DNA from: Candidatus Zhuqueibacterota bacterium
Lineage (GTDB): Bacteria > Zhuqueibacterota > Zhuqueibacteria > Residuimicrobiales > Oceaniaggregativiventaceae
Length of the DNA: 64,000 nucleotides
Direction: 5' to 3'
NCBI GenBank assembly: GCA_014728115.1
Contig: WJME01000336.1
Location: 1-64,000, forward strand
The position numbers were made by a program, and so were the translations under genes. Each line of letters starts with the position of its first letter. Position 1 is the stretch's first letter. Below the pieces are notes generated by a model that did no database searches, was not told the DNA's origin, and was given only the letters and a program-made list of their open reading frames with translations. Positions 1-64,000 of this stretch are shown here, in pieces.

Positions 1-980
1 GGATAGTGGATTTGGTCATTTCCTGAATTCCCGGATGAAGCGACCATTACCACGCCACGTTCAAACGCATATTGAATGACATCTTCCAACAATGGGGTAA
101 TATATTTTTCGCCCCAGCTCATGTTGATGACTCTGGCGCCCTGTTGAACGGCGTACAAAATGGCTGCTGCACTGTCATCTTCTTCACCATAGCCTGCAGG
201 TGTGAACGATTTAATCGCCATAACCCGGCATCCTGGGGCCAGCCCAGAGATCCCTATGCCATTGTCAGAAGTGGCACTGATGATTCCGGAAACAGCCGTT
301 CCATGATTGTGTTCATCCATAGGGTCATTGTCTCGATCGAGATAATCCCCTCCGGTCGGATGATCCGGTGCATCGGTAAAATCCCATCCTACGATATCGT
401 CGATAAATCCATTGCCATCCTCGTCAATGTGGTTAATGTCCTCAGGATCGAATCGTCCATTATTATTAAGATCCTCGGCCGGATTGATCCACACATTTTG
501 CCAGAGATCCGGATGCTCATAGTCCACCCCGGTATCGATGACTGCAATAAGAATATCATTTTTTCCACGTTCAATCGCCCAGGCCGATTCAGCCTGGATG
601 ATTTGCAGAGCCCATTGCCGGCTATAGAGTTCATCGTCAACTCTTTGATGAATTCGAAAGACCTGATTGATGTGAACATCCGTGATAGCACTATTTTGCC
701 TGCATGCGGCAATAAATGTTTCCACATCTGCATGATCCGGAAGCACGACTTTACGCCATTTTTGCAAAGATTCTGACAGGCCGGCCATGTCCGGTAAAAG
801 GGATTCGATTTTCTCAGGCATATGTTTTTGCAAAATCCGGTCTACCGTTTGTACACCAGTTGGCGAATTTTTGTTGCTTTTGGCGAGAACAGGGGCTTGA
901 TTCAGCTTGATCCAGACCACTTTGGGAAAGGCCACTGAACACAAACTGAGCAAAAATATACACAATACAAATCGTTTCAT
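1..980 (-). CDS. S8 (subtilisin-like) secreted peptidase, partial (C-terminus beyond the left edge)
   Basis: My reverse-strand translation from ATG at 980: MKRFVLCIFLLSLCSVAFPK... signal peptide; VIDTGVDYEHPDL (Asp motif), DEHNHGTAVSGII (His motif), VVMVASSGNSGN (oxyanion Asn). No stop in frame to base 1. The ORF track lists only spurious frames here. Confidence 0.9.
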   Translation of the reverse strand, partial: MKRFVLCIFLLSLCSVAFPKVVWIKLNQAPVLAKSNKNSPTGVQTVDRILQKHMPEKIESLLPDMAGLSESLQKWRKVVLPDHADVETFIAACRQNSAITDVHINQVFRIHQRVDDELYSRQWALQIIQAESAWAIERGKNDILIAVIDTGVDYEHPDLWQNVWINPAEDLNNNGRFDPEDINHIDEDGNGFIDDIVGWDFTDAPDHPTGGDYLDRDNDPMDEHNHGTAVSGIISATSDNGIGISGLAPGCRVMAIKSFTPAGYGEEDDSAAAILYAVQQGARVINMSWGEKYITPLLEDVIQYAFERGVVMVASSGNSGNDQIHY

Positions 981-987
981 GCAAGTC

Positions 988-1905
988 TCACTTGTAGGAC
1001 TGTTGTTTCATCAGAGTCACATTTACGGGTTCGCTCAGGGCTAAATACAATAATCGCAACCAGGTAAGGCTGGTCAGAATAATATATACAAGGTTCGTGC
1101 CAGCTTTCCGGTATTTATTCAGATAATCGTAAAAAGACCGGTGTGATGAAACGATCATACTGGCCCGATGACGATAGATCGATGAGCCTTTCTGATGAAT
1201 GATATACGTTCCGGCAAAGAAATAGATCCTCCACCCCGCCTCGATAATCCGCTGGCACCAGTCCACATCACTGAAAAACATAAAAAATCGCTCATCCAGT
1301 AATCCCACCTTGGAGATGACACCGGCCCGGGTAAGTAAAAAGGCCCCTTGAGGTTGTTCGACATCACGAGATGTGTTGTGATCGAATTCGGTCATTTTCC
1401 AGGTTTTTAACGGTAAAGGCAAACGCGACAATCCCGTCACTTCTAAAAGCACATCCTTAAAATCCGGAAATCGACGGCAAGAAGGTTGTATCCGCTGATC
1501 GGGATATCGCAACTGTGGGGCAATCACACCGATGCGAGGGTGTTCTTTTAGAACGGCCAGCAATATATTCAATGTATCTGGTTGAACAAATACATCGGGA
1601 TTCAATAACAATACATGCTTGCCGTGATGTATTTTCAAGCCCTGATTGACAGCATGCGTAAATCCCAAATTTGATGCATTGTAAATGATATCGAGACGAT
1701 GAAACGAGGCTTTGAGCCTTTTGTGGTTTTTTCTCAACCAGGGTCGGGTTTGGTCAGAGCTGGCATTATCGACAATAACGAGTTGTTGAACAGTACTCTC
1801 GAGAGTCTTTTCCAGATGCGCGATACAGTCAGAAATCACATCGCCACTGTTAAAGGTAACCAAAACAGTGGCGACATCATAACATTCATTCTTTATTGAG
1901 GTCAT
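988..1905 (-). CDS. glycosyltransferase family 2 protein
   Basis: VATVLVTFNSGDVISDCIAHL, VDNASSDQTR, LLLNPDVFVQPD motifs typical of GT2 rhamnosyltransferase-like proteins. Confidence 0.9.
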   Translation of the reverse strand: MTSIKNECYDVATVLVTFNSGDVISDCIAHLEKTLESTVQQLVIVDNASSDQTRPWLRKNHKRLKASFHRLDIIYNASNLGFTHAVNQGLKIHHGKHVLLLNPDVFVQPDTLNILLAVLKEHPRIGVIAPQLRYPDQRIQPSCRRFPDFKDVLLEVTGLSRLPLPLKTWKMTEFDHNTSRDVEQPQGAFLLTRAGVISKVGLLDERFFMFFSDVDWCQRIIEAGWRIYFFAGTYIIHQKGSSIYRHRASMIVSSHRSFYDYLNKYRKAGTNLVYIILTSLTWLRLLYLALSEPVNVTLMKQQSYK

Positions 1906-1935
1906 GGTGCGAAAAGGTCAAAGGGAAGAAAGGAC

Positions 1936-3384
1936 CTACTCTTTATTGCGTTCTTCTTGTAGTTTTTTATTGAGGTATTCCAGTTTTGTCTGATACCACT
2001 CGTTATCAGGATGTTTTTTAGCCAACATTTCAAATACATCAATCGCTTTTTCATATTGACCTTGGGCGGCATATATTTCACCGAGTGTGGGTGTCACGAA
2101 TTTTTCTTTGGGTGATGGAGCGCCTTTGTCTTCTTCTGATCGAGGGGTGTGTGGCTCAGGGGGGGTATTTTGCTCCTGCTCCGCAGAGACCGGCTCTTCT
2201 TGGTGCTGAAGGTCAGGCTCGATATCAAAATCGATATCCTGATCTTCATCATCCTCCAGAGAGGCCAGAAAAGACGATAATTCCTGCTCGTCTTGTTCGA
2301 ACGTATCTTCTATGTCTTTGGGGATATCCACATCCGATTCTTTATCGATATCATCGATACTATCATCAAACTGTTGCAAAGGTTCGTCATCCAATTCAGA
2401 GGGAGGTTGGGGTTCAGTTTTCTGAATGGGTTCTTTTGCCGGAATGTCTTCTCTTGTTTCTTCCTGCGAGTCCTGTTCCGTTTCCAGAGACTCTAGCACC
2501 TGTCGCTGGCTTTTTTCTTCTTCATCCATTTCGGGTCGAAAAATATCATCCAGCAATTCACTGAACCGAGCTTCTTCGTTATCAACTTCATTGTCTTGAT
2601 AATCTACATCCTCCTGTTCCTCGAGTTCAGAGATCAGCTCGGACTCGTCCATTTCACTTTCCTGAGATTGGGTCGTGATATCATCCAGGGTATCCTGAGA
2701 GGAAGGCTGGACATCTTTCTCGTTGGTTTCCAATTCTTGTTCAGGAGCTTCAATTTCGAGATCAAAATCCAGGTCTGGAGCTGTATGCTCTTCCTTTTCC
2801 GGTTCTACAGGGGGGGCAGCTTCCGCTTCCGGTTCCATTTCCGGTTCAACTTTAGGTGATTCGCTCTTTTCTAATTCAAGTTCCTGCTCAAAATCCGTAA
2901 AATCCTCAAATCCACTAGATATTTCCAATTCATCTTCGAGGTCAGGGGGTTCCAACTCTTTTTCCCCCACGGTGACATCGAAAAAAGTATCTGATTGTGA
3001 ATTTTCGCCAAAAACGAAAAACGGGTCGATCTCTTTGATTTTTCGATAAGCGGCTTCACTGGATTTGGACCACCCTTGTTCCTTAAGAATGGCGGCATAG
3101 AGATAATGAGCGCCCACAAATTTGGGTTCGATAGCGATTGCCTTTTTCAATCTTCTTTCGGCCTCATCATACTGCTTTTGCGAATAAAAACATTTTGCCA
3201 ACACATAATATCCGGTTGCATAATTGGGGTGATTTTTCAGCCCTTCCTGACAAAGATCTATCGCCTCGTCGACTTGATCTTCCCCCAAATATAGATCAGC
3301 CAATCTTGCAAACAAAACAGATTGCTGGTTGTGGCTCATTTTCTTTTGCAATTGAGCGATCTCATTCGATAGCTTTTCTTGCAT
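1936..3384 (-). CDS. TPR-repeat protein with a long acidic central linker
   Basis: N-terminal TPRs (LFARLADLYLGEDQVDEAIDLCQEGLKNHPNYATGYYVLAKCFY), Glu/Asp-rich middle, C-terminal TPR (TLGEIYAAQGQYEKAIDVFEMLAKKHPDNEWYQTKLEYL). Confidence 0.85.
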   Translation of the reverse strand: MQEKLSNEIAQLQKKMSHNQQSVLFARLADLYLGEDQVDEAIDLCQEGLKNHPNYATGYYVLAKCFYSQKQYDEAERRLKKAIAIEPKFVGAHYLYAAILKEQGWSKSSEAAYRKIKEIDPFFVFGENSQSDTFFDVTVGEKELEPPDLEDELEISSGFEDFTDFEQELELEKSESPKVEPEMEPEAEAAPPVEPEKEEHTAPDLDFDLEIEAPEQELETNEKDVQPSSQDTLDDITTQSQESEMDESELISELEEQEDVDYQDNEVDNEEARFSELLDDIFRPEMDEEEKSQRQVLESLETEQDSQEETREDIPAKEPIQKTEPQPPSELDDEPLQQFDDSIDDIDKESDVDIPKDIEDTFEQDEQELSSFLASLEDDEDQDIDFDIEPDLQHQEEPVSAEQEQNTPPEPHTPRSEEDKGAPSPKEKFVTPTLGEIYAAQGQYEKAIDVFEMLAKKHPDNEWYQTKLEYLNKKLQEERNKE

Positions 3385-3518
3385 GGATAACTCCTTAAGA
3401 AAGGTGGGCTATGCCAAGTAGGCCCCTCATGACTCTACTCGCGCACCCTAGCGTCTATTATAACTTACGTATAATAATCAATTTTGCAGATAATTAAAAT
3501 ACAAATTAAATTTTGTTT

Positions 3519-4019
3519 TTACCATCCGGCAACGGTTTTATTGAGAATTTCTTCTGAAATCTTTTCCATGGCGACGATCAAAGCGTCTTGCCTTCCGGTA
3601 AGAGTATCACCGCTGTCATAAATCCCCCATTGGGTGATTCTTTCCTCCCACAGGATTGTCTTTTTTACTTGATCGGTAGCTTTTACCGATACCGTCAGAT
3701 AGACACGCAAACTTGACACAGTTTCTTGTGGATCGAATGCACCGGCCCGTTCTTCGATACGCATAATTTTACCTTCTACCAGAATATCTGCGACATTCTG
3801 GTCAGAAATTCGAAGTGAATTATCCTGAGTAAACTCCCGGACGACCATATCGGTTAACTCTTCGGTGACCCCAAATTCCGCCGTGGCATTCTCGAACAAA
3901 GGGACAGCTACGGTATTCAAATGCGGTGCCAGTGCACCTTTAAAAGAATAAACTCCACAGCCTGACAATGTGCAGAAAATCAGACAAAAAAGCAAGGAGA
4001 TAAATCGAAATTTAGACAT
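3519..4019 (-). CDS. lptE: LptE-family LPS assembly lipoprotein
   Basis: Lipobox LSGCGVYSFKGALAPHLNTVAVPLFENATAEFGVTEELTDMV; overlaps the upstream sigma-54 activator by 8 nt. Confidence 0.75.
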   Translation of the reverse strand: MSKFRFISLLFCLIFCTLSGCGVYSFKGALAPHLNTVAVPLFENATAEFGVTEELTDMVVREFTQDNSLRISDQNVADILVEGKIMRIEERAGAFDPQETVSSLRVYLTVSVKATDQVKKTILWEERITQWGIYDSGDTLTGRQDALIVAMEKISEEILNKTVAGW

Positions 4020-5169
4020 TCCTTAATCCATAGCGATTGATCTTGCGATATAATGTTCTTTCAGAGAGACCCAGCGCGCGAGCCGCCTTGCGTTTGTTTC
4101 CATTGGTCTTTATCAAGGTTTCCTGAATGAGATTTTTTTCCATCTCTGCCATAGACCCTTCATCGGGATGTTCATCGATGGCTTCCTCTCCATTTTCGGT
4201 ATACTCTACAGGCATCACATCCTGCCAGGGCTGCAACCGATAACGAGGCATATGACCGGACATTAAGAGCTCTCGCAGTTGGGATATTTCACTCTTGATT
4301 TCGAGCAAGGCTCGAAGCAAAAATTCCCGCTCAACATCTTCCCTAGGCTTGTTCAGTACGGTGGGCAAATTTTTTTGTTCTTCTTTTTGGGTTGTAAGAT
4401 ATTTATGCAACTGTGGCTCATCGATCCGCTTTGCCTTTTCCAAAACAATGACTTTTTCGACTAAATTTCGTAATTCCCGAACATTCCCCGGCCAGGAATA
4501 ACTTTTTAACAAAGAGAGAGCACGATCTGTGAACCCTTGAAACTCGATGTGATTTTCCCGACAAAAATCTTGAGCGAACTTTAGCACGAGTACCGGGATA
4601 TCCTCTGGCCGTTCCCGCAGAGCAGGAACATGAATATGAACCGCATTGAGCCGGTAATAGAGATCCTGGCGAAAATTACCTCTTTCAACTTCGCGTTGCA
4701 AATTCTTGTTGGTCGCAGTAATGAACCGAACATCGATCTTTCTGGTTTGCTGGCCACCCACCCTCATAAACTCTCTGGTTTCAAGCACTCGTAATAATTT
4801 AACCTGAGTGGGTAAAGGAAGATCCCCAATTTCATCGAGAAAAATACTGCTGCCATCCGCTAACTCGAAATATCCCTTGCGGGTTCCTGTCGCGCCTGTA
4901 AAAGATCCTTTTTCATGCCCAAACAATTCGGATTCAATAATGCCTTCGGGAATGGCACCACAATTTACAGTCACCATTGATTTTTCACTGCGCTTGCTGC
5001 GCAAATGGATGGCACGGGCGACCAGTTCCTTACCGGTTCCGCTCTCTCCGGTGATCAATATGGAAATATCCGTAGGAGCCACCTGCTCGATGGTCTCTAT
5101 CAGCTGACGTGTTTGCGCTGAATTTCCCAGGATCCCGACTTTATCCTGTATTTTTTGCCAATTTTCCAT
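4012..5169 (-). CDS. sigma-54-dependent transcriptional activator (AAA+ plus Fis HTH, no receiver domain)
   Basis: GESGTGKELVARAIH (Walker A), GAFTGA-type loop (ELFGHEKGSFTGATG), C-terminal Fis HTH NKRKAARALGLSERTLYRKINRYGL. Confidence 0.93.
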   Translation of the reverse strand: MENWQKIQDKVGILGNSAQTRQLIETIEQVAPTDISILITGESGTGKELVARAIHLRSKRSEKSMVTVNCGAIPEGIIESELFGHEKGSFTGATGTRKGYFELADGSSIFLDEIGDLPLPTQVKLLRVLETREFMRVGGQQTRKIDVRFITATNKNLQREVERGNFRQDLYYRLNAVHIHVPALRERPEDIPVLVLKFAQDFCRENHIEFQGFTDRALSLLKSYSWPGNVRELRNLVEKVIVLEKAKRIDEPQLHKYLTTQKEEQKNLPTVLNKPREDVEREFLLRALLEIKSEISQLRELLMSGHMPRYRLQPWQDVMPVEYTENGEEAIDEHPDEGSMAEMEKNLIQETLIKTNGNKRKAARALGLSERTLYRKINRYGLRNV

Positions 5170-5178
5170 CTGAATTGT

Positions 5179-6090
5179 CTATTTCATTGTCTTTAAAGTT
5201 TCTGCAAGACCTGTTTTTAATTCTGTATGCGGCGCCCAGTCCATTTGCTGCGCTATTTTGTCATACGCGATGACGCTTCGGCGCTGCTCACCGGATTGGG
5301 GACTGCGGTGTTTTGCACTTTTCCCATAGCCGGTCAGCTCGTTCAATATTTCATAAATCGTCAGAATCGTCGTTTCTTTTCCTGTCCCCACATTGTATAT
5401 GTCTGTGTGTTGACTCTCGAGAGCCAAAAGATTGGCATTGACGACATCATCCACATACACAAAATCCCTTGTCTGTAAACCATCCCCATTGATATAGACC
5501 TCCTGGTCATTCAACATGGCCTGGGCGAAAATCGCCACAACCCCGGCTTCACCGTGAGGATTCTGCCGGGGACCGTAGACATTGGCATATCGGAATGCCA
5601 CATAATCGAGTCCGTATGAAAGTTTATAAAAAAAGAGATACTTTTCCCCGGTCAATTTGGTAATGCCATAGGGACTATAGGGCTGTAAAGGATGGGTTTC
5701 CGGTGCCGGATATTGCTCCTGTTCCCCATAAATCGCCCCTCCTGAGGAAGCAAAAATGACTTTCTTGACATTATTTTCGACACAGTTTTGTAAAAGGTTG
5801 ATCATTCCCAAAATATTATTTTCTGCATCAAAGAGGGGATCTCTTACAGAAAGCCGTACATCCATTTGAGCGGCCTGCATATTGACAATATCGAATTGCT
5901 CATCAGCAAACACGGTTTTGACTTTCGGATCCTTGATATTCATTTCATATAGAGTGGCCTGAGAATTGACATTCTCCCGTCTGCCAGTGGCAAAATTATC
6001 TATAATAGAAACCTGGTGCCCAGCCTCAATATATGCATCCACAATATGCGACCCGATAAAACCGGCACCGCCTGTAACCAAAATCTTCAT
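5179..6090 (-). CDS. NAD-dependent epimerase/dehydratase (UDP-glucose 4-epimerase-like)
   Basis: MKILVTGGAGFIGSHIVDAYIEAGH; SSGGAIYG, YGITKLTGEKY. Confidence 0.9.
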   Translation of the reverse strand: MKILVTGGAGFIGSHIVDAYIEAGHQVSIIDNFATGRRENVNSQATLYEMNIKDPKVKTVFADEQFDIVNMQAAQMDVRLSVRDPLFDAENNILGMINLLQNCVENNVKKVIFASSGGAIYGEQEQYPAPETHPLQPYSPYGITKLTGEKYLFFYKLSYGLDYVAFRYANVYGPRQNPHGEAGVVAIFAQAMLNDQEVYINGDGLQTRDFVYVDDVVNANLLALESQHTDIYNVGTGKETTILTIYEILNELTGYGKSAKHRSPQSGEQRRSVIAYDKIAQQMDWAPHTELKTGLAETLKTMK

Positions 6091-6099
6091 ATTTGACTC

Positions 6100-7377
6100 C
6101 TAACCATTCAGGAATTTAAGAGCTTTGGCAGCGATATCTTTGCGGTAATAGGCACCGTCAAAGGTAATTTTACCCACAGCCTCATAAACCCGATTGATCG
6201 CTTGTTTTAATTCATCCGCAACCGCAGTAACTCCCAAAACCCTGCCTCCTGCGGTGACAATTTCATTTCCCTGTTTCTGGGTTCCGGCATGAAAGACCAT
6301 CACATCATTGCCAAATGTTTGATTCAATCCTAAAATGGGTTTCCCTTTTTCATATTCTCCGGGATAACCTCCTGAGGCAATGACTATGCAAACGGCACTC
6401 TTGGCTGAATTTTTAAATTCATACTCATCCAATTGGCCATCTCTGGCGGCCATCATTACCTCGATCAGATCCGATTCGACTAACGGCAGTACAGCCTGGC
6501 TTTCCGGATCGCCGAATCGACAATTATATTCCAGTACTTTGGGGCCAGAGGAAGTAAGCATAAGGCCAGCATACAAAACGCCTTTAAAGGGACGTCCTTC
6601 CAATGCCATGCCTTTAATGGTCCGTTCCATGATAGAATAGCGAACCTCATCCATCAACTCTTCATCCAATTGGGGTGCGGGTGCATACGCACCCATGCCG
6701 CCGGTGTTGGGTCCGCGATCTTTGTCAAAGACCCGTTTATGATCCTGCGAAGGAGACAAATAGATCAAATTCTCACCATCAGAGATGCCCAGCATCGATA
6801 CCTCCTGGCCCTCCAATTTTTCTTCGATCAGCACTTTGCGGCCTGCCTGGCCAAAGACCGCATCCCGAAGGATCATTTTGACGGCTTCGAGTGCCTGATC
6901 TGTAGTATCACATACCAGAGCTCCTTTTCCGGCCGCCAATCCATCGGCCTTGACCACCAGAGGGCCTCCCTGACTATATACAAATCTGCGTGCCTTTTCA
7001 TAGTCGGTAAAGACTTGAAAATCAGCAGTCGGAATATCGTATTCCCGCATAATATGCTTGGCAAATGCTTTGCTGCCTTCGAGTTCTGCGGCTTGCTGAC
7101 CAGGACCAAAAATGGGCATGCCATTGGTTTCAAACTCATCCACAATGCCCATGACAAGCGGAATCTCGGGTCCCACGACAGTAAAATCGATTTTATTCTT
7201 TCGAGCAAAAGCGATCAATTCACGGATGTTTTCCACACTGATCGATTCACAGACTGCATCTTGTGCGATACCAGCGTTTCCCGGCACACAAAAAATCTTT
7301 GAAACATGCTCGCTTTTTTTCAGCATCTTGACCAGAGCATGTTCGCGACCACCGCTACCAACAATCAAAACATTCAT
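6100..7377 (-). CDS. purD: phosphoribosylamine--glycine ligase
   Basis: MNVLIVGSGGREHALVKML; KADGLAAGKGALVCDT; DHKRVFDKDRGPNTGGMGAYAP; EYNCRFGDPE. Confidence 0.97.
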   Translation of the reverse strand: MNVLIVGSGGREHALVKMLKKSEHVSKIFCVPGNAGIAQDAVCESISVENIRELIAFARKNKIDFTVVGPEIPLVMGIVDEFETNGMPIFGPGQQAAELEGSKAFAKHIMREYDIPTADFQVFTDYEKARRFVYSQGGPLVVKADGLAAGKGALVCDTTDQALEAVKMILRDAVFGQAGRKVLIEEKLEGQEVSMLGISDGENLIYLSPSQDHKRVFDKDRGPNTGGMGAYAPAPQLDEELMDEVRYSIMERTIKGMALEGRPFKGVLYAGLMLTSSGPKVLEYNCRFGDPESQAVLPLVESDLIEVMMAARDGQLDEYEFKNSAKSAVCIVIASGGYPGEYEKGKPILGLNQTFGNDVMVFHAGTQKQGNEIVTAGGRVLGVTAVADELKQAINRVYEAVGKITFDGAYYRKDIAAKALKFLNG

Positions 7378-7395
7378 ATATATTTCTCCTGCGCC

Positions 7396-9465
7396 TTAAA
7401 TATCTTTGCCATGACGGCGGTATTGACGTATTTTATTCTTTTTCAGGGGAGCTGATTGGCGTTTACCGGTCTGCAACTCGTCTATCTGATCCCGCAGTCG
7501 TGCGGCTTGTTCGAACTCTAATTCGGATGCATAATTGAACATTTGCTCTTCAAGCTTTTTGAGCATTTCATCTTTGCCTGTCTTGTCCAGAGACCTCCAG
7601 ATTTTCTGCAGATCCTCTTCGTCGGCCTCGCCTTGGGGAGTTTCGTAGACAACCTTTGCATCTGCGACCCTTGTCGATCCCAGTACGTCTTGGTTTGACT
7701 TGTAAATGGTGCGAGGAATGATACCATGCTGTTCATTGTACGCTTGCTGAATAATGCGTCTTCGATGGGTTTCATCGAGTGCGAATTGCATAGCATGGGT
7801 AATTTTGTCTGCATAAAAGATGACTTTGCCACCCACATTGCGCGCTGCGCGTCCCGCAGTCTGTATCAGAGAACGCTCTGATCGTAAAAATCCTTCCTTG
7901 TCAGCATCGAGAATCGCCACCAAAGAGACCTCGGGTAAATCAAGACCCTCTCTCAGCAGGTTTATCCCCACAAGAACATCAAATTCTGCCAATCGAAGAT
8001 CTCGGAGTATCCCCACCCGATCGAGGGCATCGATCTCTGAATGCAAATATCGAACCCTGATCCCCGCTGCGTTCAAATAATCGGTCAAATCTTCGGCCAT
8101 GCGTTTGGTCAAGGTCGTGACCAGAACGCGCTCATTGTTATCGACACGAATTCGTATTTCATCGATGAGGTCATCGATCTGACCCTGTGTGGGCTTGACC
8201 ACGATTTCCGGATCCATCAAACCGGTAGGCCGAATAATCTGCTCGACGACAATCCCTTCGCTCTGCTCTATCTCCCAATCCCCTGGCGTGGCCGATACAA
8301 AAATCGCTTTTTTCACGCTTGCCTGAAATTCTTCAAAATTCAGGGGGCGATTATCCAGTGCAGCGGGAAGCCGGAAGCCATGGTCTACCAGTGTCTCCTT
8401 GCGGGAACGGTCGCCAAAATACATTCCCCGTAACTGGGGCAAGGTGACATGCGACTCGTCAATGATTATGATAAAGTCATCCGGGAAATAATCGACCAGC
8501 GTATAGGGGCGTTCACCGGGTTTTCGTCCGGATAAATAACGCGAATAGTTCTCGATACCGGAACAGTATCCCAGCTCTTCCATCATTTCCAGATCATATA
8601 ACGTACGGCTTTCAAGTCTCTGTGCTTCCAAAAGCTTGTTTTCATTTCTAAAGGTCGCGAGTTGCTTTTCAAGATCTTTGCGGATCTCCTTGATCGCAAT
8701 TTGGAGCTGCCGGTTTGGAGTGACAAAGTGTTTTGCCGGATAAATACCGATCCGATCCAGTTCATTAAGAATCTCGCCGGTCAGTGTATCGACAATAGAG
8801 ATGCGTTCAATTTCATCCCCAAACATTTCAATACGCACAGCCTCTTTTTCATAAGCCGGTATGACCTCAACGACATCCCCCCTGACACGAAAGGTGCCTC
8901 GCTCAAAAGCGATATCATTGCGCTCATAATGAATCTTGACCAGATTCTGCAAGATTTGATTTCGATCGATCTCTTGCCCTTTATAAAGAAAAAAGAGCAG
9001 TTCTCGCCAATCTTCCGGTCTTCCCAATCCATAGATGCACGACACAGAAGCCACAATAATGACATCCTCCCGGGACAACAAAGAGCTCGTGGCTTTCAAG
9101 CGTAACCGATCGATCTCATCATTGATCGAAGTGTCTTTTTCGATATAGGTATCAGTCGAAGGGACATAGGCTTCCGGCTGATAATAATCGTAATAGCTGA
9201 TAAAATATTCAACTGCGTTATGCGGAAAAAACCCCTTGAGTTCTCCATATAACTGTGCGGCAAGGGTTTTATTATGCGATATGACCAGGGCTGGTTTACC
9301 ATACTGAGCAATGACATTGGCCACGCTAAAGGTCTTACCGCTCCCGGTGACTCCCAGTAAGGTCTGGTATTTTTGCCCCCTTTTCAGACCTTCGACCAAT
9401 TCATCTATGGCTTGTTGTTGATCCCCCTGGGGCTGATATTGTGAGATGAGATTAAATTTCGACAT
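7396..9465 (-). CDS. uvrB: excinuclease ABC subunit B
   Basis: [66 protein letters not shown]-terminal UVR motif. Confidence 0.98.
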
Positions 9466-9645
9466 GTTCTCTGCAAGTTAAGTGACACCAAATATACATC
9501 AGATATGACAAATTGTCAAGGTCTTATATATTGTGACAGTCTAAAAAAAAAGTTTCAACAAATGGAAAAATTCTTTATAAAAATGTTGAAACTCTGCTAC
9601 GGACTTGCTACATTGACCCATGAGGATGGAATAGAGTTGGGATCT

Positions 9646-11964
9646 ATGAAGCGAATTTGTCTTGCCTTTTTTCTTTTTCTGGTCTCTACCCTGCCGGCCC
9701 TTGCAGAGACAAGAGCCATGTGGGTCACTCGATGGGACTATAACACTCCTGATGATGTTAAAATAATCATCGATAATGCCGTATCTGCAGGCATTAACAT
9801 GATCTTTTTTCAAGTACGCGGCAACGGTACGGTACTGTATCCGTCGGAACGGGAAGTATGGTCTGAGAAATTCAATTTTACTGACCCTGGCTGGGACCCC
9901 CTTCAACTCGCAGTTGATTATGGACATCTAAGTGAAATCCAGATTCATGCCTGGGTAAATGTCTATCCTGGCTGGCAAGGTAATGCCCTTCCCGATCACG
10001 GTGGCCAGCTTTATCTCTTGCATCCAGACTGGTTTATGGTCGATCGCTATCATCAGCGCCAACCTCTCAACAGCCACTATGTTTGGCTCTCTCCGACTCA
10101 TCCGCAGGTCAGGGATCATCTGCTGGGTCTATGCAAAGAGATATATACCCAGTATGACATAGATGGGTTGCATCTGGACTATATTCGTTTTCCTTCCAAT
10201 GCCTACTCTTATGATGAGGCATCTCTAAAATCGTTTGTGATCAAATATGGAGCCAGACCCGAGGAAAAACCGGTTTTGTGGGATTCCTGGCGACGGGATG
10301 CAATTAGCCTTTTTGCCGAGCAGTTGTACCAAGAAATGAAATCCCATGATCCCAAACAGGTGCTCAGTGCTTCGGTCATCGGGGATCACATGGAAGCGAG
10401 ACGAGTATTTCTTCAGGATAGCCACGAGTGGCTGGCAAGAGGAGCTATGGACATGTTGTTTCCCATGATCTACACGTCTGATCACCGGTTGTTCAAACGT
10501 CGCTTACAAGACCATTTGCACAATACACACGACCGTTTGATCATCCCCGGAATCATGGTCAACAGCCCGGCAGGACTTGCCACTCAAATGAGGATTGCCA
10601 GCGAGCTGGGTTGTGAGGGCACAGCCTTGTTTGCCTATAGTACGCTTTTTCCCAATCACCGCATGTCAACTGGTTTTAGGGATATTCTCGATGCTGCCTG
10701 GCCTGAGCGCAAGGCTCCCACAACCTTGGCATGGAAAGATCAGATCAACGACAACCAGGGGCCACTGATTTCACAGGTCAAGACGATCCCGGTTGAAACG
10801 AAAACCGAAATCAAATTCAAGGTCGCTGCACAGATTACCGATCCTTCCGGCGTATATGATGATGCAACCGGCTCTACGGGTCACGGCATATATCTTGTCT
10901 ATGACCGTGTATGGCCACCGGAAGAACCTCATCAGGTCAAGATGAGCAGACTCAAAAAAACGCAAGACTGGTATGTCACAGACAAGCCCATCACCTGGAA
11001 GCAATCGGGGCTGGATTTTCGCTGCCGAATTTTTGCATGGGATGATTATCACGAATCCGGAGATAATGCCAAACGCAATCTCGGATACAGCGATGTATGG
11101 TCCCTGTCGATTCTGACCCCGGATCATACGTATATCAATCGGGGACATATCGGACCCGTGCTTTATCATATGCCCACTTGTGTAAGTGTGGATCCCAATG
11201 GCATGATTTGGGCAGCCTCAGATAGTGCTAATCAGATATTTATTTTTGATGCCCAGGGAAACGAAGCCACATTCTCTCCTCTGGTGTTGGGCATGGATCA
11301 TGACATGCAAGAAATCGTTTTTCGCGGAGTCGCTGATTTGTCACATGATGGTAAAAACATCATGTATATCGTTTCTGCGGACAATCCGAATGTTTTGTTT
11401 CGATTCAATCTTTATACCGGCGAACCGTTGCCGGGTATTGAACTGGACTTTGCTGCAGGTGCCATCGACTGTGACGAGCAAGGCAATCTGTTTTTATTGG
11501 AAAAGAATCAAACCCGGTTCCATATCCTCGATCCTCAGGGAAAGGAATATCTGGGCAGTCCGTTTGGCGACTTTTATACCGGAACCGATATCGCAGTTCT
11601 TGACAATGCGATGATGGTTCTGATCAATGACCGTACGCGTGATAAAGTTCAATGTTGGCATGGTGCAATTGAAGGCCGTTTCAGCCGATATTGGCAAGAA
11701 CAAGATATTCGCACAGTGGATATCGGTTCTGGCAAAGTAAATACATTTTTATCCAGTCTCATCTATATCCCTCATGCTTCGCGGGGCATCATTTCCATCC
11801 TCGATCGGACAGGCACTCCAAAGGCTTATCTCCACAGTCACAATCCTCCGCTGCGGGCACCTATGGACTTGGCCATTACCGCGAGCTCTGATACCCTTTT
11901 TGTTTTGGAAAGGTCCGGCAGGGGGCCCACACGCTTACAATTCTGGGAGCGCCAAAACCGGTGA
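9646..11964 (+). CDS. secreted GHL10/DUF187-type glycosyl hydrolase-like protein with C-terminal NHL/beta-propeller-like region
   Basis: Signal peptide MKRICLAFFLFLVSTLPALA then ETRAMWVTRWDYNTPDDV, INMIFFQVRGNGTVLYPS, IDGLHLDYIRFP. The ORF opens at 9505; Met48 at 9646 starts a signal peptide and is preferred. Confidence 0.85.
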   Translation: MKRICLAFFLFLVSTLPALAETRAMWVTRWDYNTPDDVKIIIDNAVSAGINMIFFQVRGNGTVLYPSEREVWSEKFNFTDPGWDPLQLAVDYGHLSEIQIHAWVNVYPGWQGNALPDHGGQLYLLHPDWFMVDRYHQRQPLNSHYVWLSPTHPQVRDHLLGLCKEIYTQYDIDGLHLDYIRFPSNAYSYDEASLKSFVIKYGARPEEKPVLWDSWRRDAISLFAEQLYQEMKSHDPKQVLSASVIGDHMEARRVFLQDSHEWLARGAMDMLFPMIYTSDHRLFKRRLQDHLHNTHDRLIIPGIMVNSPAGLATQMRIASELGCEGTALFAYSTLFPNHRMSTGFRDILDAAWPERKAPTTLAWKDQINDNQGPLISQVKTIPVETKTEIKFKVAAQITDPSGVYDDATGSTGHGIYLVYDRVWPPEEPHQVKMSRLKKTQDWYVTDKPITWKQSGLDFRCRIFAWDDYHESGDNAKRNLGYSDVWSLSILTPDHTYINRGHIGPVLYHMPTCVSVDPNGMIWAASDSANQIFIFDAQGNEATFSPLVLGMDHDMQEIVFRGVADLSHDGKNIMYIVSADNPNVLFRFNLYTGEPLPGIELDFAAGAIDCDEQGNLFLLEKNQTRFHILDPQGKEYLGSPFGDFYTGTDIAVLDNAMMVLINDRTRDKVQCWHGAIEGRFSRYWQEQDIRTVDIGSGKVNTFLSSLIYIPHASRGIISILDRTGTPKAYLHSHNPPLRAPMDLAITASSDTLFVLERSGRGPTRLQFWERQNR

Positions 11965-11965
11965 C

Positions 11966-12844
11966 TCAGGTTTGGCTTGGCCGGGTGAGTAAAAGCGAGC
12001 AGGGCAAATTCTGTAATGCGAGTTCCAGATCATGTGGAAAGAGTCGATCCCATAATCCCAGGCGATCACGTGAAGATGCCACAACGAGCAAATCTGCATC
12101 AATATCACGCGTAAAGGATAAAGTCGACTGTCGGTTTGAATCATGCAATGATCTCGTATGATGATTGATGCCGGAAAAATCGAATTGACTCAAAAACTCT
12201 TTTAGCTTATTATCTTCGTCTGCATATATCTTGCGTATCTCTTTGGCCTGATTTTCATCCAAATCCGATGTACGGAATGTATGGGTGAGATAGAGTTCCT
12301 GAGCGCCTGAATAATAGGCGATATTGGTAGCGACCTGCACTGCCATATGAGCTTCGTTGTCATATTCTACAGCACAATGAATCTTTTTCAACTCATCGGG
12401 TTTTACCTGGGGTTCGGTAAACAGCATAACCGAACAGGGCGCATTTCTGGCCAGATTACGGGCCACACTGCCAAAATAGTATTTGAACAATCCCTCCTTT
12501 TTCAAAGCACCGGCAACGATCAGGTCAGCATGATACTCTTTGGCCACATCCATAAGCACATCTGCGGCCGGCCCGGATCGAATCATGAAAATCGGTGGAT
12601 GATCACGAAAGTTAGAGCGCTCAATGGCCTCTTCCAGCCGGTGTTTATTGGCCGGATTATCCTCCCCTACATTGACGATAATGGGCCAGGTTCCCAGAAT
12701 TTTCAACAATCTGTGCGATTCATTCAGAATTGCTGTCAAACGCGGTGAAAAACCGGCAGCCACCACAGCTCGTTTGTAAATAGGTTCGGGCAAATTTTTA
12801 TTTTGTAAGGGATATTCGATTGCCAAAACACGTCCTCTTGTCAC
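11966..12844 (-). CDS. universal stress protein family (two-domain UspA-like)
   Basis: DLIVAGALKKEGLFKYYFGSVARNLARNAPCSVMLF and ADLLVVASSRDRLGLWDRLFPHDLELALQNLPCSLLLTRP, Usp C-terminal signatures. Confidence 0.8.
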   Translation of the reverse strand: MTRGRVLAIEYPLQNKNLPEPIYKRAVVAAGFSPRLTAILNESHRLLKILGTWPIIVNVGEDNPANKHRLEEAIERSNFRDHPPIFMIRSGPAADVLMDVAKEYHADLIVAGALKKEGLFKYYFGSVARNLARNAPCSVMLFTEPQVKPDELKKIHCAVEYDNEAHMAVQVATNIAYYSGAQELYLTHTFRTSDLDENQAKEIRKIYADEDNKLKEFLSQFDFSGINHHTRSLHDSNRQSTLSFTRDIDADLLVVASSRDRLGLWDRLFPHDLELALQNLPCSLLLTRPSQT

Positions 12845-13210
12845 ACCAGAAATACGACTCGGTTATTGATTTAAACTTTTGAATTGGTTTGCAAGTTCCT
12901 GAATGATGTATCGCTAAAACTGCTATGATCCGGAAGAAACGAATTCCATTATGGTATACAGCGGGATCCCTACAAAAATTTGCAAAACAGCCTCCTCTAT
13001 GAATTCCGTTCAATTGCAAAGTGAAATTTGTTTCTGAGCAAGCTATCGACAAACCACGATCCGGCTGGATTTTGCCAATGTTTGAACGAGGACAAGTTGA
13101 TGTTTTACAGATGGTTCAAACCGCCGATAATAGGCTGAGGCGGATCAAGTAGGAAAGGTACTAATCATATGTCTAAATTTCAAGCAGATTTTAGACTAGT
13201 TTATAAAAAT

Positions 13211-13241
13211 CCCGGATCTCCAAAAAGCATGCAGATCCGGG
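13211..13241 (-). terminator. Rho-independent terminator downstream of the NagB-PIG-L gene
   Basis: CCCGGATCT...AGATCCGGG 9-bp perfect stem followed on the minus strand by ATTTTTATAAA. Confidence 0.7.
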
Positions 13242-13290
13242 AAAATCTGCTCTTATCCACAATGCAATGACACTCTAGCCCATCAAAGGA

Positions 13291-15684
13291 TCAAACCTTT
13301 GGAGGAATAATGTTTGCATTTTGATCGGATTTGACATTTTCCGTAGATTTTCTCAACTCATAGGCCTTTTCATAAAATTCATCTACAGACAAGGTCTTGA
13401 GATAAACCATACCATGGGTAGCTCGCAGGCGGGGATGGGTACTCTCGTTAAAATATTCTCTACCCAACGACGTCTTGACTTGATGATACTGCTCTACCAT
13501 GATTCGCTGGGATAACCGGGAAAAGGGTCCATCCAATTCATGACTGGGAAAAGAGGCTTCACGCTGCGAACCAAAGCAGTTATCAAAGGCATTTTCCAGC
13601 ACTGCCATCGAATTCAATGAAACTGGAACCATGACATCAGATTCACTGGGATGAAATCTGAACCACACATTACGATATCCCCAGACTTGAATGTCTTTGC
13701 GACCGGTTTCCTCCTGATAAATATGCAGCGCCTGTGCCAGGGTTTGCAAGACTTTGTAATGAGTCGATGGTCCGCTTCCTTCCGGATCATACGCCACGGT
13801 GACCACTGTCGGTTGAATGGTTCGAGCAAGATTGAGTACGGGTTCGACATCACGAACTCGATCGATGGTCGATCCAAACATTCCGCCCCCATAAAATCCA
13901 AGGCGTAAGTGATGCACATTAGAGCTGTTAAATCCGAGATAACCCCATAACAAATCCGCTTCCCACTCGCGAATCATCCCTTTGAGCTGTTGGATATAGG
14001 GTAAATCTTTTTTACCAGGATATTGGCTATCAAAATAAAGAATCATCTCCGAGATTCGATTGGTTAACTGAGACAGGTTATCTTCATCAAAGATCTTCAT
14101 CAAATTGCGCAAGAGACGACGGGCTTCACCCTCTTGTTTGGTGGTGCGACTATGGGCAGCCACTCCATCCAGATATTGATAGATATCCCGATTACGACCG
14201 ATCTCGTTATCCGGATCAAAATATCCCTCGCTCATCATATCAACAAAGTGTGGATTTTTTATGAATTTTTGCAAGTTGACCAAAAGACGTTTGGCATAGG
14301 CATTGGTCACAGCGTTGAATCCGCTGGTCATATAGTTAAAATGATGAACATTTTTGGGACTGCGCACCAGATGGATGATATATGCCCAGTACCCCAACAT
14401 GATATCATCATGATGCGGTGCAGTATGCATGAACACATGATTTTCAAGAGGCGCAATGCCCTTGTTTATCTTGGTCTCTATGCGATCTCGTACCTCAAGC
14501 GAAAGATCTAAAGCCGATTTTTTCGTCGTTTTCAAGATCCACTTTGAGGAACGGACGGTTTCAAAATCGGATTTCTCCAAATCAACGAGTTTCTTGTTGA
14601 AATCCAGTCCCAGATCGATAACAATCCGATCGATCTCATTATCCGGGACCGGATCCATGCGTGTGACATCTTCGAAGCGACGCTCGACCAAAAGAGACGC
14701 GGCTCCACGCGTCAAATAAAACCGGGAATTCTTTAGTTTTTGCAGTGCGGTCGCCGGATACAGATTGCTCGGCGCATTTTCAATGGAATCTTTGATCACT
14801 CCTGCATGATCTTCACCGGCTGCCATGACAAGGCCCACACAGTTCCGATTATAGGTAATCGTCGACAATCCTATGGTCATCACCAGACGATTACGCGCCA
14901 CTTCAATGCCACCGAGGTCGGTTGCTGCTGTGGCCTGTGTTTCGTAATTGGTCCCGGTAAGACGGGTTGTGGAATAATGATCAGAGCCACGCACATTAAA
15001 AGAGATATGACCGTCCGGTCCAATACCGCTGATGTAAAACCCGATCCCTTCCATCTCGCGAATCTTGTCTTCATAGTTTGTACAATATTGATCTACCCGT
15101 TCGATGATCTCTTTTTGCAAACGTTCGAGTCGGGTCCGGCCATAACGGGTTCGCAGGGAAAGATCAACAATATCATCCGGGAACACATCCGCCGGCGTCA
15201 AGCCGTTGGGCATTCCCGTTGTCCAGGCATTCATGAGCAACGTCTTTTTAGGATCGATGCCAAATCCGCGGTTATAGTACTTTGATATAAAATACCGAAA
15301 ACTATTATTTTGTGTGGGATTGATGGGGTAAAACTCTTCAGCCTGTACAAACCGGAGCTGATTCATCTTGGGTTTTTTACCCGGATCGATCTGATAGGTT
15401 TCCAGCTCGTTCTGAATCTCTTGTACCTGCCAGTTTTCCAGTAAATAGATCACATTTTTGATAAAGTGTTCAGGAGTTTTTCCCACAGGAAGAGATACAA
15501 TACCCTCCGGATTCTCCTGAACCCATTCGATAAAACGCAAAGCAACGAGTTTACCCAACGCAGGATAATTATCTACCTCTAAAACCGGAATCTTTTCAGT
15601 TGGCTCGTAAATAAACTTTCTGTTGCTCTGTTGCAAAGCCACCTGCTCCAGTCTGGACTGTGGGGTTCGTTTTGACTTGTTCAT
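13291..15684 (-). CDS. NagB-like glucosamine-6-phosphate deaminase domain fused to C-terminal PIG-L/LmbE-type deacetylase domain
   Basis: VSLPVGKTPEHFIKNV and GIGPDGHISFN (NagB) followed by HTAPHHDDIMLGYWAYI and TIQPTVVTVAYDPEGSGPSTHYKVLQ (LmbE/PIG-L). Confidence 0.85.
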   Translation of the reverse strand: MNKSKRTPQSRLEQVALQQSNRKFIYEPTEKIPVLEVDNYPALGKLVALRFIEWVQENPEGIVSLPVGKTPEHFIKNVIYLLENWQVQEIQNELETYQIDPGKKPKMNQLRFVQAEEFYPINPTQNNSFRYFISKYYNRGFGIDPKKTLLMNAWTTGMPNGLTPADVFPDDIVDLSLRTRYGRTRLERLQKEIIERVDQYCTNYEDKIREMEGIGFYISGIGPDGHISFNVRGSDHYSTTRLTGTNYETQATAATDLGGIEVARNRLVMTIGLSTITYNRNCVGLVMAAGEDHAGVIKDSIENAPSNLYPATALQKLKNSRFYLTRGAASLLVERRFEDVTRMDPVPDNEIDRIVIDLGLDFNKKLVDLEKSDFETVRSSKWILKTTKKSALDLSLEVRDRIETKINKGIAPLENHVFMHTAPHHDDIMLGYWAYIIHLVRSPKNVHHFNYMTSGFNAVTNAYAKRLLVNLQKFIKNPHFVDMMSEGYFDPDNEIGRNRDIYQYLDGVAAHSRTTKQEGEARRLLRNLMKIFDEDNLSQLTNRISEMILYFDSQYPGKKDLPYIQQLKGMIREWEADLLWGYLGFNSSNVHHLRLGFYGGGMFGSTIDRVRDVEPVLNLARTIQPTVVTVAYDPEGSGPSTHYKVLQTLAQALHIYQEETGRKDIQVWGYRNVWFRFHPSESDVMVPVSLNSMAVLENAFDNCFGSQREASFPSHELDGPFSRLSQRIMVEQYHQVKTSLGREYFNESTHPRLRATHGMVYLKTLSVDEFYEKAYELRKSTENVKSDQNANIIPPKV

Positions 15685-15753
15685 AATTGAATCCGACTCA
15701 ATTGGTTATATATAGAGTAAACTATTTGATACAAGCGTTCATTTCGCAGGATC

Positions 15754-15780
15754 AAAAAAAGGGTGGAAAATCCACCCTTT
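15754..15780 (-). terminator. Rho-independent terminator of the sugar phosphate isomerase gene
   Basis: Minus strand AAAGGGTGGA-TTT-TCCACCCTTT followed by TTTT. Confidence 0.8.
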
Positions 15781-15781
15781 G

Positions 15782-16771
15782 TCATTCAAATTTCTTGACA
15801 TAGTCTAAAAAGGCTTTTGCCGTTTTATCGAGATTTTCGATACTCCCTCCCCCTCGAAGCACCTCACACATTTCATACACCAGATATCCCTGGTAGCCGA
15901 TATCGCGCAAAGTAGAGATAAACGTGTCATAGTCAATGATCCCCTGCTCGCTAAGGGGTATGGCACGAATCTGGGCCTGAACAGCCTTATAATTGGTTTT
16001 TTCGGGAACATATCGATATTGGGGCATTCTTACATATTGAGCTAAAATGGTATTGACGAGGTAAGGCTCTAATAACCGGATTCCCTGAGAAATCTCTTGC
16101 GGATTCAAGCCCTCAAGAGTGGGAGACCAGGCATCGAATCCCACTTTAACATTGGGCATATCGACCTCTTGCATCAACCAGTACATCTCGTCATGATGAA
16201 TGGCAATATCATGATGGTTTTGTACTGCCAGCGTGACATCCCATTCGGCTGCCTTTTTTCCGGCGAGTTTCAAACCTTCAACAACCATCGCATACTGTTT
16301 ATCGTAAGGAATATCCGGGCGGATATATCCGGTAAAGATCCGCACCATATCGGTCCCCAGATCATGCGCCAGCTTGGCGACCTCGCCCACGTAGCTTGCC
16401 TGAATCTCAACATTGGGGATTCCGGGTTTATCACAGCCGGCCGTAAAATCAGTGTAACCGGCCAGGCCGACCAATTCCAATCCCAGGTCTTTGATCTTTT
16501 GACGCAGACGCTGGCGTGCTTGTTGATCGTAATCAAAAGGCGATACATGCGGTCGTTTTGCGACCAGCATCACACCATCATATCCCAGTTCTTTGGCTTT
16601 GACCAGAAAATCATCCACAGAGAGAAAAGAGTGACCACGCCACACCCCGGCATAGCTAACAGAGTGCAAACAGGTTTTGACCTGAAAATCGCTGGGATTT
16701 CCCGTGGGCACTGCTTGCCCCCATAATTGAGAAAAGACCAATAACATGATCATCGAGGCGAGAGATTTCAT
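15782..16771 (-). CDS. secreted sugar phosphate isomerase/epimerase (AP endonuclease family 2 TIM barrel)
   Basis: Signal peptide; ELGYDGVMLVAKRP, VRIFTGYI, HHDIAIHHDEMYWL, YLVYEMCEVLRGGGSIENL. Confidence 0.85.
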   Translation of the reverse strand: MKSLASMIMLLVFSQLWGQAVPTGNPSDFQVKTCLHSVSYAGVWRGHSFLSVDDFLVKAKELGYDGVMLVAKRPHVSPFDYDQQARQRLRQKIKDLGLELVGLAGYTDFTAGCDKPGIPNVEIQASYVGEVAKLAHDLGTDMVRIFTGYIRPDIPYDKQYAMVVEGLKLAGKKAAEWDVTLAVQNHHDIAIHHDEMYWLMQEVDMPNVKVGFDAWSPTLEGLNPQEISQGIRLLEPYLVNTILAQYVRMPQYRYVPEKTNYKAVQAQIRAIPLSEQGIIDYDTFISTLRDIGYQGYLVYEMCEVLRGGGSIENLDKTAKAFLDYVKKFE

Positions 16772-17066
16772 AGGTTCCTCCTTTTATTGCTGAATTGGAT
16801 CAATGGTTTGCAAATTTACAGCCTCAAAAATCTTATCGAGGCTCCAGTCGGTAAAGTCCCTCTGGAAACTATTCATCTAAAGACACTGCTGTCCAAAATA
16901 GCGAGTTGTGCACATTTTTTCTGTCTATTTTGGACAAGAGTAATCTAAAATATAAATTTATTATCTAAAATCAAACGAAAACATTCCGCAGGTAGAGCTT
17001 GCAATTAATTGAAATAGAAAATATTTTGCAGCTGTTTCTCTTACTGAAAATAAACAGGAGGATAAA

Positions 17067-17912
17067 TTGAAAAAACTATTGTCACTTTTGGCTGTATTGG
17101 GGCTTTTTACCGCTTCTTACCCGCAAGATAACGACAAACTACCTATGGGGTGGAGCAAAAGCATCGTAGGAGTGCTGAACTTGACGCAAACCCAATTCGA
17201 TAATTGGTCGCAGGGAGGTGAAAATTCACTGGCCTGGCAGACGAATTTGAATGCAGAATTTATTAAAAATGATTCAGGTTACACCTGGACGAATACCGGT
17301 AAATTTTCTTATGGTAAGATCAAAGTGGGCGACCAGGACGCGAGAAAGTCTATCGATGAAATTAAACTTGAATCTGTTTACATGCTGAAAATACCTCTCT
17401 TTTTAAAACCCTATCTGTCCGCAAGCGCAGAAACCCAAAGCACCACGGGGTACAAATACGTAGAGGATGAAGCGGTGGCCATATCGAAATTTCTCAATCC
17501 AGCCTATTTTTATCAGAGTCTGGGCCTGGGATATGTGATCGAAAAACGCTTCAAAACGCGGTTGGGTATAGCCCTCAAAGAAACATATGCCCCGGATTAT
17601 CCCGAACTCTATAGCGATGATCCCACGACTGAAAAGATTGAAGAATTGCGATTCGAAGTCGGAGCAGAATCATCAACCTCTCTGAAACAAAAACTCACAG
17701 AGACGACACTGGTCGATTCCGAACTGCAGCTATTTTCAAATTTGCAAAGATTCGATGAAATCGATGTAAGATGGAATACCCTGTTTTCAACCAAAGTATC
17801 TGATTATATCAATATTAATTTTAATTTTATCCTTTTTTATGACAAAGACATTTCCAAAAAGCGTCAGATCAAACAATCGCTGGCCTTGGGTCTTACCTAT
17901 ACTTTTTTATAA
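17067..17912 (+). CDS. DUF3078 domain-containing outer-membrane-type protein
   Basis: Signal peptide MKKLLSLLAVLGLFTASYPQ; WSKSIVGVLNLTQTQFDNWSQGGENSLAWQTNLNAEF. Confidence 0.8.
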   Translation: MKKLLSLLAVLGLFTASYPQDNDKLPMGWSKSIVGVLNLTQTQFDNWSQGGENSLAWQTNLNAEFIKNDSGYTWTNTGKFSYGKIKVGDQDARKSIDEIKLESVYMLKIPLFLKPYLSASAETQSTTGYKYVEDEAVAISKFLNPAYFYQSLGLGYVIEKRFKTRLGIALKETYAPDYPELYSDDPTTEKIEELRFEVGAESSTSLKQKLTETTLVDSELQLFSNLQRFDEIDVRWNTLFSTKVSDYININFNFILFYDKDISKKRQIKQSLALGLTYTFL

Positions 17913-18086
17913 TTGACGATTTCATTTTGCAATGCAGGCATTGCATTTTGACCATATTGATACATAATTTTTTATTCATCATTTCCTAACCACTCCCCAA
18001 GTGATTGATTTTTATGAATCACAAAACGCGACTATAATGGCGCAAAATTTGCAACATTACAGGTATTGACAAATGGGGAGCTGGTT

Positions 18087-18458
18087 ATGAAATGTATACA
18101 GTGTTTTATTTTCGTGGCGTTCCTGTATAGTATGGGATGGGCAAACGAAAAGCAGGCGGATTCGAAATGGGTGCGTGTTGCCAATGAAAAACCGGACCAA
18201 TTTACCGTAGAAACTCTGGCCAATCCATTTCAACAAAGCCAGAGATTGATTTTGAGCCTGCCACAAAAAAGTTATGTCGATTTATCCATACAGGACAGGC
18301 AGGGCAATATATTATTGGATATCTATCGTGGTGAACAAAATGCCGGCATTTACAATCTGGATTGGCAAACAGATGAATTGAATAGCGGAGTCTATTATTT
18401 CAGAATCAAGGTGGACAGTTCGAGTACGACGCTCCCCTTTGCATGGTTAGATCAGTAG
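18087..18458 (+). CDS. small secreted protein consisting essentially of a sorting/FlgD-Ig-like beta domain
   Basis: Signal peptide MKCIQCFIFVAFLYSMGWA; RLILSLPQKSYVDLSIQDRQGNILLDIYRGEQNAGIYNLDWQTDELNSGVYYFRIKVD. Confidence 0.6.
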   Translation: MKCIQCFIFVAFLYSMGWANEKQADSKWVRVANEKPDQFTVETLANPFQQSQRLILSLPQKSYVDLSIQDRQGNILLDIYRGEQNAGIYNLDWQTDELNSGVYYFRIKVDSSSTTLPFAWLDQ

Positions 18459-18527
18459 GCCCCCGAACCCCCCCTCTGGGTCATCCCCCCGATGACCTCC
18501 CAATAGGTGTTGACCGACACTCACTCC

Positions 18528-18827
18528 TTATTCATCATCACTATTAAAATCAAAACCATCGCCCTGGCTTGCCCGTGTCACCACTCGATTATACTCGGCA
18601 AAAATTTCATCCTCAAGATGAGAGCGAAATTGCTTGCTGATCGGATGAGCGATATCTCTTTGAGCACCATCGTCTGATTTTCTTGAGGGCATGCATAACA
18701 AGAGCCCATCCTTACTTTGAATGATTTTAAGTCCTTTGACTGCAAAGATGTTGTCAAAGGTAATGTTCACAAACGCTTTGAGCTTTTTCTCATTTCGAAG
18801 TCGGATGCTAATCTCGGTAATCTCCAT
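18528..18827 (-). CDS. SpoVG family protein
   Basis: MEITEISIRLRNEKKLKAFVNITFDNIFAVKGLKIIQSKDGLLLCMPSRKS...DIAHPISKQFR. Confidence 0.93.
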   Translation of the reverse strand: MEITEISIRLRNEKKLKAFVNITFDNIFAVKGLKIIQSKDGLLLCMPSRKSDDGAQRDIAHPISKQFRSHLEDEIFAEYNRVVTRASQGDGFDFNSDDE

Positions 18828-18991
18828 TCAACTCCCCTTACCATTAAAGTTGCTTGCAGAATTTGGTGAGCTATTATTCATAAAGACGCACGTTCTATTT
18901 GCCAAGAATTGGAGTATGAAACGCGGTGCTGAAATTCACTCAATACTACAGGCAAACCGAAACATTCGCGAACAACAGACCGAACTTTTTT

Positions 18992-19510
18992 CTATTTTTT
19001 TTTCGGCTCTGCCGTTTTGCATCCTCTGGTTTCCTTGAACTCCTGGAAAGAGACATCTTTTTCATAACATCTCTGATCGATATATTTCAGTATGACTAGA
19101 AATTCCTCGGCCGGGATGTAGCCGGGAATGACGGTGACCAACTCACTCTCATGATTCAGGAATGCCAGTGAAGGAAACCCTGTAACGCCAAAAGCTCGGG
19201 TGAGCTCAGGATAGGTATAGGTTTTTCCCTTAAAATGCACACTCTTTTTCTCATTCTCGGCATCGATACGCACTGTAATGAATCGGTCTCCCAAATAAGA
19301 GGAAACACTCTTTTCCTGAAACGTTTTTTCATCCATTACTTTACACCAGTGACACCAGTCAGTGTAAAAGTCAATTAAACTGTGTTTATTCTCTTTTGCC
19401 GCTTTTTCTATTCCGGATTCAAAATCGATCCATTCAGCATCGCTGGCAACAAGATTTTGCACAAACACGAGCAAAAGACTGGAAATAACAATCATCATCC
19501 ATCGCTTCAT
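18992..19510 (-). CDS. thioredoxin-fold protein, exported (CHWC active site)
   Basis: SLIDFYTDWCHWCKVMDEKTFQEKSVSSYLGDRFITVRIDAE; cis-Pro loop VTGFPSLAFLN; signal peptide. Confidence 0.88.
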   Translation of the reverse strand: MKRWMMIVISSLLLVFVQNLVASDAEWIDFESGIEKAAKENKHSLIDFYTDWCHWCKVMDEKTFQEKSVSSYLGDRFITVRIDAENEKKSVHFKGKTYTYPELTRAFGVTGFPSLAFLNHESELVTVIPGYIPAEEFLVILKYIDQRCYEKDVSFQEFKETRGCKTAEPKKK

Positions 19511-19536
19511 ATCATTCTCCCGGGTTTATCGGTTCA

Positions 19537-20829
19537 TCAGGGTAAGGCAGGATTGAAATAGCCGAAACGAATCCATGGCGCGGCTTGTTTTACCTTTTTC
19601 ATCCAATCTAGAATCCCCATGGTCGGTGTATCAAAATTTTCCATACCCATGGATTCTATATACCACTGCGGATCAATATTCAGGTTTCTCATTTGAATCA
19701 TATCGATCCGAAATAAAGTAACCCATTCGAGTAGCTTATTTATTTCCTCATCCTGATTGGTAAACCCCGGAAAAATAAAATAGTTCAAAGATATCCATTT
19801 ATCAAGAGATCTGGCAATTTCCATGGATTGCAAAACCTGATCGAAACAATAGCCTCGGGGACGAAAATACCGATGATAAGGTTCCGGCCGAACACTGTTC
19901 ATGCTTACACGTAGACTATCCAGTCCTGCCTGACAGAGACGTTCAATCGCCTCAGGAAGGCTGGCATTGGTATTCAAATTGATCGTCCCGGTACGGGTTT
20001 GCTTCCGGATCAATTTGATCGCCTGCTCGATAACCCCGGCTTGCATCAGCGGCTCACCTTCGCACCCTTGACCAAAACTGACAACAGCTCCGGGAACGGC
20101 ATGGATATGCTCCAAGGCCACCCCCGCAATCTCTGATGACGAAGGAACAAAATTCAATCTGCTTTGGCTGGCAACCACACCGGTTTCACTGGGCTGCCGG
20201 GAGATACACCCCACGCAATCCGCATTGCAGGAAGGACTCGTAGGCAATGGGCATTCATATCGTTTCAGCACAAAATTGCGTGCCGCGGGACAACCATAGC
20301 GCCTTACACAGTTTTGCACCAGATGGACAGCGAGACGATTATGACCCATTCGTTCCAGCACAGATTCTGCACCAGATGCTATTGCCGCTTCATCTATCCC
20401 GGACAAGTCCTGTCTGGGATCCTGATCCACTCTAACGGCCGTGACATAAAAGTCGTCCTTTAACCATCCTACAGCTGTATACGCATATAGAGGCAAGCGT
20501 ACAGCCCCCGGCTCGGAAGAATACGCACTCTGATAGAGTTGTGTATAGGCCGGTGCCAAAAAAGCTGCAACCGGCCGAACGCGCCTTCCCCTATAAAATT
20601 CGATTTGTACAATGTCGTCCCGTTCCGGATCAAATGCAACAATATGCCGGTCCGGTAGAACATATAAATCACTGCCAAATGGCAAAGGAATATAGTCTTG
20701 AAGCTCCGGGAGTGCAGGATGTATGCCCTGCATCCCTAATGCGTATAACCCGGGCAATTCAAAAATATGCCCATCCTCATCTGCTGCAAGGGCAAGCGGT
20801 AAGGATTGAAAATCATCAGGAACAGTCAT
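19537..20829 (-). CDS. radical SAM protein
   Basis: CPLPTSPSCNADCVGCISRQ (CX3CX2C), VVSFGQGCEGEPLM, INLNTNASLPEAIERLCQAGLDSLRVSMNS. Confidence 0.88.
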   Translation of the reverse strand: MTVPDDFQSLPLALAADEDGHIFELPGLYALGMQGIHPALPELQDYIPLPFGSDLYVLPDRHIVAFDPERDDIVQIEFYRGRRVRPVAAFLAPAYTQLYQSAYSSEPGAVRLPLYAYTAVGWLKDDFYVTAVRVDQDPRQDLSGIDEAAIASGAESVLERMGHNRLAVHLVQNCVRRYGCPAARNFVLKRYECPLPTSPSCNADCVGCISRQPSETGVVASQSRLNFVPSSSEIAGVALEHIHAVPGAVVSFGQGCEGEPLMQAGVIEQAIKLIRKQTRTGTINLNTNASLPEAIERLCQAGLDSLRVSMNSVRPEPYHRYFRPRGYCFDQVLQSMEIARSLDKWISLNYFIFPGFTNQDEEINKLLEWVTLFRIDMIQMRNLNIDPQWYIESMGMENFDTPTMGILDWMKKVKQAAPWIRFGYFNPALP

Positions 20830-21034
20830 GAGTATCCAACAGCGAACAGTTTGATCTATGCATGCAAGATAGGAAAATTAAATCATACAAAAAACAGAAA
20901 AATTGAAAAAGATGATTTTTTAAATTGACATTGTGATATAAATGAGTTACAATATACCCGAAAGTAATTTTTAGAAAAAGGGATGGATCGCTCTAAACCA
21001 TCGCACAATTCCGGTCTAAATAATCAGTTGAACT

Positions 21035-23437
21035 TTGACACAGGAAAGCTGCTTGAAACAATTGATACAACCCACAGCAAGATGGTTGTTCGTTTTCCTG
21101 GTCTTGAATTTACACCCTCTTTGGGCAGACACTTTTGTTGTCACCAATACAGAAGATCTGGGTGAAAATTCATTAGCATGGGCAATCGATAAAAGTCAAC
21201 AGCATCTAGGACCAGATACCATCGCATTTCAAATTCCAACGACTGATCCACGCTATGACAGCGAATCAGGCGTATGGGTCATTACCATTACCACTCCATT
21301 GCCGGTCATGACAGATGACGGCACTGTGATCGATGGGTCATCTCAAACCCGTTTTGCCGGCGATACCAATCCGGACGGATTCGAAATCGAAATATTCGGT
21401 TTAAACGCTCCCCATGAAGCTCCGGGGATCGTCATCTATTCCGCTTATAATCATATTCATGATCTGAGTATCGGGGCGTTTCGAGGATTCACGATCTTTA
21501 TCAGAGGAGAAAAAGCCCATCATAATGTTATCGAGGGCTGTTATATCGGCCTCGAAGCCGATGGGAAATTCGCATATCGTGCATTGAAAAGCTGCGGCGT
21601 GCGGATCGACAGAGGCGCTGCTTATAATCGCGTCGGCGGCCCCCTGCCGGAACAACGGTGCATTATCGGCGGACAGTACGAACGTGCGATCTATATGGAA
21701 GGCACTCATCACAATATCATACAGGGCAATTATATCGGCGTCAATGTGACCGGTGTCGAACCTGTACCAAATGGATGGGGCTTTTTCGAAAAATCAAACT
21801 CTTTACGTGACGCCTATAGTGGTATCTATCTCTATATCGAAAGCCATAACAATGTCATCGGAGGACCCAACCCCGGTGAAGGCAATGTTATTTGCTCCAG
21901 CTATCGTGCCGGAATCCGCCTCGAGTCAACCGGAAGCGACAGTAATCTTTTCCAGGGAAATTATATCGGTGTCGGTGCAGATGGCCAAACTCCCCTGCCA
22001 AACGGAGAAACCGGAATTTGGGTGGCCCCGGACAGCGACGATGATCCCTTGACCGGAGGTCCCGCCTATAATCTTATCGGCGGAACAGAACCCGGTGCCG
22101 GGAATGTCATCTCGGGGAATCACTCGAGCGGTATTCAGTTCCGATGGGCAAGCCATAATAATCAGGTGATTGGAAATAAAATCGGCACAGATGCACTGGC
22201 TTCCAAGCTCGTACCCAATGAACATAATGCAATTTATTTCTTTGGAGATACAGGTAAAGGCGGACCTCGGAACAATACTGTCGGCCCGGATAACATCATT
22301 ATCGCCAACAGTCCCACCACCGAACAAAATCCCTGGGCCGCCATTCGTCTCGATCACGAAACAACCCGCCAGAATCAAATATTCGGCAATGTGATCGGCA
22401 CCAACCCGGATATGGATTTGAAAAGCCAATATAACCCAGCGATTCTACTCAGAGATGGCGCCAACAAGAACATCATCGGGCCGGATAATGTGATCGCCAA
22501 TTCTCCCTCTTATGGTGTATGGATAAAGGATGAGAACACATGGCATAATACCATCACCAAAAATAAAATTGTCAATCATGAACAACATCCCATCTTTATC
22601 GAACCTCCATTGTCCAGAGCGATCGAGCCCCCGATTATCACCTTTGTCGACCGCCAGGGTATCCATGGTGTGACACTGCCCTTTGGTCAGGTGGAGATTT
22701 TTGCCGGCACAGAAAATGCCCTGATTTCGTTCCTCGAAGAGGGGCAGGCCGACAGTATGGGATTTTTTGTGATCGACGTCCCGGCAGATACCTCGAGCGT
22801 CATCGCAACAGTAACCGATACCTCGGGGACGACCTCGATGGTTTCCAATAGCCGCACCGTCCCTATCGAGCTGGCCTCATTTTATGCCATAGCTCTGTCA
22901 GATGGCCGGATTCATTTGCAATGGGAGACGATGAGCGAATTGAATAATTTTGGTTTCTATATCCAGCGAAGTACAGATAATACGTATTGGCAGGATATGG
23001 GCTTTGTTGCAGGGGGTGGCACGCGAACGACTCGCGCGCAGTATGAATTTTACGATACACCTCCACAAGGACAAGATCTTTGGTACCGGCTTCGACAAAT
23101 CGATTTTGATGGTAATGAGAATCTTTCCAAAGCAGTCTTTATCGAGCAATCACAACCCAGGGCGTTCGAACTCTATCCGCCGTTTCCCAATCCCTTTAAT
23201 AGCATGACACAGATCAACTTTGATCTGAACAAAGACTGCCATGTGAGTCTGAGAATTTTAAATCTAAAGGGAGAAACAGTCATCGAACTGTTGGATGAAG
23301 AACTCTCTATGGGAAATCATCAGGTAGAATGGATTGGAAACGACATCAATGGCTCGACGGTCGCTTCGGGGGTTTATATCGTCCAGCTGCATACCGGAAC
23401 CGAAACCCAGATTCAAAAAATTGTCTATGCCAAATAG
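21035..23437 (+). CDS. secreted right-handed parallel beta-helix protein with C-terminal sorting domain
   Basis: Repeated N(V/Y)I-G-(N)xIG rungs (NYIGVNVTGVEPVPNG..., GNVIGTNPDMD...), C-terminal FELYPPFPNPFNSMTQINFDL...ASGVYIVQLHTGTETQIQKIVYAK. Confidence 0.88.
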   Translation: MTQESCLKQLIQPTARWLFVFLVLNLHPLWADTFVVTNTEDLGENSLAWAIDKSQQHLGPDTIAFQIPTTDPRYDSESGVWVITITTPLPVMTDDGTVIDGSSQTRFAGDTNPDGFEIEIFGLNAPHEAPGIVIYSAYNHIHDLSIGAFRGFTIFIRGEKAHHNVIEGCYIGLEADGKFAYRALKSCGVRIDRGAAYNRVGGPLPEQRCIIGGQYERAIYMEGTHHNIIQGNYIGVNVTGVEPVPNGWGFFEKSNSLRDAYSGIYLYIESHNNVIGGPNPGEGNVICSSYRAGIRLESTGSDSNLFQGNYIGVGADGQTPLPNGETGIWVAPDSDDDPLTGGPAYNLIGGTEPGAGNVISGNHSSGIQFRWASHNNQVIGNKIGTDALASKLVPNEHNAIYFFGDTGKGGPRNNTVGPDNIIIANSPTTEQNPWAAIRLDHETTRQNQIFGNVIGTNPDMDLKSQYNPAILLRDGANKNIIGPDNVIANSPSYGVWIKDENTWHNTITKNKIVNHEQHPIFIEPPLSRAIEPPIITFVDRQGIHGVTLPFGQVEIFAGTENALISFLEEGQADSMGFFVIDVPADTSSVIATVTDTSGTTSMVSNSRTVPIELASFYAIALSDGRIHLQWETMSELNNFGFYIQRSTDNTYWQDMGFVAGGGTRTTRAQYEFYDTPPQGQDLWYRLRQIDFDGNENLSKAVFIEQSQPRAFELYPPFPNPFNSMTQINFDLNKDCHVSLRILNLKGETVIELLDEELSMGNHQVEWIGNDINGSTVASGVYIVQLHTGTETQIQKIVYAK

Positions 23438-23444
23438 TATCTAA

Positions 23445-23483
23445 AAACAAAGAGAGAGCTATCGAATGGCCCTCTCTTTGTTT
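23445..23483. terminator. bidirectional terminator between convergent genes
   Basis: AAACAAAGAGAG ... CTCTCTTTGTTT 12-bp perfect stem. Confidence 0.75.
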
Positions 23484-23493
23484 TGCTGTACAT

Positions 23494-24369
23494 TTATCCC
23501 ACAATATGGTTTACCCGTTTTATCGTATCCACGATCTGCTCAGGAGCCACAAACCCAATCGTCATGGCATCTACATTTCCACTCTTTAAAACATATCGCA
23601 AACTCTTTTCACGTTGTTCATCTTTGACCAAATTACCGCATCCAAAGATTTTCATGCCAATAACTCCCTTGCCTTGTGCATGCATTTTGGCAAGGATGGG
23701 CATAATCACAGAAGGATCGCCATCCATTCTGTCTCCATTATAGTTGATACGGGCCAAAATCACATCCACCCAGGAAAGTTCCGAGGCCCGTTTCAAAGCT
23801 TCGAGAGAATGGCAGGATACACCATGTGCACGGATGATTCCCTTTTCCTTGGCTCTAGAGAGTTGCTCCAGCCAGGATTCATATTTCTTGTCCCATTGTA
23901 CATCTACTTGACTGTGCATAAGCACGAGGTCGATCATATCGACATTCATTTCTTTTCGAAACCGATCCAGGGCGGCGTTGGCATCCTTGACCTGCAACCA
24001 GTTATTGGGTTGAGTCCACACCTTGGACATGATGGTAAATTTATCCCGTGGAATGACATTCCACAGTTTTTTCACATAGTGATGAGATCCATATATATCC
24101 GCCACATCAAGAAACGTAACCCCATGATCATAGGCAAACGCCGCGAGATCGTTAAAGCCCTTGAACCCGAGCTTGGTTTGATCCGAACGGTTTTTCCAGC
24201 CATGAGTGCCGGTTCCCAATGCCAACCGGGACACCTGCAACCCTGAATCACCGAGAGCGACTCGATCCACAAGATCGGCCTCTTTTTGAGCATAGAGATG
24301 GCGGGGAATAAAAGAAGAACCGATTATACCAGCCATGGATTTTAAAAATAGTCGTCTATTATAGTGCAT
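23494..24369 (-). CDS. aldo/keto reductase with Tat-like/signal leader
   Basis: RLFLKSMAGIIGSSFIP leader; SRLALGTGTHGWKN, FLDVADIYGSHHYVKKLW, IDLVLMHSQVD. Confidence 0.9.
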   Translation of the reverse strand: MHYNRRLFLKSMAGIIGSSFIPRHLYAQKEADLVDRVALGDSGLQVSRLALGTGTHGWKNRSDQTKLGFKGFNDLAAFAYDHGVTFLDVADIYGSHHYVKKLWNVIPRDKFTIMSKVWTQPNNWLQVKDANAALDRFRKEMNVDMIDLVLMHSQVDVQWDKKYESWLEQLSRAKEKGIIRAHGVSCHSLEALKRASELSWVDVILARINYNGDRMDGDPSVIMPILAKMHAQGKGVIGMKIFGCGNLVKDEQREKSLRYVLKSGNVDAMTIGFVAPEQIVDTIKRVNHIVG

Positions 24370-24513
24370 AACAAGACTCCCCTGTAATGAGATTTAATCA
24401 AGCGTCACGAACACGATGACCTATATCATTGTCTTCCTTGCCCAAATGGGTAACATGAAAACCCTGAATAGATATTCCTGGGATTCCTTTTTACATCTCA
24501 AATGAGCTTGATG

Positions 24514-25806
24514 TTAATTCGCCCAGGCCTGTGGAAAGTAGGCGGGCAGCTTTTTCTCTGCCATCTTGGGTTCAAGGCGAGAAAATCGTTGAAGCCCGTT
24601 GATCGTGGGGACGCTGGGCCAGTCTTCACCGATGAGCGGTCGAGCATATCGATAAAAATCATCTGTGACATCGATCCGGTTCGGTGTGATCCATGATCTG
24701 GGAAATTCCCGTTCTGAATTAGCGACGAGAGCCAGAGGCACATGGGTATAGTCCACATTGTAAATCACACCGGGTCTTCGCAAAATCGTAGACATGCTTC
24801 CGGTTCCCTGTTCCAGGGCAATGAGGACACAATTTTGTCCCAACTTGTAGGCTTCATCAAGATCAACCGTAGAAGCATAGATCATGGTATCGCGCTGATC
24901 AGTTCCGGCCACTTGACCTCTTGCAAGGCCCTTTGCCTTGATTCCAGAACGATTCAGATGATTGACAATGATCTGTTCGGCGGTTAAACTGCTTGAACCA
25001 AAGATGGTGCGGCCAAACGAGTCTTTGGCTTGTCCTACATCGCCCACATCCAGTCCTTCACTGACCACGACCAGGCATCTGCCGCGTCGATTCAATTCAT
25101 CATTGACATTATCTGTGATTTCTTCCAGCGAGAAACCGGATTCGGGCATATAGATCTGTAATGGCATTTCCCGTTTAGGATCTGCCAAACGTGCGGCAGC
25201 GGGCAGAAAACCGATTCTGCGCCCCATCACTTGTAAAACAAGAACAGGATCAGAGCCTCTCATCCCTCTGTTTTCTTGATCAGCATTCTGTACCACATAA
25301 GACCAATAGCGGGCGACACTGCCATAGCCGGGTGTGTGATCGATTAATTTGAATTCGCTGTCGCCCATATCATTATTGATGGTTTTTGCTGCACCCACGA
25401 CGACCAGATCAATATTTCGTTCTTTGGTAAGTTGATCGATTTTGAGAGCTGTGGTCATGGAATCATTGCCACCGATATAAAAGAAATACCCGACCTGATG
25501 AGCCTGAAAAACATCGATGAGACGTTGGAAATCTTTTTTCTGATCATTTTTCAATCTATAGCGGCATGTTCCAATGGCACCGGAGGCAGGTGTGGTCCTC
25601 AACAGCTTGATCTCTTCTTCCGGCTGTAAAGAAAGGTTCAAAAGATGTTCTTGCAGCAATCCTTCAATTCCAGACACACTTGCATATAGAGTGGAGAAGG
25701 TATCAGGATACATTTGGCATGTTTCAATAATACCCCGTAGGGTATTATTGATGACCGGCGAAGGTCCGCCTGATTGAGCAATAATGACATTTTTGTTCGC
25801 AGGCAT
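24514..25806 (-). CDS. PPi-type 6-phosphofructokinase homologue with atypical active site
   Basis: NVIIAQSGGPSPVINNTLRGII, YFFYIGGNDSMTTALKI, VVGAAKTINNDMGDSEFKLIDHTPGYGSVARYW, QVMGRRIGFLPAAARL. Confidence 0.85.
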   Translation of the reverse strand: MPANKNVIIAQSGGPSPVINNTLRGIIETCQMYPDTFSTLYASVSGIEGLLQEHLLNLSLQPEEEIKLLRTTPASGAIGTCRYRLKNDQKKDFQRLIDVFQAHQVGYFFYIGGNDSMTTALKIDQLTKERNIDLVVVGAAKTINNDMGDSEFKLIDHTPGYGSVARYWSYVVQNADQENRGMRGSDPVLVLQVMGRRIGFLPAAARLADPKREMPLQIYMPESGFSLEEITDNVNDELNRRGRCLVVVSEGLDVGDVGQAKDSFGRTIFGSSSLTAEQIIVNHLNRSGIKAKGLARGQVAGTDQRDTMIYASTVDLDEAYKLGQNCVLIALEQGTGSMSTILRRPGVIYNVDYTHVPLALVANSEREFPRSWITPNRIDVTDDFYRYARPLIGEDWPSVPTINGLQRFSRLEPKMAEKKLPAYFPQAWAN

Positions 25807-25870
25807 GCCTGTTCCTCCAAAGCGTTCTGTTTATGCATTTACCTGCCATTGCAGGAATGATCAGTTCGAA

Positions 25871-27133
25871 TTATTTAAAAGGATCATCCTCTAGTCGGTA
25901 CAACATCTCCCCTGCTTTAGGGACATAGAGGACACCCTGATCCTCCCGTCCTTGCCATTCTTGCACATCGATAGACTCGGGGTCACGATATCCCAGGTTG
26001 ATCTTTTCACAGGTCGTTTTTGGGATTCGAGTGGCCAGTACGACATTGATTCTCGGTTTTTCGATGCCGTTTTCCATACTCCCCACACCTTTAACATGCG
26101 TGGAATGTGCCATTACCCCTTTGGGAACATCTGAGAACGCTGACATTTGTTGGACAAAATAATCGCGCACATGATAACCGATTCTCTCGATAATATGGCC
26201 ATGGGTAGCAGAGACCTCTTTGATATGGGGAGCATAAATAATCAGTTCACCGCCATCTGCCACCACAGGTTCCAGTTTATACATGCATTTCCCCCCCGTC
26301 CAGATGTCATCATACATTTGTGGCGCCCTAGAAAGCACGCTGTGAAACGGTTTGTCCTTGTAGACAATATGAAGCTGATCCGAGAGATCCGATGCTGCTG
26401 ACCAGGCTTCCTCGGGTGTCCCGATATAGAGGCCTGCTGCATCATTGCCTTTGACCACAAGGCTCATACACATTCGTTCCATCGGCAAAAGCCGGGCAGC
26501 CCTGTCCACCACCTTCCTGACAGGTGTATATTTGGTGCCAATGATTCTCGGATTGGTGATCAGAGCGCCTAGCCAATGAAACATGTCGATAATTTCTTGT
26601 CCCGATATGCCAGGAAAGAGATACTTGTTCCCCCCGGAAAACCCAACCACTTCATGAGGAAAAGTGGGTCCCACAATAGTGAGAACATCGTAATCGAAAA
26701 TCATTTTATTTATCGTCACATCAACGCTTTCTCTCATCAATCCGCTGGAAATTTCAGCGACCTCGTCCTCGGAAATGGTTCCGATTTCAGTGAGATGGGC
26801 AGGATCATTCCAGTGATGATTAAAGAATCTGGCTTTGGGATATTTTGTCTTTCGTTCTTCTGTGGTGATCCCCACCCGTTGATTGATCATCTCTTCGGAT
26901 ATGGGTGGATGAGTCCCCAGAGCGATAATAAAATCGAGCAATTTGACACGATCTGCCAGTAGTTTATAAACAGTACGAAACATCAGATCGATAGGGGCAG
27001 TTCTTGAATGGTCGGGAATGATGAACAAAACTTTTTTCCCATCCAGCTGTTTTTGTTCCAGAGCTTCTGCACAGAGCGAAAAAATTTCATTCTCACTCAG
27101 AGGATGTGAGGTAGAGCCTTTGCCAATAACCAT
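25871..27133 (-). CDS. LarA-like (DUF2088) lactate-racemase-family protein
   Basis: VLFIIPDHSRTAPIDLMFRTVYKLL, FPHEVVGFSGGNKYLFPGISGQEIIDMFHWLGAL. Confidence 0.85.
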   Translation of the reverse strand: MVIGKGSTSHPLSENEIFSLCAEALEQKQLDGKKVLFIIPDHSRTAPIDLMFRTVYKLLADRVKLLDFIIALGTHPPISEEMINQRVGITTEERKTKYPKARFFNHHWNDPAHLTEIGTISEDEVAEISSGLMRESVDVTINKMIFDYDVLTIVGPTFPHEVVGFSGGNKYLFPGISGQEIIDMFHWLGALITNPRIIGTKYTPVRKVVDRAARLLPMERMCMSLVVKGNDAAGLYIGTPEEAWSAASDLSDQLHIVYKDKPFHSVLSRAPQMYDDIWTGGKCMYKLEPVVADGGELIIYAPHIKEVSATHGHIIERIGYHVRDYFVQQMSAFSDVPKGVMAHSTHVKGVGSMENGIEKPRINVVLATRIPKTTCEKINLGYRDPESIDVQEWQGREDQGVLYVPKAGEMLYRLEDDPFK

Positions 27134-27309
27134 AATTCACCTTGTGTTAATATCAGAATGAGGTAACTCTTTTTTTTCATAAAGAAACGTGGTATTTCAG
27201 TCCATAAAATTGCAACTCTGAATGTACAGAGACGCTTTTGTCACCCCTATGCATCACCTCCGCACACTAGATTTCAACTCAAAAATGCCGAAAAAGATTC
27301 ACAAGCGCT

Positions 27310-28089
27310 TTACAGATTGGCGAGCCAGCCACCATCGACATAGAGCGATTGTCCGGTTACAAAGTCCGAAGCAGGAGATGCTAAAAAGAGTGCCGCTCCG
27401 ACCAATTCGTCGGCATTTCCCCATCTTCGCATAGGAGTGCTGTCGATAACGAATTGATTAAATGTGGGGTTCTGCACCAGGGGGGCGGTCATTTCCGTTT
27501 CAAAGTAACCCGGACCAATAGCATTGACATTGATTCCATACTCTGCCCATTCGACAGCCAGCGCCTTGGTCAATTGTTTGATGCCTCCTTTGCTGGCAGT
27601 ATAAGCAGGAATCGACGGCCTTGTCTGCTCACTGAGCAGAGACGAAATATTGATGATTTTGCCGCCATGTCTTTTTTGCTTACAAGCCAGACAAAATTGT
27701 TGGGCAAACACAAATGGTGCCGTAAGGTTAACATCGAGTACGAACTGCCAGGTTTTGGCATCAAAAGTTTCGGCCTTGTTCCGTAGATTCACGCCGGCCA
27801 CATTGGTCAGGATATCTATACGACCTACTTGTTCACGCATCTTTTCAAAGACTTTAGGGATCTGGTCGGTACGAGCGACATCGTGCTCAAACACAAAAGC
27901 CTTGCGCCCCATTTCTCGGATCTCGTTGGCGACCTCTTTAAGAGTTTCGCTATTTCTGGACAGCAATATCAAGTCTGCTCCGGCATTGGCAAATCCCAGC
28001 GCGATGGCTTTACCCAGTCCTCTGCTGGCCCCGGTAACCAGAGCGGTTTTTTCGTCCAAACGAAATAATCGGTCGGTATTCACACACAT
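27310..28089 (-). CDS. SDR-family oxidoreductase (gluconate 5-dehydrogenase-like)
   Basis: TALVTGASRGLGKAIALGFANAGADL, INISSLLSEQTRPSIPAYTASKGGIKQLT, SQSLYVDGG-type C-terminus. Confidence 0.9.
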   Translation of the reverse strand: MCVNTDRLFRLDEKTALVTGASRGLGKAIALGFANAGADLILLSRNSETLKEVANEIREMGRKAFVFEHDVARTDQIPKVFEKMREQVGRIDILTNVAGVNLRNKAETFDAKTWQFVLDVNLTAPFVFAQQFCLACKQKRHGGKIINISSLLSEQTRPSIPAYTASKGGIKQLTKALAVEWAEYGINVNAIGPGYFETEMTAPLVQNPTFNQFVIDSTPMRRWGNADELVGAALFLASPASDFVTGQSLYVDGGWLANL

Positions 28090-28109
28090 TCCTTTTGGTT
28101 AAATGCAAA

Positions 28110-28126
28110 AAGGGGGCGAGTGCCCC
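28110..28126 (-). terminator. Rho-independent terminator downstream of gnd
   Basis: Minus strand AGGGGGC-ACTC-GCCCCCT followed by TTTT. Confidence 0.7.
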
Positions 28127-28131
28127 CTCTA

Positions 28132-29553
28132 TTATATTTCGAGCCATTCAGTATGAAAGAATTCACCGCGTGGCTTGTCTACACGTTCATAGGTATGAGC
28201 CCCAAAATAGTCGCGTTGAGCCTGCAGGAGGTTGGCAGGCAGGCGTTCGCTGCGATAGCCATCATAATAGGCTAATGCGCTGCTAAAGGCCGGAACAGGA
28301 ACGCCCCATTCAACGGCCCGGGCAACCACATGGCGCCAGGCTTTTTGGGCATTGTCGATCGCCTCTTTGAAATAGGGGGCCAACAGCAGATTACTCAGAT
28401 CGGGTTGTTTGTCATAAGCGTCTTTGATCTTGCCGAGGAATTGAGCGCGAATGATACAGCCATTTCGCCACATCAAGGCAATATCCCCAAAACTCAAATC
28501 CCAGTTATATTCTTGTGCTGCCGCACCCATAATTTGGTATCCCTGTGCATAGGAACAAATTTTTGAGGCGTACAGTGCCTGGCGAATCATTTCGATGAAT
28601 TCTTTTTTGTCGCCCTTGAACTCTGAAACAGGCCCATTCAGCTCTTTGCTGGCAGCAACGCGTTCATCTTTGAGGGCGCTCATAAAGCGGGCAAATACGG
28701 CTTCAGCAACGGTTTGTGCGGGCACACCCTGATCCAGTGCTGCCTGGGAGGTCCATTTACCCGTGCCTTTTTGTCCGGCTGTATCCAGAATGACATCCAC
28801 CATTGGCTTTCCGGTTTCTTTATCGGTTTTGCTTAGGATATCTCTGGTGATTTCGATGAGATAACTGTCGAGCTCGCCTTTATTCCACTCGGCAAAGACA
28901 TCGCTCATCTCTTGCGGGCTCATTCCCAGGGCATTGCGCATCAGGGCATAAGACTCGCAGATCATTTGCATATCCCCGTATTCGATCCCATTATGAACCA
29001 TTTTAACAAAGTGACCGGCGCCGTCAGCCCCGACCCACTCACAACAGGGCGAGCCATCCGGGGCCTTGGCCGCGATCCCCTGAAATATCGGCTTGACATG
29101 TTCCCATGCAGCCAGAGATCCACCCGGCATAATCGACGGGCCCTTTAACGCGCCTTCTTCGCCACCGGATACTCCGGTTCCGATGAACAGAAATCCCTTT
29201 TCTTCCAGGTATTGGGTTCTGCGAACAGAATCAGGGAAATGGCTGTTTCCGCCATCGATAATGATATCGCCTTTTTCAAGATGGGGTAAAACCATTTCAA
29301 TAAAATCGTCGACAGGTTTTCCGGCTTTGACCATCAACATGACCTTGCGGGGTCGTTTAAGGCTGGCGGTCAATTCTTCGATACTATGGCATCCCTTGAT
29401 ATTCTTTCCCTGTGCCCGGTTTTCGATAAACCGATCGACTTTGGAGACCGTCCGATTAAACACCGATACAGAAAATCCGTGGTTAGCCATATTGAGCACG
29501 AGATTTTCACCCATTACAGCCAAGCCGATTAAACCAATGTCGTAATCACCCAT
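28132..29553 (-). CDS. gnd: 6-phosphogluconate dehydrogenase, decarboxylating
   Basis: [83 protein letters not shown]. Confidence 0.97.
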
Positions 29554-29609
29554 GATAACTCTCCTTTAACATATCACAATTCATGCATATCAAAATTAAT
29601 TCAAGTAGA

Positions 29610-30389
29610 CTATATAGTCATGGCCGTATATCCCCCATCGACCCGTAAAAGCGCACCGGTCACAAAGGATGAGGCTTTGTAAGATGCCAGCCAGATCACA
29701 GCACCTCCCAGTTCTTCAGCTTCTCCGAACCGGTTCATCGGTGTATGACGCATAATGTCGGCAATTCTTTCCTCGGTCAGGATTTTGCGGTTTTGCTCAG
29801 CCGGGAAAAATCCCGGGGCAATTGCATTGACACGCAATCCCTGAGTGGCCCATTCGCGAGCCAGGAAACGGGTCATGTTATTCACGCCGGCTTTGGAAAC
29901 ACTATAGGTAAATACCTTAGACAGAGGTAATTCAGACGAAGCCGACGAGATATTGATAATACTCCCCTTGATGGCTTTTTCGATCATATTTTTTGCAAAG
30001 ACCTGGCAAGCAAAAAACATGGATTTCAAATTGACATCCAGGATTTTTTGCCACTCTTGTTCAGAGATATCAAAAAATGGAGTACTGGAATTGATGCCAG
30101 GGGCATTGATCAGAATGGATGTATGCCCCAAGGTATTGGCAATTTTTTCGTCAGCATCGGCAAGATCTTTTTTCGAGGTCGCATCGACCTGAATGGCCAT
30201 GGTTTCTGTGCCGGATTGAGCCACCTGATCGGCAATTTTTTCAGCATTTTCCATATTCAAATCGAGTATTGCGACCTTGGCACCCGCCTTTCCGAGCGCT
30301 TCAGCCATGGAACCTGCCAGGACCCCTCCCCCACCGATCACGGCAGCGACCTGGCCATCTAGTTGAAACATTTCTTGTACAAAACTCAA
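29610..30389 (-). CDS. SDR-family oxidoreductase (fructuronate/mannonate-type likely)
   Basis: VAAVIGGGGVLAGSMAEALGKAGAKVAIL, SSASSELPLSKVFTYSVSKAGVNNMTRFLAREWA; possible TTG start. Confidence 0.85.
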   Translation of the reverse strand: MSFVQEMFQLDGQVAAVIGGGGVLAGSMAEALGKAGAKVAILDLNMENAEKIADQVAQSGTETMAIQVDATSKKDLADADEKIANTLGHTSILINAPGINSSTPFFDISEQEWQKILDVNLKSMFFACQVFAKNMIEKAIKGSIINISSASSELPLSKVFTYSVSKAGVNNMTRFLAREWATQGLRVNAIAPGFFPAEQNRKILTEERIADIMRHTPMNRFGEAEELGGAVIWLASYKASSFVTGALLRVDGGYTAMTI

Positions 30390-30428
30390 ATCAAACCTCC
30401 TATTATGTTTAAATCCAGAATAGCAGCA

Positions 30429-31472
30429 TCAAGGAACAGAAATTCTGACCGTTCCTTTGGGATTGGCGCCGCAGGTTTCACGGACGATGAGTTGCGTTGG
30501 CAAAAAGATTTGCCGGGTCGAGATCGACTGATTGCGATTTTGAATGCGACGCCATAAAAGATCCATAGCTTTGGATCCGATTTCATGTGCAGGCTGTGCT
30601 ACCGTCGTCAAAGCAGTTTCCAGGTAGGCCGAGACTCTGGAATCATCGACGCCAATGACACCCATATCACGAGGAACCTGTACACCCGCTTCGTTCATGG
30701 CCCTGATGAATCCAATGGCCACAGAGTCGTTATAACAAAAAACACCGTCTGGTTTATCATCAGACGATTCAAGCATTGCCTGACCGGCGTGATAGCCGTG
30801 CTCAATACGCCAGCCGCCATTAAAGACCCATTCATCTTTTGGCGAGATTTGATGTTTTACGAGTGCGCGCCGATACCCCTGCAATCGCCGGTCACTGGCA
30901 AGGGCACTCTTGGGTCCCGTGATATAGGCAATACGTTGCTTTCCCAAACGAATAAAATGCTCGGTGGCAGCAAAGGCCCCTGTTTCATCATCTGCACGGA
31001 CCAGGTCGGCATCGACTCCCGATACTTCGGCCAAAAGGACAAAAGGATAGTTTTCCGTTGCCAGATCATAAATATGTCCCAGATCAGATCCTTTTTGCAA
31101 GGGAAAGATAATCAAGCCATCGACGCGGCGGCGTTTTAAAAGATTGATATTGGCAATTTCCCGTTCATGCTCCTTGTGGGTATTGCCCATGATCACGCTA
31201 TAGCCCCGCTCTGCGCATGCTTGTTCCACTCCGAGTGCAATCTGGCTATAGAGTGGATTCGAGATATCCTTGACCAAAAGGCCAATCATACCGGTTTGTT
31301 TACGAGCCAGTGCCCTGGCGACTTCGTTCGGTTTATAATTGTGTTCAGCGATGATGGCCAACACCTTGGCTTTGGTCTTTTCACCGACAGCCGGACTCTG
31401 ATTCAGCACGCCAGAGACGGTAGCGCGTGATACACCTGCCAATCGAGCAATGTCAGATATTGTCATGGCCAT
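30429..31472 (-). CDS. LacI-family transcriptional regulator
   Basis: TISDIARLAGVSRATVSGVLNQSPAVGEKTKAKV HTH plus periplasmic-binding-like effector domain. Confidence 0.95.
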   Translation of the reverse strand: MAMTISDIARLAGVSRATVSGVLNQSPAVGEKTKAKVLAIIAEHNYKPNEVARALARKQTGMIGLLVKDISNPLYSQIALGVEQACAERGYSVIMGNTHKEHEREIANINLLKRRRVDGLIIFPLQKGSDLGHIYDLATENYPFVLLAEVSGVDADLVRADDETGAFAATEHFIRLGKQRIAYITGPKSALASDRRLQGYRRALVKHQISPKDEWVFNGGWRIEHGYHAGQAMLESSDDKPDGVFCYNDSVAIGFIRAMNEAGVQVPRDMGVIGVDDSRVSAYLETALTTVAQPAHEIGSKAMDLLWRRIQNRNQSISTRQIFLPTQLIVRETCGANPKGTVRISVP

Positions 31473-31474
31473 AA

Positions 31475-31488
31475 TTGAACCGCTTTAA
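31475..31488. promoter_or_regulatory. candidate LacI-family operator upstream of the lacI-type gene
   Basis: TTGAACCGCTTTAA, imperfect palindrome with central CG, 2 bp from the start codon at 31472; resembles the site at 34376. Confidence 0.45.
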
Positions 31489-31500
31489 GTTTAACGAAAA

Positions 31501-31530
31501 CAGCACCCGCAACAAATCATGCGGGTGCTG
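31501..31530 (-). terminator. terminator/attenuator between the TRAP operon and the LacI gene
   Basis: CAGCACCCGC-N10-GCGGGTGCTG perfect 10-bp stem followed on the minus strand by TTTTCG. Confidence 0.7.
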
Positions 31531-31535
31531 TGAGA

Positions 31536-32834
31536 TTAATTAAAACCAAACATTTGTGGTATGAGCAAGGAAATCGCAGGTACAAACGTCGTGATCAACA
31601 AAACAACAATCATAGCAATGAAAAAGGGGATCAAATGCCGAATCACATTGGTAATCGTGGTATTGGCAATTCCACATCCTACAAACAGACAGGAACCCAC
31701 AGGCGGTGTACAAATACCGATACACAGATTCATGATCATGACAATCCCAAAGTGAATGGGATGCATGCCCAGATCCGTGACAATCGGCAGAAAGATCGGC
31801 GTAAAAATGAGCACCGCCGGTGTCATGTCCATGAACGTTCCCACAAAGAGCAACAGCATATTAATGATGAGCAGAATGATGATCCTGTTATCCGTCAATC
31901 CCAACAAGGCGGCACTGATATCCTGGGGAATATTTTCATAATTCAGTACCCAGGACATTGCTGTCGAGGTTCCGATCAACAGCATGACCACAGCAGTGGT
32001 GATACCGCACTGAAGCAGAATATCAGGAATCTCTTTTATAGGGACTTCGCGATAAATGACCACAGAGAGCAGCAACGCATAGACCACTGCGATGGCAGAA
32101 GCTTCGGTCGCTGTAAAGAATCCCGCCAAAATACCGCCCAGTACCAAAATAACGAGAAAGAGAGGCGGCAGGGCTGCAAAGAATTTTATGATGCCTTCTT
32201 TGAGGCCGAATTTCACTCCGCGACCATAATTGCGTTTGATGGAAATGATGCCACTGACAATCATCAATCCCAGCCCCATCAAAAAGCCCGGAAAAAAGCC
32301 GGCCAAAAAGATCGCCGCAATGGAAACCGCACCACCGGTCGCCAAAGAATATACGATCATCACATTGCTCGGCGGGATCAAGAGCCCGGTTGTAGCAGCG
32401 GTAATGCTCACAGACGCATTAAAATCGCGAGCATATCCCTCCTTGTTCATAAGAGGGATCATAAAACCACCCACGCTGGAGACAGCAGCAACTGCTGAAC
32501 CAGAGATGGCACCGAACAGCATACAGGTGATAATATTGACATAGGAAAGACCGCCGGGAAATCGACCCACCAAGACGTTGGCGAAATCGATGAGACGGCG
32601 GGCAATGCCTCCCCGCCCCATCAAAAGACCGGCGAGGATGAAAAAGGGTATTGCCAATAGAGCAAAGTCATCTATTCCTGTCGCAATTCTCTGGGCTACG
32701 ATCTGAAACGCAGGCATTCCCCCAATTGCAAACAGAGTGAATAATGTTGACAATCCAATGGCAAAAGATATAGGCACATTCATAACGAGCAAAAAGATAA
32801 AGCTCGTCAACAATACAATGAGAGGCAGGTCCAT
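31536..32834 (-). CDS. dctM: TRAP transporter large permease (DctM)
   Basis: VPISFAIGLSTLFTLFAIGG, IPFFILAGLLMGRGGIARRLIDFANVLVGRFPGGLSYVNI, GICTPPVGSCLFVGCGI. Confidence 0.95.
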   Translation of the reverse strand: MDLPLIVLLTSFIFLLVMNVPISFAIGLSTLFTLFAIGGMPAFQIVAQRIATGIDDFALLAIPFFILAGLLMGRGGIARRLIDFANVLVGRFPGGLSYVNIITCMLFGAISGSAVAAVSSVGGFMIPLMNKEGYARDFNASVSITAATTGLLIPPSNVMIVYSLATGGAVSIAAIFLAGFFPGFLMGLGLMIVSGIISIKRNYGRGVKFGLKEGIIKFFAALPPLFLVILVLGGILAGFFTATEASAIAVVYALLLSVVIYREVPIKEIPDILLQCGITTAVVMLLIGTSTAMSWVLNYENIPQDISAALLGLTDNRIIILLIINMLLLFVGTFMDMTPAVLIFTPIFLPIVTDLGMHPIHFGIVMIMNLCIGICTPPVGSCLFVGCGIANTTITNVIRHLIPFFIAMIVVLLITTFVPAISLLIPQMFGFN

Positions 32835-32848
32835 TCGAACACCTTTGT

Positions 32849-33370
32849 TTAATCTACTTGTACGATAGGCGCATCGGGTTTATCTTGTTTTTCTTTGAAT
32901 TTTCTCAAGGTTTCGACAAGAAACTCTATGCTATACATAGCGATGAAAAAGCCTGCAATAGGTATCGCGAGATAGATATAACCCATTTTTATTCCCAGTG
33001 CAGGAGTGGTTTGATTTTGCATAAATGTCAGACTTACCAGCCGAACTCCGCCAATAAATAAAACAAAAATGGAAAAGAATCCGGTACAGAGATAGACAAA
33101 CACTTCTGCGATCAAACGTTTTTGAGTCGACAGTTTGCCGACAAAATAGTCTATTCCCAAATGCGCACGTCTGTTCAATGCAACGGCAGAGCCCAACAAT
33201 CCCACCCAAATCACCAAAAAGGTCGCCAACTCTTCGGTCCAGGAACTGGGTTGCTTGAGAATAAAACGGGTAATCACCTGCCAGGTCACATCCAACACAA
33301 GGACGCCCATAGACACCCCTGTAAGCGTTTCAAGGCTCCTGTCAAGCCACAATTTGATTTTTGAGAACAT
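32849..33370 (-). CDS. dctQ: TRAP transporter small permease (DctQ)
   Basis: FILKQPSSWTEELATFLVIWVGLLGSAVALNRRAHLGIDYFV. Confidence 0.92.
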   Translation of the reverse strand: MFSKIKLWLDRSLETLTGVSMGVLVLDVTWQVITRFILKQPSSWTEELATFLVIWVGLLGSAVALNRRAHLGIDYFVGKLSTQKRLIAEVFVYLCTGFFSIFVLFIGGVRLVSLTFMQNQTTPALGIKMGYIYLAIPIAGFFIAMYSIEFLVETLRKFKEKQDKPDAPIVQVD

Positions 33371-33372
33371 TC

Positions 33373-34359
33373 TTATTCTACCTCTTGAATCTTTTTGGCC
33401 AGTTCACCGATTTCAGTACCATCATACTCTTGCCACAGCTCCTGTACCTGTGCCTGAAAAGGAGCTTTGTCAGGCGTATAGACCGTCAGTCCGGCGGCTT
33501 TCATTTCTTCCATACTTTGAGCGACAAATTCTTCCCAGAGCTGGATTTGATAAGGTACGGATTCTTTGGCAGATTCCATGAGAATTTGCTGATGTTCCGG
33601 ACTTAATTTATTCCAGGCGATGGTGCTGATGAGAACAATATCCGGTACCATGGTATGTTCATCAAGACTATAATGCTTGCACACTTCATAATGACGGGCC
33701 GTATAAAGACTGGGAGGATTGTTTTCGGCACCATCGACAACACCTTGCTGCAAAGACGTATAAAGCTCACCCCATGAAATGGGTGTAGGTGATCCCCCCA
33801 TTGCCTTGATCATCCTGATCGCCATGGGACTTTGCTGGGTGCGGATCTTGAGGCCTTCCAAATCTGCGGGCTCTAGAATGGGTTTATCAACGGTATAAAA
33901 ACTACGGGCACCTGCATCATAATAAACCAGTCCCTTTAATCCCTTTTGAGCGCCTTCATCCAAAAGCTGTTGACCGATAGACCCATTCAAAACTTTCCAC
34001 TTGTGATCGGCATCCCGGAACAAGTACGGAAGGGCAAAAACCTGCATGGAAGGAACAAAGGTCTCGAGTGCAGAGCTCGACACTTTGGTCATGGCAACAC
34101 TGCCGATTTGTAACTGTTCGATCAATTCTCGTTCATTCCCCAATTGCTCACTCGGATAGATATCGATTTTAATCTTGCCAGCCGATTTTTCGGCCGCTTT
34201 TTCAGCCATATAAACCATCCCCTTGTGAACGGGGTGTGTGGTATCCAGACCATGACCCATTTTTAAATTTACCACACCGTCACCACCTCCGCATCCTGTA
34301 AGAATAAAAGCAACGGATGCAAAAAGCAGGATACCTCTCATTGCGAGCTTGGATTTCAT
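33373..34359 (-). CDS. dctP: TRAP transporter substrate-binding protein (DctP), lipoprotein
   Basis: VAFILTGCGGGDGVVNLKMGHGLDTTHPVHKGMVYMAEKAAEKSAGKIKIDIYPSEQLGNERELIEQLQIG. The ORF track opens at a TTG (34371); GGAGGAGCAAATGAAATCC supports ATG at 34359. Confidence 0.95.
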   Translation of the reverse strand: MKSKLAMRGILLFASVAFILTGCGGGDGVVNLKMGHGLDTTHPVHKGMVYMAEKAAEKSAGKIKIDIYPSEQLGNERELIEQLQIGSVAMTKVSSSALETFVPSMQVFALPYLFRDADHKWKVLNGSIGQQLLDEGAQKGLKGLVYYDAGARSFYTVDKPILEPADLEGLKIRTQQSPMAIRMIKAMGGSPTPISWGELYTSLQQGVVDGAENNPPSLYTARHYEVCKHYSLDEHTMVPDIVLISTIAWNKLSPEHQQILMESAKESVPYQIQLWEEFVAQSMEEMKAAGLTVYTPDKAPFQAQVQELWQEYDGTEIGELAKKIQEVE

Positions 34360-34375
34360 TTGCTCCTCCAATCGA

Positions 34376-34391
34376 TTTAAACCGGTTCAAA
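34376..34391. promoter_or_regulatory. candidate LacI-family operator upstream of the TRAP operon
   Basis: TTTAAACCGGTTCAAA, near-perfect palindrome with central CCGG, just upstream of the dctP start. Confidence 0.6.
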
Positions 34392-34604
34392 AGTTTTATC
34401 AATATAAACAATCTGCAAAAGATTGTCAACGGAAATCAGGGTTTATATTCAATAGGTTTATAAACATGGCCACTGCTGTCACAAATGAACAATGGCGACC
34501 TCTGCGTTGATCTTTGTCTGTCTGAACAAGCGTGAAATATAACACATTTGAAAGAGTCGGAAATGTAACAGAGTTCAAAGCAGGGCTGTCCCCTCAGGAT
34601 GATA

Positions 34605-34639
34605 TAAAAAAATGGCTGGCTCTCGGTGAACCAGCCATT
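34605..34639 (-). terminator. Rho-independent terminator of the ferredoxin gene
   Basis: AATGGCTGG...CCAGCCATT stem followed on the minus strand by TTTTTTTATATC. Confidence 0.8.
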
Positions 34640-34658
34640 CTATATAAAAACCGGTTGG

Positions 34659-34859
34659 CTATTCTTCAATAAAGATGCATTCGGCAGGACAGGATTCTGC
34701 ACATTCGCGAGCCAATTCTTCCTGATCTTCCGGGACAACGTCGACGATTACTTTTGCCACATCATCACCCATTTCAAAAATCTCGGGAGCCGTGTCAGTA
34801 CAGAGCTCACATGCTGTGCAAAGATCCTCATCAATTTTAACCTTCATTTTATCCTCCAA
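34659..34859 (-). CDS. ferredoxin (CX2CX2CX~C, probable single 4Fe-4S)
   Basis: MKVKIDEDLCTACELCTDTAPEIFEMGDDVAKVIVD...ARECAESCPAECIFIEE. Confidence 0.9.
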   Translation of the reverse strand: MEDKMKVKIDEDLCTACELCTDTAPEIFEMGDDVAKVIVDVVPEDQEELARECAESCPAECIFIEE

Positions 34860-35041
34860 TATGGTTTTTAATTAAGGTGGTTTCCTGAAATCGGGTTAAT
34901 TTACAAACAAGTTTACTACAATTCAAGTATTTTATATTTATTCAGCAAGTTTATGAAATTTCGATTGAATGTCTCCTAAAAAATTGTATTTTAATGACAA
35001 CCATAAAGACAAGCCGCACTATCAATTCCGGGAGTCTTGCT

Positions 35042-36289
35042 ATGATGAACTATGTCTGGCTCTTTCTCGTGGCCATTGCCATCCTTGTTGCGTTCATCAC
35101 CGGCAATGTCAAAGAGATCACAGACGCCGCATTCGAATATGCAGAAACATCCGTAAATATCGCATTCAGCCTGATCGGTATCATGGCTCTCTGGCTGGGT
35201 ATCATGAAAATCGCAGAAGAAGCCGGGCTCATCAGACTATTAGCCAGGGCGATCCGGCCCGTTAGCCGGTTTCTCTTTCCTCAAATCCCTTCTGACCACC
35301 CCGCAATCGGGGCTATTGTCATGAATCTGTCTGCCAACTGGCTGGGACTGGGCAATGCCGCCACGCCCATGGGTATTAAAGCCATGGAACACTTGCAGGA
35401 ACTCAATGAAGACAAGGAAACCGCCTCAAATGCCATGATCATGTTTCTCGCGCTCAATACCGCCAGTATTACCCTCATTCCTATGACGGTGATCGGTATC
35501 CGGGCCGGACTGGGATCTCAAAATCCGGCGGCAATCATCGGCACTACGATTTTCGCATCGACAATGGCCACAATCACAGCCATCACGATGGTCAAGCTCT
35601 TTTCAGCCATTGAAACAACAACAGAAGGGTTTGGTTCCTTTGTCAGTGAAAACCTCAAAGGCATCCTCGTCTTTTTGGCGCTGGTCGCGTTTATCCTCAC
35701 CTTTTGGTTGTCCGGTCTTGCCTCGATTGTCACATCGATCCTGCCGGAAAACCTGTTCAATGTCGTGATCAGTACCCTGTCTAAATATGCCATTCCAGTG
35801 GTGCTCCTGATCATCCCGGTTATCGGCCTCATCAAAAAAGTCAAGGTCTATGAAACATTTGTAGAAGGAGCCAAAGAAGGATTCCAGGTGGCTATTCGCA
35901 TTATCCCTTATCTGGTGGCCATCCTCGTCGCAATCGGGATGCTGCGTGCCTCTGGCGCTATGGAAGCGTTTGTGACCCTGTTGACACCCCTGACCAAGCT
36001 GATCGGCATGCCCGCCGAAATCCTGCCCGCCGCGATCATGCGTCCGCTCTCGGGCAGCGGGGCCCTCGGTGTGATTACTGAACTCATCAAAACGCACGGC
36101 CCGGACTCTTTTATCGGCCAGCTGGCTTCGACGATTTATGGCTCTACGGAAACAACTTTTTATGTCATCGCGGTCTATTTTGGCGCCGTCAATGTGAAAA
36201 AAATCCGGTATGCCATTCCAGCCGGACTCGTTGCAGATATCGCCGGTATCCTTGCCGCTGTTTTTATTTGCAGATTGATGTTCCTGTAA
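35042..36289 (+). CDS. nucleoside-recognition (Gate) domain protein, fused SpmA-SpmB-like
   Basis: MMNYVWLFLVAIAILVAFITGNVKEITDAAFEYAETSV (SpmA-like) and VEGAKEGFQVAIRIIPYLVAILVAIGMLRASGAM...PSGSGALGV-type C-half (SpmB-like); ORF opens at 34994. Confidence 0.85.
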   Translation: MMNYVWLFLVAIAILVAFITGNVKEITDAAFEYAETSVNIAFSLIGIMALWLGIMKIAEEAGLIRLLARAIRPVSRFLFPQIPSDHPAIGAIVMNLSANWLGLGNAATPMGIKAMEHLQELNEDKETASNAMIMFLALNTASITLIPMTVIGIRAGLGSQNPAAIIGTTIFASTMATITAITMVKLFSAIETTTEGFGSFVSENLKGILVFLALVAFILTFWLSGLASIVTSILPENLFNVVISTLSKYAIPVVLLIIPVIGLIKKVKVYETFVEGAKEGFQVAIRIIPYLVAILVAIGMLRASGAMEAFVTLLTPLTKLIGMPAEILPAAIMRPLSGSGALGVITELIKTHGPDSFIGQLASTIYGSTETTFYVIAVYFGAVNVKKIRYAIPAGLVADIAGILAAVFICRLMFL

Positions 36290-36583
36290 TATACAGCCTG
36301 AATTCTCATAAAAACACGGAAGGAAGGATTGCCCTGATCTTTGACTGCCTTGATTTTGGCGGCTGGCCCCCCCCGGGGATGCAGACCTGTTATGCTGATC
36401 CTTGACTATCCTGAAAAAAGAGTGGTGTATACCTGTCTGGACAAAACAGCTCAAACTGATACTACAAAGTCACAGAACCCATAAGAAATTGACGCAAATG
36501 TCGAAAAATAAAATGGCATATAAATTGCAATGAGTTCAGAAAAATCAAAAAATACTCACCACCCCCCCCCCATACCCATACAG

Positions 36584-36613
36584 GGTCTGATCAGCATAGA
36601 TGTTGATCAGACC
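36584..36613 (-). terminator. hairpin downstream of the EEP-GDPD gene (possible terminator)
   Basis: GGTCTGATCA-N10-TGATCAGACC perfect 10-bp stem; no strong T tract. Confidence 0.45.
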
Positions 36614-36618
36614 TGTTT

Positions 36619-38292
36619 CTATGGATCAGCGGTTTCGGATAACGCTCCATGAAAGGCATGGGGAGCATCGGTGACAAACCATCGAATCCCCAAAGATTTC
36701 AATTTTGCAAGCGATACCGGAGTAAAAACAAAAGGCCGCACCTGAAGAACCAGCCCTCGCTCTGCCAATACAGTAAAAGCGTACTTTAACCACTCGGACT
36801 CGATATCATAGACGACCACTCCCTGTTCCTCATGGCCATGGAGATGGACCTGCAATTGATCGATTCCGGCAAAAGCCTGTTCATTCAGGGTTTCAAACTG
36901 TTTCTTGATTTCACTTTCCGTTCCCGAAAGCCATGTCATGGTGCGGCTCAATAAAAATTTTGCTTTGAGACGACGCAACTCGTCGGGTTCACCATGTACG
37001 AATATCAGACGGGATTCGACACCCGTCTCTGCAATCATGCTCTCGAGCATCCCTGAATCGACGTCTCCTTTCAAATCGATATAAAGCTGCCTGCCGGGAT
37101 CTTTGACCATCATCTGCAGCACTTGCTCCAGCCTGGGTATTTTTTCTTCCTTGAAAGATGCGTCAAAATGAGATCCCACATCGATATTCTTGATTTGATT
37201 CCAGGTCAATTGCGAGACCGGTTTTGTTTTCCATGCAAATGAATCAGGTGCCGTCATTTCCAGTGTTTCATCATGCAAAGCCACCAAAACACCATCCGCT
37301 GTGTGTCGAACATCGATCTCAGGAATCGCCCCCGGGATAGCCCAGGCATGTTTCAATGCGGCCAGTGTGTTTTCAGGAGCTTCATCCACAGCCCCACGAT
37401 GCGCCTGAAAATAAAAAAGCGGGTCCGGCTCTTTTACATAGTCATAATGAGCGATAACCGGAAAGTGATCGCTGGGATAAAGCCTGTCATAGTCACGATT
37501 ATCGATAATCGCTTTTTGTGCCTTGATAGGTCCCCTCGCCAAAATCCAGTCGATACGACGACCCCCATCATGGGGTCCGTATCGAAAACCGTTAAAAGTA
37601 TCGAGACCTTCCCCCACCCGCTCACTAGCCTTGAGCCATGAATCCTCAAAGGCTGCGGCTTTGGTCAGGATATCATAAGCAGGATGTTGCCCTGCCTGAG
37701 CATTGAAATCGCCGACCAGGATGACAGGTGTCCCGGATTCAATATCGCGTGTCTTTTTCTCTATCAGGAAGGCACTGTTGACGCGTGCCAACTCTACACG
37801 ATGATCGAAATGGGTATTGATAAAGACAAATTCCCTTGAAACCTGTTTGTCCCTGAACTTTACCCAGGTAACCATTCGCCGGTTGGTATTGCCCCAGCTT
37901 GCCGATGCCATGGTCAAGGGGGTATCGGAAAGCCAAAAGTGATCGAATTCCAGAGGCTGTAACCGTTGCGTATCATAATAGACGGCCATGAATTCATTGC
38001 GACTGCCGCCATCCCGCCCCAGCCCGATCCACTCATAGCCAGGCAATGCTTCATCCAAATCCTTGACCTGATTGTAAAATGCTTCCTGAACACCAAAGAC
38101 ATGAGGGGCATGATCCTCGATCACCTCTTTGATTTTTGGCAAGCGGCTCTGCCAGTCATTGGGAGGTTCCTGATACCGGTTCTTGATATTAAAGGTCATG
38201 ACGATCAGCGTCGAATCCGCGGCATGCAGAGGTTGATGAATCGGATTGGCCATAAAAAAATAAACGAGTGACAGACAAATAAATGGCTTCAT
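36619..38292 (-). CDS. endonuclease/exonuclease/phosphatase (EEP) domain fused to glycerophosphodiester phosphodiesterase (GDPD) domain, secreted
   Basis: MTFNIKNRYQEPPNDW, GVQEAFYNQ, VGDFNAQAG, SDHFPV (EEP), then FQAHRGAVDEAPENTLAALKHAW...EIDVRHTADGVLVALHDETLEMT (GDPD). Confidence 0.9.
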   Translation of the reverse strand: MKPFICLSLVYFFMANPIHQPLHAADSTLIVMTFNIKNRYQEPPNDWQSRLPKIKEVIEDHAPHVFGVQEAFYNQVKDLDEALPGYEWIGLGRDGGSRNEFMAVYYDTQRLQPLEFDHFWLSDTPLTMASASWGNTNRRMVTWVKFRDKQVSREFVFINTHFDHRVELARVNSAFLIEKKTRDIESGTPVILVGDFNAQAGQHPAYDILTKAAAFEDSWLKASERVGEGLDTFNGFRYGPHDGGRRIDWILARGPIKAQKAIIDNRDYDRLYPSDHFPVIAHYDYVKEPDPLFYFQAHRGAVDEAPENTLAALKHAWAIPGAIPEIDVRHTADGVLVALHDETLEMTAPDSFAWKTKPVSQLTWNQIKNIDVGSHFDASFKEEKIPRLEQVLQMMVKDPGRQLYIDLKGDVDSGMLESMIAETGVESRLIFVHGEPDELRRLKAKFLLSRTMTWLSGTESEIKKQFETLNEQAFAGIDQLQVHLHGHEEQGVVVYDIESEWLKYAFTVLAERGLVLQVRPFVFTPVSLAKLKSLGIRWFVTDAPHAFHGALSETADP

Positions 38293-38563
38293 TGTTTCTT
38301 TCCGGTCTATGCGTTAAACAGAATCAGCAGGATTCATCAGGACACACAGAGAATAAACTTGAGAAAAAACAGTAAGATATTGCACCATCATTTTTTACAA
38401 CCAAACATTTCTCAATGGAAAAACTCTATGTTTTTACCGCTTTGGAGAAAAACTGTGAATCTCTGTGATTTCTGCGGTTCTCTTTTACGGGGTTAAAAAT
38501 CCATCTTGAACGATAATAGTACTAATGAGAAACAAAATGCCAGGCGATCACCTGGCATTTGAC

Positions 38564-39925
38564 TCAAACTGTAACGATTCCCAGAGGCGGGTTGGTTTCC
38601 CACTTGCCCCGGGTAAAATCCGGAAAATCCACAGGCCGGCTCTTGTTTGCCACGGATTCCTCACTCAGGGGCCCGACCACACTCCAGGCCGCCGCATCAT
38701 AGACATCCATATCCATGGGTTTGCCTTCGCGCAGGCACTGGATCAGTCGATAGTCTTCGATATAGTCCATGCCGCCATGACCGCGTCCTGCACCCCGTTC
38801 GGCAATGGCGGTCCAGAGCGGATGATCGTATTGTTCATAGTAATCTTCCATGGGTTCCCACTCGTGAGCCGGACTCTTGCCTTCGATATGTAACCGGTTG
38901 GGCCACCCCTGTGCCAGGCCTTTGGTGCCCTGCACCATATTGATGCGAGAGTAGGGACGGGGCAGGTTGCAATCATGAATCAGAATAATGGTTTTGCCCA
39001 GTTTGGTTTTGATCAATGAGGTATTGACATCACCCAGTTTAAACGTCTCCTGATTATAGGGATGATTGGACGGATAGTTTTCTTTGGCATAGAGCTGCAA
39101 GCCACGCGACGGACTGCTCATGGAGACCAGGAAATCAAAGGCATCACCACGATTGATGTTCATGGTCTGGGCAACCGGACCCAGTCCGTGCGTCGGGTAG
39201 AGATTGCCGTTGCGATCCCAGGAGTGGTTTCTGCGCCATAATCCCTCGCCTTTTTCACTGAATTTGATGGCTCGCAAATCGTGCAAATAACCGGCTTCGG
39301 CGTGCAGGATCTCGCCAAACAGGCCCTGGCGTACCATATTCAAAACCATGAGTTCCGGACGATTGTAGCAACAGTTCTCCATCATGACACAATGCTTTTG
39401 ATATTTTTCCGCTGTCTCTACCAACGCCCAGCAGCCGTCCACCGTATAAGCAGCTGGAACTTCGGTGGCAGCGTGCTTGCCGTTTTTCATGGCTGACACG
39501 CATACCGGTACGTGCCATCTCCAGGGGGTGGCGGTGTAGACCAGATCCAGTTCTTCGGTTTCACACATGCGTTCAAAATCATATTCGCCCCGAGAATAGC
39601 CTGTGGGCCTGGGTTGCCCGGCTTCCACAACCCATTTTTGAATACGTTCTACTTTTTCCGGAACGATATCGCACACGGCCTTGATCTGAGCCCCCGGAAT
39701 ATTCAAAAGATTGCGTACATGGTTCGACCCCATGCCACCGACGCCTACATAACCGATACGAACGGTCTCGATAGGATCCACTTTGAATTCAGTCAATGCC
39801 TCTCCTGTGCCACGCGGCGATCCACACCCGGCCATCTTTGAAGCAATAAACAATGAGCTCAGACCGGCTGTGCTGATTTTGATAAAATCTCGCCGCTGAA
39901 AATCCCGTTCCTGGTGATCATACAT
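38564..39925 (-). CDS. Gfo/Idh/MocA-family oxidoreductase with Tat-like leader (possibly GH109-like)
   Basis: QRRDFIKISTAGLSSLFIASKMAGCG leader; VRIGYVGVGGMGSNHVRNLLNIPGAQIKAVCDI; EVPAAYTVDGCWALVETAEK. Confidence 0.85.
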   Translation of the reverse strand: MYDHQERDFQRRDFIKISTAGLSSLFIASKMAGCGSPRGTGEALTEFKVDPIETVRIGYVGVGGMGSNHVRNLLNIPGAQIKAVCDIVPEKVERIQKWVVEAGQPRPTGYSRGEYDFERMCETEELDLVYTATPWRWHVPVCVSAMKNGKHAATEVPAAYTVDGCWALVETAEKYQKHCVMMENCCYNRPELMVLNMVRQGLFGEILHAEAGYLHDLRAIKFSEKGEGLWRRNHSWDRNGNLYPTHGLGPVAQTMNINRGDAFDFLVSMSSPSRGLQLYAKENYPSNHPYNQETFKLGDVNTSLIKTKLGKTIILIHDCNLPRPYSRINMVQGTKGLAQGWPNRLHIEGKSPAHEWEPMEDYYEQYDHPLWTAIAERGAGRGHGGMDYIEDYRLIQCLREGKPMDMDVYDAAAWSVVGPLSEESVANKSRPVDFPDFTRGKWETNPPLGIVTV

Positions 39926-40164
39926 TTTTCTCCTCCTTCACTAATGCCCCTGGGTTATGCCGTTCTTTCGTTCTCTTTCAATCTATCACATTCAGCGTTG
40001 GTAAGCAAATCATTTTTACATACTGTTGAATTGTTGAACCGTTAAATTGTTTAAATGAATTGTTCTCTCCATTCTAATCAAGCTCTGCGTATTTGAAAAG
40101 ACTCGTAACATCCAGCACACCAAAGCCTCGAGGCAAAGCACGAGAAGCAGAGTCGAGTACAAAC

Positions 40165-42510
40165 TTAATCACCGATTTCAGTGCTCATCGATGGGGGTGC
40201 AGCCTGGGGATCACTGGCCCATTCTTTGTTCGGAGTAGGTCCCAGTTCGAGTTCCAAAGTCCCTCCGTGCACGAGCTCATCATGATAAAACCAGGCTTTG
40301 TTCAACTCGACACCATTCAGCCGGGCAGACTGAATATAGACAGTAGAATCGGAATTGTTTGAAACATTAATCTCAAACGTTTTGCCCGGATAATAGTCCG
40401 GATCCAATTCGATCACGATACGATCAAAGACCGGACTCGTCAATTCATAGATGGGACGAATATCTGCGCCACCGCGCATCTGAAAGAGTCCCATGGACAT
40501 CAAGGCACTCAATGATCCCATGAGCCCTTGATCTTCATCATCATTATAACCGCTCTCGGGTGTGATGCCTCCAAAGGCGAACTCATTGACGCGACGAATC
40601 CATTCCTGGGTCAACCATGGTGCGCCGGAATAATTGAAAAGATGTCCCACCTGTGTGGCTGGCTGGTTGCCGTAATTGAGATGGTCATCATATTCGCCAT
40701 GGGACGAAACAAACCGGTGTGGTTCTGCCTGCTCGAAGGCAAAGTTTAACTTGTTGTTAAAAACATTGCTGCCCCCCACGAGTTCGATCAATCCTGCCAC
40801 ATCATGCGGCACATACCATGTGGCCTGATAGGCATTGCTCTCGACGAATCCGGTGCGATCGGCGGGATCGAATGGCGTGATCCAGGACCCATCCATCATG
40901 CGTGGCCGCATATAGCCGGATTCTTTGTCATACAAATTCCGGTAATTGCGAGCCCGTTGCATAAACAATTCATAGTCGTCTGCTTTACCCAATGCTTTGG
41001 CCATCTGAGCCAGACACCAGTCGTTATAAGCGTATTCCAGGGTCTGACCGGCACCTGAAACGTGAAAAGCCCTGGCTTTAATCCCCAACGGTATATATCC
41101 CCTTTCGATATAGTATTCTATCCCGCCACCCTCAGAAGACTCGTGTTCATAGCCGGCCTTGGACATGAGACCCCCCGGAAAATGATTTTTTCGCATACCC
41201 TCATACGCTTTGTCGATATCAAAATCCCGTATGCCTTTCATATAATTAGAGACAATAAACGGGGTGGTCTGGGCCGAGGTCATCACAAAAGTATAATTCC
41301 CGCCCGAAGGTCCGCGGGGGATCAACCCGCCATTGTCATAATAGTCGAGAAAGCAGCGTGTAAACTCGCTGGCCACACGCGGATACACCAGGGACCAGAG
41401 CGTGTTCAAGGTCCACTGTGCGCCCCAGAATGAATCAGAGTTATAGTGGTGATATTCAGGATTGCCCCACTCGTCCAGAGGAATCTGGCGAGTCACGGGC
41501 TCGTCACCGGTCATGTCACAATACATACCATTGACATCGCTGACGATTCGTCGTCCCAGTATCGAATGCCAAAGATCGGTATAGAATTTGATTTTTTGTG
41601 CCTCGGTTCCGCCCTCGACCCTGACCTTGCTCAGCCATTCATTCCAGATGCGGCGCGAATCCTGGCGCACCCGATCGAAATTCCAGTGCGGACATTCGGT
41701 TTGCAAATTTCGCCGGGCCTGGTCGATGCTGACATAGGAAATCGCAACCTTGATTTGCAGAACCCGGTCTCTTGAAGAATCGAACGTGAGCCATACGCCA
41801 ATGTCATCGCCCTGGATATCTGTTTCATACATAAGGGTCTTTGAGCCGTCCCAGCAGCGAAATCCCAGCATCGGTTTGTCAAAAAATGCCACAAAATAGA
41901 TCCGCGTATCTTTGGGCCGGCGGCGTGTTCCTTTGGCTGTCACATACCCTTCGATTTCGCGGTTATTGACCTGACGGGACAGACAATCCACCATGTCAGA
42001 GGGACCCAGCTCTGCACCCAGGTTAAACAGCACATGCAAAGGAATGTCGTCCTCGGTCGTGTAGCGATGAAATCCGACCCGGGTAGTAGAGGTCAGCTCG
42101 GCAGTGATTTTGTGATCCTTGAGATAGACTTTGTGATATCCCGGTGCGACCACTTCATCCGCATGATCGAAATTGGACCCGTATAAGGCAGAGCCCACTG
42201 TGGGATCGAATTCACCTGTCACCGGCATCACCGGAATACCCGAGAGTTGCCAGGCATGAATGTGGCTGAAACTGTGAATAAAGGTTTCATTGTAACGGTA
42301 TCCCGAATTCCAGGCGCCGTCGAGCTGGGTATCCGGACTCAGATTGATCATGCCAAACGGCCGGCAGGCTGATGAGAAAAAGAACCACCGTGAATTGGCG
42401 GAATCGATCCAGGGATCCACATAATCCACAGGCTCTTTGAGGGATTGGGCTCCCCCATGTGAGATCCCCAAAACTAAAAAAACTATCCATCCCCATTTAT
42501 TTTTCTTCAT
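40165..42510 (-). CDS. GH92-family glycoside hydrolase (alpha-mannosidase type)
   Basis: VDPWIDSANSRWFFFSSACRPFGMINLSPDTQ, FIHSFSHIHAWQLSGIPVMP, YTFVMTSAQTTPFIVSNYM, GNQPATQVGHLFNYSGAPWLTQEWIRRV, GYNDDEDQGLMGSLSALMSMGLFQM. Confidence 0.92.
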   Translation of the reverse strand: MKKNKWGWIVFLVLGISHGGAQSLKEPVDYVDPWIDSANSRWFFFSSACRPFGMINLSPDTQLDGAWNSGYRYNETFIHSFSHIHAWQLSGIPVMPVTGEFDPTVGSALYGSNFDHADEVVAPGYHKVYLKDHKITAELTSTTRVGFHRYTTEDDIPLHVLFNLGAELGPSDMVDCLSRQVNNREIEGYVTAKGTRRRPKDTRIYFVAFFDKPMLGFRCWDGSKTLMYETDIQGDDIGVWLTFDSSRDRVLQIKVAISYVSIDQARRNLQTECPHWNFDRVRQDSRRIWNEWLSKVRVEGGTEAQKIKFYTDLWHSILGRRIVSDVNGMYCDMTGDEPVTRQIPLDEWGNPEYHHYNSDSFWGAQWTLNTLWSLVYPRVASEFTRCFLDYYDNGGLIPRGPSGGNYTFVMTSAQTTPFIVSNYMKGIRDFDIDKAYEGMRKNHFPGGLMSKAGYEHESSEGGGIEYYIERGYIPLGIKARAFHVSGAGQTLEYAYNDWCLAQMAKALGKADDYELFMQRARNYRNLYDKESGYMRPRMMDGSWITPFDPADRTGFVESNAYQATWYVPHDVAGLIELVGGSNVFNNKLNFAFEQAEPHRFVSSHGEYDDHLNYGNQPATQVGHLFNYSGAPWLTQEWIRRVNEFAFGGITPESGYNDDEDQGLMGSLSALMSMGLFQMRGGADIRPIYELTSPVFDRIVIELDPDYYPGKTFEINVSNNSDSTVYIQSARLNGVELNKAWFYHDELVHGGTLELELGPTPNKEWASDPQAAPPSMSTEIGD

Positions 42511-42523
42511 ATCAGGTTCCTGT

Positions 42524-44314
42524 CTATTCTGTAATATCCAGCCAAATTCTCGACCGTGCGCCGATGGTCATCTCTATACCGGATTCGTTGATCGGAAAGT
42601 TTCTGGATGATAACCGATCGACCGCCTTTTTCATGGTTTCGTGCATAAAACGAACGATAACCGGCTCGTTTTGATAATTCTGGATAAACCATTGTCCGGT
42701 CCCCATGGGTTGGCACGTGACCCAGGCCGGGGCTTGCAAGGTATAATCCTGAGAGACAAGGAACTCTGCCCGGAGACGGTTGACCACAGGATCGGGAAGA
42801 TCCAAGAGTCCCAGGGGTTTGGGGGAAAGCAAGACCTCTCCCACGGCATCGAAATCTTTTTGTGAGAACGTATGGGTATTCATCACCAGCACGTTGTTCA
42901 ATTTTGTCAGAAAAGGAATGGGTGTATTTTGATATTGCACCCGGATCAAGGGTTTTGCACCGAGGAGACGTACCCTTGCCTCACAATCCACTGGCTGGTC
43001 CAGAGAAAAAACTTGATCATCCAGCAAAATCCGGCTCGCTGCAAATGGCTCACCGTCGAGGAACCGCACACCTGCGATTTGTTCCAGTTGTGTTTGCCAA
43101 TCAGCGGGTGCGTGTTTGAGAAAACCCGCCGTCAGGATAACGGTCTTTTTCTGTGCGACGGCATCTTTGAGAATTGACATGATTTCAGGATCGGCCGTGG
43201 CCTGTGTGGGTAAGAAAAGCAATGGTGTGTTGAGATCCGGATCGGAAACCGGGACCAGAGGAATCCCCAGCATTCCCAAAAAATCCATGATATAGAGATC
43301 TCCGCCGGCATCGCTATTGGCCGGTTTATAGGCAGAGATCCCGGTTACCGGATGCTCGCTGATAGCCCGGTGCAGATTAACAAGTCCCGGCCATTCGCGG
43401 CGCAGGCGATGATGAGCCGGGTGGCCCTGAACCAGGTTGTTGAAATTGAAAATCATCAGTTCCGGGGCACCGGCCAGCACGCTCTGATAGGCCTGATCCA
43501 TAAAATCATCGGCATCCGTATCCCCGTGGTCGAACCATGCGCCGGCCATCTTGTCGCCGCTCATGCTGGCAATCCAGCGATAGTTCACAAAGCTTTCATA
43601 GGAAGGTACAAATCCGAATCGCTGCGTACGTGCGCCACGGCTTTCAGTACCTACCCATACAGAGTCGAATTTGGCTGACATGCGCGGCACGTCATATCCG
43701 AACAAATGAAATCGGTCATACCACTGCGGGTATTTGATGATCATGGTCATGTCATCATTCACAGGATCTAAAAAAATCGTATCACATAATCGTGTCAACA
43801 GATCGCGGCGGTATTCGGACCATAATCGCTCTCCTCTGGCCTGTTTTGAAAGATCACTGGTATCAGCCGTGCACAGAAAATCATCCACAATGAATGTATC
43901 GAAAACCCTGGCTTGTTCGGACATGATCTGCCTGAGATCCTGTTGGGTTTCGGGATGCTGCCAGTTGAACCAGTGCAACTTGCCTTCCTGTGGCACCCCT
44001 GTATCTCCACCGGGTACCGTAGCGATACCCCCGGCGACCCCGAATCCGGCCACCTCAAAACGATCCCGGACACTCTTTAGCGTGGGCACCGGCACGACAC
44101 GTCCTGACCGGTAGACCTCGAAAAATACGCGATCCACATTCAGCGAATTCAACAGGTTGATGGCTGCTTCCTGATCCGCGGGCGTAGAGAGATACCGGTC
44201 GATCGAATGGGCTGTGACATAGACTGCGAGGCGCAACTCTCCGGCACGCGTGCTCACCGCTAAAACCAGAGTTCCTGTCAGGACCAGAAACAATCTGTGC
44301 ATGTGTTTCAACAT
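42524..44314 (-). CDS. secreted hypothetical protein, putative TIM-barrel glycosidase-like N-terminal half
   Basis: Signal peptide; ELRLAVYVTAHSIDRYL...LNVDRVFFEVYRSGRVVP...FDTFIVDDFLC; no confident family. Confidence 0.6.
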   Translation of the reverse strand: MLKHMHRLFLVLTGTLVLAVSTRAGELRLAVYVTAHSIDRYLSTPADQEAAINLLNSLNVDRVFFEVYRSGRVVPVPTLKSVRDRFEVAGFGVAGGIATVPGGDTGVPQEGKLHWFNWQHPETQQDLRQIMSEQARVFDTFIVDDFLCTADTSDLSKQARGERLWSEYRRDLLTRLCDTIFLDPVNDDMTMIIKYPQWYDRFHLFGYDVPRMSAKFDSVWVGTESRGARTQRFGFVPSYESFVNYRWIASMSGDKMAGAWFDHGDTDADDFMDQAYQSVLAGAPELMIFNFNNLVQGHPAHHRLRREWPGLVNLHRAISEHPVTGISAYKPANSDAGGDLYIMDFLGMLGIPLVPVSDPDLNTPLLFLPTQATADPEIMSILKDAVAQKKTVILTAGFLKHAPADWQTQLEQIAGVRFLDGEPFAASRILLDDQVFSLDQPVDCEARVRLLGAKPLIRVQYQNTPIPFLTKLNNVLVMNTHTFSQKDFDAVGEVLLSPKPLGLLDLPDPVVNRLRAEFLVSQDYTLQAPAWVTCQPMGTGQWFIQNYQNEPVIVRFMHETMKKAVDRLSSRNFPINESGIEMTIGARSRIWLDITE

Positions 44315-44368
44315 AATGACTCCACATTTATACCACGATCTTTTTCTCAGGCTTGGGCGTTCGAAAAG

Positions 44369-44401
44369 AAGCCTCCTGAAGAACCCGTCTGCAGGAGGCT
44401 T
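44369..44401 (-). terminator. terminator downstream of lemA
   Basis: AAGCCTCCTG...CAGGAGGCTT 10-bp stem followed on the minus strand by CTTTTC. Confidence 0.7.
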
Positions 44402-44425
44402 TTAAAAAAAAAAGTTTATCGACGA

Positions 44426-45040
44426 TCAGTTAAATTCGACACGAGGAGCTTGCTGCGCCTCTTCAGGCGCTTCAAAATAAGGTCTGGTTTCAAAACCAAA
44501 AAATCCGGCAATGATATTGGTCGGAAACTGGCGCAGCGTCTGATTGTACTCCCGCACCACATCATTAAAGCGTCTGCGCTCTACAGCGATACGGTTTTCC
44601 GTTCCTGCCAGCTCGTCCTGCAAGCGCAGGAAATTCTGATTCGCCTTGAGCTCGGGGTACCGTTCTACCACCACCATCAGCCGGGACAGTGCAGATGAGA
44701 GCTGATTTTGCGATTCCAGATACTGGTTCATCAGTTGCGGATTTTCCATGAGCGATTCGGCATTGACCTGAGTTCTGGTGGCATTGGCACGAGCCTGGAT
44801 CACCGCTTCCAGAGTCTCTCTCTCGAACGACGCATATCCCTTTACGGTTTCGACCAGATTGGGAATCAAATCCATACGACGTTGCAAAACATTCTCTACC
44901 TGGGCCCAGGCATTGTTGACGCTTTCGTCCAGGGTCACCATCTTGTTATAGGTATTCTTGAAAGTACTGTAACCGATAATCAACACCAGGACGAGGACAA
45001 TGACGACCCCGATACATCCGAATTTTAAGCCCTTTGACAT
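44426..45040 (-). CDS. lemA: LemA family protein
   Basis: YNKMVTLDESVNNAWAQVENVLQRRMDLIPNLVETVKGYASFERETLEAVIQARANA...RRRFNDVVREYNQTLRQFPTNIIAGFFGFETRPYFEA. Confidence 0.97.
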   Translation of the reverse strand: MSKGLKFGCIGVVIVLVLVLIIGYSTFKNTYNKMVTLDESVNNAWAQVENVLQRRMDLIPNLVETVKGYASFERETLEAVIQARANATRTQVNAESLMENPQLMNQYLESQNQLSSALSRLMVVVERYPELKANQNFLRLQDELAGTENRIAVERRRFNDVVREYNQTLRQFPTNIIAGFFGFETRPYFEAPEEAQQAPRVEFN

Positions 45041-45050
45041 GATTTTCTCC

Positions 45051-45776
45051 TTATAGCTTGTCGACTAGCAAAGCACATTTGCGTATTTCATGTATCAATT
45101 TTTCAGCGAGTTTAACCAGTTCGGTTTCAGAAGGATCCAGAGAACCCTCTCGCAGAGCCAACAAATTTTTGAATACCACCTCATCCAGTTCAAAAACCTG
45201 CGCGGTTTTCGGCAGAACCTGCACTCCCTGGCCGGTGACCTCGATATCCTTAAGGGTCAACAAAGCTGCGAAAATCGAGGTAAACGCCGGGACTGTGGCC
45301 TTTAACAGATTTTTCAGAGCCTGTTTCTTGCCCAGGGTGCCCAGAAACTGTTCGCGCAGATGAAGCAGCTTGCCCTTGATTTGGGCTTCCACCTGTAACC
45401 GCAGATGGTTTCTGTCGATATTCAGATGCCCGAGAGCATCTTTGCCATAGACCACCTTGTAAGCGCTTTTCATGTTCAGAAACTCGATCGGAAAGCTGTC
45501 CAGAGATGATTCGATATACTCTGTGGTCACAAAAAGCGGGGTAGCGACATTGCTTTTACGCCATTTCTTGACCAGCGGAAAGGCAGCACTCAGGTTTTGA
45601 ATCCCTTCAAGAGTGAGCACGAGCATGAAATTGATATCGGACTTTTTGCGGATATAGTCCCCCCTGGCTCCGCTGCCATAGAGGATAATGGATTCCAGCT
45701 GATCCCCATAAAGAGAAAGAAAATCCGATTTGAATTCATCAAAAATATCTTCCGGCCTGTTTGGAATTTTAGCCAT
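45051..45776 (-). CDS. nucleotidyltransferase-fold protein with degenerate metal motif
   Basis: LESIILYGSGARGDYIRKKSDINFMLVL; GGAG RBS upstream of ATG at 45776. Confidence 0.75.
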   Translation of the reverse strand: MAKIPNRPEDIFDEFKSDFLSLYGDQLESIILYGSGARGDYIRKKSDINFMLVLTLEGIQNLSAAFPLVKKWRKSNVATPLFVTTEYIESSLDSFPIEFLNMKSAYKVVYGKDALGHLNIDRNHLRLQVEAQIKGKLLHLREQFLGTLGKKQALKNLLKATVPAFTSIFAALLTLKDIEVTGQGVQVLPKTAQVFELDEVVFKNLLALREGSLDPSETELVKLAEKLIHEIRKCALLVDKL

Positions 45777-46053
45777 AATATTCTCCAATGTCAGTTAGCA
45801 GCCCAAAAATTTCTCATACGAGTCGGTAGGACGCCAAGGATTAAAGGTAAAATTTATAACAAATTGTTTATTCATAGATTTATCCAACCCATTACATATA
45901 ACCAAAGTTAAAGGAGCAGTAGAATAGAACTATTTTTTTCTTTGCGGCCTGGCGTCTGTGCGAAAGAACAAACTCTGCATTTATCTGTTTCCTTTGGGAT
46001 CTCTAAAATTCCGGATTCGACCGATCCCTTAAATTCGATCCTTGACACAAATT

Positions 46054-46833
46054 CTAATATCCGCCGCTGGCGCCGCCACCGCCGGACATGCCGCCGCCGA
46101 ATCCTCCGAACCCGCCGCCACCGCCGAACCCGCCACCAAAGCCACCGGAACCGAATCCTCCTCCAAAGCCGGAATGACCACGGTTTCCACCGCCCAGGGC
46201 ACTAAAAATCAGGAAAGGAAAGATCCCCCGCCGGCCAAAAACAAGAAAAAACAAAATAATAGCAATGATCGAACACAAACCGCCAAAAGGAGAATCATCT
46301 CCTTGCGATCGGGATTCGCGTCGTACTCGTGCGGGAATCTCACCGGAAAGCTCTACTCCGGCATCCTGCGCCACCATGGCTGCGATGGTCTGAGACGCTT
46401 GCAAAAATCCCTGACCGAAATTACCTTGCCTTAAATACGGAGCCATATCCTGCCGAATGATATCTCCGGCCCGGGCATCGTTGATCAGGTATTCCAATCC
46501 GTATCCCACCTCGATGCGGATCTTGCGAATACCCGTGACGTTGAGAATCAGGACTCCCCGGTCCTCTCCTCTGAGGCCGATCCCCCAGGTCTCATAAAGA
46601 CGTACCGCATAATCCTCGAATGCATCATCCGGAACCGACTCGATCGTAACGATGACCAGTGCGCTGTTTGTCTTTTCCCACAACTCGGTGGCCAGCTGCT
46701 CTATTTGCTTTTCGTAATTGGCAGGAATGACATTGGCAAAATCATTCACAGCACCCTGATGTTGCGGAAAATCCTGGGCAAACAGGGCATGAGCACTGAA
46801 AAATAATCCGATGAATAAAATCCACTTTTTCAT
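46054..46833 (-). CDS. TPM domain (YgcG-like) protein with Gly-rich C-terminus
   Basis: VNDFANVIPANYEKQIEQLATELWEKTNSALVIVTIESV..., GIRKIRIEVGYGLEYLINDARAGDII, C-terminal GGGFGSGGFGGGFGGGGGFGGFGGGMSGGGGASG. Confidence 0.93.
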   Translation of the reverse strand: MKKWILFIGLFFSAHALFAQDFPQHQGAVNDFANVIPANYEKQIEQLATELWEKTNSALVIVTIESVPDDAFEDYAVRLYETWGIGLRGEDRGVLILNVTGIRKIRIEVGYGLEYLINDARAGDIIRQDMAPYLRQGNFGQGFLQASQTIAAMVAQDAGVELSGEIPARVRRESRSQGDDSPFGGLCSIIAIILFFLVFGRRGIFPFLIFSALGGGNRGHSGFGGGFGSGGFGGGFGGGGGFGGFGGGMSGGGGASGGY

Positions 46834-46919
46834 ATCTTGTCGCCTTGTTTCGCGTGATTGTCAAGTCATAAATTACGGCGAAAGTTTGGGAAAATCAAGC
46901 ACCGGTTTAAAAGATGCAA

Positions 46920-46954
46920 AAAAAAAAGGCAGCCATGTAGCGTAGGGCTGCCTT
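46920..46954 (-). terminator. Rho-independent terminator of the sdh/frd operon
   Basis: AAGGCAGCC...GGCTGCCTT stem followed on the minus strand by TTTTTTT. Confidence 0.85.
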
Positions 46955-47000
46955 GAAAAACATTCAAGCGCTCGAGGATAATTCCCATTGATTTGCATCG

Positions 47001-47753
47001 TTAATAAGGAATAGCTTTAAAGGCCTCGCGTCGCATGATCGCAATACTGCGGATCGAGATAGATTTTGGACATACGGCCTCACATTCCGCATGATTGGAG
47101 CAATTGCCAAAGCTGGAGGCGTCCATGGCACCGACCATTTGCTGCACGCGTTTGGCCCGCTCCGGATGTCCCTGAGGCAAGAGAGCAAACTGGGCGATCT
47201 TGGCAGCTCCGAACAGCGCAGCCGAGGCATTGGGACAAGCAGCGATACAGGCGCCGCAGCCAATGCAGGTGGCATAATCAAAGGCCTCCTCAGCTGTTTC
47301 TGTGGCAATGGGGATATTGTTGGCATCCGGTGCACTGCCGGTATTGACCGACACATAGCCTCCGGCACGAATGATCGTATCCATGGCCTCGCGATCCACA
47401 ACCAGATCTTTGATGATCTTGAATGCCTTGGCGCGAAAAGGCTCGATCACCATCTCGTCACCGTCCTTATAGTGCCGCATGTGCAACTGGCAGGTGGCGG
47501 TGCGTTTTTCCGGCCCATGTGCGGTACCATCGATGACCACACCACAGGATCCACATATCCCTTCCCGGCAATCGCTGTCAATAGCCACCGGGTCTCTGCC
47601 TTCTTTTTGCAATCCTTCGTTCAGCACATCGATCATCTCCAGAAATGACATATGCGGAGAGACGTCAGGCACCTCATAGGATTCCAGACGGCCTTTGTGC
47701 CCGGCATCCTGCTGGCGCCATATCTTTAATTTTATTTTCATATTCTCACTCAT
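47001..47753 (-). CDS. sdhB: succinate dehydrogenase/fumarate reductase iron-sulfur subunit
   Basis: DSDCREGICGSCGVVIDGTAHGP, ATCIGCGACIAACPNASAALF, CEAVCPKSI; preferred start MSENMKIKLKIW at 47753. Confidence 0.95.
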   Translation of the reverse strand: MSENMKIKLKIWRQQDAGHKGRLESYEVPDVSPHMSFLEMIDVLNEGLQKEGRDPVAIDSDCREGICGSCGVVIDGTAHGPEKRTATCQLHMRHYKDGDEMVIEPFRAKAFKIIKDLVVDREAMDTIIRAGGYVSVNTGSAPDANNIPIATETAEEAFDYATCIGCGACIAACPNASAALFGAAKIAQFALLPQGHPERAKRVQQMVGAMDASSFGNCSNHAECEAVCPKSISIRSIAIMRREAFKAIPY

Positions 47754-47763
47754 AGACAACTCC

Positions 47764-49677
<1,914 letters not shown>

Positions 49678-49678
49678 A

Positions 49679-50368
49679 TCAACCTCCGAAATATAATATC
49701 ACAGGAATCGACACATACCCGGCCGCGATCACCACAGCCAGAACGATACCGGCGCTATAAATGACCGGCGTCAAACGCGGATGATGCACACCCAGCGTCT
49801 GAAAGGCACTCCAAAAACCGTGTCGCAGGTGAAAAAAGACCCAGATCAATCCGACGATATAAGCCAGCGAAATCCACGGATTCTGGAAACTGGTCATGAC
49901 CAGGGTGGAAAAGGCCCGAATAGGCTCACCGTCCACCATGACCGTATACTCTTTACCGCCAAAGATCGCATATTTGAAATGCAAAACATGCAACACCACA
50001 AACACCAGAATGACGAGTCCGGAATAAATCATGGTCTTGGAGGAAAAATTCTTTTTACTGGGCGAACCGGCATCCCTGACCCTCTCGTAACGATCAGGCC
50101 GGGCACTGCGGTTTTGTAATGTGATGACCACAGCAAGATAGATATGAACCAGAAAGACCAGAGCCAGAGCAATCTCTATTGCGATCAGCAACGGTCCAAG
50201 CGAGAGCAGGGTATGTGCATACACATCCAGTGCTTGCGGATTGTCGCCAAGGATTAAAAGGTTGGCCGACAAATGCATGATCAGATAACCCAGCAATCCG
50301 AGACCAAAAAGCGCCAGCACCATTTTCCGCCCCACTGAGGACCGAAAATAAACGAGTCGTTGAGTCAT
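49679..50368 (-). CDS. sdhC: succinate dehydrogenase cytochrome b subunit (type B)
   Basis: [66 protein letters not shown]. Confidence 0.92.
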
Positions 50369-50529
50369 AATTGCCTCTTGAAATGATTGATGTGGAAGGG
50401 ATCAAGTGTTGAGGTTTTTCTATAATACGCATTAATCGAAACAGGATCAAGGAGGAATTGGATCGCATATCGATATTACGATAAATTGCGTCAATGGGCT
50501 TTGGGATTTGAGAGGGAGTGAGGGGAGGT

Positions 50530-51366
50530 TTATTTTTCCAGTTGAAGGACGATGGCCCAATAGAGTTTTGACAAGACAGGGAAATGGTTGACAAGCCAAA
50601 CATCCATTTTGTCAAGTGTGGTTTCGAATCTTTTTATTCCAGGGAACCGGGTGAGTTTTCTCAGAAAGAGAAAATATTCCATGTGCAGGATACTGAAATT
50701 TTCCGCAAATCCCTGGATATCTCTGTCTGTGAGCTGGGATCCGCCCGGGGATTCATAGCATCTTGTCGGGATCAGACTGCGTATGTGAATCAACCCCTTG
50801 TACGGAATTCGGGGTTCGAGAAATAGGGCTTTTCCGCCAGGCTTTAAAACCCGGGAGATCTCTTTGCTTGCGAGGTCGAGGTTCAGGTGGTGCAGGATGC
50901 CCATACCCACGACATAATCAAAGGTCTGGTCAGGAAATTCGAGATTCTGTGCCGACATGAGCCGGGCCTGTATAAGGTGCTGCACCTGATTGAACCCGGC
51001 ATTTTTTTGGGTGAGCTCGATCATTTTGGGCGAGATATCGATGCTATCGAGCCTGGCACCTCTTTTGGCGAGATTTACCGAACTGAATCCATACCCGCAT
51101 CCGATGTCGAGAATCCGCTTGCCTTTGACCCGTTCCAGTCGAGAATAAAAAAATCTATGGCTGAGGGGCATGGGCTCATCCGGATCATAACGGAAAATAT
51201 CGCTTTCGAAATCCCGCAGATATTTCTCAGCTTCAGTATCATAAAACTCTCTCTCGAGCCGGTCCTTGAGCTCTAGATTTTCCGATCGTTTCAACGGATT
51301 GTCATACGACGCCCGAATGCGCCTGCCATTCTCGCAATATGCTCTGATTCGCCTGCCGAGATTCAT
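50530..51366 (-). CDS. class I SAM-dependent methyltransferase
   Basis: KRILDIGCGYGFSSVNLAKRGARLDSIDISPKMI, FDYVVGMGILHHLNLDLASKEISRVLKPGGKALFLEP; the N-terminus contains a short duplicated segment and the true start may be internal. Confidence 0.88.
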   Translation of the reverse strand: MNLGRRIRAYCENGRRIRASYDNPLKRSENLELKDRLEREFYDTEAEKYLRDFESDIFRYDPDEPMPLSHRFFYSRLERVKGKRILDIGCGYGFSSVNLAKRGARLDSIDISPKMIELTQKNAGFNQVQHLIQARLMSAQNLEFPDQTFDYVVGMGILHHLNLDLASKEISRVLKPGGKALFLEPRIPYKGLIHIRSLIPTRCYESPGGSQLTDRDIQGFAENFSILHMEYFLFLRKLTRFPGIKRFETTLDKMDVWLVNHFPVLSKLYWAIVLQLEK

Positions 51367-51521
51367 TATTCTCCTCGAGTTCTACCACGCCAGTGTCCGA
51401 TTTTTTATTGACCACCATGGGAAACAAAGGGACAGAAAGATATAAACTCCTTTATCACATGGTCTCCTGTTCCCTCCGTCACTTTGTCTCTTCGTCTCTT
51501 CCTCACTCACTCCTTCACATA

Positions 51522-53282
51522 TCACAACTCGATCTCTTTACCCAAAATCCCTCCGCGGACAGAATCAACCCTGATCATCGCACGGTCATTTCCCTTGACG
51601 ATCCATCGTACCTGCACCGTGTCCATACCCTTGATCGTTTCCACGTGGAGGGTCCCGGGATGGTGGGTCTGTTCCTGTACATGTTTGAGGTATGGATCGA
51701 GAACTGTGAATCCGGTGATCACCTGCATGTCATCCCCGGTTATCGAGACGCGATCCGGAAGAGTAATGCCGTTTTTCACATCCCAGTCCGAGCGGGTAGG
51801 AATGATGCGCTGATTATGCACAATAACATCGACTTGCAACAGCCCATCTTTCAGCTCTTTTACATGTACGGAATCGATGGCGAGTTTGGGCATCTGGTCG
51901 GCATGAAACAGGGTAAAGGCCATATTGCGATGGCACATCTCTTCGATCAGAAACGATGGAGCTGTGCGCGTCCAGTTCTTTTTGACACCCCCAATCTCGA
52001 TCTTGCCATATTGTGGATGGTCGATGGGCGTCCATTCGACAATCCCTTCCCCAAAGAGCAGCAGGCGGTCGAAACGATAGACATCTTTTTGGCGACCGAA
52101 CCAGCCCTGTTCGTTGTTTTCATCCTTGAACATATTCAGGGAACTCCACAGTTCGTTCGTGAATGTATAGATTCCCCGGCCGCCATAGAGCCAGTCCAGT
52201 TCCCCGCCGACCGCAGAATACATGTCTTTATATAGCACGACATAGCGATAAAACGGCAAGATTTCCTCACCCTTTTGGGCCAAAAAATCATAAATCTGCG
52301 TATCTTCACGGGTATAGACCTCGGTATCGGCTTTGCTGCCCGGTCCCCGAACAAACATACCGCCCGAGTTGTGATAGGACTGGGCTCCGGCAATATTGGG
52401 GTGGTCGACGACAAATTCGGCCACAGCCCGGTTTTCAGGAATGGAGAACGGATACTGATCCGACCCGTATTGAATATATTCCGGCACCCAGCTAAACGCC
52501 CAGTTGCGGTTAGGATCATAGTACCCTGGCCCATCTTCATTGATCCGGCCATCGCCGTCGTTATCCTTGCCTTCCCATCCCAGGATCGTATACTTGCCGG
52601 GCTGGTCCGGCTCAGCTCGCTTGAGCATGCGCGGGTGTTCGGGATCCTCGATATATCGCCCGGCTGGATCGAGCTTGCGCATCTGAACGATCGAGCCGTC
52701 ATTGTTCAGGTCATCATAGCCGTCTTCATCTACCAGGCCATCGCCGTCATCATCTCTGGGCAGCATCCCCGAACGGGGTGAATGAGGGGTATTGGGATGG
52801 TGGATAAACCAGTCCCGCGCATCGGGATTGATCGTAGGCACGATATAAAACACGACCCGGTCGAGCAGGTCGGTGATCCACTCGATTTTGCCATATGACT
52901 CGGTCAGATACCATGCGGTATACAGCGCCACCTCGCTGCCCTGAATCTCGTTCGAATGAATATTGCCATCGATATAGAATCCGGGTTTGTTTTCGGGGTT
53001 TCCGCCCTGTTTAGAGGTCACCGTAAGCAGATAAAGAGGCTGGCCTTGAACAGATTCACCGATCGTAGAACGCGATACCAGATCCGGATAAGCAATGGCG
53101 ATGCGTTCGCCAATGTCGGCCAGTTCCTGAGAGTCATAATAGCGATTCCACACGATACTGACTTTTGGGTCATTGGGCGCACCCATGGCCTTGAAGCTGC
53201 TCTGCACCGGCACCTGATTTTGGGCCAGGGCCAGGCTGGCCAGTAGAAAAAGTATGCTCGAAATATATGTGAATGTTTTCAT
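51522..53282 (-). CDS. M14-family zinc carboxypeptidase, secreted, with EF-hand-like Ca loops
   Basis: Signal peptide MKTFTYISSILFLLASLALA; GNIHSNEIQGSEV (HxxE), DPNRNWAFSW, SYHNSGGMFV (third His); DDDGDGLVDEDGYDDLNNDG inserts. Confidence 0.88.
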   Translation of the reverse strand: MKTFTYISSILFLLASLALAQNQVPVQSSFKAMGAPNDPKVSIVWNRYYDSQELADIGERIAIAYPDLVSRSTIGESVQGQPLYLLTVTSKQGGNPENKPGFYIDGNIHSNEIQGSEVALYTAWYLTESYGKIEWITDLLDRVVFYIVPTINPDARDWFIHHPNTPHSPRSGMLPRDDDGDGLVDEDGYDDLNNDGSIVQMRKLDPAGRYIEDPEHPRMLKRAEPDQPGKYTILGWEGKDNDGDGRINEDGPGYYDPNRNWAFSWVPEYIQYGSDQYPFSIPENRAVAEFVVDHPNIAGAQSYHNSGGMFVRGPGSKADTEVYTREDTQIYDFLAQKGEEILPFYRYVVLYKDMYSAVGGELDWLYGGRGIYTFTNELWSSLNMFKDENNEQGWFGRQKDVYRFDRLLLFGEGIVEWTPIDHPQYGKIEIGGVKKNWTRTAPSFLIEEMCHRNMAFTLFHADQMPKLAIDSVHVKELKDGLLQVDVIVHNQRIIPTRSDWDVKNGITLPDRVSITGDDMQVITGFTVLDPYLKHVQEQTHHPGTLHVETIKGMDTVQVRWIVKGNDRAMIRVDSVRGGILGKEIEL

Positions 53283-53325
53283 AAAATCCTCATTTGATCT
53301 CATCATAAATCCTGACAACAACCGG

Positions 53326-54981
53326 CTAGTCATTTTTCAGTTCCAACAGATATTCAGCACGACCTGCAGCAGGCGATTCGGCCAGCAACCGGAGATCGTT
53401 TTGACGGGTTTGCAGTACCCACTCTATTTTGTCGTGGCTGCTGAACCCCTCCAGCCGGTCGAGCGTCAGTCGCTCCTGGCCGCTGATCAGACGGCCACCG
53501 GACGGCAGCTCGATGCTGACTCTGATCTTGGGCACCCATTTCATACGGCTGCCGATCTCGCTGGCTGTGGGCAAAAAACCACTGTTATGCAGAACCGCTT
53601 CGATACGGTAGACATTTTCCCCCAGAGAAACAGCGCGTACATGATCCCACTGCAGCTGTGGCCGCAAATCGACAAATTGCGACAGCAGAGATTCATGCTT
53701 TTCAGCCAGGGCATCGAGAGAATCTGCTGGAGGCACAAAACCGAAAAAGGGATGAAATCCCCCCACCCTGACCGTACGACCGGGGAAATCCTCATGTTCG
53801 ATGGATTTCCAGGCTGTAAAGCCATCGCCGATGTGCCGGCTATACTGGATCCACCGGCGTTTTTGTTGCAGATCGTTATCCTCGGTCTTGACTGAATCTT
53901 TGGAAACCTGCGGTGGCCACCACGCCGATGCCGCGACGGAATAGCGTCCGGTGTGGAAATAAGCCCATTCCGGCAGTGCCCCTTGTCCGAATTGCGCTTC
54001 CGGGGCATTCTCGGGCTTGAGAGTATCCTGGTAGAGCCGAGTCATATAACGATAATAGGAAGCGTCTGCCGCCGGGACGAGCTTGAGATCTTTTTTGACA
54101 TCGCGATCCGGTTCACCTGCGTGCTCATTTTTTTCAGCTTTCCAGGGCTCGATGAGATTGTGATGACGCGAAAATGAATACACCATAAAAATATTGGCAT
54201 GGCTGAACACAAAATCCGCCACAGCCTTGCTCTCCAACTCGCTCATCTGAAAAAGGCCGCTGTGCTTGGCGAAAAAAGGATAATCATAGGTGAAATTCTT
54301 GTTGAGATCCACCCCACCCACCGGATCTTCATCGATCTTGCCGTCTTTGTCATTGTCTTTGCCTTCGGGCAAGAGTTTATAGCGGCCGGTTTCGCCCTTT
54401 TCCTTGTCTGCTTTACGCATGATTTCGGGATAGAGAGAATCAGCCATCCACTCGCCGGCCGGGTCCTCGATCAGCATCCACGTGATCAGGCCATCACCAT
54501 CGAGGTCGTCATGCCCGTCTTCATCGATACGCGCATCTCGGTCATCGTCATAGGCATGGCCATTGATAAACGATTCGCTCTGTGGTACGGCAAAATAGGC
54601 CATGGCGGCATCAGGATTCAATCTGGGAATCCAGTAAAAGGTCACGGAATCCAACAATGCCGGATTGGATTGCAGGTTTTCCGCCCACGTTTCGATGACT
54701 CGCAAAGCGATTTCGGTGCTGGTGAGATCCGGGCCCTCGAGTCCGGAGATATATAGCACCGCCGGATGCGTCTGTGCCTCTGGTGTACCCAGAGTCAACA
54801 GCCAGATATCATGTCCCGCCGGACTCTTTGTCAGCGATTGCACGGTCATGATCTCTGTGAATCGTTCTCGCATCTGCATGACCTTTTTTGTCAGTTGCTG
54901 TTGTGTGTGGATATCCTGAGCCGTCGCAGTGACTGTCATAAGCGATAGAATCATCAGGATACCGAGCCATTTTCTGGCCAT
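53326..54981 (-). CDS. M14-like paralogue lacking the expected zinc ligands (putative pseudopeptidase), secreted
   Basis: Same architecture and Ca-loop inserts as the neighbour (DRDARIDEDGHDDLDGDGLI, KDNDKDGKIDEDPVGGVDLNKNF), but HSNE position reads EGPD and YHN position reads FSR. Confidence 0.78.
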   Translation of the reverse strand: MARKWLGILMILSLMTVTATAQDIHTQQQLTKKVMQMRERFTEIMTVQSLTKSPAGHDIWLLTLGTPEAQTHPAVLYISGLEGPDLTSTEIALRVIETWAENLQSNPALLDSVTFYWIPRLNPDAAMAYFAVPQSESFINGHAYDDDRDARIDEDGHDDLDGDGLITWMLIEDPAGEWMADSLYPEIMRKADKEKGETGRYKLLPEGKDNDKDGKIDEDPVGGVDLNKNFTYDYPFFAKHSGLFQMSELESKAVADFVFSHANIFMVYSFSRHHNLIEPWKAEKNEHAGEPDRDVKKDLKLVPAADASYYRYMTRLYQDTLKPENAPEAQFGQGALPEWAYFHTGRYSVAASAWWPPQVSKDSVKTEDNDLQQKRRWIQYSRHIGDGFTAWKSIEHEDFPGRTVRVGGFHPFFGFVPPADSLDALAEKHESLLSQFVDLRPQLQWDHVRAVSLGENVYRIEAVLHNSGFLPTASEIGSRMKWVPKIRVSIELPSGGRLISGQERLTLDRLEGFSSHDKIEWVLQTRQNDLRLLAESPAAGRAEYLLELKND

Positions 54982-55184
54982 GTTTCTTCCTTTCTGCTTG
55001 CCGATCCTGTTAGAATCAGCGGTTCTATCATCATCGGTTAATAGTTAAACGCAAAGAGAATTCAATGCTTGTATATTATTCTAGGTTGATTGTATGATTT
55101 TGCTACATTGACACATACCGTGCCTTTATTATTTAGAACTGTCGAAAATAACGACTGTACATGGAAAATACAAGGAGAAAACCC

Positions 55185-58100
55185 ATGAAAGGCCTGTTGA
55201 CCTGGCTATTCGGCTCGATTCTCCTCTCTGGCGTTTTGGCACAATCCCCTGAAAACGAATTACTTTTTTCAACGCAACATCTCGATTATGGTTCGATTCC
55301 TGTACGCGCAAAAACTTTACAATTCGTGGCCATCAAGAATCCCCATGAACACAATATCCGGATCACTGGCATCTCTACCGATCATTCCGCTTATCAGGTG
55401 AGCATTGACAGCAGTCAGATCCTGCCCCCTGTTCCGCCGCCCCTGGGGTCGCCCGTGACCCAGGCAGACTGGCTCGAACAGCCGCTGACCTTAAAGCCGG
55501 ACCAGAGCATACTCCTGACCATCACTTTTATTCCTCAGACCATCGGATCTGCCCCCGGGGAGCTGATCATTTCTACTGAAAATGACAATTATGCAATCCA
55601 AATAACCGGATACGGTTATGAAATGTGGACGACAAGATGGCAAATCTCTGCCCATGAAACAGAATGGTTCGATCAGCAGAACAGCATCCGGGGAATGGCT
55701 TTCGCAGCTCAAAAGGGACACCTCTACATTGCCGGACGAAATGCCATCCATTGTCTGGATGCCGAAACCGGCAAGCGCGTCAAAGAGATTGCACTGCCCA
55801 AAGAGATCAAGGAATCGATTCCCGGTCGTATTGTGGTTACCCGGAAAGGAAAACTCATCATCGGAAATATCGCTCCGCAGAACGACTCGTTTGTTTTGTA
55901 TACGTACGCACATGAGGATTCGCAGGCGGTCAAGATCTTTGAGGGCAAATTAAAAGGGAGAAACGGCGACGCCCTCGCTGTTCACAACAACGGAAATGAT
56001 CTCGAAATTTATGTTTCGGGACTGGACAACGAACTGGTGCATGTGCTTCGGCAGACAAAAGAGGATACTTTTTTTCTCTTGCACTCTGTTGCGTTACCCA
56101 CAGCAGGTGCGGCCGGTTATTCCATATCTCCTGCGATGGATGCTGAGCACTGCTTTATCACCGGACCGGATCAACCCCTTCGATACATCCGCAACGATGG
56201 TACCGTGCTTAAAGAGATCGACGATCACACGGGCACAACCTGTTCCTTTTTCAGTATTGAAAAAAAGAATGGTCACACACGTCAGTTTGTGGCCCTGGCC
56301 ACAGGAACCCGACCGGGAACCCAGATCATCGAATGCCTGGGCACCCCGGGTGACTCGTTGTGCAGCCTGGTGCATGCAGTGGGAGCCCCAACGTTTGCAT
56401 TTGCACAAGGTGATAATCCCCTGGGCATCGCTCAAGTGCTCTATGACTCACAATACCATCAGCTCCTGGAAATGGTCAGCAACGTGGGTGTGGCCGCATT
56501 CGACATGAAGAGCATCGAGCCGGATGCGATCATTCCCAGCGGAAGCATTGCAGGCGCAGTGTGGTCAAATCATTCACAGGAGCCCCTCACAGCCAGGCTC
56601 TATCTTGAGGATTCCCCGTTTGAGGCCTTTACCGACGAAGCCGGAAAATTCCGAATTCAGCAGGTGCCGATCGGGAACCATATCATCGTCTGCAATGCCC
56701 GGGACCATTTTCTCGTCCGGGACACTCTGCAGGTCATGGCCGACACCACGATCATTAAAAATTTTCATCTCGATATCAAGACCTATCCGCCGGTGCGATT
56801 GACCGTACAGACCCGAGCAACCGAGGCGCACCTGAGCTGGAATCTGCAGCGACCCGATACCCTGATCGCCTATCACGACGATGAACCGGCCAGCGGTTGG
56901 TTTCAGAAACAAAACCGTGCCTATGGAGTGATCTTTGACTTGCAACAGGTCCCTGGGGCGACCATCGAACAGCTCGATTTCTGTCACTATAGCTGGCAGA
57001 CACAGCAGGGTCCATACGACTATCGGGTACATCTCTTTGACTGGCAGGACTCTACACTGATCACTTCTTTCCAGCAGGTTGCGCAGGATGCCTATGCTGA
57101 GCCCAAATGGGAATATGCCATCGACCTGGGATCGCGGGAATGGGTTCCTCTGCTCGGGGTTTTTATAGAGCCGCTGAGCGGCACTCCGGATGATGCTCAT
57201 CCTGCGCTTTCAACAGATAATTCTGTTCCGGCTGTTCGCGGCACCAGCATGCTTGTCATGGATATCGAAAATCCCTTTGACAGTGTCATCGATGCTGTGG
57301 ATCAAAATCCGGGAATGGGTGATTTTCTCATGGACCTGTGGATCGATGTGCCTGATCAGCATCAAAAGGCAATTAAACAACCTGCCCCGGCAATGGCTTT
57401 TGTTGCGTCTGCGGCCAGGGGCGAAACCTCGGAACGAGGGTTGCTCAGCAGGGATATGCAGATCGTCAAGATGCCACACATGCAAACCGAACGGCTGACC
57501 GGATTTCAGTTATTCAGAGGCATCAACCAAGAGCGCCTTGAACGCTTAGCCGAGGTACCGGCGGATGAACAGAGGTTTATCGACCACAGTCCTGTGGCCG
57601 ACACGACCCTGGTCTATGGCATCAGTGCGATCTATGATATCGGCCAGAGCGACACTGTGGTTACCCCTTACCATCATCCTCCCCTGCTGCCGATCGGCGA
57701 GGCCAGAAAAGACAGTGACCTGGATTTTGTACCGGATTTTCTGGGCAACATCGTCACCGTGCACGGTACCATAACGAGTCCGAATTTTAGTCCAAGCCGC
57801 TCAAACTTTTTTCTCCAAGACAGCACAGCGGGCATCAACTTGTTTTCCGAGCATCACGACCTCACCGCCTCCTATGAGCTGGCTGCGGGAGATCAAGTCT
57901 ATATCACCGGACAAATCGCACAGGTCCGTGGACTGACACAGATGTTATTGTCCGATGCGGCCCACTTTACCCTGGTAAGCCGGGGAAACCCGTTGCCGGA
58001 TACCGTACAAACTAGCCTGTCGGTTCTGGGTGAATCGCTGGAATCGCAGTTGCTTTATATTCCGGAGCTCCGGCTCGTAAAGCCGGAGGCCTGGCCCCCG

Positions 58101-58598
58101 GAAGGACAGAACGGTTCTCTTTGGGTGACCGACGGACAGGACACCACGATCCTCTTTATCGACCGCGATACGGATCTGGACGGCTGGTCATCGCCTCCGG
58201 ACGTGTTCGGGTTGGTGGCGTTGTTGGCACAATATACACAGTCAGCACCGGCAGATGACGGATACGAGTTACGTCCCCGTTCCCGGGCGGATTTCATTCC
58301 GGTTACGGCAGTGCAAGGGGATCATGCAGAGCCGCTGGCTTTTCTTTTGATGCAAAATTATCCCAATCCGTTCAATCCACACACCGTAATCCGGTTTATG
58401 CTCCCCCAAAAAAGCCCGGTCGAACTGGCAGTCTTTGATCTCTTGGGCCGGCAGGTGCATAGGTGGTCGTCCCCTGGCTTGTCTGCGGGTGCTCACGAGC
58501 TGATCTTTGATGCGACCGGGCTGAGCAGCGGCAGTTATTTTTATCGCTTGACAGCGGGTAATTTTATACAGGTGCGCCGGATGGTGATCGTAAAATAG
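55185..58598 (+). CDS. large secreted multidomain protein with OB-fold/YhcR-like and C-terminal sorting domain
   Basis: Signal peptide MKGLLTWLFGSILLSGVLAQ; FLGNIVTVHGTITSPNFSPSRSNFFLQDSTAGINLF; C-terminal MQNYPNPFNPHTVIRFMLPQ...LSSGSYFYRLTAGNFIQVRRMVIVK. Confidence 0.82.
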   Translation: MKGLLTWLFGSILLSGVLAQSPENELLFSTQHLDYGSIPVRAKTLQFVAIKNPHEHNIRITGISTDHSAYQVSIDSSQILPPVPPPLGSPVTQADWLEQPLTLKPDQSILLTITFIPQTIGSAPGELIISTENDNYAIQITGYGYEMWTTRWQISAHETEWFDQQNSIRGMAFAAQKGHLYIAGRNAIHCLDAETGKRVKEIALPKEIKESIPGRIVVTRKGKLIIGNIAPQNDSFVLYTYAHEDSQAVKIFEGKLKGRNGDALAVHNNGNDLEIYVSGLDNELVHVLRQTKEDTFFLLHSVALPTAGAAGYSISPAMDAEHCFITGPDQPLRYIRNDGTVLKEIDDHTGTTCSFFSIEKKNGHTRQFVALATGTRPGTQIIECLGTPGDSLCSLVHAVGAPTFAFAQGDNPLGIAQVLYDSQYHQLLEMVSNVGVAAFDMKSIEPDAIIPSGSIAGAVWSNHSQEPLTARLYLEDSPFEAFTDEAGKFRIQQVPIGNHIIVCNARDHFLVRDTLQVMADTTIIKNFHLDIKTYPPVRLTVQTRATEAHLSWNLQRPDTLIAYHDDEPASGWFQKQNRAYGVIFDLQQVPGATIEQLDFCHYSWQTQQGPYDYRVHLFDWQDSTLITSFQQVAQDAYAEPKWEYAIDLGSREWVPLLGVFIEPLSGTPDDAHPALSTDNSVPAVRGTSMLVMDIENPFDSVIDAVDQNPGMGDFLMDLWIDVPDQHQKAIKQPAPAMAFVASAARGETSERGLLSRDMQIVKMPHMQTERLTGFQLFRGINQERLERLAEVPADEQRFIDHSPVADTTLVYGISAIYDIGQSDTVVTPYHHPPLLPIGEARKDSDLDFVPDFLGNIVTVHGTITSPNFSPSRSNFFLQDSTAGINLFSEHHDLTASYELAAGDQVYITGQIAQVRGLTQMLLSDAAHFTLVSRGNPLPDTVQTSLSVLGESLESQLLYIPELRLVKPEAWPPEGQNGSLWVTDGQDTTILFIDRDTDLDGWSSPPDVFGLVALLAQYTQSAPADDGYELRPRSRADFIPVTAVQGDHAEPLAFLLMQNYPNPFNPHTVIRFMLPQKSPVELAVFDLLGRQVHRWSSPGLSAGAHELIFDATGLSSGSYFYRLTAGNFIQVRRMVIVK

Positions 58599-58670
58599 GC
58601 CCGGATACATTCTTATTTTGAAATGAGCAATGAACTTGTAAAAACACGCAACCAGAGAATATGAAAATGA

Positions 58671-58760
58671 CGATCCTGGGGTCGGACCTCAGCCATCGCT
58701 AAAAAACAACAATTTAGATGATGCAATAGGCCGTTTGAACCGGTTTAATAGGCTGTTTAC
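58671..58760 (+). repeat. MITE-like repeat, truncated left copy
   Basis: CGATCCTGGGGTCGGACCTCAGC...AAAAAACAACAATTTAGATGAT...TTTGAACCGGTTTAATAGGCTG, roughly 85-90% identical by eye to 63320-63411, same orientation; no right-end TIR found. Confidence 0.75.
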
Positions 58761-59031
58761 CCGCTCTTCTTTCGTTTCAAGGCAGCGTAATTCAAATCAT
58801 TCACGACGCGATGGATCCCGGTTTACCTCTTACAAATGTTTTCCTTGCATTAAAGACATAAATTCTTTAATAATCTTATCACGCCCCAAACGCAATAATA
58901 ATCATATGGACGAGCTCAATGATTGCGATCACTAAAAACTCGCATTCATTTGTGTTCATTCGGGTTTATTCGTGGTAAAAATTGAACCGTAAATAAACTA
59001 AACCATCCCTTGACCAAACCCACTGAGAAAA

Positions 59032-59613
59032 ATGAAAGCTCGCATACAAAAACAAATCGAATTCATCCTGGAAATCGACAAGCTCAAACACATTTTGCGT
59101 CAATCCTATCTGTTACAAAATCTCCGGCGGGAAAACTCTGCCGAGCACAGCTGGCAGTTGGCACTTATGGCCATGGTGCTCGCCGAATATAGCGATGAAT
59201 CCATCGACCTGCTGCATGTGATCCGCATGGCGCTGGTGCATGATATCGTAGAGATCGATGCCGGGGATACCTACTGTTACGGCGATCAATCGGATAAATC
59301 CCAAAAGGAACAAGCAGCAGCCGAACGGTTATATGGTCTTTTGCCGGACGACCAGGCAAAAGAACTGCATGCGCTCTGGATGGAATTCGAGACCCGTGAA
59401 ACCCCGGAAGCCCGCTTTGCCGCTGCCCTGGACCGGCTCATGCCGCTGTTGCTCAATTACCACACCCAGGGCCAATCCTGGCTCGAACACGGCGTGCGCA
59501 AGGACCAGGTGCTGGAACGGAACTGCCACATCGCCGAAGGATCTAAAGAGTTATGGGACTATGCGGAAACGCTGATTCAAGATGCCGTAAAGAAGGGATT
59601 TTTGCTTGAATAG
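59032..59613 (+). CDS. HD-domain phosphohydrolase (YfbR-like)
   Basis: ENSAEHSWQLALMAMVLAEY (H), RMALVHDIVEIDAGDTYCYG (HD). Confidence 0.9.
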   Translation: MKARIQKQIEFILEIDKLKHILRQSYLLQNLRRENSAEHSWQLALMAMVLAEYSDESIDLLHVIRMALVHDIVEIDAGDTYCYGDQSDKSQKEQAAAERLYGLLPDDQAKELHALWMEFETRETPEARFAAALDRLMPLLLNYHTQGQSWLEHGVRKDQVLERNCHIAEGSKELWDYAETLIQDAVKKGFLLE

Positions 59614-59633
59614 GCAAAAGAGCAAAACTCGAT

Positions 59634-59777
59634 AATCATGATCATTTAGGACCGCTACGGCTCTGCCACCTCGGCAGTCCTCTACAATACCTGCTGGTTA
59701 TTTTAAGTTACTTTTATTTCTTATTTCAGCCACATTGTTCAGCGCCGCGGTGCCAGGATCCTGCGCGGACTCGGCAA
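59634..59777 (+). repeat. partial direct copy of a ~265-bp intergenic structured repeat
   Basis: GGACCGCTACGGCTCTG...TCAGCCACATTGTTCAGCGCCGCGGTGCCAGGATCCTGCGCGGACTCGG closely matches 59817-59960. Confidence 0.8.
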
Positions 59778-59829
59778 CATTTTCCTTTTCAGAGCCTTGG
59801 TTCTTTGATGTTCTGTAATCGTGATCATT

Positions 59830-60094
59830 GGGGACCGCTTCGGCTCTGGCCCCGCGGCCGTCCTATACATTTCCTGCTGGTTATTTTAGTTTACTTTTAT
59901 TTCTTATTTCGGCCACATTGTTCAGCGCCGCGGTGCCAGGATCCTGCGCGGGCTCGGACGCGCTTCCCCCTGGACCATGCAGAGATCCTTTTAAGCTCAG
60001 TAAAAATTTGTGCGCCTGGGTTATGATCTTGACATTCCCTAATGCATGGCCCAGGGGGCGATCGCGCCTCGCTATCATTTAGGAAAAAGCTCTA
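59830..60094 (+). repeat. full-length copy (left arm) of ~265-bp structured repeat
   Basis: Starts GGGGACCGC, ends GGAAAAAGCTCTA; internal stem CCCCCTGGACCATGCA (59966-59981) / TGCATGGCCCAGGGGG (60043-60058). Confidence 0.8.
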
Positions 60095-60276
60095 TAAATA
60101 ATGGTTCGGATGAATTGGATTTTCCCTATTGTTACCATTTTATCTCTCCCCTTTTTGTTTTTTATCACTTGATCTCTGACATTGGATATCTGATCGCCTC
60201 TAGCGAGCTTTGTCTTTGAGTAATTCTGCTCTATCCAGAAATCTGAAACCATATATTTAATATAGTGTATCGGTTG

Positions 60277-60539
60277 TAGAGCTTTTTCCCCACATTCAGC
60301 GAGGGGCGATCGCCCCCGGAGCCATGCATAGACAAGCTCAAAAGGCAAGAGGGAGATATAAAGTCCGCTGAAACAAAAGGGTATCCTGCATGGCGCAGGG
60401 GGAAGCGCCACGAGCCCGCGTAGGATCCTGGACCCGCGGCTCCTGAAGAGTATGACAAGAAAAAGAAATAAAACCAAACCAAAATGGTCATCAGGAAACA
60501 ATAAAGAATAGCCGCGGAGACAGAGCCGGAGCGGTCCCC
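60277..60539 (-). repeat. inverted, diverged full-length copy (right arm) of the ~265-bp repeat
   Basis: Starts TAGAGCTTTTTCC (inverse of 60082-60094), ends GCGGTCCCC; stem arms at 60313-60328 and 60387-60402. Confidence 0.78.
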
Positions 60540-60805
60540 AAATATCAAAGTCTGGACCTAAAAAAACACTCGACTAAAGAATAGGACTATCGACGAATCT
60601 GCAAAGGATCCTGGCACCGCCACAACTATAACTGAAAAGCAGGGGCTAAAACAGACAATTACAGGCAACACAACCCAAATAGCACCACCGGGATTGCTGC
60701 ATACAGTAAAGTTGTTTAGTAGAGTAAACAGCGAAATGAACAAACCCTCTACCTGGCATTCAATAAGAAGTATGATAAAAATTGTCAACGTTGGGAGACA
60801 GTATC

Positions 60806-61363
60806 ATGAAATTTTTAGCCAGCGTTTTGGTGACAATTCTGGGTTTTGCCGTGGCAGCGTTAATTGTCATGTATAGCGGCGCTGTCAGTGTCAGCGTGCT
60901 GGATAAACCTTCCGCATTTCAATCCTGGATTCTTTCCACAACCATGGAAAATTCGGTCAACTCTCGTGCCGGGGATATCACAGTACCAGACCTGGAAAAA
61001 GAAGTGATGATAGAAACCGGCGCTACACATTATGTGACCATGTGCCAAACATGTCACGGGGCACCTGGCGTAAATTTATCTGCAATGGCAAGGGGCCTGG
61101 AACCCATCCCCCCTTTGCTATATCACAAAGAGGAAGCCGAAGAATGGAGCGCTGCAGAAAAATTCTGGATTACCAAAAACGGAATCATGATGACTGGTAT
61201 GCCATCATGGGGCGTTACCCATTCGGATGAGGAGATATGGGCGATTGTGGCTTTCTTACAAAAGTTGCCCGGGTTGTCAGAAGCAAAGTACAAAACAATG
61301 ACGCAGAGCACAAAAACTGAATCTGGCCATTCGCATGCTGACGGCGATGGACATAGTCATTGA
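60806..61363 (+). CDS. membrane-anchored c-type cytochrome, His-rich C-terminus
   Basis: N-terminal TM; TMCQTCHGAPGVNLSAMARGLEP (CXXCH), MTGMPSWGVTHSDEEIWAIVAFLQKLPG; C-terminal GHSHADGDGHSH. Confidence 0.92.
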   Translation: MKFLASVLVTILGFAVAALIVMYSGAVSVSVLDKPSAFQSWILSTTMENSVNSRAGDITVPDLEKEVMIETGATHYVTMCQTCHGAPGVNLSAMARGLEPIPPLLYHKEEAEEWSAAEKFWITKNGIMMTGMPSWGVTHSDEEIWAIVAFLQKLPGLSEAKYKTMTQSTKTESGHSHADGDGHSH

Positions 61364-61404
61364 TGATTTGTATATCAACCGGCAAAGAAATAACCAAAGG
61401 AGGT

Positions 61405-61728
61405 ATGAATATCATGCGAACCTTGATAATTTTCACAGCACTTTTAATTTTACCTTTCGTCTCCGCCTGTAACAATGATACCGATCACATGGATGACCAC
61501 ATGGGAGACATGCATAACAATTCTTCCCAATACATGATGGACATGAATTCCATGATGAATAATCAGAATTTGATAAACAATCCAGACACCAGGAATCAAC
61601 TGGAGCAAATGCAAAACCATATGAGCGTACTGATGCAAAATTATGAGAATATGCTGCAAAGCATGAATGAGGTGCAGGAAAACGCCCGGGAAGATAGTCA
61701 TAATATGCACCACCGTGAAACGTTTTGA
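61405..61728 (+). CDS. small Met/His/Asn-rich lipoprotein
   Basis: [40 protein letters not shown]; lipobox Cys. Confidence 0.75.
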
Positions 61729-61825
61729 TAATATCATCAAAGGTTTCATTACCGATATTGGGTTGCCGCAGAGGCTTGGACCGCAGTTAGATCAAAATAC
61801 ATGCAAGAGGAATAGAGGGGTAACA

Positions 61826-62383
61826 ATGGATCAACAAAAGAAAAAGACAGGAATGAGTTGGGGGCGTTTTACGGCGATGATCGCGACTTCGATCCTCATG
61901 ATGATTTTCTTAATGTATCAGCTCGTCTATTCTTTTGACCACGCACTGTTTAGTGTAAACCGTCTGATCGCCTCATTGGTCATGGGGTGCGTGATGACGG
62001 TCGTGATGCTGTCCTTCATGTGGACGATGTACAAAGGAACAGGAACCAAAATCACAGTTCTCGTCCTGGCCTCGCTGCTGGCCGTGGCCTTGCTGTTCGT
62101 AAATAGAAGCCAGGCCGTGATCGGGGATGTCAATTTTATGAAATCGATGATTCCCCATCACTCTATTGCCATCAACAACGCCCGCAAGGCGAGCATTAGT
62201 GATCCGCGCGTTCGCAAACTGGCAGATGGAATAATCAGGGCTCAGGTCTTGGAAATAAAGGCAATGAAGCGACTCATTGATGACATTGAAGAAAATGGAG
62301 AACGGGGTATAAAAGCGCTACCTCCGCGTTCCACCGAGATGACAGAAGAAATGAAACACGAGATCGAAAAATTGGTAGAGTGA
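61826..62383 (+). CDS. DUF305 domain protein with N-terminal transmembrane helices
   Basis: Start [12 protein letters not shown]; three hydrophobic segments, then [49 protein letters not shown]. Confidence 0.88.
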
Positions 62384-62506
62384 ATGGGCGCATAGATGCA
62401 AAGTTATGAAAACAAGACCGAGTTGCTGGAATATGCGCGAAAAGAGTATTGAAGGGATGGGCTATTATGCAGCTGTTTGGCAATATCACTGAAATGGAGG
62501 GTTACC

Positions 62507-62902
62507 ATGAAATATGTGTTTGGATTCAGCATAATTTTTCTTTTGACTGGTTTCCCGTTTGCGGGATGCGAAAAGAACGAAAATCCAAATATTCATGTGA
62601 TTTCGGCAGACAGCCTCAACATAATGCTGCAAGATAAAGATTTTACGCTGGTCAATGTTCATATTCCCTATGACGGTGAAATTCCGCAAACCGATCTGTT
62701 CATACCCTACAATGAAATAAAAGACCATTTGGAGGAATTGCCGCCAAAAGATAGTACGATTGTACTGTACTGCCGCAGCGATCGCATGAGTGGCATTGCG
62801 GCCAACACTCTGGAAAATCTCGGATATTCAAAACTCTATAATGTCAAGGGCGGCATGCGGGCCTGGAAGTCGGCCGGCTTTGACCTGATTCGCAAACATT
62901 AG
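62507..62902 (+). CDS. rhodanese-like domain lipoprotein
   Basis: Signal/lipobox FPFAGCEKN; VLYCRSDRMSGIAANTLENLGYSKLYNVKGGMRAWKSAGF. Confidence 0.9.
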   Translation: MKYVFGFSIIFLLTGFPFAGCEKNENPNIHVISADSLNIMLQDKDFTLVNVHIPYDGEIPQTDLFIPYNEIKDHLEELPPKDSTIVLYCRSDRMSGIAANTLENLGYSKLYNVKGGMRAWKSAGFDLIRKH

Positions 62903-62925
62903 CATAAAATGAAAAGGAGACAAAT

Positions 62926-63144
62926 ATGTGGCATGACATGGGTTGGGGCGGTATGTGGTTCGGATGGGTATTCTGGATCATTGTTATTGGACTCGTTGTC
63001 TATGCGATCGTCCGTGCTACAACCGGACGACAACAAACATCACAATCATCAAATGAAACCCCTCTCGATATTTTGAAAAAAAGATATGCCAAAGGGGAAA
63101 TCAACAAAGAGCAATTTGAAGAGATGAAAAAGAATTTGGAATAG
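62926..63144 (+). CDS. SHOCT domain small membrane protein
   Basis: MWHDMGWGGMWFGWVFWIIVIGLVVYAIV...PLDILKKRYAKGEINKEQFEEMKKNLE. Confidence 0.92.
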   Translation: MWHDMGWGGMWFGWVFWIIVIGLVVYAIVRATTGRQQTSQSSNETPLDILKKRYAKGEINKEQFEEMKKNLE

Positions 63145-63176
63145 TTCCACTCATCCATTTAAAAAAGAGTTAGACA

Positions 63177-63313
63177 TGCCGAAATTAAACCGGCGGGAAT
63201 TCATTAAAATATCAAGCACCAGTGCTGCGACAGCAATTCTTACCGCAGGAATGAGACTGGCTTGCCGTGATGGCAATGGGTCTGCCACTGCACCAAGGAA
63301 CTCTGGTCGGTGA
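63177..63313 (+). pseudogene. truncated Tat-leader gene remnant (only the signal region present)
   Basis: My translation: MPKLNRREFIKISSTSAATAILTAGMRLACRDGNGSATAPRNSGR*, an RRxFIK leader that stops just before the MITE-like element. Confidence 0.55.
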
Positions 63314-63325
63314 ACCGATCGATCC

Positions 63326-63578
63326 TGGGGTCGGACCTCAGCGGTTTTTAAAAAACAACAATTTAGATGATACAACAGGCCATTTGAACCGGTTCAATAG
63401 CCTGTTTTCACCCCCCGAAAATCGACTGTTTGAAAACTAAAAGAGGGTTGATTTTGACCCCCAAAATCAACCCTCTTTATTTATTTAGGCTCATATTTTC
63501 AATAGGTTAGCCACCCTCGTTTTCCAAGAAATCCACATATTCTCAATAAAATCAGCCACCGGCTGAGGTCCGACCCCA
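63326..63578. mobile_element. MITE-like element (~253 bp) with perfect 17-bp terminal inverted repeats
   Basis: TGGGGTCGGACCTCAGC (63326-63342) and GCTGAGGTCCGACCCCA (63562-63578); internal 15-bp stem hairpin at 63441-63477; no ORF. Confidence 0.7.
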
Positions 63579-63595
63579 ACGGTGGGGCTTAAAAA

Positions 63596-64000
63596 TTAAA
63601 ATTCGACCATAAACGTCCGCACCTGGTGATGGCCGATATCCACGGTGAACCGGTTTTTCGAGATCTTGATCTCGGGCTGATCGGCCAGAACCTCTTCGAT
63701 GTGGTTGGTCTCGACGACACTCTTGGCCGGCGCCGGCAGTATCACCGTCACCCGGTCGTCGCGGCCCTCGGTTTCGAACAGACGTAAAACCACATTGTGT
63801 GGGGACCAGTCACCTTGCTGCACCTTGAGCGCCGAGATGACCACATGATCGCTGTTGCAACCAAAGAACGAGTGTTCCGACGGCAAAGACCATTCGTTCT
63901 TGCGCGCCCAGTTGGGCAACGCACCATCGTGCATGGGCTCTTGTATGGGGATCATGGGCTGGTTGAGCTCCATGGCCGCCCTGGGTACATCCCCTTCGCG
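63596..64000 (-). CDS. C-terminal part of a GH38-type alpha-mannosidase (N-terminus beyond the right edge)
   Basis: FGCNSDHVVISALKVQQGDWSPHNVVLRLFETEGRDDRVTVILPAPAKSVVETNHIEEVL...FTVDIGHHQVRTFMVEF; frame stays open to base 64000. Confidence 0.75.
   Translation of the reverse strand, partial: REGDVPRAAMELNQPMIPIQEPMHDGALPNWARKNEWSLPSEHSFFGCNSDHVVISALKVQQGDWSPHNVVLRLFETEGRDDRVTVILPAPAKSVVETNHIEEVLADQPEIKISKNRFTVDIGHHQVRTFMVEF

Follow-up and report, generated by a model that had tools for sequence, protein, structure and literature searches.

Which kind of element is the large imperfect palindrome between an HD-domain gene (ending at 59613) and a cytochrome c gene (from 60782) in a bacterium of the phylum Zhuqueibacterota (candidate division KSB1), and is its fold read as RNA or as DNA? 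The locus belongs to a window of 64,000 nucleotides, i.e., the whole stretch of DNA that was analysed (positions 1 to 64,000 of contig WJME01000336.1). A sequence-only reading had described a 265-bp unit with an inverted copy, common 13-bp inner ends, a tandem partial copy and complementary arms, and re-alignment reproduced all of these repeats together with their coordinates. The unit was verified at 59830-60094 (plus strand) by repeat comparison, and its inverted copy at 60277-60539 (minus strand) is 71% identical (E 1.7e-28); both have the inner end GGAAAAAGCTCTA / TAGAGCTTTTTCC in common and flank a spacer (60095-60276) that is not repeated. The tandem partial copy (59634-59777, plus strand; 59633-59774 in the repeat comparison) is 89% identical to 59816-59957 over 142 nt and comprises hairpin 1 only, with a covariance-model match at 59647-59775 (E 3.1e-14). 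Besides the complementary arms CCCCCTGGACCATGCA (59966-59981) and TGCATGGCCCAGGGGG (60043-60058), each unit contains a second conserved pairing, that of GGGGACCGC.. (59830) with GCGGGCTC (59948-59955), and therefore a first hairpin (59830-59955) precedes the one to which the arms belong (59960-60065).

Both hairpins lie on the plus strand in the left unit and are built alike. In hairpin 1, which is supported by a covariance-model match at 59830-59958 (E 4.7e-16), by pair counts and by its fold, the basal helix is formed by CCGC (59835-59838) with GCGG (59948-59951) and GG (59842-59843) with CC (59943-59944), followed by an internal loop of CT (59844-59845) facing GAT (59940-59942) and by the variable stem A above it. 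In hairpin 2, supported by the arms and by basal-helix alternatives across copies, GCG (59960-59962) pairs with CGC (60063-60065), CT (59963-59964) faces GAT (60060-60062), and the arms themselves constitute the variable stem B. The 3' box and tail GCCTCGCTATCATTTAGGAAAAAGCTCTA (60066-60094, plus strand) are conserved across copies. In the inverted unit the corresponding hairpins are found at 60409-60539 and ~60290-60408, respectively (covariance-model E 9.7e-15). The palindrome as such is real, but its previously proposed size of ~0.7 kb is too small: when the left block is aligned locally with the reverse-complemented right block (59684-60097 against ~60697-60274), the match runs through the partial and the full unit, so that the tandem copy has a degenerate right-hand counterpart (60560-60697, minus strand, with the core GGTGCCAGGATCC at ~60605-60618) and the palindrome extends over ~1.0 kb (~59.63-60.70 kb). 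This counterpart is supported by the co-linear alignment and is not significant alone, since the short right-hand match reached 33 vs 36-41 in simple letter shuffles. It is probable that the locus holds three copies of a dispersed, non-autonomous KSB1 repeat plus a degenerate fourth one, the inverted pair perhaps going back to two units that were duplicated together, head to head.

The further copies that the sequence-only reading had suggested searching for exist in number. With the 265-bp unit as query, 30 matches were obtained in the same genome, some of which are pieces of one copy, giving about 28-30 copies; the 5' box CCGCTCCGGCTCTGTCCCCGC occurs there 29 times with up to three mismatches, compared to 0 for the reversed control, and it is also present in all three other genomes of the same family. 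The copies follow a common plan of about 280 bp with two hairpins: the 5' box is followed by the variable stem A, the core GGATCCTGCGCGGGCTC and the variable stem B, and the unit closes with the 3' box GATCGCG..CTCGCT and the tail. When 82 genomes of the phylum were scanned with a covariance model of hairpin 1, about 130 matches of 58-154 nt were obtained in nine genomes from four taxonomic families, and none in the other 73 genomes. The four genomes of the family itself contain 22, 17, 19, and 15 matches, the genome G037 from a second family in the same order contains 23, G032 and G033, which are congeneric and belong to another family of the class, contain 14 and 16, and G050 and G028 contain three and one, respectively. 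Stem sequences are species-specific, and the stem types that have risen in copy number in bursts differ from one species to the next. Homology ends sharply at the unit boundaries, the flanks are unrelated, and the sites are intergenic next to diverse genes; several copies coincide with contig ends in these draft genomes. Among 4227 Rfam families no match reached the gathering score in the window, and within 59300-60900 there was none even with E values of up to 1; an exact-pattern scan of viral contigs and a plasmid search gave no match either. Occurrences of the 5' box outside KSB1 were rejected as a sign of wider spread, as they have neither core nor 3' box. Since no such KSB1 repeat was found in the literature searched, the repeat is, within that literature, previously undescribed. 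Many unrelated sites, sharp ends and presence or absence between close species define it as a non-autonomous mobile element in the general sense.

The evidence for structure is comparative; taken singly, a copy has no remarkable folding energy (z -1.5 as RNA, -1.3 as DNA), and these single-copy values, being too weak, were left out of the argument. In 36 aligned hairpin 1 copies, 83.6% of the paired cells were complementary vs 77.4±0.7 after shuffling and 34-57% when the alignment was slid by 1-3 columns, 14 of 24 pairs had changes on both sides vs 8.9±1.2, and 64 cells showed double changes vs 27±4.4; none of 500 shuffles reached the three observed values, with a shuffle control that ignores relatedness. 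For this reason more weight is given to independent replacements. The basal helix of hairpin 1 occurs as CCGC/GCGG, CGCC/GGCG, and CGGC/GCCG, that of hairpin 2 as GCG/CGC, GAG/CTC, AAG/CTT, and ACG/CGT, and in 93 copies, among which there are 33 different stem starts, Watson-Crick pairs make up 810 of 928 cells. The 2x3 internal loop, in which a 5' CT faces a 3' GAT, is retained by hairpin 1 and by the majority of hairpin 2 copies, although a GGT variant with CCTCC/GGGGT also occurs, and a 3x3 loop TCC/T(G/C)C is, like CT/GAT, retained in nearly all copies. The foot of each hairpin is thus a CT/GAT loop over a short basal helix beside a repeated GCTCCG motif, which together with TRGGG is the consensus motif in the 36 and in 60 further copies; the stem above is free in sequence and length and almost always paired. 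Above the constant foot, pairing is required of the stem, with hardly any constraint on its sequence or length. Covariation and, in relatives, arm pairing are therefore present, and together with the further copies they support the proposal of a non-autonomous, non-coding structured element. That the copies have diverged while their arms stayed mostly complementary is right as far as pairing is concerned; it is not the slow drift of one stem, as whole stems were replaced by unrelated ones.

Such a replacement can be seen at an orthologous site of the two congeneric genomes (G032:C280 and G033:C40): the boxes are conserved and the flank upstream shows 97% identity, yet the two stems are wholly different and each is self-pairing. 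This is one of several element positions common to these two genomes; at another one the stem has a nested extra piece, and at a third the stem is identical. Nested stems (CTCGCCCTTTAAAACGGG-TCTCGCCCC...) were found at site 3, and stem types are common to positions A and B. Positions also differ between congeneric species, e.g., the element 3' of a gene in G032:C202 is absent from the counterpart G033:C308. In G003, one copy of a duplicated flank ends in a full unit and the other, 1.8 kb away, in a unit with hairpin 2 only, which is the outcome expected of recombination between GCTCCG motifs. Empty-site comparisons yielded no exact insertion junction, as the breaks at polymorphic sites carry extra changes, and on inspection neither terminal inverted repeats nor target duplications were seen: the aligned copy ends are not complementary and the flanks are not duplicated. 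The upstream flank is T-rich, with 56% T in 8 nt vs 37% further out. A TTGAT-like sequence precedes many copies in the genome of the window (G000) but is not kept in G002 and G003, and a TTGAT target is therefore not claimed. The CACCTATCGC hairpin was considered as an independent mobile palindrome and rejected, as all of its occurrences in the genome lie inside the element. Other repeats are found nearby. A second interspersed repeat (TGTCATGCTGTAAGCATCTTTGTCGG...GCGATTTC...CTTTCTGAT) often lies directly upstream of the element and also occurs alone (L082 5626-5740, 6740-6800, and 6924-7035; L083 10497-10600), and in G003 the element is adjoined by 4.2 tandem copies of a 66-bp hairpin repeat (L140 705-982). 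At a G032 site matching a G033 element (L322, G032:C48) a different long hairpin (GTCATTCTGAGC...GCTCAGAATGAC) is present instead, which suggests intergenic insertion hot spots.

The sequence-only reading had also thought of a non-coding RNA, which finds no support. Under selection on an RNA stem, the transcribed strand is expected to show many G·U and few A·C. Among the stem mismatches, however, there were 38 G·T vs 48 A·C (p = 0.33), G·T amounting to 2.7% of standard pairs; with no excess of G·T over A·C, the counts agree better with a structure formed at the level of DNA than with an RNA transcribed from one strand. The gene upstream has the same orientation as the element in 30 cases and the opposite one in 27, and the gene gaps holding copies are 32 tandem, nine divergent, and nine convergent; the orientation counts use model coordinates together with crude ORF calling, the former replacing an earlier loose pattern scan that gave false sites inside genes. 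Wobble counts and random orientation favor a DNA-level structure and are compatible also with an RNA. If selection acted on the fold of an RNA, be it a structured non-coding RNA in many copies or an element within transcripts, the conserved internal loops, the polarity and the strong covariation that are found here would be expected, but given the wobble counts, the absence of any orientation bias towards neighboring genes and of an Rfam match, and the copy-number bursts that involve other stem types in every species, this is an unlikely explanation.

Rather improbable is also that there is no selection on the fold at all, and that replication template switching and gene conversion maintained the complementarity of long quasi-palindromes, whose copies were spread by recombination. 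A pure palindrome-perfecting process would erase the loops, so the retention of the non-complementary CT/GAT and TCC/T(G/C)C loops in nearly all copies counts against it, as do basal helices of 3-4 bp that covary in several ways, even though the nested stems and the stems common to positions A and B resemble switching or conversion. Finally, the repeat might belong, in degenerate or divergent form, to a known class of mobilized hairpins (REP/BIME, IS200/IS605-derived or attC-like). It has the same general build with constant foot, variable tip, species-specific subfamilies and intergenic location, and the T-rich flank and the TTGAT-like sequence before many G000 copies point in the same direction; yet it is 7-10 times longer than a REP, lacks a GTAG/CGTC tag, does not avoid divergent gene pairs as REPs do, has no GTTRRRY core in its consensus, and its boxes are absent from IS200 loci, which makes this origin very doubtful.

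We therefore consider it fairly likely that the KSB1 repeat is a REP-like, non-autonomous mobile repeat that is recognized as folded single-stranded DNA by a putative trans-acting enzyme. The foot would then be the putative recognition site of this enzyme on the folded single strand, by analogy to REP or IS200/IS605 hairpins, which are read by HUH transposases, and the upper stem might serve as a double-stranded handle only and could thus be swapped freely by drift and by recombination between the constant boxes. A more tentative possibility is that it represents a distinct class of folded single-stranded DNA mobile repeats with a putative enzyme of its own, for which constant loop and foot would be the target and the tips cassettes swapped in place. 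Neighborhood and phylogenetic profile revealed no transposase linked to the element: Y1_Tnp is present in eight of the nine element-bearing genomes and also in 62 of the 73 without it, none of the eight Y1_Tnp loci in the genome of the window is framed by the element's boxes, and these boxes are absent from the IS200 tnpA / Y1 loci on C150, C220, C47, and C11. One 5' box lies ~600 bp from a RAYT ORF on C41 of the same genome, and the RAYT at G000:C162 has its own REP, GGGGTCGGACCTC. In the window, a GGGGTCGGACCTCAG motif at 58679-58693 matches the REP flanking the RAYT gene at G000:C162, and a further RAYT is flanked by another REP type (GCCTCCCGGAGGC / CCTCCGGGAGGC; L077 flanks, G000:C212). 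One G001 copy is located ~370 bp upstream of an IS110-family transposase gene (L090 5633-7608). An IS110 bridge RNA was rejected, as this is a single case and constant loops with variable stems are the reverse of a guide RNA. Altogether, a large, well-delimited structured repeat family is added from an uncultured phylum, and its ~130 natural variants can be used for finding what a structure-reading enzyme needs.

Compared to known systems, the KSB1 repeat resembles the structured RNAs of Rfam in its covarying helices and conserved internal loops, but differs from them by random orientation, no wobble preference and no family match. ERIC/IRU, BOX, and NEMIS-type repeats are intergenic non-autonomous miniature elements of hundred-base size, modular and with internal length variants. 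The KSB1 repeat agrees with them in all of these features, but has a constant foot with free stems, and neither the terminal inverted repeats nor the target duplication typical of MITE/ERIC-type elements were seen (for enterobacterial repeat units, ERIC/IRU, see PMC2759123). IS200/IS605-derived non-autonomous elements have subterminal hairpins and no terminal inverted repeats (PMC6006769), to which the hairpins, the ends and possibly the TTGAT-like flank in the genome of the window correspond, whereas the tnpA loci of this genome are without KSB1 hairpins, no ends in common with a tnpA-carrying copy were found and the flank motif is not kept in G002 and G003. The GTTRRRY / RYYYAAC core boxes of integron attC sites are absent from the consensus, and the copies do not separate gene cassettes. 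REPs are 20-40 bp in length, mostly carry GTAG or CGTC tags and are located mainly downstream of genes; in the GTAG/CGTC super-families the palindrome has the unpaired tag at one end (PMC3733652). REP, BIME, and REPIN are believed to be mobilized in trans, in the form of single-stranded DNA, by RAYT (TnpA-REP; PMC3733652, PMC2817692, PMC3116915, PMC8266576). Like these, the KSB1 repeat is an imperfect palindrome that occurs between genes in many copies, falls into species-specific subfamilies, has an unpaired motif at its foot and is found in pairs and inverted pairs. Unlike a REP, it has ~280 bp and two hairpins in place of a tagged palindrome of 20-40 bp, GCTCCG instead of GTAG/CGTC, a CT/GAT loop and stems replaced as blocks; it is as common in divergent as in convergent gaps rather than downstream in tandem or convergent ones, and it has no linked RAYT flanked by the same repeat, the genome having separate RAYT REPs. 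New with respect to REPs are the fixed loop and foot with freely exchangeable stems and the exchange caught at an orthologous site. REP/BIME is the closest kind, and the repeat fits the supposed working of REPs but should not be filed as a REP; if this is confirmed, REP-like biology would extend beyond GTAG/CGTC tags and RAYTs.
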